Shown here: piece by piece, positions 1 to 58,352 of the stretch | How the letters are laid out: each line of letters starts with the position of its first letter | Position numbering within the stretch: the stretch's first letter is position 1 | Assembly: GCA_016778895.1 (NCBI GenBank) | Contig: JADHOR010000011.1 | Location: 1 to 58,352, forward strand | Source of the DNA: Candidatus Puniceispirillum sp. | GTDB lineage: Bacteria > Pseudomonadota > Alphaproteobacteria > Puniceispirillales > Puniceispirillaceae | Reading direction: 5' to 3' | DNA: 58,352 nucleotides | Program-made: the position numbers and the translations under genes | Notes under the pieces: model-generated | What the model was told of the DNA's origin: nothing | Seen by the model: only the letters and a program-made list of their open reading frames with translations | Databases searched by the model: none

Positions 1-42
1 TAGTAAACACCACGCTTTTGATAGAGATATGAGGCACAAGAT

Positions 43-67
43 TTGTCTACCATATTGTCTACCCATA
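43..67. repeat. Tandem repeat flanking the 3' side of tRNA-Leu
   Basis: Two adjacent copies of TTGTCTACC(C)ATA lie at 43-54 and 55-67, followed by the start of a third (TTG at 68-70). Read from the 3' end of tRNA-Leu outward (minus strand) the unit is about AATATGG(G)TAGAC. Short tandem repeats next to a tRNA 3' end are typical of arm-type binding sites of tyrosine integrases that use the tRNA as attachment site. No integrase is visible in the window, so this role is inferred. The rest of 1-128 shows nothing recognisable. Confidence 0.5.
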
Positions 68-128
68 TTGACTGCTGCAAATAAAATGCTTGCAAATCAA
101 TTGAGTAGTTCAATTGGAACACAGTAAA

Positions 129-213
129 TGGTGCGGGCGGGGAGACTCGAACTCCCACGGCCTAGGGCCCACGGATTTTAAGTCCGTTATGTCTACCATT
201 CCATCACGCCCGC
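129..213 (-). tRNA. tRNA-Leu (anticodon TAA)
   Basis: The minus strand folds as a class II tRNA. The 7-bp acceptor stem is GCGGGCG with CGCCCGC, the anticodon stem is ACGGA/TCCGT, and the loop CTTAAAA gives anticodon TAA, which reads UUA. A variable arm and the T-loop GTTCGAGTC are visible. The discriminator is A and the CCA end is encoded (131-129). Length is 85 nt. Confidence 0.95.
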
Positions 214-302
214 CTGATTGGTACGTATCAGTTGATAGCCCAGCTAATCTGATGATGCAAAAGGAAAGCTTGCTTTACTGGTAAAAAAACACGGTTACTG
301 AT

Positions 303-926
303 TTAGCGATTAAATGGCGGCGACGCGGTGATAGCGTGCAAAAAGCTCGCAGCTGATGATCGCGCCGAAAACAGCCAGAAACAGGGCTCGCTATCATCGG
401 TGTCGGGGCGGCGGGTGATGATCACACCCAGATGTTCCATCATTGTTCGGGCGGTGGTGCCAACCGGCATCGCGCCGGCGCTGCAATCAATTGGACAAAT
501 TCGCTCGAGGGTTTGGCGTGCCTCCAGCCCGCATAGCTCCATGACAGCCCATGAGTCCGATTGATCGGTCATTGCAAGATGGGTTGTGGCAGCCTTGCCA
601 AATAACCCCATCGCCTCATCGAGCGGATCCCTTTTTACATCGTCAAACACCAAAAACCACTGACTATGCGCGCTTGGCATGAAGAAACAACGGCCTTTGC
701 CAGATCGCTCAAGCGCCATTGTTGCCGATGGCGTGCCAGCGTTAAAAAGCTTGGCAATGGCGGATTTAAAACTTTTCTCACCGCCCATAAGCGGGGCAAC
801 GGATACGATTGAAAGATCGGTAATTTCAATCAGGCTGGCACCATCGGCAATTGTTCGATGTCCACCGAGCGGGCTTTGTGCAGCGAGGGAAAATGGCGAT
901 TTGACTGCCGGATTGGACTTAGCCAT
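303..926 (-). CDS. soxG: Sarcosine oxidase gamma subunit
   Basis: Last gene of the soxBDAG operon. The gamma subunit is the small GcvT-like partner of the alpha subunit in heterotetrameric sarcosine oxidase, a cytoplasmic enzyme that demethylates sarcosine to glycine and passes the C1 unit to tetrahydrofolate. The product is 207 residues, usual for SoxG. The reading frame stays open upstream to 995, but I place the start at ATG 926: AAGGAG lies 8 nt upstream, and this gives an 8-nt overlap with the soxA stop, whereas the longer form would overlap soxA much further. SoxG is weakly conserved, so the call rests on size, position and overall resemblance. Confidence 0.85.
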   Translation of the reverse strand: MAKSNPAVKSPFSLAAQSPLGGHRTIADGASLIEITDLSIVSVAPLMGGEKSFKSAIAKLFNAGTPSATMALERSGKGRCFFMPSAHSQWFLVFDDVKRDPLDEAMGLFGKAATTHLAMTDQSDSWAVMELCGLEARQTLERICPIDCSAGAMPVGTTARTMMEHLGVIITRRPDTDDSEPCFWLFSARSSAASFLHAITASPPFNR

Positions 927-3876
927 GAAGCCGTTCTCCTTCCGGGTCAATAAAATGCGGGCTGCATAATTCGACCCTGATATCCTGTTTGCCAAGCAAA
1001 TCTATCGCCCTAACGATATCACCATGACGGCTGCTGCCGCGGCGGATATAGCCAAGGCCAATGGCACTATTGAGGTGCGGCGAATGGGCGACCGAGGTTA
1101 CCCATCCCTGGTCATTTTCGGCATTACAACTGGTATCTAGCGCAATGAAATGGGCGCCTGCAGTCAGCCTGTTATTTACGTCAACAGGTTTCAGGCCAAC
1201 CAGTTCATAATCATCATCACGAACCATTTCAGGGCGGCGGCTTAAAACCAGACCAATCGAGTCTTTGTTTTGCGACACCATGTGGCCAAGCCCCATTTGA
1301 CGCGCCGTGGTCTGGCCGTTTAATTCATTGCCAGCAACATGACCTTTTTCAACCCGCATGACGCCAAGAGCCTCAGTGCCATAGGCGGTGACGCCAAATT
1401 CCTCACCGGCTGCCATAAGGGCTCGTATCAGCGAGTCGCCATAGCGCGCGGGAACCGCAATTTCATAGGCAAGTTCGCCCGAAAAGGAAATCCGGAAGAG
1501 GCGCGCTTTAACCCCGCCGCAAACACTGATTTCGCCGCACGCCATAAACGGAAATGCCGCATTCGAGATATCGACGCCTTTATCAACCAGTTTTTCCAAT
1601 AATTGCCGCGACTTTGGCCCGGCAACCGCATATTGCGCATATTGTTCGGTTACTGAAATAAGCTGTACATCCAATTCAGGCCAGAGGCATTGATGGGCAA
1701 ACTCAAGATGCCTGAATACGGCGACGGCGTTGGCTGTCGTCGTCGTCATCAAATAATGAGTTTCACTAAGCCGTGCCGTGGTGCCATCATCCATTACCAT
1801 GCCATCTTCACGAAGCATTAGGCCATAACGAGTCTTGCCAATCGGCAATTTTGCAAAGCCGTTCGCATAAACATGGTTTAAGAAAGTGCCGGCGTCACGC
1901 CCCTGAATATCAATTTTGCCAAGTGTTGTAACGTCGCAAACGCCAACGCCGGCACGCGTGGCAAGAACTTCACGGTCAACTGATTGCCGCCATTCGGTTT
2001 CGCCGGCTTTCGGGTACCATTGAGCGCGAAGCCAGGCTCCGGTTTCAACGAAAACAGCCGCCTGTTCGCCTGCCCATTTATGCGATGGGGTAAGACGGGT
2101 TGGGCGGAAACCCCTGCCGCGGCTGCGTCCGGCAAAGGCGGCGATTGGTACGGGTGTATAGGGCGGGCGAAAAATTGTTGTGCCGGTTTCAGCGATTGTT
2201 TTTCCCGAAATATCGGCCAGAATCGCGAGGCCAGGTACATTTGCGATCTTCCCCTGATCCGTGGCCATGCCAAGGGTGGTATAGCGTTTGAGATGTTCAA
2301 CCGCGCGAAATCCTTCCTGATGCGAGAGTTTAATATCCTTTACCGAAACGTCGTTCTGGAAATCGACAAACGCCTTTTTAGCACTGTCTTTGACATACCA
2401 GAATGGCTGAATTGCAAAGGCTTCGTCGGCGGCGCGCGGTGGTTTGATACTGGCTGGCTTCCGGCCAAGACTGCGCGCGGCCTGCTGTCCTGTCTTTAAG
2501 CCGGCCTTAAGACAAGCATCAAGCGTCATTACGCCGTTGGCTGCACCGGTTGCAATCATGCCGTCTGGCATAACACCGCCCGGAACAAAACCGGCAATTG
2601 CGTCCTGCCAAACCGGTTTACCGCGTTGATGACAGGTCAGATGAACATTTGGTGACCAGCCGCCGGAAACTGCCAAGCAATCAGCCGGAATACGGCTGCC
2701 GTTATTTAACTGAACGCTGGTAAGGCCAAGCCTGCCACGGGTGTTGGTAACATAGCCGCCAAGCAATGTCGGCACGCCTTTCGGCGGGGTCTTTGATATG
2801 TCACTGCGGCTATCAATAATTGCGGTCACTTCAACACCGGCGGCATGCAGGTCTTCAGCAGTTGACCAGCCATCGTCATTATTGGTGAAAATCGCCACAC
2901 GCTTCCCGGGGGCGACACCAAACCGGTTTACATAGCTGCGCACGGCACCAGCCAGCATAACGCCTGGGCGGTCATTATTGCTGAAGGCAATGGGCCGTTC
3001 GTTCGACCCGGCCGCCAGAACACAGCGCTGGCTGCGGATATGCCAGAAAATCTGCCGAACGCTGCCGCTGGCGTTATGTTCATTTACTCGCTCCAATGCG
3101 CCATAACACCCATGGTCGAACGCACCAAAAACGTTTGTTTTGGGCAGGATGCGCACATGATCTATCGATGCCAGCCGGGCAAGAATTGAGGCGGCGAAGG
3201 CGGCGCTTTCCATGTCATCAATCTGCTGGCGTTCGGCGATAAGCCTGCCACCAAGGCAAAAATCCTCATCCGCTAAAATAACCCGAAGCCCAGATTCTGC
3301 AGCGGCGAGTGCGGCCATCAATCCGCTTGGTCCACTGCCGATAACCAGCACGTCGCAATGGAGATAGCCTTTGTCATAATTGTCAGGATCGGCAAGACCG
3401 GACAGGCTGCCAAGACCAGCGGCTTTTCGAATGATCGGCTCGTACAGTTTTTCCCAAAAGGCGGCGGGCCACATGAAGGTTTTGTAATAAAAGCCGGCGC
3501 CCAGCAACGGTGATAGAAAATCATTGATCGCCATGAAATCAAATGACAATGAGCCCAGTTTGGTCTGGCTCTTGGCGTTCATCCCCTCAATCAATTCAGC
3601 CGTCGTGGCACGGCAATTAGGGTCTTGATACGCGCCACCACCGATTGTTACCAACGCGTTTGGCTCTTCCGATCCGGCAGTTAAAATCCCGCGTGGCCGG
3701 TGATATTTAAAGCTGCGCCCGACAAGGCGAATATTATTCGCCAATAATGCCGATGCCAGCGTATCACCAGCAAAGCCAGTGTAATGCTGTCCATCAAAGC
3801 GAAAGCCTAATGGCCGGCTGCGATCAACCAGCCCGCCAGCGATCCGGTTTTTTTGCGAAAGGCTTGCCGCACTCAT
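919..3876 (-). CDS. soxA: Sarcosine oxidase alpha subunit
   Basis: The 985-residue alpha subunit has the full domain order of the family. An N-terminal 2Fe-2S-like fold covers about residues 20-100 (RSFKYHRPRGI, EEPNALV). A Rossmann dinucleotide-binding motif lies at about 174-195 (DVLVIGSGPSGL), followed by a pyridine nucleotide-disulphide oxidoreductase-type region with NNDRPGVMLAGA. A C-terminal GcvT-like aminomethyltransferase domain runs from about 600 to the end. In the family this subunit binds NAD and folate and converts the methyl-derived iminium to 5,10-methylene-THF. The start overlaps the soxD stop by 4 nt and the end overlaps soxG by 8 nt, indicating translational coupling. N-methylglutamate dehydrogenase has the same architecture, but no N-methylglutamate synthase genes are nearby, so sarcosine oxidase is preferred. 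Confidence 0.93.
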   Translation of the reverse strand: MSAASLSQKNRIAGGLVDRSRPLGFRFDGQHYTGFAGDTLASALLANNIRLVGRSFKYHRPRGILTAGSEEPNALVTIGGGAYQDPNCRATTAELIEGMNAKSQTKLGSLSFDFMAINDFLSPLLGAGFYYKTFMWPAAFWEKLYEPIIRKAAGLGSLSGLADPDNYDKGYLHCDVLVIGSGPSGLMAALAAAESGLRVILADEDFCLGGRLIAERQQIDDMESAAFAASILARLASIDHVRILPKTNVFGAFDHGCYGALERVNEHNASGSVRQIFWHIRSQRCVLAAGSNERPIAFSNNDRPGVMLAGAVRSYVNRFGVAPGKRVAIFTNNDDGWSTAEDLHAAGVEVTAIIDSRSDISKTPPKGVPTLLGGYVTNTRGRLGLTSVQLNNGSRIPADCLAVSGGWSPNVHLTCHQRGKPVWQDAIAGFVPGGVMPDGMIATGAANGVMTLDACLKAGLKTGQQAARSLGRKPASIKPPRAADEAFAIQPFWYVKDSAKKAFVDFQNDVSVKDIKLSHQEGFRAVEHLKRYTTLGMATDQGKIANVPGLAILADISGKTIAETGTTIFRPPYTPVPIAAFAGRSRGRGFRPTRLTPSHKWAGEQAAVFVETGAWLRAQWYPKAGETEWRQSVDREVLATRAGVGVCDVTTLGKIDIQGRDAGTFLNHVYANGFAKLPIGKTRYGLMLREDGMVMDDGTTARLSETHYLMTTTTANAVAVFRHLEFAHQCLWPELDVQLISVTEQYAQYAVAGPKSRQLLEKLVDKGVDISNAAFPFMACGEISVCGGVKARLFRISFSGELAYEIAVPARYGDSLIRALMAAGEEFGVTAYGTEALGVMRVEKGHVAGNELNGQTTARQMGLGHMVSQNKDSIGLVLSRRPEMVRDDDYELVGLKPVDVNNRLTAGAHFIALDTSCNAENDQGWVTSVAHSPHLNSAIGLGYIRRGSSRHGDIVRAIDLLGKQDIRVELCSPHFIDPEGERLHG

Positions 3877-4265
3877 CCGCCTTTTCCTCCAGCTTTACCC
3901 GATTTGCCGCTTTTGGTTGAGGCTTTGGCCGTTTTTTCAGTGGTTTTTTTCGCCAGTTTTTTGGTCGCGGCTGGAGCAGGTTTGCCAGCTTTGGCAACGT
4001 CACTGGCAAGTGCGACATTTATCACCGCATGGGTTAGCGTATCACGGGTAACTATTAGCCATGAACGGTCGCCCTGCTCATGAAACCATAATTCACGATG
4101 CAGCCCCGCCGGATTATCGCGAAGGTAAAGATAGCTATAAAAAGCATCATCGGCGTTCTCAGCCTGCCAGCTGGGTCGATTGATCAGGCTGGCATCACCA
4201 AGAACGGTGAATTCACTGGCGTCACGCGGGCCAAGATGGGGATGGTTAATAATCATTTGTTTCAA
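3873..4265 (-). CDS. soxD: Sarcosine oxidase delta subunit, variant metal site, lysine-rich tail
   Basis: The first 90 residues match the delta subunit: GPRD near the N-terminus, LRDNPAGLHRELW at about 48-60, and VTRDTLTHAV at about 72-81. The classical delta subunit binds zinc through Cys-x2-Cys near the N-terminus and a His-x3-Cys pair. Here the first pair reads NHPHLG (His8, His10, no Cys) and the second reads FHEQGD (His62, Asp66), so no cysteine ligand remains. Residues from about 91 form a Lys/Ala/Ser/Thr/Gly-rich tail (for example KKLAKKTTEKTAKASTKSGK) not expected in the family. It lies 19 nt after soxB and overlaps soxA by 4 nt. Family assignment is secure; metal binding and the function of the tail are unknown. 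Confidence 0.85.
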   Translation of the reverse strand: MKQMIINHPHLGPRDASEFTVLGDASLINRPSWQAENADDAFYSYLYLRDNPAGLHRELWFHEQGDRSWLIVTRDTLTHAVINVALASDVAKAGKPAPAATKKLAKKTTEKTAKASTKSGKSGKAGGKGG

Positions 4266-4284
4266 TCAATCCTCAAAATCTTGG

Positions 4285-5535
4285 TTAATGCAGATTTGGC
4301 TGAGCCCCGGCACCGCGTTCGTCAATCATCGCACCTCGCTGAAACCGGTCGAGACGAAATTTGGTGGCAACCTTATGCGGCTCATCATTCGCCAGAAGAT
4401 GCGCAAAACATAGCCCAGACGCAGGGGTGGCCTTAAATCCGCCGTAGCACCATCCAGCATTCAGATATAATTGATCAATTGGCGTTTTATCGATAATTGG
4501 CGAGCCGTCCATCGACATATCCATGATGCCGCCCCAATTACGCAAAAGCCGCGCCCGACCAATCATCGGCATGATTGCCATACCACCTTCGCAAACATCC
4601 TCGAAAACCGGCAGATTGCCGCGTTGGGCATAGCTGTTATAGCCGTCAATATCACCGCCGAAGACAAGCCCACCCTTGTCTGACTGGCTGATGTAGAAAT
4701 GCCCGGCGCCAAACGTGATCACCCCCGGAATTACTGGCTTTAGCCCCTCGCTGACAAAGGCCTGTAATACATGGCTTTCTATCGGTAATCTTAATCCAGC
4801 TTTTGCCATTACACGGCTGGTTGAACCGGCAACCGCAACCCCAATCTTATCTGCGCGAATTGTACCACGGCTGGTTTCAACGCCAGTGCATAGGCCATCC
4901 TTGATCAGAAAATCTGTCACATCACAATTCTGGATTATGTCGACACCGCGCTGATCAGCCCCGCGTGCATAACCCCATGCCACCGCATCATGCCGGGCAG
5001 TTCCGGCACGTTTTTGCAGCAGGCCGCCCCTGATCGGAAACCGCGCATTTTTAAAATCTAGAAACGGGCAAAGCGCGCGCAATTGGTCTTGATTCAACAG
5101 CGCTGCATCGGCTCCATGAAGCCGCATGGCGTTGCCGCGCCGAACATAGGCATCGCGCTGGGCGTCGGAATGATATAGGTTAATGATGCCGCGTTGTGAC
5201 ATCATGACATTGTAGTTGAGATCCTGCTCAAGCCCCTCCCAGAGTTTGAGTGATTGCTCGTAAAATGGTTCATTCCCATCTAGCAGATAATTAGACCTGA
5301 CAATTGTCGTGTTACGACCGATATTGCCAGATCCGATCCAGCCTTTTTCCAGCACTGCGATGTTCTTCATGCCATAGCGACTGGCAAGGTAATAAGCCGT
5401 CGCAAGCCCATGACCACCACCACCAACAATAATGATGTCGTAATGCGGTTTCGGTTCGGGGTCGCGCCAAACCGGTTTCCAGTCTCGATTGCCTGTCAAT
5501 GCTTGATTGATTAATGACCAGAGTGAGTAACGCAT
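4285..5535 (-). CDS. soxB: Sarcosine oxidase beta subunit
   Basis: First gene of the operon, 416 residues. The FAD-binding motif DIIIVGGGGHGLATAYYLA lies at about 33-51. The histidine that carries covalent FMN in this family lies in GTARHDAVAWGYARG (His182 here). The beta subunit oxidises sarcosine at FAD and passes electrons through FMN to oxygen. The C-terminal half has GGIMDMSMDGSPIIDKTP and the FAD-contacting NAGWCYGGFKATPASG. The start is the ATG at 5535, with only a weak GGGAC ribosome site. The 248-nt gap to the divergent gene at 5784 must hold the operon promoter, but I could not pick a convincing -35/-10 pair in it. Confidence 0.94.
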   Translation of the reverse strand: MRYSLWSLINQALTGNRDWKPVWRDPEPKPHYDIIIVGGGGHGLATAYYLASRYGMKNIAVLEKGWIGSGNIGRNTTIVRSNYLLDGNEPFYEQSLKLWEGLEQDLNYNVMMSQRGIINLYHSDAQRDAYVRRGNAMRLHGADAALLNQDQLRALCPFLDFKNARFPIRGGLLQKRAGTARHDAVAWGYARGADQRGVDIIQNCDVTDFLIKDGLCTGVETSRGTIRADKIGVAVAGSTSRVMAKAGLRLPIESHVLQAFVSEGLKPVIPGVITFGAGHFYISQSDKGGLVFGGDIDGYNSYAQRGNLPVFEDVCEGGMAIMPMIGRARLLRNWGGIMDMSMDGSPIIDKTPIDQLYLNAGWCYGGFKATPASGLCFAHLLANDEPHKVATKFRLDRFQRGAMIDERGAGAQPNLH

Positions 5536-5783
5536 TCATGTCCCAGCGTTGGATTGTCATATGATTACTTCTCAATGTGGCAAAGTTTGCACGAAAGAAA
5601 AAGGTCTTTTTGCTGTTAAAATCCGGCGGTAATATAAGGCCATAAAAATGATTTTGCGGGCGACGTTTAATAGCCTTAATGCGTCCCCAAGGCAGCTGCT
5701 TCGGGCTGGCTTGGTCTTGGGTTGATCTTGTGAATTAACTAATAGATGCTTGGGTGACGGTTACCTGGGATGCGGAGGTTTTT

Positions 5784-6008
5784 GTGGAAAAACTGACCTG
5801 TGAGCATTGTGGCACCTTGTTTAATTGTGGCGCGCCGCCCGGCAAGGATCGCTGCTGGTGCTTGGATCTGCCCAATATGCGCGGCGGCTTTGACCTTGCT
5901 GGAAGCTGTGTTTGTCCCGATTGTCTGACGATGGGAAATGCCAAGATTTTAATGAAATCACGCCGCGTCAAAAAGCGCCAGCGTGCGGCTTCGGCTTTGC
6001 GTAAATAG
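5784..6008 (+). CDS. Cysteine-rich CWC family protein
   Basis: A 74-residue protein with the spacing of the CWC family: CEHCG, then FNCG, then the defining RCWCLDLP, then CVCPDC, and a basic C-terminus (KSRRVKKRQR). The cysteines probably bind zinc; no function has been established for the family to my knowledge. An upstream GTG at 5754 is also in frame, but GTG 5784 has GGAGG at 5774-5778 with a 5-nt spacer and gives a protein beginning just before the first CxxC, so I use it. It converges on the HD-domain gene with a 6-nt gap. Confidence 0.8.
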   Translation: MEKLTCEHCGTLFNCGAPPGKDRCWCLDLPNMRGGFDLAGSCVCPDCLTMGNAKILMKSRRVKKRQRAASALRK

Positions 6009-6014
6009 CGGCAT

Positions 6015-6728
6015 TTACTGCATTTGTTTTTTATAACCGCCCAGAATGGAAAAGCGCCGCAAAAAGCTGGCCGCCGCCTCGTCAGGCGATTGTGGGCGCA
6101 ACCTTAGATTGGCCGGTGTGCCAGCCGGTTTAATGAAAATCTTTGCTGCCTCACTCTCTGAAAAGCCAGCAAGTTGAGTTGCCTCCAGCCATGCGGCCAT
6201 ACGGTCGGCGCGTTTAATCGTACGTTGTACTGTCTCAGGTAGGCTTGGTGACAGGCCGAAGCGGATATTGACGGCCCGATCAAGCCCGGATTCGATGTCA
6301 TGGTAGATATCGCCAAGGACATGTTTGAACGGCGTTATCATATCACCAATGACATATTCCGGCGCGTCATGCAGTAACGCGGCGAGGTACCATTTCTGAT
6401 CGAGTTTTGGCGCATTTGCGCGCACCAGCCGCTCAACCAAGACACAATGTTGGGCGACTGAAAGGCTGTGTTTACCGCGGGTTTGTCCATTCCAACGGCT
6501 GACCCGTGCCAGCCCGTGCGCAATGTCTTCGATTTCGATATCCAGCGGTGACGGGTTTAATATATCAAGGCGGCGACCGCTCAGCATCCGTTGCCATGCG
6601 CGGTGGGCGGCATCGTCTTTAATGGATTTTGCCGCTGGTTTTTGGGGGTGCTTTCTGACTGATTTGGCGCCTGATTTTCGTGCCGATTTGGAACCTGGTT
6701 TGGGGGCTGATAATCCAGACTTTAGCAT
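6015..6728 (-). CDS. HD-domain phosphohydrolase, YfbR-like
   Basis: The C-terminal 170 residues form an HD domain: HSLSVAQHC supplies the first His, LLHDAPEYVIGDMITPFK the HD pair, and ADRMAAWLEA the distal Asp. This order and the HDAxE...GDxxTPxK signature resemble YfbR-type 5'-deoxynucleotidases, which hydrolyse dNMPs with a divalent metal. The exact substrate here is not shown. The N-terminus carries a Lys/Arg/Ser/Ala-rich stretch of about 40 residues that is probably unstructured. The start is uncertain: ATG 6728 is used, a TTG at 6809 is also open, and neither has a clear ribosome site. Confidence 0.75.
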   Translation of the reverse strand: MLKSGLSAPKPGSKSARKSGAKSVRKHPQKPAAKSIKDDAAHRAWQRMLSGRRLDILNPSPLDIEIEDIAHGLARVSRWNGQTRGKHSLSVAQHCVLVERLVRANAPKLDQKWYLAALLHDAPEYVIGDMITPFKHVLGDIYHDIESGLDRAVNIRFGLSPSLPETVQRTIKRADRMAAWLEATQLAGFSESEAAKIFIKPAGTPANLRLRPQSPDEAAASFLRRFSILGGYKKQMQ

Positions 6729-6970
6729 AACAGAAGACTCAAGCGATTTAATGGTGAAAAAGACCGAGCTGACCGGATCTGGCGATGATTCGGCTTCCCA
6801 ATGTGCCAAGTGTTGATCAAAATTTCAAGCAAGTAGACCTTGCCAAAGGTGATCTGTTATCGTCGATCGTCGGCCGTGCTGATCATGGCTTGGCGTTTTG
6901 GCATCATTGTTGTATCTAGAACCGTCAATGGCGCCGTCATGGCATCATGATCATGGCAAGGATTGCCCGC

Positions 6971-7669
6971 ATGGATTTTTTTGAAACACAAGAACACTAT
7001 CGCCGCCGCGAAATGCGCGGCTGGTTGGTGTTGTTTGTGCGGATGGCCTTGATCCTTGGTGCGTTGTGGGTTGGCTGGCTGTGGGGGCAAGCCGAGCAAT
7101 CCAGCTTGCGAGCCGAGGCCGATCTGGTGATTTATCAAAATAACGTTCGAATTACCGAACTTAGCACTGAAGTTCAGAAGCTGCAGCGTGAACTGGCAGA
7201 AACCAGGGCGGATGGTGCGGCAAAATTGGTCACTGGCGACGATAATGTGGCGTTGCGGCGGGTAATCGCCAGAAAAATAGCTACTGGCGTGACGTCAGAG
7301 AAGATTATTTCATCCATTCAGTCTCTGGAAAAACCAGAAAATTGCCGCGAGCTGGCGCGCAACGACGTGGCAGTTGCAACGCCGCTTTATGCCGGGCCGG
7401 AGTCCAAATTGACGCTGTTTGGTGGCGGACTAAATCTATCGGTTGAGGGCAGCACAGGAAAACAGGCTCAGCGTGATACACCATGGTTTGATCCGACTTT
7501 GCCGATCAGTGTGCGGCACGTGTTCCTTGGTGGTCAAAAAACCATCAGCGGATCATTGCCGGTGGATGCGATTATCCCCACCGAAGACTGGATCTTGAAA
7601 CTTCGTTATGAAAAAGCCGACATTCTTGGATATGTAACAGCAATTGTTTCAAGCTGTACAATGCGTTAA
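6971..7669 (+). CDS. Membrane-anchored protein of unknown function
   Basis: I do not recognise the family. The protein has 232 residues from the ATG at 6971, which has CAAGGA (6957-6962) 8 nt upstream; ATGs at 6947 and 6953 are also in frame. A short basic N-terminus (HYRRREMRGW) precedes one transmembrane helix (about residues 18-38, VRMALILGALWVGWLWG). A predicted coiled coil follows (TELSTEVQKLQRELAETRA), then a globular region of about 150 residues with two cysteines (ENCREL and SSCTM near the end) that could form a disulphide. Topology suggests a large periplasmic domain. It sits alone between divergent and convergent genes. Confidence 0.7.
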   Translation: MDFFETQEHYRRREMRGWLVLFVRMALILGALWVGWLWGQAEQSSLRAEADLVIYQNNVRITELSTEVQKLQRELAETRADGAAKLVTGDDNVALRRVIARKIATGVTSEKIISSIQSLEKPENCRELARNDVAVATPLYAGPESKLTLFGGGLNLSVEGSTGKQAQRDTPWFDPTLPISVRHVFLGGQKTISGSLPVDAIIPTEDWILKLRYEKADILGYVTAIVSSCTMR

Positions 7670-7675
7670 AACAAA

Positions 7676-7713
7676 CACCGTTCAAAAACCAGCACCGTTC
7701 AAAAACCAGCACC
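7676..7713. repeat. 17-bp tandem duplication
   Basis: Two exact copies of CACCGTTCAAAAACCAG (7676-7692 and 7693-7709) followed by CACC, just after the stop of the unknown membrane protein. Probably a small slippage duplication in the 75-bp gap. Confidence 0.8.
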
Positions 7714-7744
7714 AAAATAATCACTTGATTTTGAGAGGCTATCC

Positions 7745-8359
7745 CTATTCGGGGCGTGCCATTGCAAAAATATCGGTCACCCGCGCGTAATCCATATAGC
7801 CAAGCCGGGCAAGTGGCTGATAGCGCGTAACATCAACCTTGCCATCAGTGATTACATTATCAGCGATATGAATGCCGGTAATTATCCCTATCACCATGAC
7901 GCTGGCATCATTATGTTCCGGCTTTGGCAGTTCAATCACCTTCCATAATTTGCATTCAAGCGCAGCTGGTGATGCGGCGACACGTGGCACTGATACACTA
8001 TGGCACTCGGCCATATCCAAACCCGCAGCGGTAAACTCATTTTGACCGTAAGCTAGTCCGTTTGAAGTAATGTTCATAGCATCACAAAGGTCTGAGCTGA
8101 CGACATTAACCACAAATTCCTCGGTCTCGATCACATTGCGAAGCGAGTCTTTATGCTGCCCATTTCCCGATGGTGCACTGCTGAACATCACCATTGGCGG
8201 CAATTCAGAAATGGCATTGAAATAGCTATAGGGTGCTAAATTAACACTACCATCTTTGCCGCGGCTGGAAACCCAGCCAATTGGGCGCGGTGATATAATC
8301 GCTTTTATCGGGCTGAATGAAAGGCCTGCTTCTTTGTGCAATCCGGGGCGAAAATACAT
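7745..8359 (-). CDS. Flavin reductase-like FMN-binding protein
   Basis: A 204-residue split-barrel flavoprotein of the flavin reductase-like family. Typical elements are SPRPIGWVSSRG, NLAPYSYFNAIS and PPMVMFSSAPS near the N-terminus, and EFVVNVVSSDL. Members bind FMN and reduce flavins or act as small oxidoreductases; the substrate cannot be read from sequence. The frame is open upstream to 8551, but ATG 8359 has CAGGAG about 8 nt upstream and starts where family members start (MYFRPG). The extra upstream part would overlap the small gene at 8442-8621. Confidence 0.82.
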   Translation of the reverse strand: MYFRPGLHKEAGLSFSPIKAIISPRPIGWVSSRGKDGSVNLAPYSYFNAISELPPMVMFSSAPSGNGQHKDSLRNVIETEEFVVNVVSSDLCDAMNITSNGLAYGQNEFTAAGLDMAECHSVSVPRVAASPAALECKLWKVIELPKPEHNDASVMVIGIITGIHIADNVITDGKVDVTRYQPLARLGYMDYARVTDIFAMARPE

Positions 8360-8441
8360 GATGTTAACTCCTGAACATGAATGGAGGATGTTATAATCAT
8401 CTTTGCCCAAATTCGACAAGCTATAATACCGGTTATCGCGC

Positions 8442-8621
8442 TTAGGACGGCGTTGTTTCACCTTTGAAGCGTAAGGTGCAGGTGCCGGTGAAGATCTGCG
8501 TGAAGAGCGATTCTTTGCATAATGTCCAGCTTGGTGCTGGTTTGCCTTCACTGTCGCGCCAAATCATCGAAATCGACAATACAGCTATCAATGCCAGCAA
8601 TATCCACATTGTTCGGCTCAT
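8442..8621 (-). CDS. Small membrane protein, 59 residues
   Basis: A short gene in the gap between the flavin reductase and ycgN, same strand as both. It starts at ATG 8621 with AAAGG about 7 nt upstream and ends at TAA 8442-8444. The protein begins MSRTMWILLALIAVLSISMI, a single N-terminal transmembrane helix or uncleaved signal, followed by a short domain with two cysteines (TLCKESL and TGTCTLRF). It fits between its neighbours without overlap, 23 nt downstream of ycgN, which supports a real cotranscribed gene. No function is recognised. Confidence 0.6.
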   Translation of the reverse strand: MSRTMWILLALIAVLSISMIWRDSEGKPAPSWTLCKESLFTQIFTGTCTLRFKGETTPS

Positions 8622-8644
8622 GATTTGCCTTTCTGTTTTTTTGG

Positions 8645-9082
8645 TTACCAGACCGTTATATGATCAGGCAGATCATCTTCGTCAACCGCGCTTTCCGGTG
8701 TCACGCGCCCGGCGACCGAATGACCGGCTAAAATGACGCTGTCAGGATTTCCGGTGACAAGCGGGTGCCAGTCGGGCAAATTCTTGTTCTCATAGAGTAA
8801 CCGGTAAGCGCAGCTTTCCGGCATCCAGCTTAGGACTCCCAGATTGTCTGGTGTCAGCAAAACGCAATCTGGCACAAATGATTTGCGCTTTTCATAACTG
8901 GTGCATCTTGCGGTTTTGCAATCAAGCAACTTACAGCCTACATCGGTGTAATGCACGTCACCTGTATCAACATCTTCAAGCTTTAAGACGCAGCATTTCC
9001 CACAGCCATCACACAAAGACTCCCATTGGTCTTTGCCTAGCTTTTCGAGCGGAATAGTTTTCCAGAACTGGTTTTTTGGCAC
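8645..9082 (-). CDS. ycgN: YcgN family cysteine cluster protein
   Basis: 145 residues matching the YcgN (UPF0260) family along their length. The cysteine cluster is CDGCGKCC at about 24-31, followed by CKLLDCKTARC and PDCVLL, ending with LPDWHPLVTG and a short acidic tail. The cysteines suggest metal or Fe-S binding, but the role is unknown. The start is a GTG at 9082 with GGATAAG upstream. The 5' end overlaps the decayed end of the cfa pseudogene. Confidence 0.87.
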   Translation of the reverse strand: MPKNQFWKTIPLEKLGKDQWESLCDGCGKCCVLKLEDVDTGDVHYTDVGCKLLDCKTARCTSYEKRKSFVPDCVLLTPDNLGVLSWMPESCAYRLLYENKNLPDWHPLVTGNPDSVILAGHSVAGRVTPESAVDEDDLPDHITVW

Positions 9083-10306
9083 AATCTTATCCGATATCGA
9101 TCTTCATCCTGACTGATATATCGCCGGGTCAAAGGCGCAGCGTTGTGATCATGGGCCAATTGGATCTGAAATACCATACCGTCCTGACGACGAAAGAAAT
9201 ATTCACAGCTCGCAAGACAAAACTCCCACATGCGGATAAATCTGTTGTCATATTCCTCGCTAACCTTGGCGATGTTCGCCCGAAAGCCCCAGCGCCAGTG
9301 CCGCCATGTTTCTGTACAATGGCCAACCATGATTTCGATATCCAGAATCTTCAGCCCTTGCGGGCCAGCGGCTCGGGTCACTTGCTACAGCGATGGCAAA
9401 TAGCCACCTGGAAAAATATATTTATTCAGCCCTTAATTACAGCGCCTTGCCGTTTGATGAACCCCGATCGAATGTACCAGCGCAACGCCATCTGGCGCTA
9501 AAATCGTGCAATGCTGGCAAAATAGCTGTTGAATTGACGCTTGCCCACATGCTCAAGCATCCCGACCGACACGATGCGGTCAGAGGCACCGCGTTGATGC
9601 CGGTAATCGCAAAGCTCAAACTTAAGATATTGGCTTCGCTAATCCTCTTTTGCCTTGTGGCGGGCATAGTCGTGCTGATTTTCAGAGAGGGTGATGCCGG
9701 TTACCGAAATGTCGGGCTGGGTCAAATACGGCGCGTTGGCAAGGCCGCCTCATCCACAGCCAATATCAAGAATATGATGCCCCGGTTGCAAACACAGCTT
9801 GGCCCCATCCGCGCCAGCTTTTTGATTTGCGCGTCAGTAATCGGCTCACCGGCATCATGGAAGTAACCACAGAAATATTGACGCAGTGGGTCAAGGAACT
9901 GATGAAATAGACTGTCTTTCAGATCATAATGATGTGCAACATTAAGCTTGGCTCGACCGGGCAGGTTAAAATAGTGCCAAAATGCCAGGCAATTATTGGC
10001 AAACAGACTTAATTTTGACAGCCAGTGATTTTGCCAATGACTGTGATTTGCCATCAAAAGTACCATGAACGGATCAAAATCATTCTCCTCGATGATCAGG
10101 CTTCCATCCATATAGGCCTCGCCGGTAGCAAGGTCTGGTTGAAGCAGAATACTCCAGAACAGGCGACGGGTTTTTAAGTGGATGGCCACATCTGGGCCTT
10201 TTTGTTTGCCCTTCAGGCAATCGCAAGGGCCGTTTGCGACGGTAATGGTAAGGCCACCAAAATTAAGGAACTGCTCCAAAATTGCTAATTCGATGCGGGT
10301 CGGCAT
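9037..10306 (-). pseudogene. cfa: Decayed cyclopropane-fatty-acyl-phospholipid synthase
   Basis: Recognisable CFA synthase sequence runs the whole length but in changing frames. The intact N-terminal part (from ATG 10306) holds PDLATGEAYMDGSL. The frame then shifts at an A-run (plus-strand T-run 9829-9833), after which LQPGHHILDIGCG is followed by TGA (9750-9752) where the family has Trp. VTGITLSENQ, a TAG (9639-9641), VGMLEHVG and a TAG (9498-9500) come next. Further pieces are APDGVALVHSIG in another frame, a TGA (9426-9428) before INKYIFPGGYLPSL, and LDIEIMVGHC to MVFQIQLA with PLTRRYI in the last frame. CFA synthase methylates membrane lipid double bonds with SAM. At least three frame changes and four internal stops make a functional product very unlikely. 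Confidence 0.88.
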
Positions 10307-10447
10307 GGCGCACCAAATATGTTCATATGATCACGCATCACAGAATAACTGGCAAAAAACGAAAAAAAACGTTAAAGCGACCATCTTTTTTAGCGGAAAG
10401 ATTGGCATTTTCTTGCGGCGTGGGCGCGGCAGGTGCAGATTACCATC

Positions 10448-12295
10448 ATGACTGAACCCGTAACGCATCATGCAGCCGATTACCAGCTGGCCACTGCACC
10501 ATTATCCCAGCGTGATGGGATTTTGCGCGCGGATGATTTTGATGATTTGTATTTTTCGGCAGATGATGGTTATGGCGAGGCTCGCCATGTGTTTCTTGCC
10601 GGCAATGAATTGCCTCAAAGGCTTGCCACGGCATCACATTTTACCATTGCTGAAACCGGATTTGGAACAGGTTTGAATTTTTTGGCGTTGTTGGCGCTGC
10701 TTGATGATCGGGCAATATCTGATCAGCGGCCGTGCCAAATAGACTATATTTCCATTGAGTCACGGCCGTTGCCAGCCGCTGTCATCGCGCAATCTCATCA
10801 GGCATTTCCGGCACTTACCAATTACAGCCGTGATCTAGTTGCGGCACTGCCGCCATATTGGCCTGGATTGCATCGCTGTGATTTTTTCGATGGCAGGGTA
10901 CGCCTACATTTGATTTATAACGATGCGGCTGATGCACTGGCCAAAGCCGATTTCAGCGCCGATGCATGGTTTCTAGATGGGTTTACCCCGGCCAAAAACC
11001 CGCAATTATGGACATCTGATCTTTTGCAGTCGGTTGGCCGTTTAACGCGGGCTGGTGGCAGTTTTGCAACATTCACGGCTGCCAGATCGGTACGGCAGGG
11101 GCTTATTGATGCTGGGTTTGATGTTGAAAAACGCCCCGGCTTTGGTCGTAAGTGCGATATGCTTGCTGGCCGGAAGGTGAGCGCTGTAGCACCATCGTTT
11201 GATCTGGCAAATTGCAGGATTGGTATCATTGGTGGTGGGATTGCTGGTGCCTCGGTTGCGGCAGGACTTGCGGCACGGGGTTTGGTGCCGCATCTTGTCG
11301 AGGCGGGTGAGGGGCTTGCTGGTGGTGCGTCAGGTAACCGGCTGGCTGTGCAAAGCCCGCGTTTGAGTGTTGATCATAACGCGGCGAGCCGACTGTCTGC
11401 TGATTGCCTGTCCTATGCGGCGCGATGCAGCGATGCCGCCGCCGCAACAATCGCCGACAAGGTTATTTCGCTCGATTGGCCAGCGCGCGAGGCGGTGCGG
11501 CAAGCCAAATTTCGGACGCAGTTCTGGCCCGAAGATTTGATGCAGTTTGTTGATATGGCCAGCGCGTCAAGCGTCGCCGGTATTCAGCTATCGCTTGGCG
11601 GTGTCTTGTATCGATATGGGCGGGTTGTTGATCCGATACGCCTAACCGCGCATCTTGCCAATGGCGCGGTCACCCATTTTGGCTTTCAGGTCAAAAACAT
11701 TAGCCGCGGCAATGGTCAGTTTCACCTTCTGGCGGCTGATGGACGTCAACTGACGTTTGAGCGGCTGGTAATTGCGGGCGGTGCTGATCTGGCTGGGCTT
11801 CATGCAATGCTGGCGGTTACCGGCATTGATATTGACGTTACCTCTGGTCAGGTCAGTCATGTGCCGACGAATGCTGACCTGGCCGATTTGCAGGCGGGTA
11901 TCAGTTTTGGTGGCTATCTGACGCCGGTCAAGGATGGCTTTCATGAATTGGGTGCAACTTTTGATCGTGAAGCGAGGGTTGAAGCCCTGACAAGTGCGCA
12001 TCTTCATAACCGCCAGCTCTTGCCGGATGATCTGGCGTGCTGCCTAACGGATACAGCAGGCTTTGGCGCGCGAGTGAGCCGCCGGGCCAGCACAGCAGAT
12101 CGCAATCCGGTGTTTGGCAAGATCGACGATGATTTATTTGTGCTTGGGGCGCTTGGCGCACGCGGCCTGACCTTGGCGCCATTACTTGGCGATATGCTGG
12201 CAGCAGCGATAGCGGAGATGCCCGTCACGCTCGATCGTGATATCCGGCGCACACTTGATCCTTACCGCTTTCGACTGCGGGCAAGCCGCCTATAG
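10448..12295 (+). CDS. mnmC: tRNA 5-methylaminomethyl-2-thiouridine biosynthesis bifunctional protein
   Basis: A two-domain enzyme that finishes the wobble uridine modification mnm5s2U34 of tRNAs. The N-terminal methyltransferase domain (about 1-235) shows the SAM motif AETGFGTGLNFL and WFLDGFTPAKNPQLW. The C-terminal FAD-dependent domain (about 250-615) begins with IGIIGGGIAGASVAAGLAA and ends with ARGLTLAPLLGDMLA. The FAD domain removes the carboxymethyl group and the SAM domain methylates the resulting amine. Start at ATG 10448; a GTG at 10433 is also possible. Its last six bases (CTATAG) are shared with the stop of the convergent SDR gene. Confidence 0.92.
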   Translation: MTEPVTHHAADYQLATAPLSQRDGILRADDFDDLYFSADDGYGEARHVFLAGNELPQRLATASHFTIAETGFGTGLNFLALLALLDDRAISDQRPCQIDYISIESRPLPAAVIAQSHQAFPALTNYSRDLVAALPPYWPGLHRCDFFDGRVRLHLIYNDAADALAKADFSADAWFLDGFTPAKNPQLWTSDLLQSVGRLTRAGGSFATFTAARSVRQGLIDAGFDVEKRPGFGRKCDMLAGRKVSAVAPSFDLANCRIGIIGGGIAGASVAAGLAARGLVPHLVEAGEGLAGGASGNRLAVQSPRLSVDHNAASRLSADCLSYAARCSDAAAATIADKVISLDWPAREAVRQAKFRTQFWPEDLMQFVDMASASSVAGIQLSLGGVLYRYGRVVDPIRLTAHLANGAVTHFGFQVKNISRGNGQFHLLAADGRQLTFERLVIAGGADLAGLHAMLAVTGIDIDVTSGQVSHVPTNADLADLQAGISFGGYLTPVKDGFHELGATFDREARVEALTSAHLHNRQLLPDDLACCLTDTAGFGARVSRRASTADRNPVFGKIDDDLFVLGALGARGLTLAPLLGDMLAAAIAEMPVTLDRDIRRTLDPYRFRLRASRL

Positions 12296-13012
12296 CCCCA
12301 GCATTTCGCGGGCGTTAAAGCATTTGCCGTGATCGCTACAATCGGGGCCGAGAAGCGTCAGAAAAGCTGGCGAAATATCTGCAGGCTGTGGTAATAGAGC
12401 CGGATCTTCACCCGGAAATGCCGATGCCCGCATGCCGGTGGCGGTGCCGCCGGGATTGATCATGTTAATGCGTAAATTGGTTTTTTCGGTTTCGCCCGCC
12501 CAAACACGTCCCATCGCCTCAAGCCCTGCCTTGGAAATAGCATAAGGCCCCCAGAATGGCGCAATGGCATTAGCAACCCCTGATGAGACCAAAACGGCGC
12601 GGCCGGCCGGTGCGACAATCAACAGCGGTTCCATCGCACGGATTAAGTGCCACTGAGCGGTCAAATTAACCGAGATCGTGTTGTCCCAGACTTTGTCGTC
12701 AAGATGTGACAACGGGGTCAGTGGCCCGAGCATTGCAGCATTGGCAAGCAGACCGTCAAGACGCCCCCAGCGACCGTGGATCGCTGCAGCAAGGCGCGGC
12801 ATTGCGGCATAATCAGACATATCAAGCTCGACAATGGTCGCTTTCCCGCCAAACGCCTTAATCTCGTCATCAAGTTCTTCAAGTGCGCCAATAGTGCGGC
12901 CGGTAATGACCACCTCGGCGCCGGCCTTAATCGACGCCAGTGCAACCGCACGGCCAATACCACGGCTGGCGCCGGTTATCAGAATGACTTTATTTTTGAG
13001 ATCGGGGGTCAT
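12290..13012 (-). CDS. Short-chain dehydrogenase/reductase
   Basis: 240 residues with the classical SDR layout. The NAD(P)-binding motif is TGASRGIG near residue 14, and NAAMLGP stands in the NNAG position. VSSGVANAI provides the catalytic Ser region, and YAISKAG the Tyr-x3-Lys pair. Glycine- and proline-rich INPGGTATGMRA follows. The overall pattern resembles YciK-type reductases; the substrate is unknown. It follows purF by 27 nt on the same strand and is probably cotranscribed. It converges on mnmC with overlapping stop codons. Confidence 0.85.
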   Translation of the reverse strand: MTPDLKNKVILITGASRGIGRAVALASIKAGAEVVITGRTIGALEELDDEIKAFGGKATIVELDMSDYAAMPRLAAAIHGRWGRLDGLLANAAMLGPLTPLSHLDDKVWDNTISVNLTAQWHLIRAMEPLLIVAPAGRAVLVSSGVANAIAPFWGPYAISKAGLEAMGRVWAGETEKTNLRINMINPGGTATGMRASAFPGEDPALLPQPADISPAFLTLLGPDCSDHGKCFNAREMLGL

Positions 13013-13039
13013 GCGGCGCTCACTTCAGGGTTGGGAGGG

Positions 13040-14494
13040 CTAGCGGCTGCTGCCATGTGAAACACGTTTGCTCGATAGGCCAGAGGCCAGTTTAATCGGG
13101 TAATCTCCGGTAAAGCAGGCATCGCAGAATTGCGGGCCATTGGGATTGCGGCTTGCTTCACCCATGGCCCGATAAAGGCCATCGATTGAAATGAATGCCA
13201 GTGAGTCGGCGCCAATTTCCTTGGTAATAGCGTCAATGTCCAGCTTGGCTGCAATCAACTGGTCTCTGTCGGGCGTATCTACCCCGTAAAAACATGGATT
13301 TGTCGTTGGCGGGCTTGCAATACGCATATGCACCTCAGCCGCACCGGCAGCGCGCATCATCGCAACGATTTTGCGCGATGTGGTGCCACGCACAATCGAG
13401 TCATCAACCAGCACGACACGTTTACCGCGCACGGTTGCCGGATTGGCGTTATGTTTCATTTTGACGCTGTCGTTACGGCCTTGCTGTGTCGGCTGGATAA
13501 AGGTGCGACCGATGTAATGATTACGGATGATGCCAAATTCAAACTGGATTTTGGCGGCTTCGGCATAACCGAGAGCTGCCGGAACGCCGGAGTCGGGAAC
13601 GGGAACAACCAAATCGGCGTCCGCTCCAGACTCATGCGCTAGCTCAGCGCCGATGGCTTTTCGCGCATGATAGACACCGCGCCCCTCAATCACGCTGTCA
13701 GGGCGAGCAAAATAGATGTACTCAAACACGCAAAACCGGCTGGATTGCGACGGAAAAGGCTTGAGAGATTTGACGCCAGCCTTGGTAATCACGACCATTT
13801 CCCCCGGTTCTAGATCCCGCACAATCTCTGCGCCAACAATGTCTAGCGCACAGCTTTCTGATGCCAACACATAAGCATCGCCTTGTTTGCCGAGAACCAA
13901 TGGCCGTACCCCAAACGGGTCACGCACGCCGATCATCATGTCTTTGGCAACACAAACCAGCGAATATGCACCATCGATTTGCTTTAGTGCATCAATCAAC
14001 CGGTCAGTTGCCGTGTCCTGATGCGAGCGTGCAACCAGATGCACAATGATTTCAGTGTCTGATGATGATTGAAACAGACTGCCGGTTTCAACCAGTGATG
14101 AGCGCAGCCGCGCTGCATTAGTAAGGTTGCCATTATGCGCCAGCGCGAAGCCGCCAAAGGCCAGCTCTGATGAAAAAGGCTGGATTTCCAGCAGGGCGTT
14201 TGAATTCCCGCTCGTTGAATAGCGGTTATGCCCGATCGCCACATGGCCAACTAGATTTGCGATATTGGATGAGCCAGCGCCAAAATTTTCGCCAACGTGA
14301 CCAAGACCACGATGCGCATAAAAGGACTTGCCGTCAAAACTAACTATGCCAACCGCTTCTTGCCCACGATGTTGCAGGGCGTGCAAGCCAAGCGCGGCGT
14401 TAATGCTGGCTTCATTCGTGCCAAAAATGCCAAAAACTGCACATTCTTCCTGTAAATGATCATCATCAAAAGGGTCGGTTGTTACCAAGCTCAT
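13040..14494 (-). CDS. purF: Amidophosphoribosyltransferase
   Basis: Catalyses the first committed step of purine synthesis, PRPP plus glutamine to phosphoribosylamine. The N-terminal glutamine amidotransferase domain follows a 17-residue propeptide; Cys18 (QEEC-AVFGIFG) becomes the nucleophile after cleavage. The C-terminal phosphoribosyltransferase domain carries VVLVDDSIVRGTTSRK. Cysteines in RFCVFEYIYFARPDS, NPCFYGVDTP and FCDACFTGDYP correspond to the ligands of the 4Fe-4S cluster in the Bacillus-type enzyme. Length of 484 residues is normal. It lies downstream of cvpA as in many alphaproteobacteria, with TAGGAC upstream of ATG 14494. Confidence 0.96.
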   Translation of the reverse strand: MSLVTTDPFDDDHLQEECAVFGIFGTNEASINAALGLHALQHRGQEAVGIVSFDGKSFYAHRGLGHVGENFGAGSSNIANLVGHVAIGHNRYSTSGNSNALLEIQPFSSELAFGGFALAHNGNLTNAARLRSSLVETGSLFQSSSDTEIIVHLVARSHQDTATDRLIDALKQIDGAYSLVCVAKDMMIGVRDPFGVRPLVLGKQGDAYVLASESCALDIVGAEIVRDLEPGEMVVITKAGVKSLKPFPSQSSRFCVFEYIYFARPDSVIEGRGVYHARKAIGAELAHESGADADLVVPVPDSGVPAALGYAEAAKIQFEFGIIRNHYIGRTFIQPTQQGRNDSVKMKHNANPATVRGKRVVLVDDSIVRGTTSRKIVAMMRAAGAAEVHMRIASPPTTNPCFYGVDTPDRDQLIAAKLDIDAITKEIGADSLAFISIDGLYRAMGEASRNPNGPQFCDACFTGDYPIKLASGLSSKRVSHGSSR

Positions 14495-14623
14495 AACTAA
14501 TGTCCTAAGGTAAAGGCGGATATAACAACACCTAGATGTCCGCCATTGGCTGGGTTATCAACCAAAACACCGGTGCGCGTCAAGTCGTGTCAGACATGCC
14601 ATAGCGTGGCCGTACCAGCGGCT

Positions 14624-15262
14624 TTATCGCGCCTGTTCATCCTTGAATAGTTTCATGCCACTGTTGACCGCATTTTTACCTGCCTCAATTGGCGCTTTTA
14701 GGCTATCGCTTGTAGTGCCATCAAACAAAGGTGGGCGATAGGACAGCTTTTCGAGTAACTGATCCTGGTAATCCTCTGGCACAAAGTCCGCGAAATAATG
14801 GGCGCTGCGGCTGAGAAACGGCGTGCTCTGCGAATCCTTGACGATTTTTGGTAGATTTTTCTCACCTTCCGCTACAAACACGGCAATCACAAATACAATC
14901 AGTACAAGGCCATAACCGCGGGTAACCCCGAACAATACGCCCAGCCAACGATCAAGGCTGCCGAACCCGACACGCTTTAGTGACGGTGCCATCAGGCTTG
15001 CAAGGACAAACCATAAGACAATCGATGCGGCAAAGGGCAGGGCCCATGCCAATGCCGCGCCCAGGCCCTCGACTTGCAGCAAATCAACAATCGGATCTTC
15101 AATTTTTGGGGCGGTGAAATTTGCCACAAGGATTGAGACAACCCAGCCGATAAGACCCAGTAATTCACGCGTCATGCCGCGTAAGGTGGACAAAACACAA
15201 GACAGCACCAGTACGAGCAGGATGCCGTAATCTACCAGTGTTAATGTCGTAAAGTCGATCAT
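14624..15262 (-). CDS. cvpA: CvpA family membrane protein
   Basis: 212 residues with four hydrophobic segments in the first two thirds (for example YGILLVLVLSCVLSTLRG, then LIGWVVSILVANF, ALPFAASIVLWFVLASL, and GLVLIVFVIAVFVA) and a hydrophilic C-terminus. Matches CvpA, an inner-membrane protein first described for colicin V production and now linked to envelope homeostasis. The position between radA and purF is typical of the alphaproteobacterial order. The biochemical function is unresolved. Confidence 0.87.
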   Translation of the reverse strand: MIDFTTLTLVDYGILLVLVLSCVLSTLRGMTRELLGLIGWVVSILVANFTAPKIEDPIVDLLQVEGLGAALAWALPFAASIVLWFVLASLMAPSLKRVGFGSLDRWLGVLFGVTRGYGLVLIVFVIAVFVAEGEKNLPKIVKDSQSTPFLSRSAHYFADFVPEDYQDQLLEKLSYRPPLFDGTTSDSLKAPIEAGKNAVNSGMKLFKDEQAR

Positions 15263-15320
15263 CCAGACCCTTTGTCAGAAACGGGTTGACAACAAAAGCG
15301 CTAAATTATGCGTTAGAGCT

Positions 15321-16691
15321 TTAATTTATTCCACCCATAAATTCGATCAACTCGGCCAATGTCGTTGGCTGTACCATCGATATTCCGGTCGTTTTAGCAA
15401 TTGATTTTCGGGGGCGCGGCATGACTGCATTATCAAACCCCAGCTTGGCTGATTCTTTAAGACGAGCCTCAGCCTGTGCAACTTGCCGTAATTCAGCCGA
15501 CAGCGCCACTTCGCCAAAAAATACTGTGCGTTTTGGCGCGGGCCGACCAGTCACTGATGAAATCAACGCCGCTGCGACCGCAAGATCTGCCGCTGTTTCA
15601 TGAATTTTCAATCCGCCAGCTACATTCAGGAATATATCACGCCCCGATAACGGCACGCCGCATCGTGCTTCAAGCACCGCAGTCAGCATCGCAAGGCGAC
15701 TTGAGTCCCAGCCAACCACATTACGCCGCGGACTTGCCAGCGATGATGGCGCAACCAGTGCCTCAATTTCCACAAGAACCGGGCGGCTGCCCTCGATGCC
15801 AGCAAACACCACAGCGCCGGTAACATGGTCGCGCCGGTCCGCCAAAAACAGCTCTGACGGGTTTGGCACTTCGGCAAGGCCGGCTTCGACCATTTCAAAA
15901 ACGCCAATTTCGTCCGTCGCGCCAAACCGGTTTTTCACGCTTCGTAAGATGCGGAAATGATGCGATCTGTCACCCTCAAAATACAGTACCGCATCCACCA
16001 TATGTTCAAGCACGCGGGGGCCGGCTATGGCGCCGTCTTTGGTGACATGGCCGACAATCAACAAGGCGACCTGATTGTTTTTCGCGGCTCTGATGAGTTC
16101 CTGTGCGGTGGCGCGTACCTGTGAGACCGCACCGGGTGCCGAATCCAGGCTTGGTAAAAACATCGTCTGAATCGAATCGATCACCATAATATCCGGCTTA
16201 TTGGCACCATCCATTGACGCTGCAATATCACTGGCATTTGTGGCGGTGCCAATCTCGACACTGGCCCCCGAAAGCCCAAGCCGCTGGGCGCGCATGCGCA
16301 CTTGATCAGCTGATTCCTCGCCCGAAATATAGGCTGCCTTCAGGCCGGTCGCTGCCAGCTTGCAGGTGAGCTGCAGCAACAGGGTGGATTTGCCAATGCC
16401 GGGGTCGCCGCCGATTAATGTTGCCGATCCGGGAACCAGACCGCCGCCTGAAACACGGTCAAACTCGCTGATTCCTGAGCGCATTCGTGGCGGCGGCTCA
16501 CTGCTGATATCAGGACAAAGCGACTCGAGCTGTATCCGGCGGCCGGTCACCCGTTTTCCGGGGCCTGACGGTACTTCTTTTCTTTCTTCGACGAGCGTGT
16601 TCCACGCGTCGCAATCATCACATTTTCCGGCCCATTTCGGGGCTATGGCACCACATTGCTGGCACACATATGCGACCGTACTTCGCGCCAT
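15321..16691 (-). CDS. radA: DNA repair protein RadA
   Basis: RecA-like branch-migration helicase acting in recombinational repair. A C4 zinc finger starts the protein (YVCQQCGAIAPKWAGKCDDC). A Walker A box (GGDPGIGKSTLL) follows, then the RadA-specific KNRFG motif (SVKNRFGATDEIGVFEM), and a Lon-like C-terminal domain with FLNVAGGLKI. Length of 456 residues is typical. The ATG overlaps the mlaF stop by one base (TAATG), suggesting coupling. Confidence 0.95.
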   Translation of the reverse strand: MARSTVAYVCQQCGAIAPKWAGKCDDCDAWNTLVEERKEVPSGPGKRVTGRRIQLESLCPDISSEPPPRMRSGISEFDRVSGGGLVPGSATLIGGDPGIGKSTLLLQLTCKLAATGLKAAYISGEESADQVRMRAQRLGLSGASVEIGTATNASDIAASMDGANKPDIMVIDSIQTMFLPSLDSAPGAVSQVRATAQELIRAAKNNQVALLIVGHVTKDGAIAGPRVLEHMVDAVLYFEGDRSHHFRILRSVKNRFGATDEIGVFEMVEAGLAEVPNPSELFLADRRDHVTGAVVFAGIEGSRPVLVEIEALVAPSSLASPRRNVVGWDSSRLAMLTAVLEARCGVPLSGRDIFLNVAGGLKIHETAADLAVAAALISSVTGRPAPKRTVFFGEVALSAELRQVAQAEARLKESAKLGFDNAVMPRPRKSIAKTTGISMVQPTTLAELIEFMGGIN

Positions 16692-17482
16692 TACAAATGT
16701 GCCTTGTTTGAGAGGATTTTTTCTCTCGTCAACGGCCCATCTGATAAGCCATGCACAAATTGATGCACCTCCGGAACCCCGCTCTTTTCCATATTTCTGG
16801 CAGGTCCCGCCCAGATGATAACGCCATCATGCACCATTGCTACTTTATCGGCGATGCGTCGCACCGATGCCATGTCATGACTGATCGTCACGGTGGTCGC
16901 ACCAAGCCGTTTGCGCGCGTCAACAATCAGGCGGTCAATAACCCCACCGGTAATCGGGTCGAGGCCAGATGTTGGCTCGTCAAACAACAGGATTTCCGGC
17001 TCGTCAACAATTGCACGGGCGAGCGCAACACGCTTTTGCATGCCGCCCGATAATTCAGCCGGATATCGGTCAATAACTGCGGCGGCAAGCCCAAGCTGGC
17101 TGATCGTTTGGGCGGCAATATCACGAGCCTCGCTTTTGCCAAGACCGCGTTGATGGTGCAATCGAAAAGTTACATTTTCCCAGATTGGCAACGAATCGAA
17201 CAATGCGCCAAATTGGAATGTCATGCCAAAACGCTGGCGTAGATCTTCAAGCGCAGCACGCCCCTGGCCAAGGATTTCTTTACCGTCAATTTTTATACTG
17301 CCGCTATCTGGCGTGATTAACCCGTTAAGGCATTTCATCAAGACTGATTTGCCGCAGCCCGACGTCCCGATAATCACCAAGGATTCCTTCGGTGCGATGG
17401 TCAGATCAATGCCTTTTAGTACATGATTGGCGTCAAATGATTTGGTAACGGCCGACAATTCTATTTTTGGGGTCATCGCCAT
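16691..17482 (-). CDS. mlaF: MlaF-type ABC transporter ATP-binding protein
   Basis: 263-residue ATPase with Walker A GTSGCGKSVLMK, signature LSGGMQKRVALARA, Walker B ILLFDEPTSGLDP and the switch region TISHDMASVRRIADKV. Together with the adjacent MlaE-like permease it resembles the inner-membrane part of the Mla/Mkl phospholipid (or related lipid) transport system between inner and outer membranes. No MlaD-type substrate-binding gene lies beside it here. It follows mlaE by 2 nt and overlaps radA by 1 nt. Confidence 0.88.
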   Translation of the reverse strand: MAMTPKIELSAVTKSFDANHVLKGIDLTIAPKESLVIIGTSGCGKSVLMKCLNGLITPDSGSIKIDGKEILGQGRAALEDLRQRFGMTFQFGALFDSLPIWENVTFRLHHQRGLGKSEARDIAAQTISQLGLAAAVIDRYPAELSGGMQKRVALARAIVDEPEILLFDEPTSGLDPITGGVIDRLIVDARKRLGATTVTISHDMASVRRIADKVAMVHDGVIIWAGPARNMEKSGVPEVHQFVHGLSDGPLTREKILSNKAHL

Positions 17483-17484
17483 GC

Positions 17485-18261
17485 CTATCCACCAAAAAAC
17501 ATTGTCGTGACAACATAATTGGCAATCAGGATCAAGATTGAGGCGGAAACAACAGCATTGGTTGTGGCCCGACCGACCCCCTGCGCCCCGCGGCCTGAAT
17601 GATAGCCGTGATAACAGCCCATAAGCGCGATCAGAAATCCGAAAACGGCGGCTTTTATCAGCCCAAGCGTCACGTCGGAAACTTCAAGATATTCGAGCGT
17701 TCGCGCCAAATAAATTGATGGGGTAAAGCCCAGCCGATAAACCCCGACAATATAACCGCCAAAAACCCCGATCACGTCACCGACTAGCACCAAAAATGGC
17801 AAACAAATCGTGCCGGCCAGCAATCGAGGCGCAACAAGATATTGCATTGGCCGCGTCGATAAGGTGTCAAGCGCGTCAATCTGGTCGGTTACCCGCATTG
17901 TACCAATTTCAGCGGCTATTGAGGCACCAATCCGGCCAGCAACCATTAATCCCGCCAAAACAGGTCCTAATTCGCGCGTAACTGACAAAACAACCACCGT
18001 TGCAACTGTGTCCTCGGCAGAAAAGCGGGCAAAGCCGGTATACGATTGCAGCGCCAGTACCATACCCGAAAACAACGTTGTCAGCCCAACGACGGGGAGC
18101 GAATAATAGCCAATGTCAATAATCTGGCGAAGCAGTTGCGGCCAATAATAAGGAGGGGTGAAAATCCAGCGCACCGCAGTTACCGAAAACAGTGTAATCC
18201 GGCCGAATGCGGCAAGGAAGGTGAGGATGGTGCGACCTATATTTTGGACAAAGCCGAGCAT
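17485..18261 (-). CDS. mlaE: MlaE-type ABC transporter permease
   Basis: 258-residue permease of the MlaE/YrbE family. It shows GMVLALQSYTGFARF, then RELGPVLAGLMVAGRIGAS and AAEIGTMRVTDQIDAL, the most conserved stretch of the family, then membrane segments to the C-terminus. It forms the channel partner of MlaF in lipid transport at the inner membrane. The 159-nt gap between alr and this gene shows no clear terminator, so the gene may be cotranscribed with alr or have its own promoter. Confidence 0.9.
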   Translation of the reverse strand: MLGFVQNIGRTILTFLAAFGRITLFSVTAVRWIFTPPYYWPQLLRQIIDIGYYSLPVVGLTTLFSGMVLALQSYTGFARFSAEDTVATVVVLSVTRELGPVLAGLMVAGRIGASIAAEIGTMRVTDQIDALDTLSTRPMQYLVAPRLLAGTICLPFLVLVGDVIGVFGGYIVGVYRLGFTPSIYLARTLEYLEVSDVTLGLIKAAVFGFLIALMGCYHGYHSGRGAQGVGRATTNAVVSASILILIANYVVTTMFFGG

Positions 18262-18420
18262 ATGTCTGGAAACCGTCCTCGATAAATGGTGAAAAAGCCG
18301 CCTTCGTTATGCCGATATTTGCCTTTTTTGGCTATAGCAAATCTGTCTGTTGCCGGAAAAATGGGAAGAAACTGCCCAAAGATCACCTGCTAATTGACAA
18401 AAATTGGATCAGCGTAATGC

Positions 18421-19569
18421 CTAAACGCCGCCGTGATAATGCCAGTTTGCGCGTTGACCAAGATTTGTGATGATTTCATAGGATATCGTCCCAAGATCAG
18501 CTGCCATCGCTTCCAGCCGGTAATCATCATGGATCAGCGCGGCAAAATCGGCGCGTAGGGCAGCCTTATCAAGGTCAGTCACATCGACGGTGATGCTATC
18601 CATCGAAATGCGACCGATCACCGGTGCAACCTGTCCGCCAATTGATACTTTTGCCTTACCACCAAGCTGGCGTCGATAGCCGTCGGCATAGCCGACGCCG
18701 ATTGTGGCAATCCGAGAGTCGCGCTGTAACTCGACTGTTCCGCCATAGCCAACCCGGTCACCGGCAACGGCATGACGGATTTGCAGAATTCGGGCCTGCC
18801 AGTCAAAAACTGGTCGTAACTGAGCCGTCACTTTTTCAAGCGGATGAATGCCATAAAGCGCAATCCCGGGTCGGGTCATCTGGAAATGATAATCGCGACC
18901 CAGCAAACAGCCGGCGCTGTTGGCAAGGCTGGAAGGCACCCCCGGAAACCAGCTTCGAAGATCGTTAAAGCAGGCGAGTTGGCGCCGGTTAACCGGATCA
19001 TCGATTAATTCACCGGAGACAAGGTGGCTCATCACATAGGCAATGTCTAACCCATCGAGGGCCGCCTTGTTCTGGATCAACCAGTCAGCCTGATCCGCAT
19101 CCAGCCCGAGCCGCGTCATGCCGGTATCAAAATGAAGTAATGCCGGCAGTGATGTGCCAGTCTTTTTGGCGAAAAGCTGCCAGCGGGAAATTTGCTCAAG
19201 ATCATTTAAAACCGGAATTAAATGATGCGCGGCAAGCGCGTCTTCTTGACCGCGTTGGGCGCCATGCAATACCATAATCGGCAGATTATCATGGTTTTTG
19301 GCACGAAATATCTGCCTTAATTCAATGGCTTCACCAAGGCTTGCGACAAAGAAAATTTCTGCGCCCGCACCTGCCAAAGCGCTGGCGACAGCGCCGCTGC
19401 CAAGGCCGTAACCATTTGCCTTGACCATTGCCGCAGTCTTTGTTTTTGGTGATGACAGACTGTCGATATAACGCCAGTTTTCCACGATCGCATCAAGATC
19501 AACGGTGATCGCGCTATCGGCAGCTAGATCAGCGGAATTTGCGGCATTCTGGAAAAGCTGGGTTGTCAT
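18421..19569 (-). CDS. alr: Alanine racemase
   Basis: PLP enzyme producing D-alanine for peptidoglycan. The PLP lysine is Lys50 in AMVKANGYGLGSG. MTRLGLDADQ and NSAGCLLG follow in the barrel, and the catalytic Tyr region RVGYGGTVELQ plus ATIGVGYADGY in the C-terminal domain. Length of 382 residues is normal. It starts 6 nt after the dnaB stop, as often seen in alphaproteobacteria. Confidence 0.94.
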   Translation of the reverse strand: MTTQLFQNAANSADLAADSAITVDLDAIVENWRYIDSLSSPKTKTAAMVKANGYGLGSGAVASALAGAGAEIFFVASLGEAIELRQIFRAKNHDNLPIMVLHGAQRGQEDALAAHHLIPVLNDLEQISRWQLFAKKTGTSLPALLHFDTGMTRLGLDADQADWLIQNKAALDGLDIAYVMSHLVSGELIDDPVNRRQLACFNDLRSWFPGVPSSLANSAGCLLGRDYHFQMTRPGIALYGIHPLEKVTAQLRPVFDWQARILQIRHAVAGDRVGYGGTVELQRDSRIATIGVGYADGYRRQLGGKAKVSIGGQVAPVIGRISMDSITVDVTDLDKAALRADFAALIHDDYRLEAMAADLGTISYEIITNLGQRANWHYHGGV

Positions 19570-19575
19570 GTCATA

Positions 19576-21072
19576 TTAGAACCCTTCGGGAAGATGGGTG
19601 CTTTCGGTCAGATCAGTAAAATGGGTAAAGCGTTTTTCGAAATGTACCAGCACCGATCCTGTTGGGCCATGCCGCTGTTTGGCAACGATTACCTCGGCCT
19701 TGTTTTCAGAATTCTGCATTTTCCGCAGCCATTCGTCATGGCGAATATTGAAGGTGTCTTCCGATTCTTCCATTTTGCGTTCGGGCTCGCGCTTGTTCAG
19801 ATAATATTCCTCGCGATAAACAAACATCACCACATCAGCATCCTGCTCGATTGATCCAGATTCCCGCAAATCGGAAAGGTTTGGACGTTTATCCTCGCGC
19901 ATTTCAACCGCACGCGATAATTGGGATAGCGCCATCACAGGAACATTCAAATCCTTGGCAATAGCCTTTAGGGTCCGGCTGATATTCGAGATTTCCTGAA
20001 CGCGGTTTTCTGACCTCACCCCCAGCTGCGGGGTTAGCAGCTGAAGATAATCGACGATGATCAGCCCAAGGCCGGAGGTGCGCTTTAAGCGGCGGGCACG
20101 GCTAGCCAGCTGTGAGACCGATAACGATGGCGTATCGTCGATGAAGAAAGGGGCGCTTGAGATGACGTTGCTGGCGGCTACAAGCTGATCAAATTCGGCG
20201 CTGTTCAGCTTACCGCGGCGGATTTGTTCGGAGTCAACCCGGGCGCGTTCAGACAAAATACGCGTTCCCAGCTGTTCAGCGGCCATTTCCAGTGAGAAAA
20301 ACGCCACCGGAACGGCGGTTTCGCCAGTGCGGGTCGTCGCCGCCGCATGAAAGGCGATATTGGTCGCAAGCGCTGTTTTGCCCATGCCCGGGCGACCGGC
20401 CAGAATAATCAAATCTGATTTATGCATACCGCCGAGCAGATTGTTCAAATCGGTCAGGCCAGTGCTGGTTCCAGATAGGTGCCCGTCACTTTTCCGCGCA
20501 AGGTCGGCTTGGCTGATACTGCCGCTGATCACCGAGTCAAAATCACGCAAACCAACGCTGGCACTATCAGTATCGGCAAGCCGGAATAATTTTGACTCGG
20601 CCGCTTCAATCTGTTGATGCGCCGGCACGTTAACCTCGGGCTGGCTGGCATCCAAAATCACTTCATCGCCGATTAAGATGAGCTGGCGACGGATATGAGC
20701 CTCATGGATGATTTTGGCATAATCGGGGGCCTGGGTAATGCTGATTACACCATCGGCAAGCTCTGAGAGGTAGGTTTCGGCGCTATCGTTCTGGGAGTCT
20801 TCATAATCGACAAAAAAGCTTTTCAGCGTCACCGGATTGGCCAGTTGCCCCCGTTCAATCAACCGCTGAATTGTCGAGAAAATCCGGCCGTGAAACGGAT
20901 CATAGAAATGGTCGGCAAGCAAACGGTCGTCAATGCGTTCAATCACACTGTTGTCGAGCAGAATCGCGCCAAGCAAATTTTGTTCTGCCTGCAGATTGTG
21001 CGGCATTATGCGCGCCAGCAGTGTGGTGCCTGATCCGGGGAAGGTTTTTACGTTCGAGCGTTCATCAGCCAT
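19576..21072 (-). CDS. dnaB: Replicative DNA helicase
   Basis: 498-residue hexameric helicase of the replication fork. The N-terminal domain starts with MPHNLQAEQNLLGAILLD. The RecA-like domain contains Walker A LAGRPGMGKTALATNIA, FFSLEMAAEQL, LIIVDYLQLL (Walker B) and LSQLSRAVEMR, with DLRESGSIEQDADVV. No intein or insertion is seen. It is separated from rplI by a clear terminator, so it is probably transcribed from a promoter in 21073-21160. Confidence 0.96.
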   Translation of the reverse strand: MADERSNVKTFPGSGTTLLARIMPHNLQAEQNLLGAILLDNSVIERIDDRLLADHFYDPFHGRIFSTIQRLIERGQLANPVTLKSFFVDYEDSQNDSAETYLSELADGVISITQAPDYAKIIHEAHIRRQLILIGDEVILDASQPEVNVPAHQQIEAAESKLFRLADTDSASVGLRDFDSVISGSISQADLARKSDGHLSGTSTGLTDLNNLLGGMHKSDLIILAGRPGMGKTALATNIAFHAAATTRTGETAVPVAFFSLEMAAEQLGTRILSERARVDSEQIRRGKLNSAEFDQLVAASNVISSAPFFIDDTPSLSVSQLASRARRLKRTSGLGLIIVDYLQLLTPQLGVRSENRVQEISNISRTLKAIAKDLNVPVMALSQLSRAVEMREDKRPNLSDLRESGSIEQDADVVMFVYREEYYLNKREPERKMEESEDTFNIRHDEWLRKMQNSENKAEVIVAKQRHGPTGSVLVHFEKRFTHFTDLTESTHLPEGF

Positions 21073-21160
21073 ACTGTTTTATAGCAGGCTCAAGCCGCGA
21101 CCGCCCCATGTTAAGTCTGGGGATGTTGGGGATAAATCTAAAAAACCATCAGTTTTGAGC

Positions 21161-21188
21161 AAAAAAACCGGAGACTCAGCTCCGGTTT
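21161..21188 (-). terminator. Intrinsic terminator after rplI
   Basis: On the minus strand AAACCGGAG pairs with CTCCGGTTT around a 6-nt loop, followed by a run of seven T (plus strand A 21161-21167, the inner ones pairing). It lies about 20 nt after the rplI stop and ends the rpsF-rpsR-rplI operon. Confidence 0.85.
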
Positions 21189-21209
21189 CAATTAAATTGC
21201 CTAACAGGT

Positions 21210-21815
21210 TCAGGCTTCGTTAGTATCGGCCCTGTCGCCGTCTGTTGATGCATCAGCCGAGTCGTCTGCGGCTGTGGAAGCCTCAGTTTCGGCGGCTTCA
21301 ACTGCTGTTTCATCATCAGTAATTTCACCGGTTATAGCGATGCCAGTTTTCAGCTGAGTTTCCGCCTCGGCGAGCGAACGAGCAATGTTCACAACAACAG
21401 TCACCGAGACTTCTGGATGTAGGCGGATACGGGCTTCGGTAAGGCCCAGAGCTTTGATCGAACGGTCCATAACGACCTGATTCCGGTCGATAGTGAAACC
21501 GGCTTCAGTAACCGCTTCGGCAATATCGCGTGAGGTCACAGATCCGAAAAGCTGACCCATTTCAGAGGCAGCTCGCACCATATTTACAGCCAGACCCTGC
21601 ATTTTTGCAGCCTCGGTCTCGGCGTCCTTGCGGAGCTCAAGATTGTTCGCTTCACGCTGGGCGCGTTCGGCTTCGAACCGCTGCGTATTGGCTTTATTTG
21701 CCCGGAGAGCCTTGCCCTGCGGGATAAGGTAATTGCGCGCATAGCCGGTTTTCACATTGACGAGATCGCCCATCTGACCCAGCTTTTCGATGCGTTCAAG
21801 AAGAATGATTTGCAT
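21210..21815 (-). CDS. rplI: 50S ribosomal protein L9
   Basis: The N-terminal rRNA-binding domain is canonical (MQIILLERIEKLGQMGDLVN, GYARNYLIPQGKAL). A connecting helix and a C-terminal domain follow (LFGSVTSRDIAEAV). The protein has 201 residues where about 150 is usual. The extra 45 or so are an acidic Asp/Glu/Ala/Thr-rich tail that looks disordered. GGAGAC lies before ATG 21815. Last gene of the rpsF operon, with the terminator just downstream. Confidence 0.95.
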   Translation of the reverse strand: MQIILLERIEKLGQMGDLVNVKTGYARNYLIPQGKALRANKANTQRFEAERAQREANNLELRKDAETEAAKMQGLAVNMVRAASEMGQLFGSVTSRDIAEAVTEAGFTIDRNQVVMDRSIKALGLTEARIRLHPEVSVTVVVNIARSLAEAETQLKTGIAITGEITDDETAVEAAETEASTAADDSADASTDGDRADTNEA

Positions 21816-21843
21816 TTTGATGTCTCCTGAATTCTGGCGATGC

Positions 21844-22098
21844 TTATGCGGTCACATATGGCATCAGTGCCAGAAAGCGTGACCGCTTGATGGCAGTAGC
21901 AAGTTCACGCTGTTTTTTTGCAGACACAGCTGAAATGCGTGACGGAACGATTTTGCCACGCTCTGATGTGTAGCGGGCAAGCAGCTTGGTGTCTTTATAA
22001 TCAATCTTTGGCGCATTCGGACCCGAAAACGGGCAGGCCTTGCGACGACGGTTAAATGGTTTACGTACGGCTTCGCGTTTGATTTCCAACTGGGTCAT
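21844..22098 (-). CDS. rpsR: 30S ribosomal protein S18
   Basis: 84 residues with the S18 signature: [19 protein letters not shown], then [18 protein letters not shown] and the basic [21 protein letters not shown]18 binds S6 and 16S rRNA in the platform of the small subunit. It starts 3 nt after the rpsF stop. Confidence 0.97.
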
Positions 22099-22101
22099 TG
22101 A

Positions 22102-22530
22102 TTAGCCCTCACTGCTATCAGCGTCTACGCTGTCATTTCTGTCAGCTCTACCTTCATTTTGTTCACCATTCTCACGGTCATCACGTCCGCCACGCTGGTG
22201 GTGTTCCGTCTTTGCCTGCATCATGATTGACGGGCCTTTCTCGACCTCCTCAATCCGGATGTTCAAAAAGCGCAGAACATCTTCATTTAGGCCCATAATG
22301 CGCTCATATTCCTTGAGCGCTTCTGATCCGGTTTCAAGATTGAACATGACATAATGCCCCTTCCGGTTCTTCTTGATCCGGTAGGCGAGGGCACGAAGAC
22401 CCCAATATTCACGTTTTTTGATTGACCCACCGGCAGATGTGATGATCTCGGCGAATTCATCAGCCATGGTTTCCACCTGGGCTGCAGTAATATCCTGGCG
22501 TGCAATAAACACGCTTTCATAAAAGCGCAT
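22102..22530 (-). CDS. rpsF: 30S ribosomal protein S6
   Basis: S6 begins at ATG 22530 (MRFYESVFIARQDITAAQVE) with AAAGGAG 6 nt upstream; the frame is open further upstream but without family similarity. Conserved stretches are GLRALAYRIKKNRKGHYVM and EDVLRFLNIRIEEVEKGPS. After about residue 112 the protein carries a charged, probably disordered tail rich in Arg, Asp, Glu and Asn. S6 pairs with S18 in the 30S platform. First gene of rpsF-rpsR-rplI. Confidence 0.96.
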   Translation of the reverse strand: MRFYESVFIARQDITAAQVETMADEFAEIITSAGGSIKKREYWGLRALAYRIKKNRKGHYVMFNLETGSEALKEYERIMGLNEDVLRFLNIRIEEVEKGPSIMMQAKTEHHQRGGRDDRENGEQNEGRADRNDSVDADSSEG

Positions 22531-22577
22531 GATAACTCCTTTTGGCTTATTGTTCCTACCCAGAATGGCAGCAACTA

Positions 22578-22591
22578 ACCGGCGAACCGGC
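22578..22591 (-). promoter_or_regulatory. Candidate leader hairpin of the rpsF operon
   Basis: About 50 nt upstream of the rpsF start the minus strand reads GCCGGTTCGCCGGT, a perfect 4-bp CCGG stem with a UUCG tetraloop plus a closing G-U pair. Many bacteria have an rpsF leader in which the S6-S18 complex binds a CCG-containing hairpin to repress the operon. Whether this hairpin is that element is not shown; it is reported as the only obvious structure in the leader. Confidence 0.3.
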
Positions 22592-22650
22592 AAGGATAAA
22601 GTCCATGATGTATTGTGAGTGCAGTTAGTTTCCCCGCAAGCACGCGGCGA

Positions 22651-22678
22651 ACAATACACTTTTCTTCGGCAAGCGCAA
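22651..22678 (-). promoter_or_regulatory. Candidate rpsF promoter
   Basis: On the minus strand TTGCGC (22678-22673) and TATTGT (22656-22651) are separated by 16 nt, about 120 nt before the rpsF ATG, leaving a leader that contains the CCGG hairpin. The 335-bp region 22531-22865 between rpsF and fabD has no gene that I can support; it must hold divergent promoters. For fabD I see TATAAC at about 22792 without a good -35. Confidence 0.35.
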
Positions 22679-22865
22679 GCCTGTTTGGCACATTTGTCGG
22701 CTTATTGGTATTTTTGCCTCGCCGATTATTTGATCTCAGCTGGCACGACAAATGGTTGCCTTTGCAACGGCTTCTGGCATAGGGTTTGGGATATAACCAA
22801 CGGCGCGCTGCGCTAGTTTAACGATTTGAGTCTGCTGGCTTTTGGTCAGCGAGTGGGTGGAATAT

Positions 22866-23816
22866 ATGACGAATCAATCGATTGCATTTCTGTTCCCGGG
22901 TCAAGGATCGCAGGCTGTTGGCATGGGCGGCCCGCTGGCCGCGTCACATGCAGCAGCGAAACAGGTGTTTGAAGAGGTTAATGACGCGCTTGGCGAAAAC
23001 CTGTTTGCCATTATGCAGGATGGGCCAGAAGATGCGATCCGCATGACGCGCAATGCCCAGCCGGCGCTGTTTGCGACGTCAATGGCGGCGGTTCGGTTAA
23101 TTGAGGCTGAGCTTGGTGCATCTTTGGCGTCGCGCGGCGGCATGGCGGCAGGCCATTCGCTTGGGGAATATGCGGCGCTGGCAGCATCAGGCAGCCTGAC
23201 CATCAGTGATGCGGCGCGGTTGCTGCGCCAGCGCGGTGATGCGATGCAATCGGCGGTACCGGTTGGTGAGGGCGCAATGGCGGCAATCCTTGGTGGTGAT
23301 GAAGACCAGATCAATGCCATTCTGGCTGATGCGCAATCATTCGGTCTTGTGCAGATTGCCAATGATAATGCGCCGGGGCAGATTGTGATTAGCGGCGCCG
23401 CGGCGGCCGTCGACACAGCAATTGAATGTGCCAAGGCTGCAGGCTTGCGGCGTGCGATTAAACTGCCAGTATCAGCCCCATTCCATTGTGAATTGATGGC
23501 ACCTGCCGCCGATGTTATGGCACAGGTGCTGGCTGAAACAGCGATATTGGACGCGGCGATGCCGGTCTATTGTAATGTGTCTGCGGCCGCAGAAACCAGG
23601 GCGCATCAGCTTCGTGACAACCTTGTGACGCAAGTGACTGGGCGGGTCCGGTGGCGTGAGACGCTGCTGGCGATGAGTGCTGCCGGCGCGACAAAATTTA
23701 TTGAGCTTGGAACCGGTAAAGTCCTTTCCGGGCTGGTCAAGCGCGGGGTCGAGGCAGAGGCCGTGGTTAACCTCGATGGGCCGGATGATCTGGACAGCGT
23801 CATGGCGCAAATGTAG
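22866..23816 (+). CDS. fabD: Malonyl-CoA:ACP transacylase
   Basis: Loads malonyl groups onto ACP for fatty acid synthesis. FLFPGQGSQAVGMG opens the protein. The nucleophile is Ser98 in AAGHSLGEYAAL. PVSAPFHCELM provides the catalytic His, and FIELGTGKVLSGLVKR ends it. 316 residues is normal. The start is ATG 22866 with a GGTGGA ribosome site rather than the upstream in-frame ATG at 22842. First gene of the plus-strand fatty acid cluster. Confidence 0.95.
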   Translation: MTNQSIAFLFPGQGSQAVGMGGPLAASHAAAKQVFEEVNDALGENLFAIMQDGPEDAIRMTRNAQPALFATSMAAVRLIEAELGASLASRGGMAAGHSLGEYAALAASGSLTISDAARLLRQRGDAMQSAVPVGEGAMAAILGGDEDQINAILADAQSFGLVQIANDNAPGQIVISGAAAAVDTAIECAKAAGLRRAIKLPVSAPFHCELMAPAADVMAQVLAETAILDAAMPVYCNVSAAAETRAHQLRDNLVTQVTGRVRWRETLLAMSAAGATKFIELGTGKVLSGLVKRGVEAEAVVNLDGPDDLDSVMAQM

Positions 23817-23895
23817 TCTGGTGTCGTCCGCAAAGATATGTTTACGAAAACGCGGATGGGCCGTGCCCTCCTCATTGTTTTAAAAAGGTGCTGAT

Positions 23896-24636
23896 ATGTT
23901 TGATCTTCAGGGCAAAGTCGCTCTTATTACGGGTGCCAGCGGTGGTATTGGGGCGGAGATTGCCAAGGCGTTACACGCACAGGGCGCTATTGTTGTTCTG
24001 CATGGCACACGCGCTGAACGGCTTCATGGGTTGGCGTCTGAGCTTGGTGAGCGGGCATTCGTGGTAACGGCTAATTTGGCCGACCGTGAAAAGGTTGTTG
24101 GGCTAATCGAAGCAGCTGGTACCGTGGCTGGTGCGCCGGTTGGGATCTTGATCAACAATGCCGGTATCACCCGTGATGGCTTGTTGATGCGGATGAAGGA
24201 TGAGGATTGGGATGATGTTGTCGAGGTCAATATGACCGCGAGCATGCTTCTGTGTCGGGCGGCGATGCGCAGGATGATGAAGGCGCGAAACGGTAGGATC
24301 ATTTCAATTTCTTCGGTTGTTGGCGTGACCGGTAATCCTGGTCAGGCAAATTATGCCGCCTCGAAAGCCGGGATGATCGGTTTTAGCAAATCACTGGCGG
24401 CCGAAGTGGCAAGCCGCGGCATTACGGTGAATGTGGTGGCACCAGGATTCATCGAAACTCCGATGACCGATGTTTTGGATGAGGCGCAAAAAGCGAGCCT
24501 GCTGACCCGGGTTCCGGCCGGGCGACTTGGTACGCCGGCTGAAATTGCGGCGTCGGTTGTGTTTCTGGCAAGTGATGAGGCGGCCTACGTTACCGGCATG
24601 ACAATGCATGTAAATGGCGGCATGGCGATGCTTTGA
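23896..24636 (+). CDS. fabG: 3-oxoacyl-[ACP] reductase
   Basis: SDR-family reductase for the first reduction of the fatty acid elongation cycle. It shows TGASGGIG, INNAGITRDGLLMRM, SISSVVGVTGNPGQANYAASKAG (Ser-Tyr-Lys catalytic set, in pieces: SSVVG and YAASK) and the C-terminal YVTGMTMHVNGGMAM typical of FabG. AAGGTG lies 5 nt before ATG 23896. 246 residues. Position between fabD and acpP supports the assignment over other SDRs. Confidence 0.95.
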   Translation: MFDLQGKVALITGASGGIGAEIAKALHAQGAIVVLHGTRAERLHGLASELGERAFVVTANLADREKVVGLIEAAGTVAGAPVGILINNAGITRDGLLMRMKDEDWDDVVEVNMTASMLLCRAAMRRMMKARNGRIISISSVVGVTGNPGQANYAASKAGMIGFSKSLAAEVASRGITVNVVAPGFIETPMTDVLDEAQKASLLTRVPAGRLGTPAEIAASVVFLASDEAAYVTGMTMHVNGGMAML

Positions 24637-24767
24637 GAACCACGTGCCGCGCATTATAGTGACGAACGGGGCTGGTATAACGCAGAAAACTATGTTATCT
24701 GCCGCCAACTTTTGAATTCTCCGGCCGGATCTCCGGTCAAAATCCAAGCTTCTAAGAGGGGGCATCA

Positions 24768-25004
24768 ATGAGCGATATCGCAGATCGTGTTAAGAATATT
24801 GTAGTAGAACATTTGGGTGTAGACGCTGATAAGGTTGTTGAGGGAGCAAGCTTTATCGACGATCTTGGCGCGGATAGCCTTGATACAGTTGAGTTGGTTA
24901 TGGCGTTCGAAGAAGAGTTTGGCGTCGAAATCCCGGATGACGCTGCCGAGCGTATCCTTACTGTGAAGGATGCTGTATCGTTCCTCGAAGAAGCTGCTGC
25001 CTAA
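24768..25004 (+). CDS. acpP: Acyl carrier protein
   Basis: 78-residue acidic carrier. The phosphopantetheine attachment site is Ser37 in [20 protein letters not shown], followed by [16 protein letters not shown]. It carries acyl chains between the Fab enzymes. A strong GAGGGGG ribosome site precedes ATG 24768, fitting its high expression. The 131-nt gap to fabG may hold an additional promoter. Confidence 0.97.
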
Positions 25005-25096
25005 GGCGCCAGCGTTTCAAACAAAACAGTGCTGTGCATTGCCGTCTGGTTGATGCGCAGCCATCTATTTCCACCTGATTTTCTGGGAGGTGTGCC

Positions 25097-26359
25097 TTGC
25101 GCCGTGTTGTTGTTACCGGAATGGGAATGGTTACTCCGCTTGGATCTGGTGTAGACCATAACTGGTCTCAAATCATTGCCGGCAAAAGTGGAATTACACG
25201 CATCGAAGAGTTTGATGTCTCCGATATCGCCTGTCAAATCGCCGGTCAAGTGCCCGGCGCTGACGTTGCTGGCGGGCTTAATCTTGATGACTGGATTGAC
25301 TCACGTGAACAGCGGAAACAAGACCGCTTTATTCAGCTTGGGCTTGTGGCGGCCTGTCAGGCCATCGAGGATTCTGATTGGAAGCCACAGGATCGCGAGT
25401 CGCAATGCCGCACCGGTGTGATGATCGGATCAGGCATTGGTGGCCTCGAATCAATTGTGAAAACAGATCAGCTGATGAACGAAAAAGGCCCGCGGCGAAT
25501 CAGCCCGTTCTTTATCCCGTCAGCTTTGATCAATCTTATTTCAGGCCATGTATCCATCCGTTACGGATTTCGGGGGCCAAACCACGCGGTCGTTACCGCT
25601 TGTTCAACCGGTGCGCACGCGATCGGTGATGCGGCGCGGATGGTTGCGCTTGATGATGCTGATGTAATGGTAGCGGGCGGCGCGGAAGCTGCGGTGTGCC
25701 GGATTGGTATGGCGGGGTTTGCTGCTGCACGGGCACTCTCTACCAGCTATAATGAGACGCCTGAAGTGGCGTCGCGGCCGTGGGACAAAGGACGTGATGG
25801 ATTTGTCATGGGCGAAGGTGCCGGTATTGTCGTTCTGGAAGAGCTGGAGCACGCAAAGGCACGTGGTGCCAAGATTTACGGTGAGATCAAGGGCTATGGT
25901 ATGTCAGGTGACGCGCATCACATTACCGCGCCAGCTGAAGACGGCGATGGCGGGTTCCGGGCGATGCAGGCAGCGTTAAAGCGTGCCGGACTTGCGCCAA
26001 GCGACATTGATTACGTCAATGCGCATGGGACTTCAACACCGCTTGGCGATTTGATTGAAGCCAAGGCTATCGCCCGTTTGTTGGGCGATGCGGCGGCAAA
26101 AGTGTCGATTTCATCAACGAAAAGCGCGACCGGGCACTTGCTTGGCGCTGCTGGCGCGATTGAGGCGATTTACGCGATTAAAACAGTGCAAACTGGTGAT
26201 TTGCCTCCAACGCTGAACCTAAATGACCCAGAAGATCAGGTTGCAGGTTGTGACCTTGTGCCGCTGAAATCGCGTAACCGGAAAGTACGCAATGCGATGT
26301 CGAACTCGTTTGGGTTTGGTGGCACGAATGCGTCGTTGATCATGGGTGAGGTTACCTGA
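25097..26359 (+). CDS. fabF: 3-oxoacyl-[ACP] synthase II
   Basis: Condensing enzyme for chain elongation. The active-site Cys169 is in VVTACSTGAHAIGDA; the two histidines are in VNAHGTSTPLGD and KSATGHLLGAAGA; GFGGTNASL ends the protein. 420 residues. The start is a TTG at 25097, decided by the perfect GGGAGG at 25085-25090 six nt upstream and by homology at MRRVVVTGMGMVTPLG. It overlaps mltG by one base (TGATG). Confidence 0.95.
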   Translation: MRRVVVTGMGMVTPLGSGVDHNWSQIIAGKSGITRIEEFDVSDIACQIAGQVPGADVAGGLNLDDWIDSREQRKQDRFIQLGLVAACQAIEDSDWKPQDRESQCRTGVMIGSGIGGLESIVKTDQLMNEKGPRRISPFFIPSALINLISGHVSIRYGFRGPNHAVVTACSTGAHAIGDAARMVALDDADVMVAGGAEAAVCRIGMAGFAAARALSTSYNETPEVASRPWDKGRDGFVMGEGAGIVVLEELEHAKARGAKIYGEIKGYGMSGDAHHITAPAEDGDGGFRAMQAALKRAGLAPSDIDYVNAHGTSTPLGDLIEAKAIARLLGDAAAKVSISSTKSATGHLLGAAGAIEAIYAIKTVQTGDLPPTLNLNDPEDQVAGCDLVPLKSRNRKVRNAMSNSFGFGGTNASLIMGEVT

Positions 26360-27366
26360 TGTTTGCGTCAGCCGTCCGGTTTTTTCCCCGGTCGGCGATC
26401 ATCATTCTGCTGCTTGGCCTGAGCGCATCTGCTGGAATTTATTGCTGGCATGACCGAATGTTGCACGCGCCGGGCCCGCATCAAGAAGATGTTCTCATCA
26501 TTGTTGAACCGGGAAGTGGGCACAAGGTTTTGCGCTCGGTTCTGGACCGGTCTGGTGTGCTAGCCCAAATCTATCATTACGATGCGGCGCGATTACTTGC
26601 TGGCGATCGGTTTATGCCAAAGGCTGGTGAATTTCTGCTACCGGCAAAGGCTAGTCTCAGCCAGATTTTGGCAATCATCAATGCAGGGTTTAGCTATCAA
26701 CGGCGTCTAACAATCGTCGAAGGGCTGCGGAGCGCCGATGTGGTTCAGCTCATTACAGCCTTGCCACAATTAACCGGTGACATTCAAACGATACCAGACG
26801 AGGGCAGCCTGCGCCCCGAAACCTATTTTTACACCCATGCCACACCACGCGAGGATCTGATCAATCGGATGCAGCAGGTTCAGCAGATGGCGCTTGCCGA
26901 GGCGTGGATTGAGCGCTCCCCTGATCTGCCTTACAAGACCCCGCAAGATGCGTTAATCATGGCGTCTATTATTGAAAAAGAGGCGGCCGCGGGCGGCGAC
27001 AGGCGGCTGGTTGCTGCGGTTTTTATCAACCGGTTGAAACGCGGGATGCGATTGCAATCTGACCCAACAGTTCAATATGATGCGGCTGAAAGCCCGGCCG
27101 AACCAAAGCCGATAACCAAAGCCGAACTAAAAACCAAAACACCGTGGAACACCTATGTCATTTCTGGGTTGCCGAAAACGCCAATATGTAATCCGGGACA
27201 GGAATCGATCATGGCCGCGCTGCATCCAGCCGATAGCGATTATCTCTATTTTGTGTCAGATGGGAAAGGCGGGTTGCGATTTGCAAAAAAACTGGACGAA
27301 CATAACCGCAATGTAAGATTATTCAGAGAGTTCGAGGCCGAAGCCAAGAAGGAAAAAGCGCAATGA
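26359..27366 (+). CDS. mltG: Endolytic murein transglycosylase
   Basis: 335-residue YceG/MltG family protein. One N-terminal transmembrane helix (FFPRSAIIILLLGLSASAGI) anchors it in the inner membrane with a periplasmic domain. The catalytic region contains LIMASIIEKEAA (the key Glu) and NRLKRGMRLQSDPTVQYD, then TPWNTYVISGLPKTPICNPG and YLYFVSDGKGG. It cuts nascent glycan strands and helps set chain length. Commonly placed between fabF and gmk in alphaproteobacteria, as here. Confidence 0.94.
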   Translation: MFASAVRFFPRSAIIILLLGLSASAGIYCWHDRMLHAPGPHQEDVLIIVEPGSGHKVLRSVLDRSGVLAQIYHYDAARLLAGDRFMPKAGEFLLPAKASLSQILAIINAGFSYQRRLTIVEGLRSADVVQLITALPQLTGDIQTIPDEGSLRPETYFYTHATPREDLINRMQQVQQMALAEAWIERSPDLPYKTPQDALIMASIIEKEAAAGGDRRLVAAVFINRLKRGMRLQSDPTVQYDAAESPAEPKPITKAELKTKTPWNTYVISGLPKTPICNPGQESIMAALHPADSDYLYFVSDGKGGLRFAKKLDEHNRNVRLFREFEAEAKKEKAQ

Positions 27367-28031
27367 CCAAAGCATCGTCAACTGATATTGATAATAAGAA
27401 TGGTCCTGTTGGCCGGCGTGGTGTGATGCTGGTGCTGTCATCGCCATCGGGCGCGGGAAAGACGTCAATTTCGCGGCGTTTGCTGGCTGAAGATGATCGG
27501 CTTGAGCTGTCGATTTCAGCAACCACGAGAAAGCGCCGTCCGGGTGAAGTCGAGGGTAAAGACTATCATTTCGTTACCGCTGATGATTTCCATCTGATGA
27601 TCAATAATCGTGAAATGTTGGAGTATGCTAAAGTTTTTGACCATTATTACGGTACGCCTGCCGCACCGGTGATGGCCGCCCTTGGCGCCGGGCGCGATGT
27701 TCTGTTTGATATTGATTGGCAGGGCACACAGCAGCTTGCAGATGCCAGCCGTGAAGATCTGGTTTCGGTGTTCATTCTGCCGCCGTCAACGCGCGACCTC
27801 GAAAAACGGTTGCTTAGCCGCGCGCAAGATAGCGCCGATGTTGTGGCCTCGCGCATGGTAAAAGCATCTGACGAGATTAGCCATTACCGTGAATATGATT
27901 ATATTCTGGTAAATGCCGACCTTGATCAGGCTGTGAAGGAAGTAAAGGCTATTTTGCAGGCTGAGCGGCTGCGGCGTGATCGGCAGGTTGGTTTAACCGA
28001 TTTCGTTAAAAGGCTTCGCGCCGGCTATTAG
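27363..28031 (+). CDS. gmk: Guanylate kinase
   Basis: Phosphorylates GMP to GDP. P-loop LSSPSGAGKTSISRRLL is followed by SISATTRKRRPGEVEGKDYHF (GMP-binding region, given in part: TTRKRRPGE and KDYHF), then YYGTPAAPV and DIDWQGTQQL. 222 residues. ATG overlaps the mltG stop by 4 nt (ATGA). Its stop TAG (28029-28031) overlaps the stop of the convergent rsmA. Confidence 0.95.
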   Translation: MTKASSTDIDNKNGPVGRRGVMLVLSSPSGAGKTSISRRLLAEDDRLELSISATTRKRRPGEVEGKDYHFVTADDFHLMINNREMLEYAKVFDHYYGTPAAPVMAALGAGRDVLFDIDWQGTQQLADASREDLVSVFILPPSTRDLEKRLLSRAQDSADVVASRMVKASDEISHYREYDYILVNADLDQAVKEVKAILQAERLRRDRQVGLTDFVKRLRAGY

Positions 28032-28888
28032 CCGGTTTGCTGCGCTGCTGCCTCGGCTTGCAATGCAAGGCGGCAAAAGGATGCGACGTCAATATCTTGT
28101 GGCCGTCTTTCCGGGTCGACATCCGCTGCGCGTAAAAGTGTTTCCCCGCCAATTTTTTTTAGAGAGCTGCGCAGCATTTTGCGGCGTTGACCAAAGGCAA
28201 TACGTGTCAAATCTTCCAATGCTTTCTTGCTGCATGGATAGCGCGGCGCCGCCAGCGGTACAATCTGTACGATCGATGAGGTGACTTTGGGTGCAGGCAC
28301 AAAGGCTGACGCCGGCACGTCAAATAAAATCTCGCTATCGGCCAGCCAATGGGTCAAAACGCTTAGCCGGCCATAGGCACTATCACCGGGTTTGGCGGTG
28401 ATGCGCTCCGCCACTTCCCGTTGAAACATCAGCGTCATGGATTCGAAAGCATTGGCATGGCTCAACCAATTAATAAATAGAGTTGTCGCAATATTATACG
28501 GCAAATTGGCGATGATCCGACGTGGCGGGGTTCCCATTTCCCAGATCGCGCTTTCCATCGCATCAGCCTCGATCAAATCAAGGCTGTCACCAGCAGCTTT
28601 GCTCAATCCGGCAAGAATATCGACGGCACGAGGGTCTTTTTCGATCGCAATTACTTGATCGGCGCCCTCGAGCAATAATGCCCGGGTTAGGCCGCCCGGC
28701 CCCGGGCCAATTTCAATCGTGGTGCCAGACAACACGCCGGCCGACCGGGCGATCCTGCGGGTTAGATTGAGATCAAACAGAAAATTCTGTCCCAATGACT
28801 TGCGCGCCCGCATATCCATCATCTCGACAAGCTGACGCAATGGGGGCAGGGCTTCGATCTGGTCAAGTATCGATTGCCGGCCTTTCAT
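28028..28888 (-). CDS. rsmA: 16S rRNA (adenine1518/1519-N6)-dimethyltransferase
   Basis: KsgA/RsmA dimethylates two adjacent adenines near the 3' end of 16S rRNA. It shows ARKSLGQNFLFDLNLTRRIA, the SAM motif TIEIGPGPGGLTRALL, IIANLPYNIATTL (NLPY catalytic motif) and FGQRRKMLRSSLK. The frame is open to a GTG at 28951 next to the pdxA stop, but ATG 28888 fits the family N-terminus (MKGRQSILDQIEALPPLRQL). Neither start has a clear ribosome site. Last gene of the lptF-lptG-surA-pdxA-rsmA group. Confidence 0.94.
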   Translation of the reverse strand: MKGRQSILDQIEALPPLRQLVEMMDMRARKSLGQNFLFDLNLTRRIARSAGVLSGTTIEIGPGPGGLTRALLLEGADQVIAIEKDPRAVDILAGLSKAAGDSLDLIEADAMESAIWEMGTPPRRIIANLPYNIATTLFINWLSHANAFESMTLMFQREVAERITAKPGDSAYGRLSVLTHWLADSEILFDVPASAFVPAPKVTSSIVQIVPLAAPRYPCSKKALEDLTRIAFGQRRKMLRSSLKKIGGETLLRAADVDPERRPQDIDVASFCRLALQAEAAAQQTG

Positions 28889-28952
28889 GGGGCGCAACCA
28901 TTCATCAGGGTTGATTGCTGGCGGGGCCACGTAAAGGGGGGGATACACCACA

Positions 28953-29954
28953 TCAGGCTGCGGTCCGACAAGTAATTTTGTCAGCGAGGCGGCGTGCCAT
29001 TTTAATCGCCGCGATCAGGCTATCGGCCCGGGCAATGCCACGGCCAGCGATATCAAGACCAGTGCCGTGATCAGGTGATGTTCGCACAAAATCAAGCCCA
29101 AGCGTGACATTCACACCACCAAAGAAATCAATCGTCTTCAGCGGGATGAGAACTTGATCATGATACATACCCAGAACCGCATCATAAGTTTTTCGGGCTT
29201 CGGCGTGAAACAGCGTATCTGCCGGATAAGGGCCTGTGGCGTTAACACCTTCGGCCTGCAACTGGTTTATTGCGGGCAGGATAATGGTGTCATCCTCATA
29301 CCCCATTCGCCCATTCTCGCCAGCATGGGGGTTAAGTCCGCAAACGGCAATATGTGGGTTTGGGATGCCAAATCCGTTCTTCAGGTTTGCATTCAAAAGC
29401 TGACATTTCTCGATGATCAGCGGTGTTGAGATGCTCTGCGGAACCTCGTTTAGCGCAATATGTATGGTCGCAGGCACCACCCGCAGCGCGTCACAGGCTA
29501 GCATCATAAGCGGCGCACCGCGATCCGGCTCGGCGAGACTTGCGAGAAACTCAGTATGCCCTGGATAGGCGAACCCAGCATCATAAAGAGTGGATTTTTG
29601 GATGGGGTTTGTTACAATACCAGCGGCGACACCTGCCCGAGCCCAGCTGGCGGCGCGTTCGATAGCGCTGATTACCTGCGGCGCATTTGCCGCATCGGGG
29701 GCGCCGGCGACAGGCGGTTTGATCCATCTGATCGGAATGATGTGGAGGCGGCGACTGTCCGGATCAAATGATGCCGGATCAGTGATTTCAGCCAAGCTTA
29801 GCGTCATGCCAAGCGCCGCCGCTGTGCGCTCAATATGCGTAGGCTGGTCAATTAGGCAAATATTTGTGATGCCGCTCTGCCATGCTTTTAGCACGATTTC
29901 CGCGCCGATTCCGGCTGGTTCACCGGGTGTGATAATAAGAGGTCGTACTGTCAT
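28953..29954 (-). CDS. pdxA: 4-hydroxythreonine-4-phosphate dehydrogenase
   Basis: NAD-dependent enzyme of pyridoxal phosphate synthesis. ITPGEPAGIGAEIVLKAW opens the protein. GHTEFLASL, CGLNPHAGENGRMGYED, GMYHDQVLIPLK (metal ligands) and TSPDHGTGLDIAGRG follow. 333 residues from ATG 29954, 7 nt after the surA stop. Upstream in-frame codons lie inside surA and are not needed. Confidence 0.95.
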   Translation of the reverse strand: MTVRPLIITPGEPAGIGAEIVLKAWQSGITNICLIDQPTHIERTAAALGMTLSLAEITDPASFDPDSRRLHIIPIRWIKPPVAGAPDAANAPQVISAIERAASWARAGVAAGIVTNPIQKSTLYDAGFAYPGHTEFLASLAEPDRGAPLMMLACDALRVVPATIHIALNEVPQSISTPLIIEKCQLLNANLKNGFGIPNPHIAVCGLNPHAGENGRMGYEDDTIILPAINQLQAEGVNATGPYPADTLFHAEARKTYDAVLGMYHDQVLIPLKTIDFFGGVNVTLGLDFVRTSPDHGTGLDIAGRGIARADSLIAAIKMARRLADKITCRTAA

Positions 29955-29961
29955 CGAATTA

Positions 29962-31257
29962 TCAATTTGTTTCGATAACCGCTGCACGACGCAGACGCAG
30001 TAAATAGCGTTCGGACAGTGATCCAAAAATTTTATCAAACTCAGCCCGCAATAGGTCATCACGGGATGGCAGGGTAACGTTAGGGGCCTCGCGCTTGCAC
30101 AGCATAAAGACGCTTAAACTATTATCAAATGCCAGTGGTTTGCTTGGAACAGCAACTTCCAAATCGTTGATCAGAGCCTGTAAAGGCAGGTTAAATGACC
30201 CAAGGTTGACGTTCTCAATCAGGCTCATTACGCCTGAGTTATACCGGTTGTTCAGCGCCGTAATCTCATCACAGCTCTTTAGCGTTGTGGTGTCACGCTC
30301 AAGCTTTGCTGCAGCCTCTAGCTTATCGGCGTTGCTCGCCTCTTTGCCAAGCGGATATACGGCCCGTGCAAGCGTCACAATGTCTTGGCTTGGGTCAGCA
30401 ACACCATCTTGGCGGCTGCCTTCATTGCGGATTAAAATCACCAACCCTTCACGTTGAAGCGGTGCGCTAATCTTGCCAATCTCGGTTTTCTTCACCAAAT
30501 CCTGAATTTCTGGCGGTAACTGATCGAGCATAATCCAGCCAAGGGCGCCACCATTTCCGGCAGTACCCGCTGCGGAATATTGTCTGGCAATTGCATTGAA
30601 ATCGGCACCGCGATTTACCGCCTTGGCAATCTCATTCGCAAGTATGAGGGTGCGATCAAGCGGGCGATTTGGTTCTGGCAGCAGGACAATCTCGCTTAGT
30701 TTGACCTGTGGCTGTTTGGCGTTAGCTTTAATGCGTTCGAGCTCTGCATCAGTTAATATTTCTAAATCACTGAATTTGCTTTGAAATTTAAATTTTATAA
30801 ATTCACCCCAAACAATATCAGTAATGTATTTTGATTGAATGTGCCGCGCGTCAATTCCCATGTCACGCAGCCGCTGAGCTCCGCTTTTACCGCTGAGGCC
30901 AAAGTTTTCATCGACCAGCCGTCGTGCTGTCTCACGGCTTCTCCCCACAAGGGTTGGGTCAACAGCAGACGCCGCATCCAGTTTCAGGGACTCGTCGATC
31001 AGCATCTGCGTTGCGTCTTTCCCGATTTGAATGCGGTTTGCCTCGGTATCTTCTATATTTGTGACCATGCGCAAAAAGGCCGCGCGCTGTTCAATCTCAT
31101 AATTGGTGATTGCCTTGCCATTGACCTTTGCAACGATCTCTAGCGCCCCATTCGCCGGTTGCGCGCCTGCGCTGAACATAACCATTCCTGCGGTAAGCAT
31201 AAGTATCAGGGAAAAAGCTGGTGACATCAGGCTCATTTTTCTTCGCATTGCGATCAT
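29962..31257 (-). CDS. surA: Periplasmic chaperone / peptidyl-prolyl isomerase SurA
   Basis: Helps fold outer-membrane proteins. A signal peptide (MRRKMSLMSPAFSLILMLTA, then ...FSAGAQPANGA) precedes the SurA N-terminal region (VAKVNGKAITNYEIEQRAAF). The parvulin-type domain starts at VKLSEIVLLPE and includes FNAIARQYSAAGTAGNGGAL and GWIMLDQLPPEIQDLV. A second, weakly conserved region follows. Placement between lptG and pdxA is typical. The start is uncertain: ATG 31257 gives a normal signal peptide; ATG 31320 and TTG 31335 are also in frame, none with a strong ribosome site. Confidence 0.88.
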   Translation of the reverse strand: MIAMRRKMSLMSPAFSLILMLTAGMVMFSAGAQPANGALEIVAKVNGKAITNYEIEQRAAFLRMVTNIEDTEANRIQIGKDATQMLIDESLKLDAASAVDPTLVGRSRETARRLVDENFGLSGKSGAQRLRDMGIDARHIQSKYITDIVWGEFIKFKFQSKFSDLEILTDAELERIKANAKQPQVKLSEIVLLPEPNRPLDRTLILANEIAKAVNRGADFNAIARQYSAAGTAGNGGALGWIMLDQLPPEIQDLVKKTEIGKISAPLQREGLVILIRNEGSRQDGVADPSQDIVTLARAVYPLGKEASNADKLEAAAKLERDTTTLKSCDEITALNNRYNSGVMSLIENVNLGSFNLPLQALINDLEVAVPSKPLAFDNSLSVFMLCKREAPNVTLPSRDDLLRAEFDKIFGSLSERYLLRLRRAAVIETN

Positions 31258-31347
31258 TGTCTCAACTATATCCATAATTTTTTTGATAGGTTCCCTAAGA
31301 ATTGCGCAAGCTTTGTTCATCAGTTTGTTAATCAATTTCTTTATTAA

Positions 31348-32454
31348 TCAGCTTTCATCGGTGCGGGCAAGAATTATGGCACCAAATAGGGCAATGGCAA
31401 TCGACGGTGTCCATGCGGCAACTGACATCGGTACCTGCAAAGCTGATCCTAAAACCTGCATGAAGTAACTAAAAATAAAGATTATAATTGCCAAAAGAGC
31501 GCCGCGCAAAAATAGCCGAGAGCGCCGTCCTCGCGATACATTGGTTAACGTCACTCGGGCTGCCAGCATTGCAATGCCAATCATCAATAGCGGTGCAGAT
31601 AATGTTTTATACAGGTGAAAGCGGTAGCCGCTCGCCGGGATTCCGGCGCGCTCAAGCCCGTTAATAAAGCGCGGCAGGGAATAAACCGAAATCGACTGGG
31701 GACGAAGCCCGGATTGACGCAGATCAAGGGCGTCGAGACCGGTTGGCAACAGCAAATTGCCGATATCGGTTTTTTGCCCGTCACTCAGCCACCGCACAGC
31801 ACGGTCAAGTATCCAGCCTTTATCAGTAAGTTGCATCCTGTCAGCCTTATACAATGCCGTTAGGTGCACACCTTCGCCATAAAGGTAAATTACTGGATTG
31901 ATAATACTGGCAATTTCTGCGTTTAACGCATCACCACGGATGATTAGTTTGCCACTTTCCATGGTGTCGCGAAGCCATATGCCGTTTGTCGATAAAGAGA
32001 AATTATTGTCTGACTCGCCAAATATTTTGGCCATCTGAGCTTCATGGCGTTTCGATGTAACCGCGCCAATTGGGTTGATAATCGTGACAAAAAGCATGCC
32101 GATAATAAATGCTGAGAACAAAGCCGGCCCCAGCGCTGCCCAGATTGATTGACCAAACCCCCGCACAGCAACAAATTCATTGGTTCGGTTCCATGATGAA
32201 AAGCACAGCATTGCCCCCGCCAACATGGCAAATGGCAAAATCATCTCGATCACCGCAGGCAGATTTAAAAACGCCATATTGAGGTAGTTTACATCCGGAG
32301 TCGTTGCCGTTAGAACGCTAACACGCCGGACAAGCTCGACCGTCTGGATCAGGCTGATAATTGACGCAAGACCAAATAAACACAGGCTTATCCAGCCAAC
32401 GAAGCGAAATGCAAAGTAACGGAATAACGTGCCAAATGGTGTAAACTGGCTCAT
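31348..32454 (-). CDS. lptG: LPS export permease LptG
   Basis: 368-residue YjgP/YjgQ family permease. N-terminal membrane helices (ISLCLFGLASIISLIQTVEL, then AVIEMILPFAMLAGAMLC) precede a periplasmic beta-jellyroll (about 130-260) and three C-terminal helices. RTNEFVAVRGFG is the conserved coupling region. With LptF and LptB it forms the ABC transporter extracting lipopolysaccharide from the inner membrane. The ATG overlaps the lptF stop by 4 nt. Confidence 0.93.
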   Translation of the reverse strand: MSQFTPFGTLFRYFAFRFVGWISLCLFGLASIISLIQTVELVRRVSVLTATTPDVNYLNMAFLNLPAVIEMILPFAMLAGAMLCFSSWNRTNEFVAVRGFGQSIWAALGPALFSAFIIGMLFVTIINPIGAVTSKRHEAQMAKIFGESDNNFSLSTNGIWLRDTMESGKLIIRGDALNAEIASIINPVIYLYGEGVHLTALYKADRMQLTDKGWILDRAVRWLSDGQKTDIGNLLLPTGLDALDLRQSGLRPQSISVYSLPRFINGLERAGIPASGYRFHLYKTLSAPLLMIGIAMLAARVTLTNVSRGRRSRLFLRGALLAIIIFIFSYFMQVLGSALQVPMSVAAWTPSIAIALFGAIILARTDES

Positions 32455-33563
32455 ATCGTTGCCCCCTCATCTACTGATGAATGAGGGCCGCTTTGTGCCG
32501 AGCGAAGCAGCCAGAGGGCAAGCACGATTGGCACAAAAACGCTCAGGTGAATAAATGGCCAAAGGCTGGTGTTATTCGTTACCCAACCGCGTGTGACAAT
32601 AACCGCAATAATGACGAGGAAACAGCTGGCAATATTCGTGTTGGCACGGCGCGGCCATAAATCGCGCCGGATCTGTCCGCGTAAAATTATCGCGGCTGAC
32701 AGTAAGGCTAACCCCAGCCCCAGCCATGGCGAGGCAAGCCGGTAATGACCCTCGGCGTGACGCTGAGGGTAATATTGCGGCGAGCTGGCCGCTGCAGGTG
32801 ATAACAGGTTAGCTATAGTGTCCTCATTCATATCAACCGTGGCGCGCTCTGTCGGTCGGCTGCTGCTGCGGGTGATGGTGACCGAATGTGTCTCGAAAAG
32901 CAGGACAGCCCCACTTTGGCCTTCAGCGTTACGTTCCGATCTTTCCCCATTTTGCAGAACAAGAGTTGGGCTTCCGTCACGTTCGACAAACGCGCCAGAC
33001 TCGGCCGTCATGGTGATGATGCGATCTTGAAGTCGCGCATCGTGAATGAATAAATCGCGCATTACATCATCATTGCGTGAGCCGATAAACATCGTCATAT
33101 CATCGACAACCTCGACAAAGACACCATCGCGCAACAAAATCGTCGGAATGCTATTGCGTAATTTAAACTGCAGGTCCTTGTATACACCGAAGGAGGCTGG
33201 CAGAATATAGACAGAGTTCACGGCCAGAAATCCGGTCAGTAATATCCCAAGGGCAATTGGCGCCTTGGCAAGTTGGAGGGGGCTTAGGCCAATTGATTGC
33301 ATGACCAGCAACTCTCGGTCGGCAAGGATCCGGCTAAAGACCCAATTTACCGCGATAAAGCCTGAAATGGGAATTGCGATCATTAACCATAAAGGCATTG
33401 ACGCAACTGACATGATCAGAAAGTCACTGACGGCGGCACCTCGGTTAACCACCAATTCAAGAATTCGGATTGTTTGAAACAGCCAAATGATCCCCACCAG
33501 CACCGATGTCAGCGCCAATGTGGTGCGTAAAAGCTGATTGAAAATATACAGATTAAACTGCAT
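32451..33563 (-). CDS. lptF: LPS export permease LptF
   Basis: 370-residue partner of LptG with the same plan: helices near the N-terminus (TTLALTSVLVGIIWLFQTIR), the coupling motif ILADRELLVMQSIGLSPLQL, a periplasmic domain with FVEVVDDMTMFIG, and C-terminal helices. First gene of lptF-lptG-surA-pdxA-rsmA; its promoter lies in 33564-33709. Confidence 0.93.
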   Translation of the reverse strand: MQFNLYIFNQLLRTTLALTSVLVGIIWLFQTIRILELVVNRGAAVSDFLIMSVASMPLWLMIAIPISGFIAVNWVFSRILADRELLVMQSIGLSPLQLAKAPIALGILLTGFLAVNSVYILPASFGVYKDLQFKLRNSIPTILLRDGVFVEVVDDMTMFIGSRNDDVMRDLFIHDARLQDRIITMTAESGAFVERDGSPTLVLQNGERSERNAEGQSGAVLLFETHSVTITRSSSRPTERATVDMNEDTIANLLSPAAASSPQYYPQRHAEGHYRLASPWLGLGLALLSAAIILRGQIRRDLWPRRANTNIASCFLVIIAVIVTRGWVTNNTSLWPFIHLSVFVPIVLALWLLRSAQSGPHSSVDEGATI

Positions 33564-33709
33564 ACATAATCCTATCCATTGCCAACGGCCTCAATAGCAC
33601 AATCGCCCGTATTAAGGCAAAACCTATAGTGCGCCCAATTGGCTGGATTGACAGTTACGGTGAGTGCCTGTTTTAACTATAGACCCTATTTTCCACAAGT
33701 GAGAGATCA
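33564..33709. promoter_or_regulatory. Divergent promoter region lptF / pepA
   Basis: For lptF (minus) TTGCCT (33620-33615) and TATTGA (33596-33591) are 18 nt apart, 28 nt before the ATG. For pepA (plus) a perfect TTGACA lies at 33648-33653, but only weak -10 candidates follow (TTTTAA at 33671 with a 17-nt spacer). Prediction by eye only. Confidence 0.35.
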
Positions 33710-35194
33710 ATGCCCGTTAAACTTCAGCTTAGCTTTGCGAAAACCGCCCCCAAAGGTGACGTCACCACAATCTGTTTGATTGGCAAAAACGGAGATATTA
33801 TTCCGCATCTAGAAAAGGATGTTGCTGCCTTTCTAATCGCTGCAATGGCAACCGCGCAGTTTACCGGCAAGGCTGGAAAAAGCCTGATGCTTTACAACGA
33901 CAAGCAAAGCTATCTTCTGCTTGGCACGGGCGATAAGCTGGCGCCGGGCAAAGAGGCGGAAACATTGGGTGGAAAGCTGTTTTCAGCGCTTGGCAGAACA
34001 GCGTCTAAACGTGGCTGGTTTCCCGATCACAAACTCGATGCGACAGTTTTGGCCGATATAATGTTCGGAGCTAACCTTGCCTCACATTATTTTGAGAGCT
34101 ATTTCACCGAGAAAAATGATGAGAATAACAGCGTTCGGCTGGTCGTTGGGGGGAATGCGCTTGATGAAAATAGCTTGCTGTTCCAAGAACGTCAGGCGCT
34201 TGCCAATGGCGTTTTTATGGCTCGTGACCTCGTGTTTGAGCCGGCCAACAAGCTTTATCCGGCTGAATTTGCGGCGCGTTGTTCGGCGCTTTCCGCGCTT
34301 GGCGTTGAGGTTGAGGTCCTTGATGAAGTGGCGATGAAAAAGCTGGGCATGGGCGCTTTGTTGGGCGTCGGGCAGGGCAGTCGGCGTGACTCCTTCCTGG
34401 TGGTGATGAATTGGAAAGGGGGCGGTGACGAAGCGCCCTTTGCACTGGTTGGTAAAGGGGTAACCTTTGATACAGGTGGTATTTCGTTAAAGCCTGCGAA
34501 GGGCATGGAAGACATGAAATGGGATATGGGCGGCGCGGCCGCGGTGACCGGTGCAATGTGCGCAATTGCCGGCCGAAAATTAGCGAAAAATGTTGTTGGT
34601 GTGGTCGGCCTTGTTGAAAATATGCCGGATGGCAATGCCCAGCGCCCGGGCGACGTGGTAACATCAATGTCAGGCAAAACCATTGAGGTCATCAACACTG
34701 ACGCCGAGGGGCGTTTGGTGCTAGCTGATGCGCTGCATTATACTGAAACCCGTTTTAAACCTCAGGCGATGGTTAATCTTGCGACCTTGACCGGCGCCAT
34801 TATTGCCTCGCTTGGGAGAGAATATGGTGGCCTTTTTGCAAATAATGACGATTTGGCAAACCAATTAGTGTCGGCTGGAGAGGCTACCAGCGAGCCTTTA
34901 TGGAAAATGCCAATGGGGCCAGCCTATGATCGCATGCTGAAATCTCACATTGCCGATATGAAAAACATTGGTGGGCCTTATGGTGGGGCGATTACCGCAG
35001 CCTGTTTTCTGGCGCGTTTTGTCGAGGCAACGCCATGGGCTCATCTCGACATAGCAGGCAAAGCATGGTCAGACTCAGCCACCGCGACGGTGCCCAAAGG
35101 CGGTACGGGCTATGGAGTGCGCCTTTTGAACCGGTTGATTGATGACTGGCAAGGCGCTCAAATATCTGCGGTGACGGATAAGCCTGACAGCTAA
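33710..35194 (+). CDS. pepA: Leucyl aminopeptidase (M17)
   Basis: Cytosolic di-metal aminopeptidase, 494 residues. The catalytic domain shows ALVGKGVTFDTGGISLKPAK, MEDMKWDMGGAAAV, the hallmark NTDAEGRLVLADALHY and ATLTGAIIASLG. The N-terminal domain is variable as usual. It is followed 11 nt later by holC, a classic pair. In gammaproteobacteria PepA also binds DNA; nothing here tests that. Confidence 0.95.
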   Translation: MPVKLQLSFAKTAPKGDVTTICLIGKNGDIIPHLEKDVAAFLIAAMATAQFTGKAGKSLMLYNDKQSYLLLGTGDKLAPGKEAETLGGKLFSALGRTASKRGWFPDHKLDATVLADIMFGANLASHYFESYFTEKNDENNSVRLVVGGNALDENSLLFQERQALANGVFMARDLVFEPANKLYPAEFAARCSALSALGVEVEVLDEVAMKKLGMGALLGVGQGSRRDSFLVVMNWKGGGDEAPFALVGKGVTFDTGGISLKPAKGMEDMKWDMGGAAAVTGAMCAIAGRKLAKNVVGVVGLVENMPDGNAQRPGDVVTSMSGKTIEVINTDAEGRLVLADALHYTETRFKPQAMVNLATLTGAIIASLGREYGGLFANNDDLANQLVSAGEATSEPLWKMPMGPAYDRMLKSHIADMKNIGGPYGGAITAACFLARFVEATPWAHLDIAGKAWSDSATATVPKGGTGYGVRLLNRLIDDWQGAQISAVTDKPDS

Positions 35195-35205
35195 AATTGG
35201 ATAAT

Positions 35206-35658
35206 ATGCGGCAAATTGACTTTTATCAGATAGGTCAAGCGGGACTGGAAACTGTCTTGCTGATGCTGTTGAAAAAGACACTTGCGGCAAAGAAAAAGGC
35301 GCTAATTCTCTGCCCTATGCCGGCGGCAAGCGCACTTGATTCGGCGCTTTGGAGTCATGAGGCGGGGTCATGGCTTGCGCATGGGCTAGACGATGCTGAT
35401 GGGGCTGATTTTTGCAATATCTGGATCTCAAGCGATATGGCGACAAATCAGATCAATGCCGAATTTCTGTTTATGCTGCATGGCAGTGTGCCTCCCAGAT
35501 TGGAGGAATTTGACCGTGCTTTTTACCTGTTTGATGGGCGATCGGATGCGCAGCTAGCGCAAGCACGAACGCAATGGAAGGCATGGCAGGATTTAAGTGA
35601 TAGTAAGCTGGGCTATTTTTTGCAAAATGCGCAAGGCGGCTGGGATAAAAAAGCCTGA
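35206..35658 (+). CDS. holC: DNA polymerase III chi subunit
   Basis: 150-residue HolC. MRQIDFYQIGQAGLETVLLM matches the family N-terminus; KKALILCPMPAASALDSALW follows, then FLFMLHGSVPP and FYLFDGRSDAQLAQAR. Chi links the clamp loader to single-stranded DNA-binding protein. ATG 35206 with GGATA upstream is preferred to an in-frame TTG at 35197. Cotranscribed with pepA. Confidence 0.88.
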   Translation: MRQIDFYQIGQAGLETVLLMLLKKTLAAKKKALILCPMPAASALDSALWSHEAGSWLAHGLDDADGADFCNIWISSDMATNQINAEFLFMLHGSVPPRLEEFDRAFYLFDGRSDAQLAQARTQWKAWQDLSDSKLGYFLQNAQGGWDKKA

Positions 35659-35825
35659 TTTTACTGGATTTGACGGTGTCTATCCCGGTTTCAGCGCGGT
35701 TTTTCTGGATCAGCTGATTTTGGGCTTGTGCCATGATGGGTGCTTGCCGTAATAAGACGCCATAGTTTACCGCTCGAAATAAGGCGTGGTCTTGGGTCAC
35801 GCTTAGTTAAACCAAAGGATGCACG

Positions 35826-36248
35826 ATGGCACTCGAAAGAACTTTCTCAATCATTAAACCTGATGCGACACGGCGTAATTTGACTGGCCAGATTAATGCC
35901 CGGCTTGAAGCTGTCGGACTTCGCATCGTCGCCCAAAAGCGCAAGCAGTTAACGCAAACCGAAGCCAAGGCGTTTTATGCCGTTCATGCTGCGCGTCCAT
36001 TCTACAACGATCTTGTTGCTTTCATGACATCAGGCCCAGTCGTTTTGCAGGTGCTTGAGGGCGAAAATGCAGTTCTTGCTAACCGTGAAGTCATGGGGGC
36101 AACAAACCCAGCCGATGCCGCCGAGGGCACAATTCGCAAGGATTTTGCAGAATCAATCGAAGCCAATTCAGTGCACGGCTCGGATAGCCCGGAAAACGCT
36201 GCTATTGAAATTGCCTATTTCTTTGCTGGCTGTGAAATCACATCATAA
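35826..36248 (+). CDS. ndk: Nucleoside diphosphate kinase
   Basis: 140 residues. [19 protein letters not shown] opens it, [17 protein letters not shown] follows, and the phosphohistidine is His117 in [20 protein letters not shown]. It equilibrates nucleoside di- and triphosphates. AAAGGA lies before ATG 35826. Single gene with its own terminator downstream. Confidence 0.97.
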
Positions 36249-36277
36249 ATAGCCGGATAGGCAATGCATAAATAGAA

Positions 36278-36306
36278 AAGGTAGGGGTTTTGCCCTGCCT
36301 TTTTTA
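36278..36306 (+). terminator. Intrinsic terminator after ndk
   Basis: AAGGTAGGG (36278-36286) pairs with CCCTGCCTT (36293-36301, one G-U) around a 6-nt loop, followed by TTTTT. The minus strand also reads a stem with a T-rich tail, so it could stop transcription from both sides. Confidence 0.85.
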
Positions 36307-36405
36307 TTCAATCTTGGTTAATGCCGGCATGGCGCCTGTTAAAATCCCAACGTTCGGAGCTGACACCTTTTATGTTTCCGCCCCTTTGGAATTTTATCCT
36401 TTCAA

Positions 36406-36537
36406 CTAAATTAGTGTTGCCGCCATGATCACCAGCGTCGCAATTATTGCAACAATACCAATTTTCGCAGCAAGTATAACATTATGGTAAACCTGCAAAT
36501 GTTCCTTGGCCTGTTTGTCGAGTGATTTTGTATTCAT
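36406..36537 (-). CDS. Small membrane protein, possible aa3-type cytochrome oxidase subunit IV
   Basis: A 43-residue gene in the gap between ndk and purN. It starts at ATG 36537 and ends at TAG 36406-36408. A polar N-terminus (MNTKSLDKQAKEHLQVYH) is followed by one transmembrane helix (IGIVAIIATLVIMAATLI). Size and layout resemble the small aa3-type cytochrome c oxidase subunit IV of alphaproteobacteria (COX4_pro_2 type), which is often encoded alone. The similarity is general, and the ribosome site is weak, so both function and coding status are tentative. Confidence 0.5.
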   Translation of the reverse strand: MNTKSLDKQAKEHLQVYHNVILAAKIGIVAIIATLVIMAATLI

Positions 36538-36676
36538 GATAAATGCCTATTCCCCATCGCAGCGAGGTTTAGCGGATGCGTGACGCGCAACGCCCAACCC
36601 GCTGTTCAGATACACCTAGAGTTATGACCGAATAAGCGCCGCAAATCAACCGCGCAATTAGACGAATTTGTCGCGA

Positions 36677-37357
36677 TTATAGATCATCAGGCCAGCGCAG
36701 GCATCGCACCAAAACATCTTGCATTGCCTCAGGTGCTGCCGTTAACGCAGTATCCTTTATCCGCCAATCAGCACCTTCAGATGATAGGCTTAGATGCTGT
36801 GCTGCCAGGCTGAACAGAACATAGGGATAGAGCTGATGCTCAAGCCGTAGCACCCGCCCTGCAAGACCATCAGCCGTATCGCCTTGGTCAACATCAAGGC
36901 AAGCTTGCAGAATTAACGGCCCGTCATCCAATTCGGCATTGACCAGATGAACGGATGCACCATGACTGGCAGCTCCCGCATCAATTGCTCGCTGGTGCGT
37001 ATCCAAGCCTTTGAAATCAGGTAATAATGAAGGATGGATATTGATCAGCCTGCCAGTAAATTTTTCAACGAAATCAGTGCCCAGAATGGCCATATAGCCG
37101 GCCAGAAACACATAATCGGCATTGCTTTCGGTGATCGCTGCCGCAATTGCCATGTCATGTTTGCGGCGCGTATCAAAATCCTTTTGGTTAATCACTTTGG
37201 TGGGTATCCCGCGCATTGCTGCGACGCTGATGCCATCACAATCCTTATTGCTGATAACAATGGCGATTTCGGCATCAATTTGATATGTCTCGATGGCGTC
37301 GGCAAGCGCCAGCATATTGCTGCCGCGCCCTGAGATGAGAATGGCAAGCCGGATCAT
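36677..37357 (-). CDS. purN: Phosphoribosylglycinamide formyltransferase
   Basis: Transfers the formyl group of 10-formyl-THF to GAR in purine synthesis. It shows LAILISGRGSNMLALADAIE, then YVFLAGYMAILG, INIHPSLLPDFKGLDTHQRA (catalytic Asn and His) and ELDDGPLILQ (catalytic Asp). The start ATG 37357 overlaps the purM stop by 4 nt (ATGA); the in-frame codon at 37372 is not needed. 226 residues. Confidence 0.95.
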   Translation of the reverse strand: MIRLAILISGRGSNMLALADAIETYQIDAEIAIVISNKDCDGISVAAMRGIPTKVINQKDFDTRRKHDMAIAAAITESNADYVFLAGYMAILGTDFVEKFTGRLINIHPSLLPDFKGLDTHQRAIDAGAASHGASVHLVNAELDDGPLILQACLDVDQGDTADGLAGRVLRLEHQLYPYVLFSLAAQHLSLSSEGADWRIKDTALTAAPEAMQDVLVRCLRWPDDL

Positions 37358-38445
37358 GCCGGCCCCCGCCAATGCTCGCTATTTTCCAATATTACCGCAT
37401 CATCACCATCACGCTGGATAAGTGAGCCGATGATCCGGGCCTCAGGTTCTGGGCCTGCCCACAATGCGTCTAACACAGCATCAGCCTTGCCAGCATCAAC
37501 ATAGATGATCAGCCCAGTACCGCAATTAAATGTGCGTGCTAGCTCATACAGCTCAATTGCGCCTTCGTCACGAAGCCAGCCAAAAACCGGCGGCAGAGGC
37601 GCTGCAGCACAATCAAATTTGAATGCCAGTGAGGCATCATAAACGCGGGGAGGATTCTCGATCAAACCACCGCCTGTAACATGGACAATGCCGCTTACAC
37701 CGCCAATTGCAAGTGCTGTTGCAGCGGCTTTCTGATAGATTCTGGTTGGTGCCATCAATACTGCGCCAAGGCTGCCCTTGTCTGGGGCGAAAGGGGCTGG
37801 TGCGCTAAGGTTGGCGCCCGATATTTCGATAATTTTGCGAACCAGCGAAAAACCATTTGAATGGACACCGGATGATTTCAGGCCAATCGCCACATCACCA
37901 GCCTTTGGCTGGCCCGGCGATAGCAATGTGCCGCGTTCGGCCGCACCGATGCAAAAGCCTGCCAGATCATAGGTTCCAGCCGGATACATTCCCGGCATTT
38001 CGGCCGTCTCGCCGCCGATCAGCGCACAATCGGCCTCAACACAGCCATCGGCAATGCCGGCAATGACTTCAACTGCCATCTCGCGCTCAAGTTTTCCAGT
38101 AGCAAAATAATCTAGGAAAAACAGTGGCATTGCGCCTTGTGCCAAAATGTCATTCGCGCACATCGCCACAAGGTCAATACCAACGCCGCGGTGCAGCCCA
38201 GTGGTTTTGGCCAGATCAAGCTTGGTACCAACACCGTCGGTTGCGGCGACGAGAATTGGATCTTTGAGGCCGGCAGCTTTGGTGTCAAACAAGCCGCCAA
38301 ATCCGCCAAGGTCTGTGCTGGCACCAGCGCGTTTTGTGCGTTTTGCGTGCGGAGCAATATCACTGATCAACGCATCACCTTCGTCAATATCGACACCCGC
38401 GTCACTATATTTAAGGGATTTAGGTTGTTTTTGTCCGCTAGACAT
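37354..38445 (-). CDS. purM: Phosphoribosylformylglycinamidine cyclo-ligase
   Basis: AIR synthetase. LKYSDAGVDIDEGDALISDI, then DPILVAATDGVGTKLDLAK, VAMCANDILAQGAMPLFFLD, ALIGGETAEMPGMY and VHVTGGGLIENPPRV are all typical. 363 residues from ATG 38445, which has GAGG six nt upstream; the frame is open to 38550 but that part overlaps the divergent gene. Operon purM-purN. Confidence 0.95.
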   Translation of the reverse strand: MSSGQKQPKSLKYSDAGVDIDEGDALISDIAPHAKRTKRAGASTDLGGFGGLFDTKAAGLKDPILVAATDGVGTKLDLAKTTGLHRGVGIDLVAMCANDILAQGAMPLFFLDYFATGKLEREMAVEVIAGIADGCVEADCALIGGETAEMPGMYPAGTYDLAGFCIGAAERGTLLSPGQPKAGDVAIGLKSSGVHSNGFSLVRKIIEISGANLSAPAPFAPDKGSLGAVLMAPTRIYQKAAATALAIGGVSGIVHVTGGGLIENPPRVYDASLAFKFDCAAAPLPPVFGWLRDEGAIELYELARTFNCGTGLIIYVDAGKADAVLDALWAGPEPEARIIGSLIQRDGDDAVILENSEHWRGPA

Positions 38446-38548
38446 GCTGGCCTCGGTGATTAGGATTGATATAACAATATGTAAATAGCTTGGATCGGTA
38501 CATAATAATCGACCATCGAATCTAACCGCATAATAGGCATTGGACGAC

Positions 38549-39694
38549 ATGCGCGCAGCATTTATCTTTCACATAATCACAGAAATTAGCCACCATTCCA
38601 GAATGCTGGTTTTTATCGCGCTCGTTTTATTCATAGGCCACCCGGTTCTGGCAGCAAACAAGCGCTGCAGCGAACCAGTATTCGGCGTTGCCGGCGTCAA
38701 GGTTGATCAGCGCGCAGAAACTGCGTCGATTGCGCGTGATGTTGGCGTGCGGGATGCCGCCGAGCGCGCCTTTGCAACAGTGCTTGATCGGGTGTTGCCT
38801 GCGGCAGCAGGGACGGCGCAGTTTTTGGCAACACATGATCTCGATAATTTTTCCGATTTCACGCATATCGTCGAGGAGAATAATCTGGAGCAGCGCTACA
38901 TTGCGACATTAGATTTCTGTTTTGACGCGACGCGGCTGCGACAAGCAATGATTAACGCGAATTTGCAATGGTCGGAATTATACAGCCCTCCTATTTTGGT
39001 AATCCCGGTCTGGAAAGGTCCGGATGGCGCGCGCGCGTGGTACAAGGGTAATCAGTGGCTGTCTGGCTGGTGGGATCAGGTGGTCTCTTATCGTGGATTG
39101 CTGTCACTTCGCCAGCTTGACCGGAGTTTAATAAATGAACGGCGGTTTCGCGGTGAGGATCTGAATGAGGCCAATCCGGCGAAATTGGCTGCCGCCGCCA
39201 GCGAGGTCAAAGCTGAGCAGATTATGCTGGTTACGGCCTTGCTTGATTATGAGTGGTCAAAGCCGGTGATTACAATTACAGCGCGCCTCTTTGACAAAAA
39301 TGGTCAGTTGTTGACCGACATTCTCTCAGGCGATGAGTTGCTGCTAACCGATGTCGCGCCGGAGAATCTAGACAATATGCGTCAGAAAATTATTGCCAAG
39401 CTGGACGCAAGCTGGCACTCGGCAAACCTGATTGATGGCAAAAGCATTGGCAACCTAAATGTTTTTGTGCCGGTAACATCGGTAAAGGAGTGGGCTAGCC
39501 GGCTTACTGCGCTGAACGAGGTCGCGGTCATTCAGAGCTATCAGATCTTGTCGATTGATGTTTCGGGTGGGCGGGTTCTGCTACGCCTTGCCGGATCGCG
39601 TGGGGCGTTGGAAAATGCGCTGTCAGCGCACAGGTTGCAGCTTGTGGATGATAATGGCCGCTTGTTGATCAATGCCAAGCCAAAAACCAGCTAG
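38549..39694 (+). CDS. DUF2066 domain protein, secreted
   Basis: A hydrophobic segment (MLVFIALVLFIGHPVLA) acts as signal peptide, followed by a region that matches DUF2066 proteins: VRDAAERAFATVLDRVLP, YIATLDFCFDATRLRQAM, PPILVIPVWKGPDGARAWYK. The family is periplasmic, of unknown function, and usually sits divergent from purM and upstream of the hda gene, exactly as here. The start is uncertain (ATG 38549 used; TTG 38540 and ATG 38603 possible). Confidence 0.8.
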   Translation: MRAAFIFHIITEISHHSRMLVFIALVLFIGHPVLAANKRCSEPVFGVAGVKVDQRAETASIARDVGVRDAAERAFATVLDRVLPAAAGTAQFLATHDLDNFSDFTHIVEENNLEQRYIATLDFCFDATRLRQAMINANLQWSELYSPPILVIPVWKGPDGARAWYKGNQWLSGWWDQVVSYRGLLSLRQLDRSLINERRFRGEDLNEANPAKLAAAASEVKAEQIMLVTALLDYEWSKPVITITARLFDKNGQLLTDILSGDELLLTDVAPENLDNMRQKIIAKLDASWHSANLIDGKSIGNLNVFVPVTSVKEWASRLTALNEVAVIQSYQILSIDVSGGRVLLRLAGSRGALENALSAHRLQLVDDNGRLLINAKPKTS

Positions 39695-39711
39695 GGCAAT
39701 GGATCGGTTAA

Positions 39712-40374
39712 ATGAAACAATTGCCCCTTGAATTACCGTTTCGCCAGGTGGCCGGCCGGGCTGATTTTATTGTCAGTGATTGCAACGCGCTGGCGCTTGC
39801 CTCAATTGATCAATGGCCTGAATGGCCGGGCAGTTGCCGTGCCTTAAATCTGGTAGGCCCATCGGGTGCGGGAAAATCGCATCTTGCGGCAGTCTGGCAG
39901 GCAATGCTTGAAACCAGTCATCATTTTTCTGGGGTGAGGGCAGGCCAGATACCGCCTGAACCGGCATTTTATGTGCTTGATAATATCACTGCCACTGATG
40001 CGTGGGATGAAGAAGCGCTATTTCATTTTTTCAACCGCTCGGCTGCAGACAATGGCGGATTACTGCTGCTTTCGCAAATACCGGTTGGGCAGATGGAATG
40101 GCGATTGCCGGATTTGCGGTCACGAATGCGGGCGGTAAATATTGCGCAGATTGATTTGCCGGATGATGATCTTCTTTATGCGCTACTGGACAAATATTTT
40201 ACCGATCGGCAAATGCTGGCACCACCGGCGTTGCTGGCCTACCTTGTGGGGCGCATGGAAAGGTCTTTTCACGCGGTGAGAACGGTTGCTAGCGCGCTCG
40301 ATCGGCGTTCAATCGCGGAGCATAGGCCGCTATCGGTTGCGCTGGCAAGGGGGGTTTTTGACGATTTAGCCTAG
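39712..40374 (+). CDS. hda: DnaA regulatory inactivator (Hda/HdaA-like)
   Basis: 220-residue DnaA-like AAA+ protein without the DNA-binding domain of DnaA. The N-terminus KQLPLELPF fits the beta-clamp-binding motif of Hda. NLVGPSGAGKSHLAAVW is the Walker A box, FYVLDNITATDAWDEE the Walker B area, and DLRSRMRAVNIAQI the sensor region. With the clamp it promotes hydrolysis of DnaA-ATP after initiation. Its stop TAG overlaps the rnd stop (CTAG, 40371-40374). Confidence 0.88.
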   Translation: MKQLPLELPFRQVAGRADFIVSDCNALALASIDQWPEWPGSCRALNLVGPSGAGKSHLAAVWQAMLETSHHFSGVRAGQIPPEPAFYVLDNITATDAWDEEALFHFFNRSAADNGGLLLLSQIPVGQMEWRLPDLRSRMRAVNIAQIDLPDDDLLYALLDKYFTDRQMLAPPALLAYLVGRMERSFHAVRTVASALDRRSIAEHRPLSVALARGVFDDLA

Positions 40375-41576
40375 CTGGTATTTTCAATCAGCATAATCCG
40401 GCCATTTTTAACCGCCAGGGCAATCTCGCCCTGTTTCAGCCGTAACGCCAGATCACCAAAAACCTCCCGGCGCCAACCTGTTAACGCCCGGACAGGCGCA
40501 TTATCGTCACCCGCCAGTAATTCCAGTTCTTCCGCTGAGGCGATCAGACGCGGTGCGATATCATGCTTGTCGGTGACATGTTTTAACAACACCCTCAGCA
40601 ATTCCATTACGGCCGCTTGGGGGCGGTTGGCTGGCCCGCGTTTTTCGGCGGGGGGAAGTGCCGATCCGGGCAGCGCAGCAACGTTGGCCAATATCTTGCT
40701 GATCGGTTCGACTAGCTTGCCGTCCTTGCCGCCGGGAAAATTGCGGATATTAGCAAAATCCTTGCGTTCTTTGGGATTTGAGCCGGCGAGATCAATCAAT
40801 GTTTCGTCGCGGACAATGCGGTTGCGTGGCAAATCGCGGTTCTGCGCCTCGGTCTCGCGCCATGCGGCCAGATGCATCAACCGCAGCAATGCAGCAGGGC
40901 GCATATTTCGGATTTTCAGCTTTTGCCACGCGCTATCGGGTGCGGTGACATAGGTCGCCGGGTCATTCGATTTGGCATATTCTTCATCCAGCCAACGGCT
41001 GCGTTTTTCGCGCTCCAGCTTGCTGCGCATCAACGGGTATAATTTCGCCAGAAAGATCACATCATCAAGCGCATAAAGGATTTGCCGGTTACTCAATGGG
41101 CGTTTTGACCAGTCGGTAAACCGTGAAGTCTTGTCAATGTCGTGGTTCAGCATGGCCTTGACCAGCTTGTCATAGCCGACCTGATCACCCAGCCCGCAAA
41201 CCATTGCGGCAATCTGGGTGTCGTAAATCGGCTCTGGCAGACTGCCCATCAGGTGTAAAAATATCTCCATATCCTGATTGCCGGCATGAAACACTTTGGT
41301 GATTGTGGGGTTGCGCATTAGATCCCAGAGCGGATTGAGATCAAGATTGGTTGCCAGCGGGTCAATCGCTACTGCGTCAATGCCATCGCTGATCTGGATA
41401 AGACATAGTTGCGGGTAATAGGTGCGCTCGCGCAGGAATTCTGTATCCACAGCCAGAAATTCGGCGGATTGATATTGTTTGATTATCCTGCTGAGGGCAT
41501 CATTCGTGGTGATTGGCTGTACCACTTTCGTTGATTTGGCATCATCGTTGCCGGCTTGGCTAACATGTCGTTTCAT
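40371..41576 (-). CDS. rnd: Ribonuclease D
   Basis: 3'-5' exonuclease that trims tRNAs and other stable RNAs. The DEDD catalytic motifs are visible: LAVDTEFLRERTYYPQL (DxE), VFHAGNQDMEIFLHLMG (the second Asp) and a YALDDVIFLAKLYPLM region (the last Asp). HRDC-type helices follow with WRETEAQNRDLPRNRIVRDE. 401 residues from ATG 41576 with GAGG upstream; an in-frame codon at 41612 lacks such support. Confidence 0.93.
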   Translation of the reverse strand: MKRHVSQAGNDDAKSTKVVQPITTNDALSRIIKQYQSAEFLAVDTEFLRERTYYPQLCLIQISDGIDAVAIDPLATNLDLNPLWDLMRNPTITKVFHAGNQDMEIFLHLMGSLPEPIYDTQIAAMVCGLGDQVGYDKLVKAMLNHDIDKTSRFTDWSKRPLSNRQILYALDDVIFLAKLYPLMRSKLEREKRSRWLDEEYAKSNDPATYVTAPDSAWQKLKIRNMRPAALLRLMHLAAWRETEAQNRDLPRNRIVRDETLIDLAGSNPKERKDFANIRNFPGGKDGKLVEPISKILANVAALPGSALPPAEKRGPANRPQAAVMELLRVLLKHVTDKHDIAPRLIASAEELELLAGDDNAPVRALTGWRREVFGDLALRLKQGEIALAVKNGRIMLIENTS

Positions 41577-41674
41577 CAAATACCTCGATTCGTCCCCGAT
41601 CATATACGGCAAAAAGCGGCGTACTGAAAGGCAAACCTATTGATTTCGCTTTACGGCCCCCCTAAATCTAAAGA

Positions 41675-42526
41675 ATGTTAAAGATTACGAAAACGTCTCG
41701 ATCGTCTGCAAAGCCAACTGGTGCGCTTACTGTTGCGCTTGGCGCATTTGTGATTTTGGCTGCGGGCGCGACTGCGTTTGCATCTGGCGCAGCGGCGTCA
41801 ACGATCATGCCGCACCGTGCATTTTATGAAATGCAGCTTGGCATTGCAGATCAGAACTCAAACGTGCAGACGGTTAGTGGCCGGTCTGCATTCACCCTTG
41901 GCCGGGAATGTGATGGCTGGCGCTCCAATGAAGACTATGTTATCGAATTTGGCGCTCAGGAGGGTAATCTTGACCGGGTTGTTTCGCACTTTGAATCGTG
42001 GGAATCAGACACTGGCAAGATTTACAGCTTTGAGATAAGTGAGAGTAGCAGCTTTCAATCAGCGAAGGATTTTACCGGCTTTGCGGAATTGAAATCAGCC
42101 GGCGGTAATGCGTATTTTTCCATGGCAGATGATGCTGCTGTTGAATTGCCCGAAAACACCTATTTCCCGATGCGGCATCTGACCTCCATTCTTGACAGTG
42201 CGAAAACCGGCAAAAAGATTCTGGCGGCGTCGGTATTTACCGGGGCTGAACCTGATGATGCGCTGTTATCGACCAACACGGTGATTGGCAGCTGGCGCGG
42301 TGATCCGGCGGCGGTTGAGATGGGCTCGCTGGGGCAGGATGGATATTGGCCGGTGCAGATTGCCTATTTCAAGCCAGCAGCCACCGCTGCCGAGCCCGAA
42401 TATGAAATCCATTTTGCGATCCAGCCCAATGGGATCGTTCGCCGTTATGTCATTGATTATGGTGATTTTACTATCATCGCCATGCTGTTAAAGCTGGAGA
42501 GTGTCGAGATGCCAGCCTGTAGCTAG
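41675..42526 (+). CDS. eipB: EipB-like periplasmic protein (DUF1849)
   Basis: 283 residues with an N-terminal signal sequence (ALTVALGAFVILAAGATAFA). The mature part matches the DUF1849/EipB family of alphaproteobacteria: PHRAFYEMQLG, GRECDGWRSNEDYV, HFESWESDTGKIYSFE, FPMRHLTSILDSAKTG. EipB of Brucella is a beta-spiral envelope-integrity protein with one disulphide; the only two cysteines of the mature form here are Cys79 and Cys282, at the matching positions near the start and the C-terminus. Convergent with the ROK gene, 8-nt gap. Confidence 0.85.
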   Translation: MLKITKTSRSSAKPTGALTVALGAFVILAAGATAFASGAAASTIMPHRAFYEMQLGIADQNSNVQTVSGRSAFTLGRECDGWRSNEDYVIEFGAQEGNLDRVVSHFESWESDTGKIYSFEISESSSFQSAKDFTGFAELKSAGGNAYFSMADDAAVELPENTYFPMRHLTSILDSAKTGKKILAASVFTGAEPDDALLSTNTVIGSWRGDPAAVEMGSLGQDGYWPVQIAYFKPAATAAEPEYEIHFAIQPNGIVRRYVIDYGDFTIIAMLLKLESVEMPACS

Positions 42527-42534
42527 GCAGTTTG

Positions 42535-43434
42535 TTAAGACCGGTCGGCGGCAAAGCAGGCGGCGCCTTTGGCAAGGGTAAATTCATCCTGACCGGCTTT
42601 TCGTAGTTTTGTCTTGCTACGTTCAACCAGAAGATAGCCCGGCCATTTGCGCGGCAAGGTCTGATAAAGCCGCTCCAGATTTGCCAGCCGCCCGCCCAGA
42701 ATGATCACATCTGGATCAAACATATTAATGATTGTCGCTGTGGTACGGCCAAGGCGGTCGTCAAGCACTTGCAAGACGTTCGCCGCGACCAGATCGCTGG
42801 CATTGGCAGCCGCCGAAATGGCCTGAATATCAAGCCGGGTTTGGGTAATTGTGTGATATTCGTTTTCCAGTCCACTAAGCGATAAAAAACAATCAATACA
42901 ACCGTTTCGCCCACACCAGCAATCGCGCCCGTCAAGTTCATGCGGCACCGGCCACGCCAATGGCATATGCCCCCAAGCACCAACAATACGGTTCGCCCCG
43001 CGCCATAGGTTTTCACCAAATGTCACCCCACCAAAAACATGACTGTCGAGATAGAGCGAGCACGCGACACCGCAGTTTTTAGCCACGCCAAAACGGCTTT
43101 CATAGAGGGCAAGAGCCTGTCCCGGGCTTACTAGTGCAACTGGCCGTCCGAGGCTGGCTTGTAGGTTTGATCTAAGATCGGTGCCGATTAGACATTTAAG
43201 GCCGTCAGGCGGGCTTGGCTGGCCGGTAAAGCCGCCTTGTGTCGAGACGGCAATCTTTTCGGACAGGCCGGGATGGGCGGTATGAGCATGTTTGCTGATG
43301 TCGCTGCAAACCGCCAGCAGGCAGCCTATCTTGTCCCGCTCAAGCGCATAGCTGTTCTGCCAAACAAAATCACCGCCATCGATAAGGATGGCGGTGTTAA
43401 CAACGCAATTTTCAATGGAAAGTCCTAGATGCAT
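42535..43434 (-). CDS. ROK-family protein, active site degraded
   Basis: The C-terminal half is clearly ROK: WRGANRIVGAWGHMPLAW, then the zinc motif CWCGRNGCIDCFLS (His156, Cys172, Cys174, Cys179) and INMFDPDVIILGGRLANLE. ROK members are sugar kinases or repressors. Key kinase residues are absent: the N-terminal phosphate loop (DxGGTK type) reads GLSIENCVVNTAIL; the catalytic NDAN reads SPGQ (103-106); the GTGVGGG loop reads LDSHVFGG; and the Glu before WGH is Ala. There is no DNA-binding domain. It is probably not an active kinase. The reading frame is intact (299 residues). Confidence 0.8.
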   Translation of the reverse strand: MHLGLSIENCVVNTAILIDGGDFVWQNSYALERDKIGCLLAVCSDISKHAHTAHPGLSEKIAVSTQGGFTGQPSPPDGLKCLIGTDLRSNLQASLGRPVALVSPGQALALYESRFGVAKNCGVACSLYLDSHVFGGVTFGENLWRGANRIVGAWGHMPLAWPVPHELDGRDCWCGRNGCIDCFLSLSGLENEYHTITQTRLDIQAISAAANASDLVAANVLQVLDDRLGRTTATIINMFDPDVIILGGRLANLERLYQTLPRKWPGYLLVERSKTKLRKAGQDEFTLAKGAACFAADRS

Positions 43435-43469
43435 ATCCGGCCTTTCAGCCTGACTGTCTGGCGTGTCCC

Positions 43470-43637
43470 TTATTTGATTTTTGATTCGCGGAAAATGACA
43501 TGCTTGCGTGCGCGCGGATCATATTTCTTCAGCTCAAGCTTTTCTGGCTTGGTGCGGGGATTCTTCTTGGTTACATAGAAATAACCAGTGTCAGCAGTGC
43601 TTATGAGCTTGATTTGCAGGGTCGCTGGCTTCGCCAT
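43470..43637 (-). CDS. rpmG: 50S ribosomal protein L33
   Basis: 55 residues. [20 protein letters not shown] starts it, followed by [20 protein letters not shown] and [13 protein letters not shown] 43637 has AGGAGT 9 nt upstream; stop TAA at 43470-43472. The L33 lacks the zinc-ribbon cysteines, i.e. the C-minus type. It follows rnr by 91 nt on the same strand, a common alphaproteobacterial order. Confidence 0.96.
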
Positions 43638-43728
43638 GACACGTACTCCTAATTATGGGTCGTTTCGGTGACCCTTCGATAAAACTGCGCGCAAACTGCG
43701 GTAAATCGTAGCAAATGTCAAGCGCAGA

Positions 43729-46068
43729 TCAACGTCTTTTTCGTTTCGCGGTTTTACCTTTTCCAGCACTTTGCCCGCCATTGCTGGGCTTTGACCGCAC
43801 ACGCCCGGATGGTTTGTTACGGCGTTTGCCAGCGTGCTCATGTGGCGCCTTAGGTCTATGTCTTGAAGATTTGCCGCGCGGCGTGTCGCTTTGCAGACCG
43901 CCATCGACCCATTCCAAAAGAATGCCGCCCGATATTGGTGTGACTTCAGTGACCTTGACCTTTAACGGCGTGCCAACGACAAATCGCCAGCCATTGTGCC
44001 TGCCGTCTAGCGACTGTGTTTCTTCGACAAAATCATAATAATCATCGGGAAGAGCATTGATCGCTAGTAAACCGTCGGCAGCCCCATCCTCTAGTCGGAT
44101 AAAGGCGCCAAATCCGGTGACGGCAACAATTGTTCCTTCAACGACGACGCCAAGCCGCGATTCAAACAATGCTGCGGCAAAACGGTCAATGGTTCGGCGC
44201 TCGGCTGCTGCTGCTGTGGTCTCGGTTTCGGAAATATGCGTGCAAATTTCGGCAATCGCATCAAGTGGCAGGCCATTTAGCCCGTCTTTCGGACCAGTTT
44301 TCTTGCCCGCCGCTGCATCAACCAGCGCGCGATGCACCAGCAAATCTGCATAGCGCCGAATTGGCGAAGTGAAATGCGCGTAATTACGCAATGACAGGCC
44401 AAAATGGCCAATGTTGTCAATGCTATAGACAGCTTTTGCCTGACTGCGAAGCACGGCTTCATTTACCGTCAGCGCATCCGGCGTGTTTTCGGCTAGGGCG
44501 ATAATCTTGTTGAAGTGATGCGGGCGTAGTACCTGTCCGGTGGTAAATTTCCCGCCAACAGACTCGGCTAGCTTGGCAAGGCTGGCGGCCTTTTTCGGGT
44601 CAGGCGTGTCATGTATGCGAAAAACACACGGGCGGCGGCTGGCGATCAGGCTATCGGCGGCTGCAACATTGGCGGCGATCATAAAATCTTCGATTAGCCT
44701 TTGCGACTCGATCTGCGATCGCTGGGTAATCGCAACAGGGTGGCCAGCATCATCCATGACAACGCGGCGTTCTTTCAGGTTCAGTGCCAGCGGTTCACGG
44801 CTTTGGCGATCGATATCAAGTGCGCGCCATGCACCGAACAATGCGTGAAGGCATCCGTGCGGCACGTCACAATCCGCCTCGTCGATGGTGCCATCAAAAA
44901 CGGCCTGGACCTGATCATAGGTCAGGCGCGCATGCGAGCGGATAAGCGCTCGTTCAATATGATGGGAAAAACGCTTACCGTCCTTGTCGATGTGAATTTC
45001 GGCAACCATCGCGGCGCGGTCTTCCCCCGGTCGCAGCGAACATAAATCGTTGGAGATTGCCTCGGGAAGCATCGGCACAACACGGTCAGGAAGATAGACC
45101 GAGTTTCCACGTTTGCGCGCCTCGATATCCAGTGCGCTGTCTAGCCTGACATAATGCGAGACATCGGCAATCGCAACCAGCAAACGCCAGCCCCCATGAT
45201 CAGTAGGTTCGGCGAAAACGGCATCGTCAAAATCACGCGCATCCGCACCATCAATCGTGACCAGCGGCTGATCCCGCAGGTCGCGGCGGCCTTTTAGGGG
45301 CGGAATTTTCAAGCCTTTTGACTCCTCAATGGCGGCGTCGGGAAATTGATGTCGGATTCCAAATTCGGCAAGGGCAAGGGCGCTAAAGGCACCGGCAGAT
45401 GACGCCGAGCCCAGATTGGTGATGACCCGGGCTGTTTTGCCGATATAGCCACGTGACGGCAGTAACTCTGCCTCGATAAGGTCACCGGCATGAAGTGGCA
45501 ACCCGTCGGTTGTTTGTAAACCAATGCTATCACGCTTGCCCCGATCAGCCGGCTGTAGGCGAAACCCTTTACCAGCGGACGTAACAACCCCGAACAGGCG
45601 CTTTTGCCGGCGGTCAAGAACACGGATGATGCGCGCCTCATAGTTATCCGGGCCAACCCGTGTTAGGCGGGCTAACACCTGTTGGCCAACCGATGGGGCG
45701 CGGCCGGCGCGCCGGTTCAAGATTACCCGGATTTCCGGCGGGTTTTCGCTGTCATTGCCTGCCCGACGGGCCAGACCATCACCATCATCATCAAAACTGA
45801 TCAGCTCAAGCACGGTAACTTCGGGCAGAGTATCAGGCGCGGCAATGGCGCGGTGATCTCCGGCCAGCAAACCCCTTTGTGACATGTTGCGCAGTGACCG
45901 GCGTACCGAGGCACGGGCGTCCTGTCCAATGTTAAAGGCGCGGGTGATATCGCGAAGACTTGGCGGCACTGGACAGCTGTTGATGTAATCAAGCAACATT
46001 GCCTCATCAGGCAAAGTAACTGCGCTGGGCGATTGATCGGGGCGGTTTTCACCCTTTTTACGCGCCAT
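43729..46068 (-). CDS. rnr: Ribonuclease R
   Basis: 779-residue processive 3'-5' exoribonuclease. An N-terminal winged helix (SLRDITRAFNIG) is followed by cold-shock-type domains and the RNB catalytic domain (TIDGADARDFDDAVFAEP, GNSVYLPDRVVPMLPEAISN, YAHFTSPIRRYADLLVHRAL). An S1 domain follows (VVEGTIVAVTGFGAFIRLED), and a basic Arg/Lys-rich tail of about 45 residues ends it. The ATG directly follows the topA stop (TAG-ATG), so the two are surely cotranscribed. Confidence 0.95.
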   Translation of the reverse strand: MARKKGENRPDQSPSAVTLPDEAMLLDYINSCPVPPSLRDITRAFNIGQDARASVRRSLRNMSQRGLLAGDHRAIAAPDTLPEVTVLELISFDDDGDGLARRAGNDSENPPEIRVILNRRAGRAPSVGQQVLARLTRVGPDNYEARIIRVLDRRQKRLFGVVTSAGKGFRLQPADRGKRDSIGLQTTDGLPLHAGDLIEAELLPSRGYIGKTARVITNLGSASSAGAFSALALAEFGIRHQFPDAAIEESKGLKIPPLKGRRDLRDQPLVTIDGADARDFDDAVFAEPTDHGGWRLLVAIADVSHYVRLDSALDIEARKRGNSVYLPDRVVPMLPEAISNDLCSLRPGEDRAAMVAEIHIDKDGKRFSHHIERALIRSHARLTYDQVQAVFDGTIDEADCDVPHGCLHALFGAWRALDIDRQSREPLALNLKERRVVMDDAGHPVAITQRSQIESQRLIEDFMIAANVAAADSLIASRRPCVFRIHDTPDPKKAASLAKLAESVGGKFTTGQVLRPHHFNKIIALAENTPDALTVNEAVLRSQAKAVYSIDNIGHFGLSLRNYAHFTSPIRRYADLLVHRALVDAAAGKKTGPKDGLNGLPLDAIAEICTHISETETTAAAAERRTIDRFAAALFESRLGVVVEGTIVAVTGFGAFIRLEDGAADGLLAINALPDDYYDFVEETQSLDGRHNGWRFVVGTPLKVKVTEVTPISGGILLEWVDGGLQSDTPRGKSSRHRPKAPHEHAGKRRNKPSGRVRSKPSNGGQSAGKGKTAKRKRR

Positions 46069-48720
46069 CTAGCTCGCTTTCCGCTTTGCAATTGCCTTTT
46101 TAGCCACAGCTTTTTTAGACTCGGCTTTTTTGGTCACAGCCTTTTTCGACGCGGCCTTTTTGGCAGTGGCTTTTTTAGACGCGGCTTTTTTGGCAGCAGG
46201 CTTTTTAGCCGGGCCCTTGGCTGCCTTGGCAGCTAGCAGCTCAAGCGCCGTTTCCAGAGAGATGTCAGCGATGTCATGCGCCTTGCCGAGGTTGGCCCGG
46301 AGCTTGTTATGCTCGACATAGGGGCCGAACCTGCCTTTCTTGACATGAACCTCGCCGCCATCTGGGTGTGTGCCAAGCAGACGGCCGGCCTTTTTGGCAG
46401 CGTCAGCCAGCAGGTCAACCGCGCGGTTAATCCCAATTTCGAGAACATGATCTTCCGGCGGAAGGCTGGTGAATTTACCCTGATATTTCAGATAAGGGCC
46501 AAAGCGGCCAAGGCCTACCTGAATCATATCACCGGTTTCGGGGTGCGGCTCAATATCACGTGGCAATGCCAGTAGCCCAAGTGCCGCTTCCAGATCCAGA
46601 TTTGCCGCGCTGGTGCCTTTTGGCAATGACGCACGCTTCGGTTTGCTGGTTTCCGGATCGCCGATCTGCACATAGGGGCCATAAGGGCCGTTACGCAAAT
46701 AAACCGGCATATTAGAAGCAGGGTCAATCCCCAGTTCCTTATCGGTGACGGGTGTGCTGCCATCGGCACTGTCATTCTGGCTCGTCAACTGGCGGGTAAA
46801 TTTACATTCTGGATAGTTTGAGCAGCCAACAAAGGCGCCAAATTTTCCAAGTTTTAGCCCCAAACGGCCACTGTCACAATTCGGGCAGTTTCGCTTGAGC
46901 ACACCCGTTTCATCCGCCTGAAAGAAATGTGGCCCTAGCTCTTCATCAAGAACATCAAGCACATTGGTGATGGTCAAGCCCTTGGTGCCGTCAATTGCAG
47001 CTTTGAAATCGCCCCAGAATTGCGCCAGAAGTGTCTTCCAATCAAGCGTTCCTGCCGAAACTTCATCAAGCTGCGATTCGAGCTGGGCGGTAAAATCATA
47101 CTCAACATAGCGGTCAAAGAAATTGCCCAGAAACGTTGAAACCAACCGGCCACGATCCTCAGGAACAAATCGGCCCTTATCCTTAACCACATAATTACGG
47201 TTCTGCAGTACCTGAATGATTGACGCGTAGGTCGACGGCCGTCCAATGCCCAACTCTTCCATACGTTTGACCAGGCTTGCATCAGTAAAGCGCGGTGGTG
47301 GCTGGGTAAAATGCTGTTCTGGCATGACCTTGTTTGTTGTTAGCAGATCGCCCTTTGCCATGCTTGGCAGCAGCGCGGTATCGTCGTCGCTGTCGCCATT
47401 CGCTTGCTGGCCATTTTCTTGTACGGTATCCTTGCTTTCACGGTAAACCGACAAAAACCCGTCGAACACCATCACCTGACCACTCGCCCGCAAGGAAACT
47501 CCGTCAGCAGCATCACCAATATCAATGCCGGTCTGATCAAGTTCGGCCGATTGCATCTGGCTGGCAATTGCGCGTTTCCAGATCAACTCATACAGCCGGA
47601 ACTGGTCATGATCCAGAAACGCCTGCATATCGTCGGGGTGACGGGTGATTTCGGTTGGACGGATGGCTTCATGGGCTTCTTGGGCATTGGCGGCCTTGGT
47701 TTTGTAGATGCGTGGTGCATCTGGCAGGTAACGCTTGCCGTAACGCTGATCGATATTCTGCCGGATCGAGGCGATAGCCTCGCCGCCAAGCTGGACACCA
47801 TCGGTACGCATATAGGTGATTAAACCGGTTGTTTCGCTGCCAATATTAATGCCTTCATAGAGTTTTTGGGCGATTTGCATTGTGCGGCTCGCTGAAAATC
47901 CTAGCTTGCGTGATGCCTCTTGTTGCAATGTAGAGGTTGTGAAAGGTGGCTGAGGGTTGCGGCGCACACGCTTGGTCTCAACCGACTGAACGGCGAGCGT
48001 GGCCGCCGAGATAGTCGCGACGGCGGCATTGGCTTCGGCTTCGGTTTTAATGTCCAGCTTGCCAAGTTTGGTGCCGTTAAGGTGGGTAAGGCGTGCGGTA
48101 AATTGATCACCGCTGGCCAGCTCAAGCGCGGTTTCAACGCTCCAATATTCTTGCGAAACAAAGGCCTCAATTTCGGCCTCGCGCTCACAGATTAGACGAA
48201 GCGCAACCGACTGTACCCGTCCGGCAGATTTTGACCCGGGTAATTTACGCCACAGAACTGGCGAAATTGAAAAACCGACAAGATAGTCAAGCGCCCGCCG
48301 CGCCCGGTAAGCATTGATCAATTCAGTATCAAGCTGGCGCGGTTTTTCCATCGCCGACAGAATTGCGTTTTTCGTGACCTCGTTAAAGACTACCCGTTCG
48401 ACGTCAACCCCGTTTAAGTGCTTGGTATTTTTTAACTGTTCCAGAACGTGCCAGCTAATCGCCTCACCCTCGCGGTCAGGGTCAGTCGCGAGGATCAGCT
48501 TGTCTGCACCCTGCAGCGCGACAACAATATCTTTGAGATGTTTTTCAGAACCGCTGGAAATCTGCCATTTCATTTCGAAATCATTGTCAGGCAGCACGGA
48601 TCCATCCTTGCTTGGCAGATCGCAAACATGACCATAAGAGGCAAGCACCTTGTATCCATCACCGAGGTAACGGTTAATGGTCTTGGCCTTGGCTGGAGAT
48701 TCGACAACGACGACTTTCAT
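46069..48720 (-). CDS. topA: DNA topoisomerase I
   Basis: 883-residue type IA enzyme relaxing negative supercoils. The Toprim domain (VVVVESPAKAKTINRYLGDG, ATDPDREGEAISWHV) comes first. The catalytic Tyr is in GLITYMRTDGVQL (about residue 303). A C4 zinc ribbon follows (CPNCDSGRLGLK with CSNYPEC), then several topoisomerase C-terminal repeats with the KxGRFGPYV pattern. The last 45 or so residues are a Lys/Ala repeat tail (KKAxxKKAxSKKA). Start ATG 48720 with AGGGAC upstream; GTG 48723 is adjacent. dprA usually precedes it and is decayed here. Confidence 0.96.
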   Translation of the reverse strand: MKVVVVESPAKAKTINRYLGDGYKVLASYGHVCDLPSKDGSVLPDNDFEMKWQISSGSEKHLKDIVVALQGADKLILATDPDREGEAISWHVLEQLKNTKHLNGVDVERVVFNEVTKNAILSAMEKPRQLDTELINAYRARRALDYLVGFSISPVLWRKLPGSKSAGRVQSVALRLICEREAEIEAFVSQEYWSVETALELASGDQFTARLTHLNGTKLGKLDIKTEAEANAAVATISAATLAVQSVETKRVRRNPQPPFTTSTLQQEASRKLGFSASRTMQIAQKLYEGINIGSETTGLITYMRTDGVQLGGEAIASIRQNIDQRYGKRYLPDAPRIYKTKAANAQEAHEAIRPTEITRHPDDMQAFLDHDQFRLYELIWKRAIASQMQSAELDQTGIDIGDAADGVSLRASGQVMVFDGFLSVYRESKDTVQENGQQANGDSDDDTALLPSMAKGDLLTTNKVMPEQHFTQPPPRFTDASLVKRMEELGIGRPSTYASIIQVLQNRNYVVKDKGRFVPEDRGRLVSTFLGNFFDRYVEYDFTAQLESQLDEVSAGTLDWKTLLAQFWGDFKAAIDGTKGLTITNVLDVLDEELGPHFFQADETGVLKRNCPNCDSGRLGLKLGKFGAFVGCSNYPECKFTRQLTSQNDSADGSTPVTDKELGIDPASNMPVYLRNGPYGPYVQIGDPETSKPKRASLPKGTSAANLDLEAALGLLALPRDIEPHPETGDMIQVGLGRFGPYLKYQGKFTSLPPEDHVLEIGINRAVDLLADAAKKAGRLLGTHPDGGEVHVKKGRFGPYVEHNKLRANLGKAHDIADISLETALELLAAKAAKGPAKKPAAKKAASKKATAKKAASKKAVTKKAESKKAVAKKAIAKRKAS
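46081..46210. repeat. Degenerate codon repeats encoding the TopA lysine-rich tail
   Basis: The 3' end of topA is made of imperfect repeats of a short unit (plus strand GCCTTTTTNGNC type, for example around 46140, 46155, 46170, 46185), encoding successive (A/S/T)KKA blocks. It is low-complexity sequence that can expand or shrink by slippage. Confidence 0.6.
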
Positions 48721-48899
48721 CACTTGTCCCTACTATCGCGTGAAGGGCTTGCGATAAAGCCAAAAGTTGGATTTGTCAAAATTTCTGATGGTTTTTTTAT
48801 AAATTAACCGGTTTTAGGGATATTTTCGCTAATTTGCTTGGCGGGTTTCTGACAAGGCGAGTTCGGTATTTTGATTACGCGCCCTGACCAGGCTGCCGG

Positions 48900-49990
48900 T
48901 TAAACATAAAATTGACGTGACACGCTATTGCCAAAATGTCGGGTTAGATGCCCGGCTAATTCCAATTCAAGGATCGCCGCCCAGATTACCGCCAGGTGTT
49001 AATCGCGCCGTGAGATCTGATCTTCAATTTCACGGGATCACTACCAAGTACATTTAAAATGGCCTCACGGCATCGGGCAACGTCATCGTCAGTCAGCGGC
49101 ACTTGCGGAATATTTGTCCAGACTGGTTTGACTGGGGCTGTTTCAAAACTGCCACGCGCCGAGATCGCCTCGATGATTTCCGCTGCAGGTTGCACCAGGG
49201 TTTTACCATCACGGATAAGCTGGTTACAGCCATTTGCGCGGGGATCCCCGGCATTGCCATGACTTCGCCGCCGCCTTCGTCGGCCTCACGCGCGGTGATC
49301 AGTGATCCTGAACGGGTTGCCGCCTCGACCACGACAACGCCCAGTGCAAGGCTGGCGATAATCCGGTTAAGTGTCGGAAAATGGCGTGGCGTTGGCGCGT
49401 TACTCGGGCGCATTTTGGCTAACGGTAACCCCGTCTTTGACGATCTGCGCAAACAGCTCGCGGTTTTCCGTTGGGTAGATTATGTCAACGCCGCTGGCGA
49501 TAACGCCAATGGTTCCGGTTGGTATGGCACTGCGGTGAGCAGCCGCATCAATGCCGCAGGCCATTCCAGGCACAATTACAAAACTAGCCTCGCCAAGTTC
49601 GCAAGCCAGTGATTCTGCATGGCCCATCGTATTGATTGAGGCATTTCAGGCACTAACAAGGGCAATGATTGGCTGTTGCAAATTATGCAGATTGCCGCGC
49701 GTTGATAAAATCACCGATGTATCATCAAATTGTGCCAAACGTGCAGGGTAGACCTCGCTATCATGCCAGATCAAGTTGGCATCATCGGCGGCAAAGGCGG
49801 CAAGTTCTGCCTTGACATCAGCAAGGCTGACAACCGATAATTTGGGCTGACCGGGTGCCGCAATCTCTGTGATGGCGGCCAATGCCCGCACCGCGCTGCC
49901 CTAGCGCTGGATCAATAGGCTAAAGGTCATTGAGCCGATATGGCGCGTTCGAATTAATCGTATCTGAGCAAATTTTTCATTTTTATCCAT
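48900..49990 (-). pseudogene. dprA: Decayed DNA processing protein DprA
   Basis: DprA loads RecA on incoming single-stranded DNA in natural transformation. Its sequence can be followed through several lesions. ATG 49990 starts IRLIRTRHIGSMTFSLLIQR, then TAG (49901-49903). IALVSA precedes a TGA (49646-49648) where the family has Arg, and the frame continues with TMGHAESLACELGEASFVIV, PGMACGIDAAAH and [16 protein letters not shown] (49400) and a frameshift come before [20 protein letters not shown] and GSLITARE. The last part, in yet other frames, contains AAILELELAGHLTRHFG, the usual C-terminal winged helix, ending at 48900. At least three stops and two frameshifts. Position between plsY and topA is the usual dprA place. 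Confidence 0.9.
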
Positions 49991-50060
49991 CAAAGGACAG
50001 TAGAGCCGCGGCTTTAATAAAGCGTTAACCGGACAGGCATTAGTTGTCTCGCTGGCGGTT

Positions 50061-50666
50061 TTATTTAATTTTGGCGCCGATTTTGGTCTCGCTACCGGTT
50101 AAGAGGCGGCCGATATTGGCATGGTGGCGGCTCCAAACAAGGCTACCAAGCAGCAAAATGGCAATTTTGGTCTCAGCGTCGTCAAGCATTATGAACCCCG
50201 CCACAAAACAAGCCGCCATTGCCAGCAAGGCCGATAGTGATGAATAGCGTGACAGGAACGCGGTCACCAGCCAGACAATCACAAACACCGCGCCAAGCCG
50301 AAGGTCGAGTGCGGCCAGAGCAGCAAGGCTGGTTGCAACCCCTTTGCCGCCACGAAATCTCAGCCAAATAGGGAAACAATGGCCGATAACAACAGTCAAT
50401 CCAGCAATCGCCATAAGGTCCGGCCCGACAAGATTGGCGGTCAGCAATACAGCAGCAGCACCCTTGCCAGCATCACAAATCAGCGTTGCAACCGCCAGTT
50501 TTTTATTGCCAGTTCGAAGAACATTCGTTGCGCCGATATTACCGCTGCCAATTTGCCGAATGTCGCCAGCCCCTGCCATGCCGGTCAGAACAAGGCCAAA
50601 CGGTATGCTGCCAAGCCCGTAGGCAAGACAGATCACAAACAAAACAGAGCCAAAATCGTTAAACAT
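50061..50666 (-). CDS. plsY: Glycerol-3-phosphate acyltransferase PlsY
   Basis: 201-residue inner-membrane enzyme that makes lysophosphatidate from acyl-phosphate. The three conserved loops are IGSGNIGATNVLRTG, the Lys region DAGKGAAAVLL and HCFPIWLRFRGGKGVAT. Five or so hydrophobic segments. It follows pyrC by 35 nt and precedes the dprA remnant. Confidence 0.94.
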   Translation of the reverse strand: MFNDFGSVLFVICLAYGLGSIPFGLVLTGMAGAGDIRQIGSGNIGATNVLRTGNKKLAVATLICDAGKGAAAVLLTANLVGPDLMAIAGLTVVIGHCFPIWLRFRGGKGVATSLAALAALDLRLGAVFVIVWLVTAFLSRYSSLSALLAMAACFVAGFIMLDDAETKIAILLLGSLVWSRHHANIGRLLTGSETKIGAKIK

Positions 50667-50701
50667 CTAGCTATCGTTCCCGGTACAGGTGTCCTGACTG
50701 A

Positions 50702-51988
50702 TTAGTCACGCAGGAATATGGCAGTGCCATCAACATAAGTCGCATCAACAATGCCTTGCACCGGATGCAATTCAAACGGTGTGATCCGCGAGTTTGATAT
50801 GAAGTTCGCACTTTTGACGATCCAGCCGCTGTCTGGCCGGAACAAAATAAAGTCGGCGCTGCAGCCCGGGCTTAGGGTGCCACCCCTTATGTCGAGAATT
50901 GACGCTGGTGCAAGGCTTAGTGCTTCAATCATGCGTGCCATGCTTATATGTCCCTGATGCACCAGCGTAAGGCTGAGCGCAAGCAGTGTATCCAAGCCCG
51001 ATGCGCCGGGCTGGGCAGGGCCAAACGGCTGCATTTTGGCGTCGCGGTCAACTGGCATGTGATCGGATGCAATCGCGTCGATCGTGCCGTCAGCAAGCCC
51101 CTCGATCACCGCCTGCCGGTCATCTTCACTGCGCAATGGTGGGGAGAGCTTGAAAGCTGTGTTGTAGGTGCTGACTGCCAGTTCATTCAACAGAAAATAG
51201 GGCGGTGCAGTATCTGCGGTAACAGCCAGCCCCTCGGCCTTTGCCTGTCGCACTGCCTCAATTCCGGCTCGAGTCGAAATATGGGCAACATGGTATCTGG
51301 CCTCGGTACGACGCAGCAAATGCAAATCACGGTCAATGATGATCACCTCAGCCTCGCTGGGACTCCCAAGCAGGCCAAGCCGCGTCGATGTCTCACCCTC
51401 GTTCATCTCGGCATCTTTTGTGAGCGCGTGATCTTCACAGTGCTGTATAAATGGCTTGTCCAGCATATTGCTGTAGGCGAGAAGGCGCCGCATGATCAGG
51501 CTGTCATTGATTGACGTTGCACAGTTGGTAAAGCCAACGGCGCCAGCTTCGGCCATCAAGCCCAATTCGGCCATTTCATGTCCATCAAGTCCTTTTGTTG
51601 CGGCGCCATAGGCATGAAGCCGTGGGCCGCCAATGCGCGATGCTCGCAGGCACAATGAATCAATGGCGCTGGCCTCGTCAATCACCGGCCGTGTATCCGG
51701 CAGGCAGGCAAGCGCGGTAATCCCGCCACCAGCCGCCGCCGCCAGTAATGTACTCAGGCTTTCGAGATGTTCTGCTCCCGGATCTGCCGGTTGTACGCGC
51801 ATATCAACGATGCCAGGCGAAAGGCATGATTTCTGGCAATCGATCAGCTGCTCAAATTTGCCACTCTTTGACGGTGTGTCGAGGCCAATGGCATTAACCA
51901 CCCCGTCAACCACATCCAGATAGCCGATCCCGTTAAGCGATTGCGATGGGTCAATTATATGAGCATTAAAGAGACGGGTTGCGGTCAT
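50702..51988 (-). CDS. pyrC: Dihydroorotase-like protein, metal site incomplete (PyrC/PyrX type)
   Basis: 428-residue amidohydrolase-fold protein. Family sequence is clear: [79 protein letters not shown], and GLDTLL. The HxH motif that binds the metals in active dihydroorotases (DxHxHxREPG) reads [10 protein letters not shown], and the bridging FTDDG-type Asp region reads FTNCA, while other His and Asp ligands remain. In several bacteria such PyrC homologues are inactive partners needed to hold aspartate transcarbamoylase (PyrX). The 4-nt overlap with pyrB fits that role. An active dihydroorotase should then be elsewhere. Confidence 0.85.
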
Positions 51989-52956
51989 GCTAGCCTCGTC
52001 ACCAGAGCTTCAAGACAGGCCATGCGTGCCGCAACACCCATTTCAACTTGCGTGCGGATCAGACTTTTCTCGACATCATCGGCGGTAGCAGAATCTATCT
52101 CGACGCCGCGGTTCATCGGCCCTGGATGCATAACCAGTGCCTTTGGTGCAGCGCGCATTAATTTGCCGCTATCAAGACCGAACAGATTAAAATATTCACG
52201 CTGCGACGGGGTTTCAGTGCCTGCCATCCGTTCGGTCTGCAGGCGCAGCATCATCACGATATCGCAGCCCTCGATGCCAGACTCGAAATCGGTAAAGACC
52301 GAAACGCCCATATTGCCGATGTTGGCTGGCAGCAGGGTAACCGGGCAAACCAGACGTAATTCCGCGCCGAGCGTGCCAAGAAGATGAATGTTGGATCGGG
52401 CAACACGGCTGTTGGCGATGTCTCCGCAAATTGCGATTTTGAGCCCTTCAATCCGGCCGATACGGCGGCGGATCGTCAGCGCATCAAGCAGCGCTTGGGT
52501 CGGGTGTTCATGGCGTCCGTCACCGGCATTAATTACCGACGCGTCGATATGCTGGCTTAACAAAAGCGCAGCGCCCGAACAATTATGGCGCACCACTAGA
52601 ATATCAGGATGCATTGCGTTCAGGGTTGTGGCCGTGTCGAGCAGTGTCTCGCCCTTTTTAACCGATGATCCGGCAACCGAAATATTCAATACCGATCCAC
52701 CGAGCCGCTTTGCCGCAAGCTCAAAGGAAACCCGGGTGCGAGTCGAGTTTTCGTAAAACAGATTGATGATTGTCTTACCGTGAAGCGCGTCGCTGACCCC
52801 GTCGTGAGGGTTGTCGGCAAACATGTGCCCGCGGTCAAGCAGGCTACGAATTTCAAGGGGAGACATACCCTCAATGCCAAGAAGGTGCCGGTTTGCCAAT
52901 TTGGCTGGGCCGGTTTGCTTGTGCGATTGAACGCCTGTGGTGTCCCCCTGGGTCAT
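51985..52956 (-). CDS. pyrB: Aspartate carbamoyltransferase catalytic subunit
   Basis: 323 residues; forms carbamoylaspartate in pyrimidine synthesis. [20 protein letters not shown] is the carbamoyl-phosphate loop; [36 protein letters not shown] and [13 protein letters not shown] are also canonical. First gene of pyrB-pyrC-plsY; no pyrI regulatory subunit is present. The 118-nt gap to ruvX must hold the promoter. Confidence 0.95.
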
Positions 52957-53074
52957 GAAGCCATTTTATTAACTTAACCGTCACCGCTGGTCTAGCGTTA
53001 AATGCATCCCAGCAGTGCAAAATTTAACCTGCTTTACAGCGCCTAGTTGACAATACCCAATAGGCCGGGCTTGT

Positions 53075-53578
53075 CTAGGAGCCGCCGTGCGGGGGCGGGG
53101 CGCTGTTGCGCATCTGCTGGTCATTACTCGCATCCAAGGCAGATTGCAAAATCCAGCAAGCTGCTAGCGCATCGCGGCGCACGGCGCGTTTGGCGCGAGT
53201 CATATCGGCGGCGACCATTGCGCTTTCGACGGCACGCGTTGACAGGCGTTCATCTTGAAAGGTGATGGGCAGGTCCCGTATTTTGATCAGCGCATGGGCG
53301 AAGTCACGAACCGAGTCACAGCGCGGGCCAAGGCTACCATCCATATTGATCGGCCAACCAAGCACCAGCCCGCCAACCGATTCGTTGTCAACAATTGCTA
53401 GCAATGCTGCCACATCTTGGGTGAATTTAGTGCGGTAAAGAATTTTCACTGGCGAGGCGATTTTTAACCCGATATCGGACAGGGCAAGGCCGATGGTTTT
53501 CTTGCCAATATCAAGCCCTAGAAGGCGTTGACCGCTTGAAATTAACCCAAATATATCGTTTATCTTGCAGATCGCCAT
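53075..53578 (-). CDS. ruvX: RuvX/YqgF family putative pre-16S rRNA nuclease
   Basis: 167 residues with the RNase H-like fold. LLGLDIGKKTIGLALSD opens it, GLVLGWPINMDGSLGPRCDS follows, and DERLSTRAVESAM gives the second acidic motif. YqgF helps process the 5' end of 16S rRNA. ATG 53578 is used; the open frame upstream to 53662 overlaps the gatC start. Divergent from gatC with a 56-bp gap. Confidence 0.9.
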   Translation of the reverse strand: MAICKINDIFGLISSGQRLLGLDIGKKTIGLALSDIGLKIASPVKILYRTKFTQDVAALLAIVDNESVGGLVLGWPINMDGSLGPRCDSVRDFAHALIKIRDLPITFQDERLSTRAVESAMVAADMTRAKRAVRRDALAACWILQSALDASNDQQMRNSAPPPHGGS

Positions 53579-53634
53579 GCTGAGTGATAAGTCACCAGTT
53601 GAAATTTTTCGATAACAGCAAAAAGCACAGTGAC

Positions 53635-53922
53635 ATGTCCGTTGACAAGACCACAGTGGCAAAAATCGCGCGTTTAGCCCGGATTAATGTACCAGATAAA
53701 CGTCTAGAGCCACTTGCCGCAGAATTAAATGGCATTCTCAACTGGATTGCCGAACTGGACGAAGTGAACACCGAGACCGTTCAACCCCTGGCCAGCGTAA
53801 CCGGTCATGCGTTGCCAATGCGCGATGATGTGGTGACGGACGGTGATCGTCTTAATGATGTGCTTTCCAATGCTCCAGAGGGAGCCAGTGGCTTTTTTGT
53901 TGTGCCAAAGGTTGTTGAATAA
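53635..53922 (+). CDS. gatC: Asp/Glu-tRNA(Asn/Gln) amidotransferase subunit C
   Basis: 95 residues from ATG 53635. [34 protein letters not shown] and [12 protein letters not shown] are typical, ending in [10 protein letters not shown]. GatC is the scaffold of GatCAB, which amidates misacylated Glu-tRNA(Gln) and/or Asp-tRNA(Asn). Its stop overlaps gatA by one base (TAATG). Confidence 0.94.
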
Positions 53923-55403
53923 TGGCAGATTTACTTGATTTGAATGCAGTTGAAGCGCGTGAAGCGCTCGACAAAAAGGCAATTTCCGCAGTAGAGCTTG
54001 TGACCGCTTATGTCGGTGCGGCCGAGGCAACATCGGCGCTTAATAACTATGTGGTGCTGACTGCTGATCACGCATTGGCAATGGCTGCTGACGCGGATAA
54101 ACGCATCGCTGGCGGCACTGCTGGCCTGCTAGAGGGCTTGCCGATTGGGGTGAAAGATTTGTTCTGCACCAAAGGCGTCAGCAGCACAGCCTGTTCCAAC
54201 ATTCTTAAAGGGTTCACGCCGCCTTACGAAAGTACTGTTACGGCCAATCTCTGGGCGGCTGGCGGCGTTATGCTCGGCAAGCTGAATTGCGATGAATTTG
54301 CCATGGGCTCGGGCAATGAAACTAGCGCTTTTGGACCGGCAATCAATCCCTGGCAGGGCAACGATAAAACCAACCTTGTTCCGGGCGGATCATCAGGTGG
54401 ATCAGCCTCGGCTGTGGCCGCGCGTTCAGCATTGATGGCAACCGGCACGGATACCGGCGGATCAATTCGTCAGCCAGCGGCATTTTGTGGTGTCGTTGGG
54501 CTGAAGCCCACCTATGGCCGCTGCTCGCGTTGGGGCATTATTGCTTTTGCCTCGTCGCTGGATCAGGCCGGGCCCTTTACCCGCACAGTCGCCGACAATG
54601 CGCTGATGATGACGGCAATGGCAAGTCATGACGCCAAGGATTCAACCTCCACGCAAACCCCGCTGCAAGATCTGATGGGAGCGGTTGGCGCGGGCGTCAA
54701 GGGAATGAAAATCGGTGTTCCCAGAGAATATGTTATGGATGGCATGGATAATGAAGTTGTCAGGCTATGGGAGCAGGGACAGGCGTGGCTGAAAGATGCC
54801 GGCGCTGAGTTGGTTGACGTGTCGTTGCCACACACGAAATACGCGCTGCCTACCTATTATATCATTGCGCCAGCGGAGGCCTCCTCAAACCTTGCCCGAT
54901 ATGATGGTGTGCGTTATGGAATGCGGGTCGAAGCGGAAACGCTCGACGGAATGTATGAGGCAACGCGTGCCGCCGGTTTTGGAGATGAGGTGCAACGCCG
55001 GATTATGATCGGAACCTATGTCCTGTCGGCGGGCTATTACGATGCCTATTATCTTAAGGCGCAAAAAGTACGCCGTTTAATCAAGCAGGATTTTGATACC
55101 GCGTTTGAAAAGGTTGATGCGCTGCTGACACCGGCGACACCATCAGCTGCTTTTCCTGTTGGTCGCAAAATTGATGATCCGGTAACTAATTACCTGAATG
55201 ACGTCTTTACCGTACCAGCGAACCTTGCCGGTCTTCCAGGTATTGCCGTTCCGGGCGGTTTAACCAGCGATGGCTTGCCGCTCGGGTTGCAGGTGCTTGG
55301 CAGGCCGTTTGATGAGGCAAGCCTTTACCGAGTGGCTGGGGTGATCGAAGCTGTGGCAGGCTTCACGCAGACGCCGGCACGCATGGCAGGGGGAACAGCA
55401 TGA
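53922..55403 (+). CDS. gatA: Asp/Glu-tRNA(Asn/Gln) amidotransferase subunit A
   Basis: Amidase that frees ammonia from glutamine. The catalytic Lys78 is in [11 protein letters not shown], and the Ser-cisSer pair lies in [19 protein letters not shown] and [20 protein letters not shown] (given as two motifs). The C-terminus has [13 protein letters not shown] and [10 protein letters not shown]. 493 residues. It overlaps gatB by 4 nt (ATGA). Confidence 0.96.
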
Positions 55404-56857
55404 GCGATCTTGTGAAAGGAAGTACCGGTGATTGGGAGGTCGTGATCGGCCTTGAGGTTCATGCTCAGGTCACCAGTAACGCCAAGCTGTTTTCCGGTGC
55501 GTCAGCCAGCTTTGGTGCGGCGCCGAATGAAAATGTTTCACTCGTTGATGCTGCCATGCCGGGAATGTTGCCAGTCATTAACCGGGAATGCGTCTATCAG
55601 GCCATTCGCACCGGTCTTGGGCTGAAGGCACAGATTAATCTGACCAGCGTTTTCGACCGAAAAAACTATTTCTATGCTGATTTGCCACAAGGCTATCAGA
55701 TCAGCCAGTTCAAGGACCCAATTGTTGGTGAGGGATCTTTACGCATTGTCATGGCGGATGGCAATACACGTGATATTGGCATTGAACGGCTGCATCTTGA
55801 GCAGGATGCCGGCAAATCAATGCATGATCAGCACCCAAGCAAAAGCTATATCGACCTCAACCGTACCGGCGTTGCGCTGATGGAAATTGTCTCGCGGCCT
55901 GATATGCGCTCGGCCGCCGAGGCTGCGGCCTATGTCCGTAAATTGCGGTCGATCCTGCGCTATCTTGGTACTTGTGATGGCAATATGGAAGAAGGGTCGC
56001 TTCGTGCCGATGTCAATGTGTCGGTGCGCCGCCCGGGTGGCCCACTTGGTACCCGAACCGAAACGAAAAACCTTAACTCGCTGCGCTTTATCCAAATGGC
56101 GATTGATTATGAGGTGGTGCGCCAGATTGAAATTATTGAAGATGGCGGCGAAATTGATCAGGAAACCCGGCTGTTCGATACTAGCACGGGCAGAACCCGG
56201 ACGATGCGCAGCAAAGAGGATGCGCATGATTACCGCTACTTTCCTGATCCTGACCTGTTGCCGATGGTGGTTAGTCAAGACGAGGTCGATGCGCTGGCGG
56301 CGGCTTTACCGGAACTACCGGATGAAATTCGTGACCGGCTAATGGGCGAATATGGATTATCTGCCTATGACGCATCGGTCATTACTGAAGAGCGTGATAC
56401 CGCCAGATATTATGAGGCGGCTAGCGAGGGCTATGACCGCAAACTGGTCGCCAACTGGATGACCGTTGAGCTGTTTGGGGCGTTGAACAAGTCGGGTAAG
56501 AGCCTTGATGATTGTCCGATTGCACCGGAACAGCTGGGTGCGCTTGTTGGTCTGATCAGCGATGGCACAATCTCTGGCAGAATTGCCAAGGATGTGTTTG
56601 CCGATATGTTTGAAACCGGCAAGAGCGCGGCAAATATTGTCGATGAAAAAGGCCTGAAGCAAGTATCGGACAGTGGGGCGATTGAGGCGTTGATTGATCA
56701 GGTGCTGGCGGCTAATCAGGATAAGGTTGAGGATTATCGCGGCGGTAAGGACAAGCTGTTTGGCTTTTTTGTCGGTCAAGTGATGAAGCAGTCTGGTGGA
56801 CAGGCAAATCCGGGCATGGTGAACCAGATTTTACGGAGCAAGCTGGACCGCGTCTGA
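55400..56857 (+). CDS. gatB: Asp/Glu-tRNA(Asn/Gln) amidotransferase subunit B
   Basis: 485 residues. Kinase-like domain: [54 protein letters not shown], and [21 protein letters not shown] helical and YqeY-like tail domain completes it, ending [19 protein letters not shown]. GatB activates the tRNA-bound Glu or Asp and transfers ammonia. The last 27 nt overlap the 3' end of the convergent LysR gene. Confidence 0.96.
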
Positions 56858-57844
56858 TAGATCTTGCCCGGCTTTGTCCAAAATTTCGGCAACTCCAATG
56901 TCGGCGCGGCGGGCTGCGTCGGTTGGCGGCGCGTCGAGCGCATCCCAATAGGGCACTGGCTGGTATAAATTACGAAGATAGGCCAGAAAAACGTCAATCT
57001 TTGGGATCGAATGGCGGCTTGGAATGGTGACAGCGTGGATTGGGTGGTCTTCCATTACCAGCTGATCAAGCACTGTGGTTAGCGTTTCGCTGCGCAGATA
57101 GTTGGCCGTCATGTAATTTGGCAGCATGGCAATGCCGCCATCATTTAACACCGCACGGATGATCGCATCACCGTTGTCTGCCATAATGTTGCCGCGCACT
57201 TTGATCGTGCTTGGGTTGCCTCTATGGTCTTTGAAGTGCCAGTAATTGCTGGTGCTGGTGGCGGTTTGTGTAATCAGTTGATGCGTCGTCAAATCACTGG
57301 GCTTTGCCGGAACACCATTTGCCGCAAGATAACGCGGTGTGGCGACAAGGCGACGGGAATTGGGCGCAAGTTCGGTATAGACAAGGTGGTCATGGTCGCT
57401 ATGCGGGTTAATACGGATTGACAGATCCAACCCTGAACCGATCATGTCATTAGGAATATCACGGCCTTTCAATTCAATCGACAAATGTGGATATTTTTTC
57501 AGAAAGGCGGGCAGGAAAGGCGCAACATGACGATGCGCAAATCCGTGCGGGGCCTCAACCCGCAAATGACCTTGAACTGTACCGCCGGCACTGCGTGCCT
57601 CGGCATCTGCCTTGTCAATGTCAGCTAGAATTTGCCGGCAATTTTCTAGATAGGAGCTGCCAACTTCAGTCAGCGCAATATGGCGAGTGGTTCGGGTGAA
57701 AAGCTGAGCGCCAAGTCGGTTTTCCAAGGCTGCAACATGTTTTGAAACAGCGGATGGCGATAGCCCAAGCTGGCGTGCGGCGCCGTTTAGTGCGTTGGCT
57801 TCGGCAACTGCCAGAAATATGCGCATTGATGCCAACTGATCCAT
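56831..57844 (-). CDS. LysR family transcriptional regulator
   Basis: 337 residues. The winged helix is at the N-terminus ([20 protein letters not shown], then [20 protein letters not shown]). The effector domain starts at [20 protein letters not shown] and continues with [18 protein letters not shown]. About 35 residues at the C-terminus (after PYWDALDAP) extend beyond the usual end and are those that overlap gatB in antisense. No target gene is adjacent on the divergent side except tRNA-Ser, so it looks like an orphan regulator; ligand unknown. Confidence 0.87.
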
Positions 57845-57961
57845 AATAAATTATCCAAGACAGGGGGGCTGGTGTGGACGTTTTTCTAGACGGCTTTTAG
57901 GTTGGCGCATTTTGCCCCTTTTTGGCAATCTAAAAACCGGTAAAAAAATTGATTTTGGTGT

Positions 57962-57990
57962 TTGACAGTGTTGGAAATCAAAGCTAGAGA
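57962..57990 (+). promoter_or_regulatory. Candidate promoter of tRNA-Ser
   Basis: TTGACA (57962-57967) and TAGAGA (57985-57990) are 17 nt apart, about 75 nt before the tRNA. The rest of 57845-58064 shows no gene. Confidence 0.4.
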
Positions 57991-58064
57991 AAAGGCAGCA
58001 TACGCCGTGTATTGTTAACATGAGTGGTGGTCAGAATTTTGTTGGCTGCGCTTGTGACCCCGGC

Positions 58065-58156
58065 GGGGGGGTGGCCGAGTGGCTGAAGGCGGCGGTTTGC
58101 TAAATCGTTAAAGGAAGAAATTCCTTTCGGGGGTTCGAATCCCTTCCCCTCCGCCA
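58065..58156 (+). tRNA. tRNA-Ser (anticodon GCT)
   Basis: Class II tRNA of 92 nt. The acceptor 5' strand GGGGGGG pairs with CCCCTCC (one G-U), T8 follows, and TGGCCGAGTGG is the usual D-arm start. Anticodon loop TTGCTAA gives GCT, reading AGC/AGU. A long variable arm (GGAAGAAATTCC region) and T-loop GGTTCGAATCC are clear. Discriminator G and an encoded CCA (58154-58156). Confidence 0.95.
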
Positions 58157-58205
58157 TTTCCTTTTTTAAACAACTGAAATTGTTTTGCTTTATTTTTAAT
58201 ACCGT

Positions 58206-58229
58206 AAATTTAGGTACAAATTTACGTAC
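58206..58229. repeat. Tandem repeat flanking the 3' side of tRNA-Ser
   Basis: AAATTTAGGTAC (58206-58217) is directly followed by AAATTTACGTAC (58218-58229), 11 of 12 bases alike, about 50 bp after the tRNA 3' end. It resembles arm-type integrase sites next to tRNA attachment sites. The remainder, 58230-58352, shows no gene or structure that I can name; the integrase, if any, would be beyond the window. Confidence 0.5.
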
Positions 58230-58352
58230 AATTGCTCATGCTAAATCCATACAATGACACCATTCCAGCCATAAACCCGTCACATTGCGCTGTAAGTGTT
58301 CAAGGTGAATCTAACGCATTTCCTCCCTAAACTCGGCCAGCCTTTGCGCTGG

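Follow-up and report, generated by a model that had tools for sequence, protein, structure and literature searches.

A ROK-family protein of SAR116 bacteria with degenerate catalytic motifs, a retained zinc site and a conserved place beside rpmG

RESULTS

Gene content of the locus

The window that we analysed is a stretch of 58,352 nucleotides from Candidatus Puniceispirillum sp. (contig JADHOR010000011.1), of the SAR116 group of marine alphaproteobacteria, which live in the ocean. Positions 42535–43434 carry, on the minus strand, an intact reading frame for a ROK protein of 299 residues (P0001), whose start Met is common to seven close relatives. The rpmG gene, encoding ribosomal protein L33 (43470–43637, minus strand), lies directly upstream, and since the ROK gene starts 35 nt past the rpmG stop on the same strand, the two are likely to be transcribed together. 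Beyond rpmG, and also on the minus strand, follow rnr (43729–46068), identified as RNase R by its RNB and S1 domains, and topA (46069–48723). On the other side, an EipB-like gene (PF08904; 41675–42526, plus strand) converges on the ROK gene and is followed by an rnd-like gene for a 3'-5' exonuclease with an HRDC domain (40371–41612, minus strand), both of them conserved neighbours.

The PF00480 profile matches residues 85–296 of P0001 with an E-value of 1.7e-34 and 120.2 bits, above its gathering cut-off of 22.9. This bears out the family and the coordinates given in an earlier note on this DNA, the strand being minus. As the match is limited to these residues, the C-terminal two thirds of the protein are clearly ROK, while the N-lobe has diverged below recognition by the profile. 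Among NCBIfam models the best is the Mak-type fructokinase NF007108, at 133 bits against a curated cut-off of 443; two intact SAR116 orthologues reach 349–359 bits and also stay below that cut-off. Among proteins of solved structure, those nearest to it in sequence are ROK kinases of GlcNAc, matching at 7e-21 or weaker. The earlier note had also held that the fold is kept; this is predicted from sequence profiles only, and an AlphaFold2 model from an alignment of P0001 with seven close relatives reached a mean pLDDT of only 41.

Loss of the phosphotransfer motifs and retention of the zinc site

We aligned P0001 with 35 intact Mak-type ROK proteins, E. coli Mak included. The first phosphate loop (residues 4–13; 43396–43425, minus strand, as are all motifs below) reads GLSIENCVVN instead of GIDLGGTKxE, so that D-x-G-G-T-K, whose D, G, G, T and K are invariant in the 35 proteins, has become S-I-E-N-C-V. 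SPGQ (residues 103–106; 43117–43128) replaces NDAN: the invariant N-D-A is S-P-G, with Pro104 at the position of the catalytic Asp. In the second phosphate loop (residues 128–137; 43024–43053), YLDSHVFGGV stands for IxGTGxGGGx and D-S-H-V-F for G-T-G-x-G. The sugar-binding Glu of GExGH is Ala153 in the sequence GAWGH (residues 152–156; 42967–42981), where ExGH now reads AWGH and the zinc ligand His156 is retained. The roles of these residues and of the phosphotransfer motifs are those described in excerpts of PMC2742894 and, for the latter, also of PMC5458393.

Regarding the zinc site, the motif CWCGRNGC (residues 172–179; 42898–42921) is preserved, and none of the four ligands (H156, C172, C174 and C179) is missing. 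Residue 181, a Glu that follows the cysteines of the zinc site, has changed to Asp, and P0001 still fits the ROK family motif GHx(n)CxCGxxGCx(E/D), as defined in excerpts of PMC2742894 and PMC5458393. Its spacing of 15 residues between GH and the first C exceeds the 9–11 given for GNE in these excerpts.

The earlier note had thus read correctly the loss of both phosphate loops, of the catalytic Asp and of the sugar-binding Glu, together with the survival of the zinc motif. The losses are not due to chance, because they recur at the same sites in orthologues; the presence of the same changes in other genomes also rejects an assembly or sequencing artefact. Its proposal of a pseudokinase is supported by sequence, and the orthologues revealed a second, separate pseudokinase group that lay beyond what its author could see. 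A live ROK partner steered by a dead paralogue was rejected for the window's genome, which has a single PF00480 match at E 0.001.

Degenerate and intact orthologues across the order

A search of 121 genomes gave matches at 1e-5 or below in 65, although in G014, G057 and G059 the match was to a distant ROK only. We label the window's SAR116 family f1 and its genus g1; f2, f3 and f4 are other families, and no f4 genome was among those with a ROK match. The closest relatives were found at eight named loci, of which seven go under Candidatus Puniceispirillum, SAR116 or Alphaproteobacteria; the eighth, with a broken copy, goes under Gammaproteobacteria. Before counting motifs we dropped copies truncated at contig ends (L013/L079 and L071), broken copies (L068 and L039), seven loci taken as repeat genomes by their matching scores (L032–L038) and the distant ROK proteins L072–L078; another distant ROK, L122, was kept out of the intact group.

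In f1 this left 33 full-length degenerate orthologues, distributed over six genera (11 in g1, 8 in g2, 1 in g6, 3 in g8, 8 in g10 and 2 in g4), and intact ones in g3 (2), g7 (10) and g11 (1). The gene is intact in f2 (9 rows) and f3 (4 rows), and all the listed motifs are present in 26 of 26 intact orthologues of the order. Among the 33 degenerate proteins neither loop 1 nor loop 2 is intact in any, though loop 1 of the g6 row still has its Asp and a single Gly. Glu153 survives in one of them and Glu181 in 19, while the zinc His and three Cys are found in all 33. The catalytic Asp separates the genera: it is retained in 0 of 23 proteins from g1, g2, g6 and g8, versus 6 of 10 from g10 and g4. 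Exact SPGQ occurs only in g1, in 10 of the 11 full-length rows, the remaining one reading APAQ; the five further genera carry other degenerate forms. P0001 shares about 31–43% identity with the proteins of these other five genera.

Outside the order, 32 distinct genes retained the Asp, both loops and the Glu, with the loop-1 Thr replaced by Ser in three. This sample is not random: it comprises the best-scoring 25 against P0001 among 156 genomes with matches (385 searched) and 8 more chosen by PF00480 score, giving 33 rows for 32 genes since L116 and L150 are one gene; L134, a repeat of a g10 row, was left out.

As to the surroundings of the gene, rpmG is directly upstream of all 33 degenerate and all 26 intact orthologues (59 of 59), and the EipB-like gene is directly downstream and convergent in 33/33 degenerate and 16/26 intact loci. 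The ten intact loci lacking it as an adjacent gene are those of nine f2 genomes and one contig end (g11); in the five f2 loci read further it appears about 1.3 kb farther on. Contig ends apart, most of the 35 long loci also have topA, rnr and rnd in their flanks; rnr had no match in the two f3 loci. Even in other alphaproteobacteria, an intact ROK gene lies a few kilobases from rpmG and/or the EipB-like gene in six of the eight loci read (L114, L115, L116, L117, L120 and L121, not L118 or L119). The shared setting of rpmG and the EipB-like gene identifies these genes as positional orthologues, and hence indicates that catalysis was lost in place.

What the degenerate proteins conserve

Divergence is unevenly spread along the protein. 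In six degenerate pairs between genera, the identity of the C-lobe (0.47–0.60) exceeded that of the N-lobe (0.25–0.42) in every case, and in six intact pairs between genera the margin was smaller (58–70% against 50–62%). Most of the columns that 85% or more of the 33 degenerate proteins have in common fall in the C-lobe: the zinc site, a helix with R227 and R230, the DP at 240–241, and PRKWPGY (residues 261–267; 42634–42654), a C-lobe motif of the window's SAR116 family whose KWP is retained in 33/33. Many intact f1 orthologues have the helix as well, and PRKWPGY or something close to it, so both are inherited rather than new. In FnNanK, a ROK protein of solved structure, the C-lobe is the dimerisation domain, given as residues 126–268 in an excerpt of PMC5458393. 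The conservation of the C-lobe thus suggests a dimer stabilised by zinc whose task would be older than the catalytic loss, but it may also have a purely structural reason.

Alternatively, the protein could be a ligand sensor whose remodelled cleft still binds a sugar, a sugar phosphate or a nucleotide and so alters the contact between the dimer and a partner, in the manner of Mlc and NagC but lacking the DNA-binding domain of these two. The retained zinc site and GH histidine would suit such a sensor, and these two regulators illustrate that ROK proteins can regulate (excerpts of PMC12696579). We nevertheless find this reading somewhat doubtful, since four of the five positions that contact sugar in human GNE according to excerpts of PMC2742894 (N, D and both E), located here by aligning the motifs, are changed in P0001, and the cleft residues vary among the pseudokinase genera, so that no common new pocket is visible.

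One loss of catalysis or two

Trees were built with FastTree and, for 23 taxa, under a mixture model. The tree of five flanking genes (2661 columns; three of the 23 taxa with under half of the columns filled) separates a clade of g1, g2, g6 and g8 from a second one, in which g10 and g4 stand with the intact g3, g7 and g11; it has one long branch, and four rows are of uneven composition. A single clade of all pseudokinase bearers had a log-likelihood lower by 134.75 and was rejected (p-AU 1.43e-8). As the flanking genes reject that clade, the most likely course is that catalysis was lost twice, each time in place.

The ROK gene tree, on the other hand, unites both pseudokinase groups (support 0.998), and continues to do so after removal of the motif columns (support 93, unstarred), as expected if catalysis had been lost once in the family and the locus then transferred between genera. 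Such a transfer seems unlikely to us. The flanking genes that reject the union belong to the same loci; the ROK alignment without motif columns fails to reject the species-tree arrangement (p-AU 0.134); and the degenerate motifs differ by group, the Asp surviving in 6 of 10 proteins of the second, which is expected for separate decay. Shared relaxed columns and fast branches can draw the two groups together in the ROK tree.

Purifying selection and loss of the gene

The earlier note had proposed to look for homologues with SPGQ-type changes under purifying selection, and these were found. By the Nei-Gojobori method, dN/dS was 0.047–0.197 in 17 degenerate pairs and 0.032–0.151 in 7 intact pairs, so purifying selection on the degenerate gene is shown at the level of sequence. 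When the window is compared with the closest relative that has long flanks, the ROK gene gives 0.12, near the 0.14 of the EipB-like gene and the 0.10 of both rnd and rnr, and higher than the 0.07 of topA. In g1 and g8 it evolves much like the EipB-like gene and rnr nearby; in g10 and g4 it is faster than its neighbours (0.16–0.21 versus 0.04–0.13).

Besides, some genomes have lost the gene or are losing it. In a congener (G009, contig 3; L129 5092–5560), ROK has gone cleanly from between rpmG and the EipB-like gene, and we detected no remnant in the approximately 470 bp that separate them; the pseudokinase is therefore dispensable in at least one congener. The locus also lacks ROK in G063 and G067; in the former, an f4 genome, rpmG adjoins the EipB-like gene directly. 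In G019 the EipB-like gene has a different neighbour. Two broken copies were found as well: that of G030 (contig 7; L068), decaying within the pseudokinase genus g8, contains in-frame stops, and L039 2876–3696 (PBQQ01000077) is a SAR116-type pseudokinase copy with internal stops, whose record bears the title of a gammaproteobacterial MAG and is probably a mis-binned contig.

Hence, one could argue that the protein is a slow relic, functionless since Glk made it redundant and persisting through a tight locus and short time. The clean loss in G009, the ROK-less loci of G063 and G067, the internal stops in the G030 and L039 copies, the divergence of the N-lobe and the faster rates in g10 and g4 all fit this. 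We judge it quite improbable in view of the 33 open, full-length frames in six genera at identities as low as those given above, the dN/dS values of 0.05–0.20 (similar in g1 and g8 to those of the EipB-like gene and rnr), and the zinc ligands and KWP kept in every one of the 33. Very improbable is an altered enzyme using another phosphoryl donor or reaction through new catalytic residues, for although SPGQ and LDxHVxGGVTFG are nearly invariant in g1, these positions are unconserved in the other pseudokinase genera, and no Asp, Glu, His or Lys occurs among the columns that both groups conserve in a form unlike the intact consensus.

Glucokinase is complementary to intact ROK in the window's family

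Of the 36 f1 genomes whose ROK is degenerate (the 33 full-length cases plus G001, G008 and G030, whose copies are truncated or broken), 28 have the glucokinase Glk (PF02685), against none of the 13 whose ROK is intact. Restricted to genomes of 90% completeness and above, these numbers were 17 of 18 and 0 of 8. Fisher's test gives p values of 8e-7 for all f1 genomes and 6e-6 for those at least 90% complete, both overstated because kinship is ignored and there are about two independent contrasts. Glk was also present in all four genomes read with a ROK-less locus (G009, G019, G063 and G067). PF02685 had no match in the window's own genome (G000, 99.6% complete), whose sole ROK is the dead one, nor in 7 further degenerate-ROK genomes (57–80% complete).

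In f2 and f3, Glk accompanies an intact ROK in 6 of 13 genomes (G061, G078, G086, G062, G065 and G068), so Glk alone does not bring about the loss. This co-occurrence would allow an ancestor with both genes, and the pattern in f1 suggests that the redundancy of two hexokinases was resolved there by reciprocal loss. The Glk tree, in which row L173 is in the wrong frame, follows the genera in part and mixes families in part, and we draw no conclusion from it. When we compared the 16 kb around Glk in G004 with the window's genome, 4.2 kb matched at 98% identity near the low end of contig C15, possibly an rRNA operon. PfkB (PF00294), considered as a replacement kinase, was uninformative, as it is present in 16 of 16 genomes tested.

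DISCUSSION

On balance, we consider P0001 to be a kinase-dead descendant of a Mak-type ROK enzyme that was converted in place, is stabilised by zinc and is kept for a non-catalytic role. That the role is non-catalytic and that the protein is dimeric are each probable. The ancestor would have had both a Mak-type ROK hexokinase, fructokinase-like, and Glk. Lineages that kept Glk may then have lost the need for ROK activity, and the ROK protein would have stayed because its zinc-stabilised C-lobe already carried a second, non-catalytic job. The present protein, probably expressed together with rpmG, could serve as a dimeric scaffold or regulator that works through a protein partner and without ATP hydrolysis. 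Of the products of the locus, L33 and RNase R would be candidate partners; the EipB-like protein is probably periplasmic and hence an unlikely one. More tentatively, we propose that at least two Glk-keeping lineages independently turned ROK into a pseudokinase that keeps only its earlier moonlighting task at the rpmG locus. The earlier note had suggested a sensory or structural role. A role of this kind is consistent with the data, though one congener at least does without the gene; no ligand, partner or regulated gene for P0001 was found in this sequence analysis.

Pseudokinases and pseudo-hexokinases are proteins that retain a kinase fold under selection after catalysis has been lost. To our knowledge, no ROK-family pseudokinase without a DNA-binding domain has been described. 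The literature that we searched, which leaves most subscription journals outside, yielded no ROK-family pseudokinase or pseudoenzyme, and neither a SAR116 fructokinase nor a treatment of the ROK family in Puniceispirillum. The nearest known relative is the Mak-type fructokinase: E. coli Mak belongs to the same family, its model NF007108 is the best NCBIfam match of P0001, and it groups with the intact relatives in the ROK gene tree. Unlike Mak, P0001 has two degenerate phosphate loops and has lost the catalytic Asp and the Glu of ExGH.

NagC and Mlc are ROK proteins with a regulatory role that carry a DNA-binding motif (excerpts of PMC12696579). P0001 differs from them in having no N-terminal extension ahead of the kinase fold, with whose first strand it begins, and models of the NagC/Mlc type score 59 and 64 bits on it, below the 133 of Mak. 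A DNA-binding regulator was rejected, as the strand of loop 1 starts within the first residues and the conserved start Met is residue 1. Closer in architecture is GlkA of Streptomyces coelicolor, a ROK kinase without a DNA-binding domain and with a role in carbon catabolite repression (excerpts of PMC11356490); GlkA is an active enzyme, which P0001 is predicted not to be.

A bare ROK kinase that has lost catalysis and yet stays under selection would be new with respect to the ROK repressors armed with DNA-binding domains in the literature searched. Sister genera that carry the gene at one locus, intact in some and dead in others, offer a clean comparison, in which the function common to both would be the non-catalytic one, and the complementary Glk of f1 suggests why catalysis could go. 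If our reading is right, this natural pair of replicates would reveal a hidden moonlighting function of bacterial ROK kinases.

Two minor observations concern the neighbourhood. Positions 38540–39694 of the window encode a protein of 384 residues that gave no Pfam or NCBIfam match; it is a conserved neighbour, with hdaA and purM next to it at many of the order's loci. In f2 loci such as L132 (6264–7622), about 1.3 kb separate the ROK slot from the EipB-like gene; in G067, which has a spacer of this type and no ROK, the frame between the slot and the EipB-like gene is one that we take to resemble radA.
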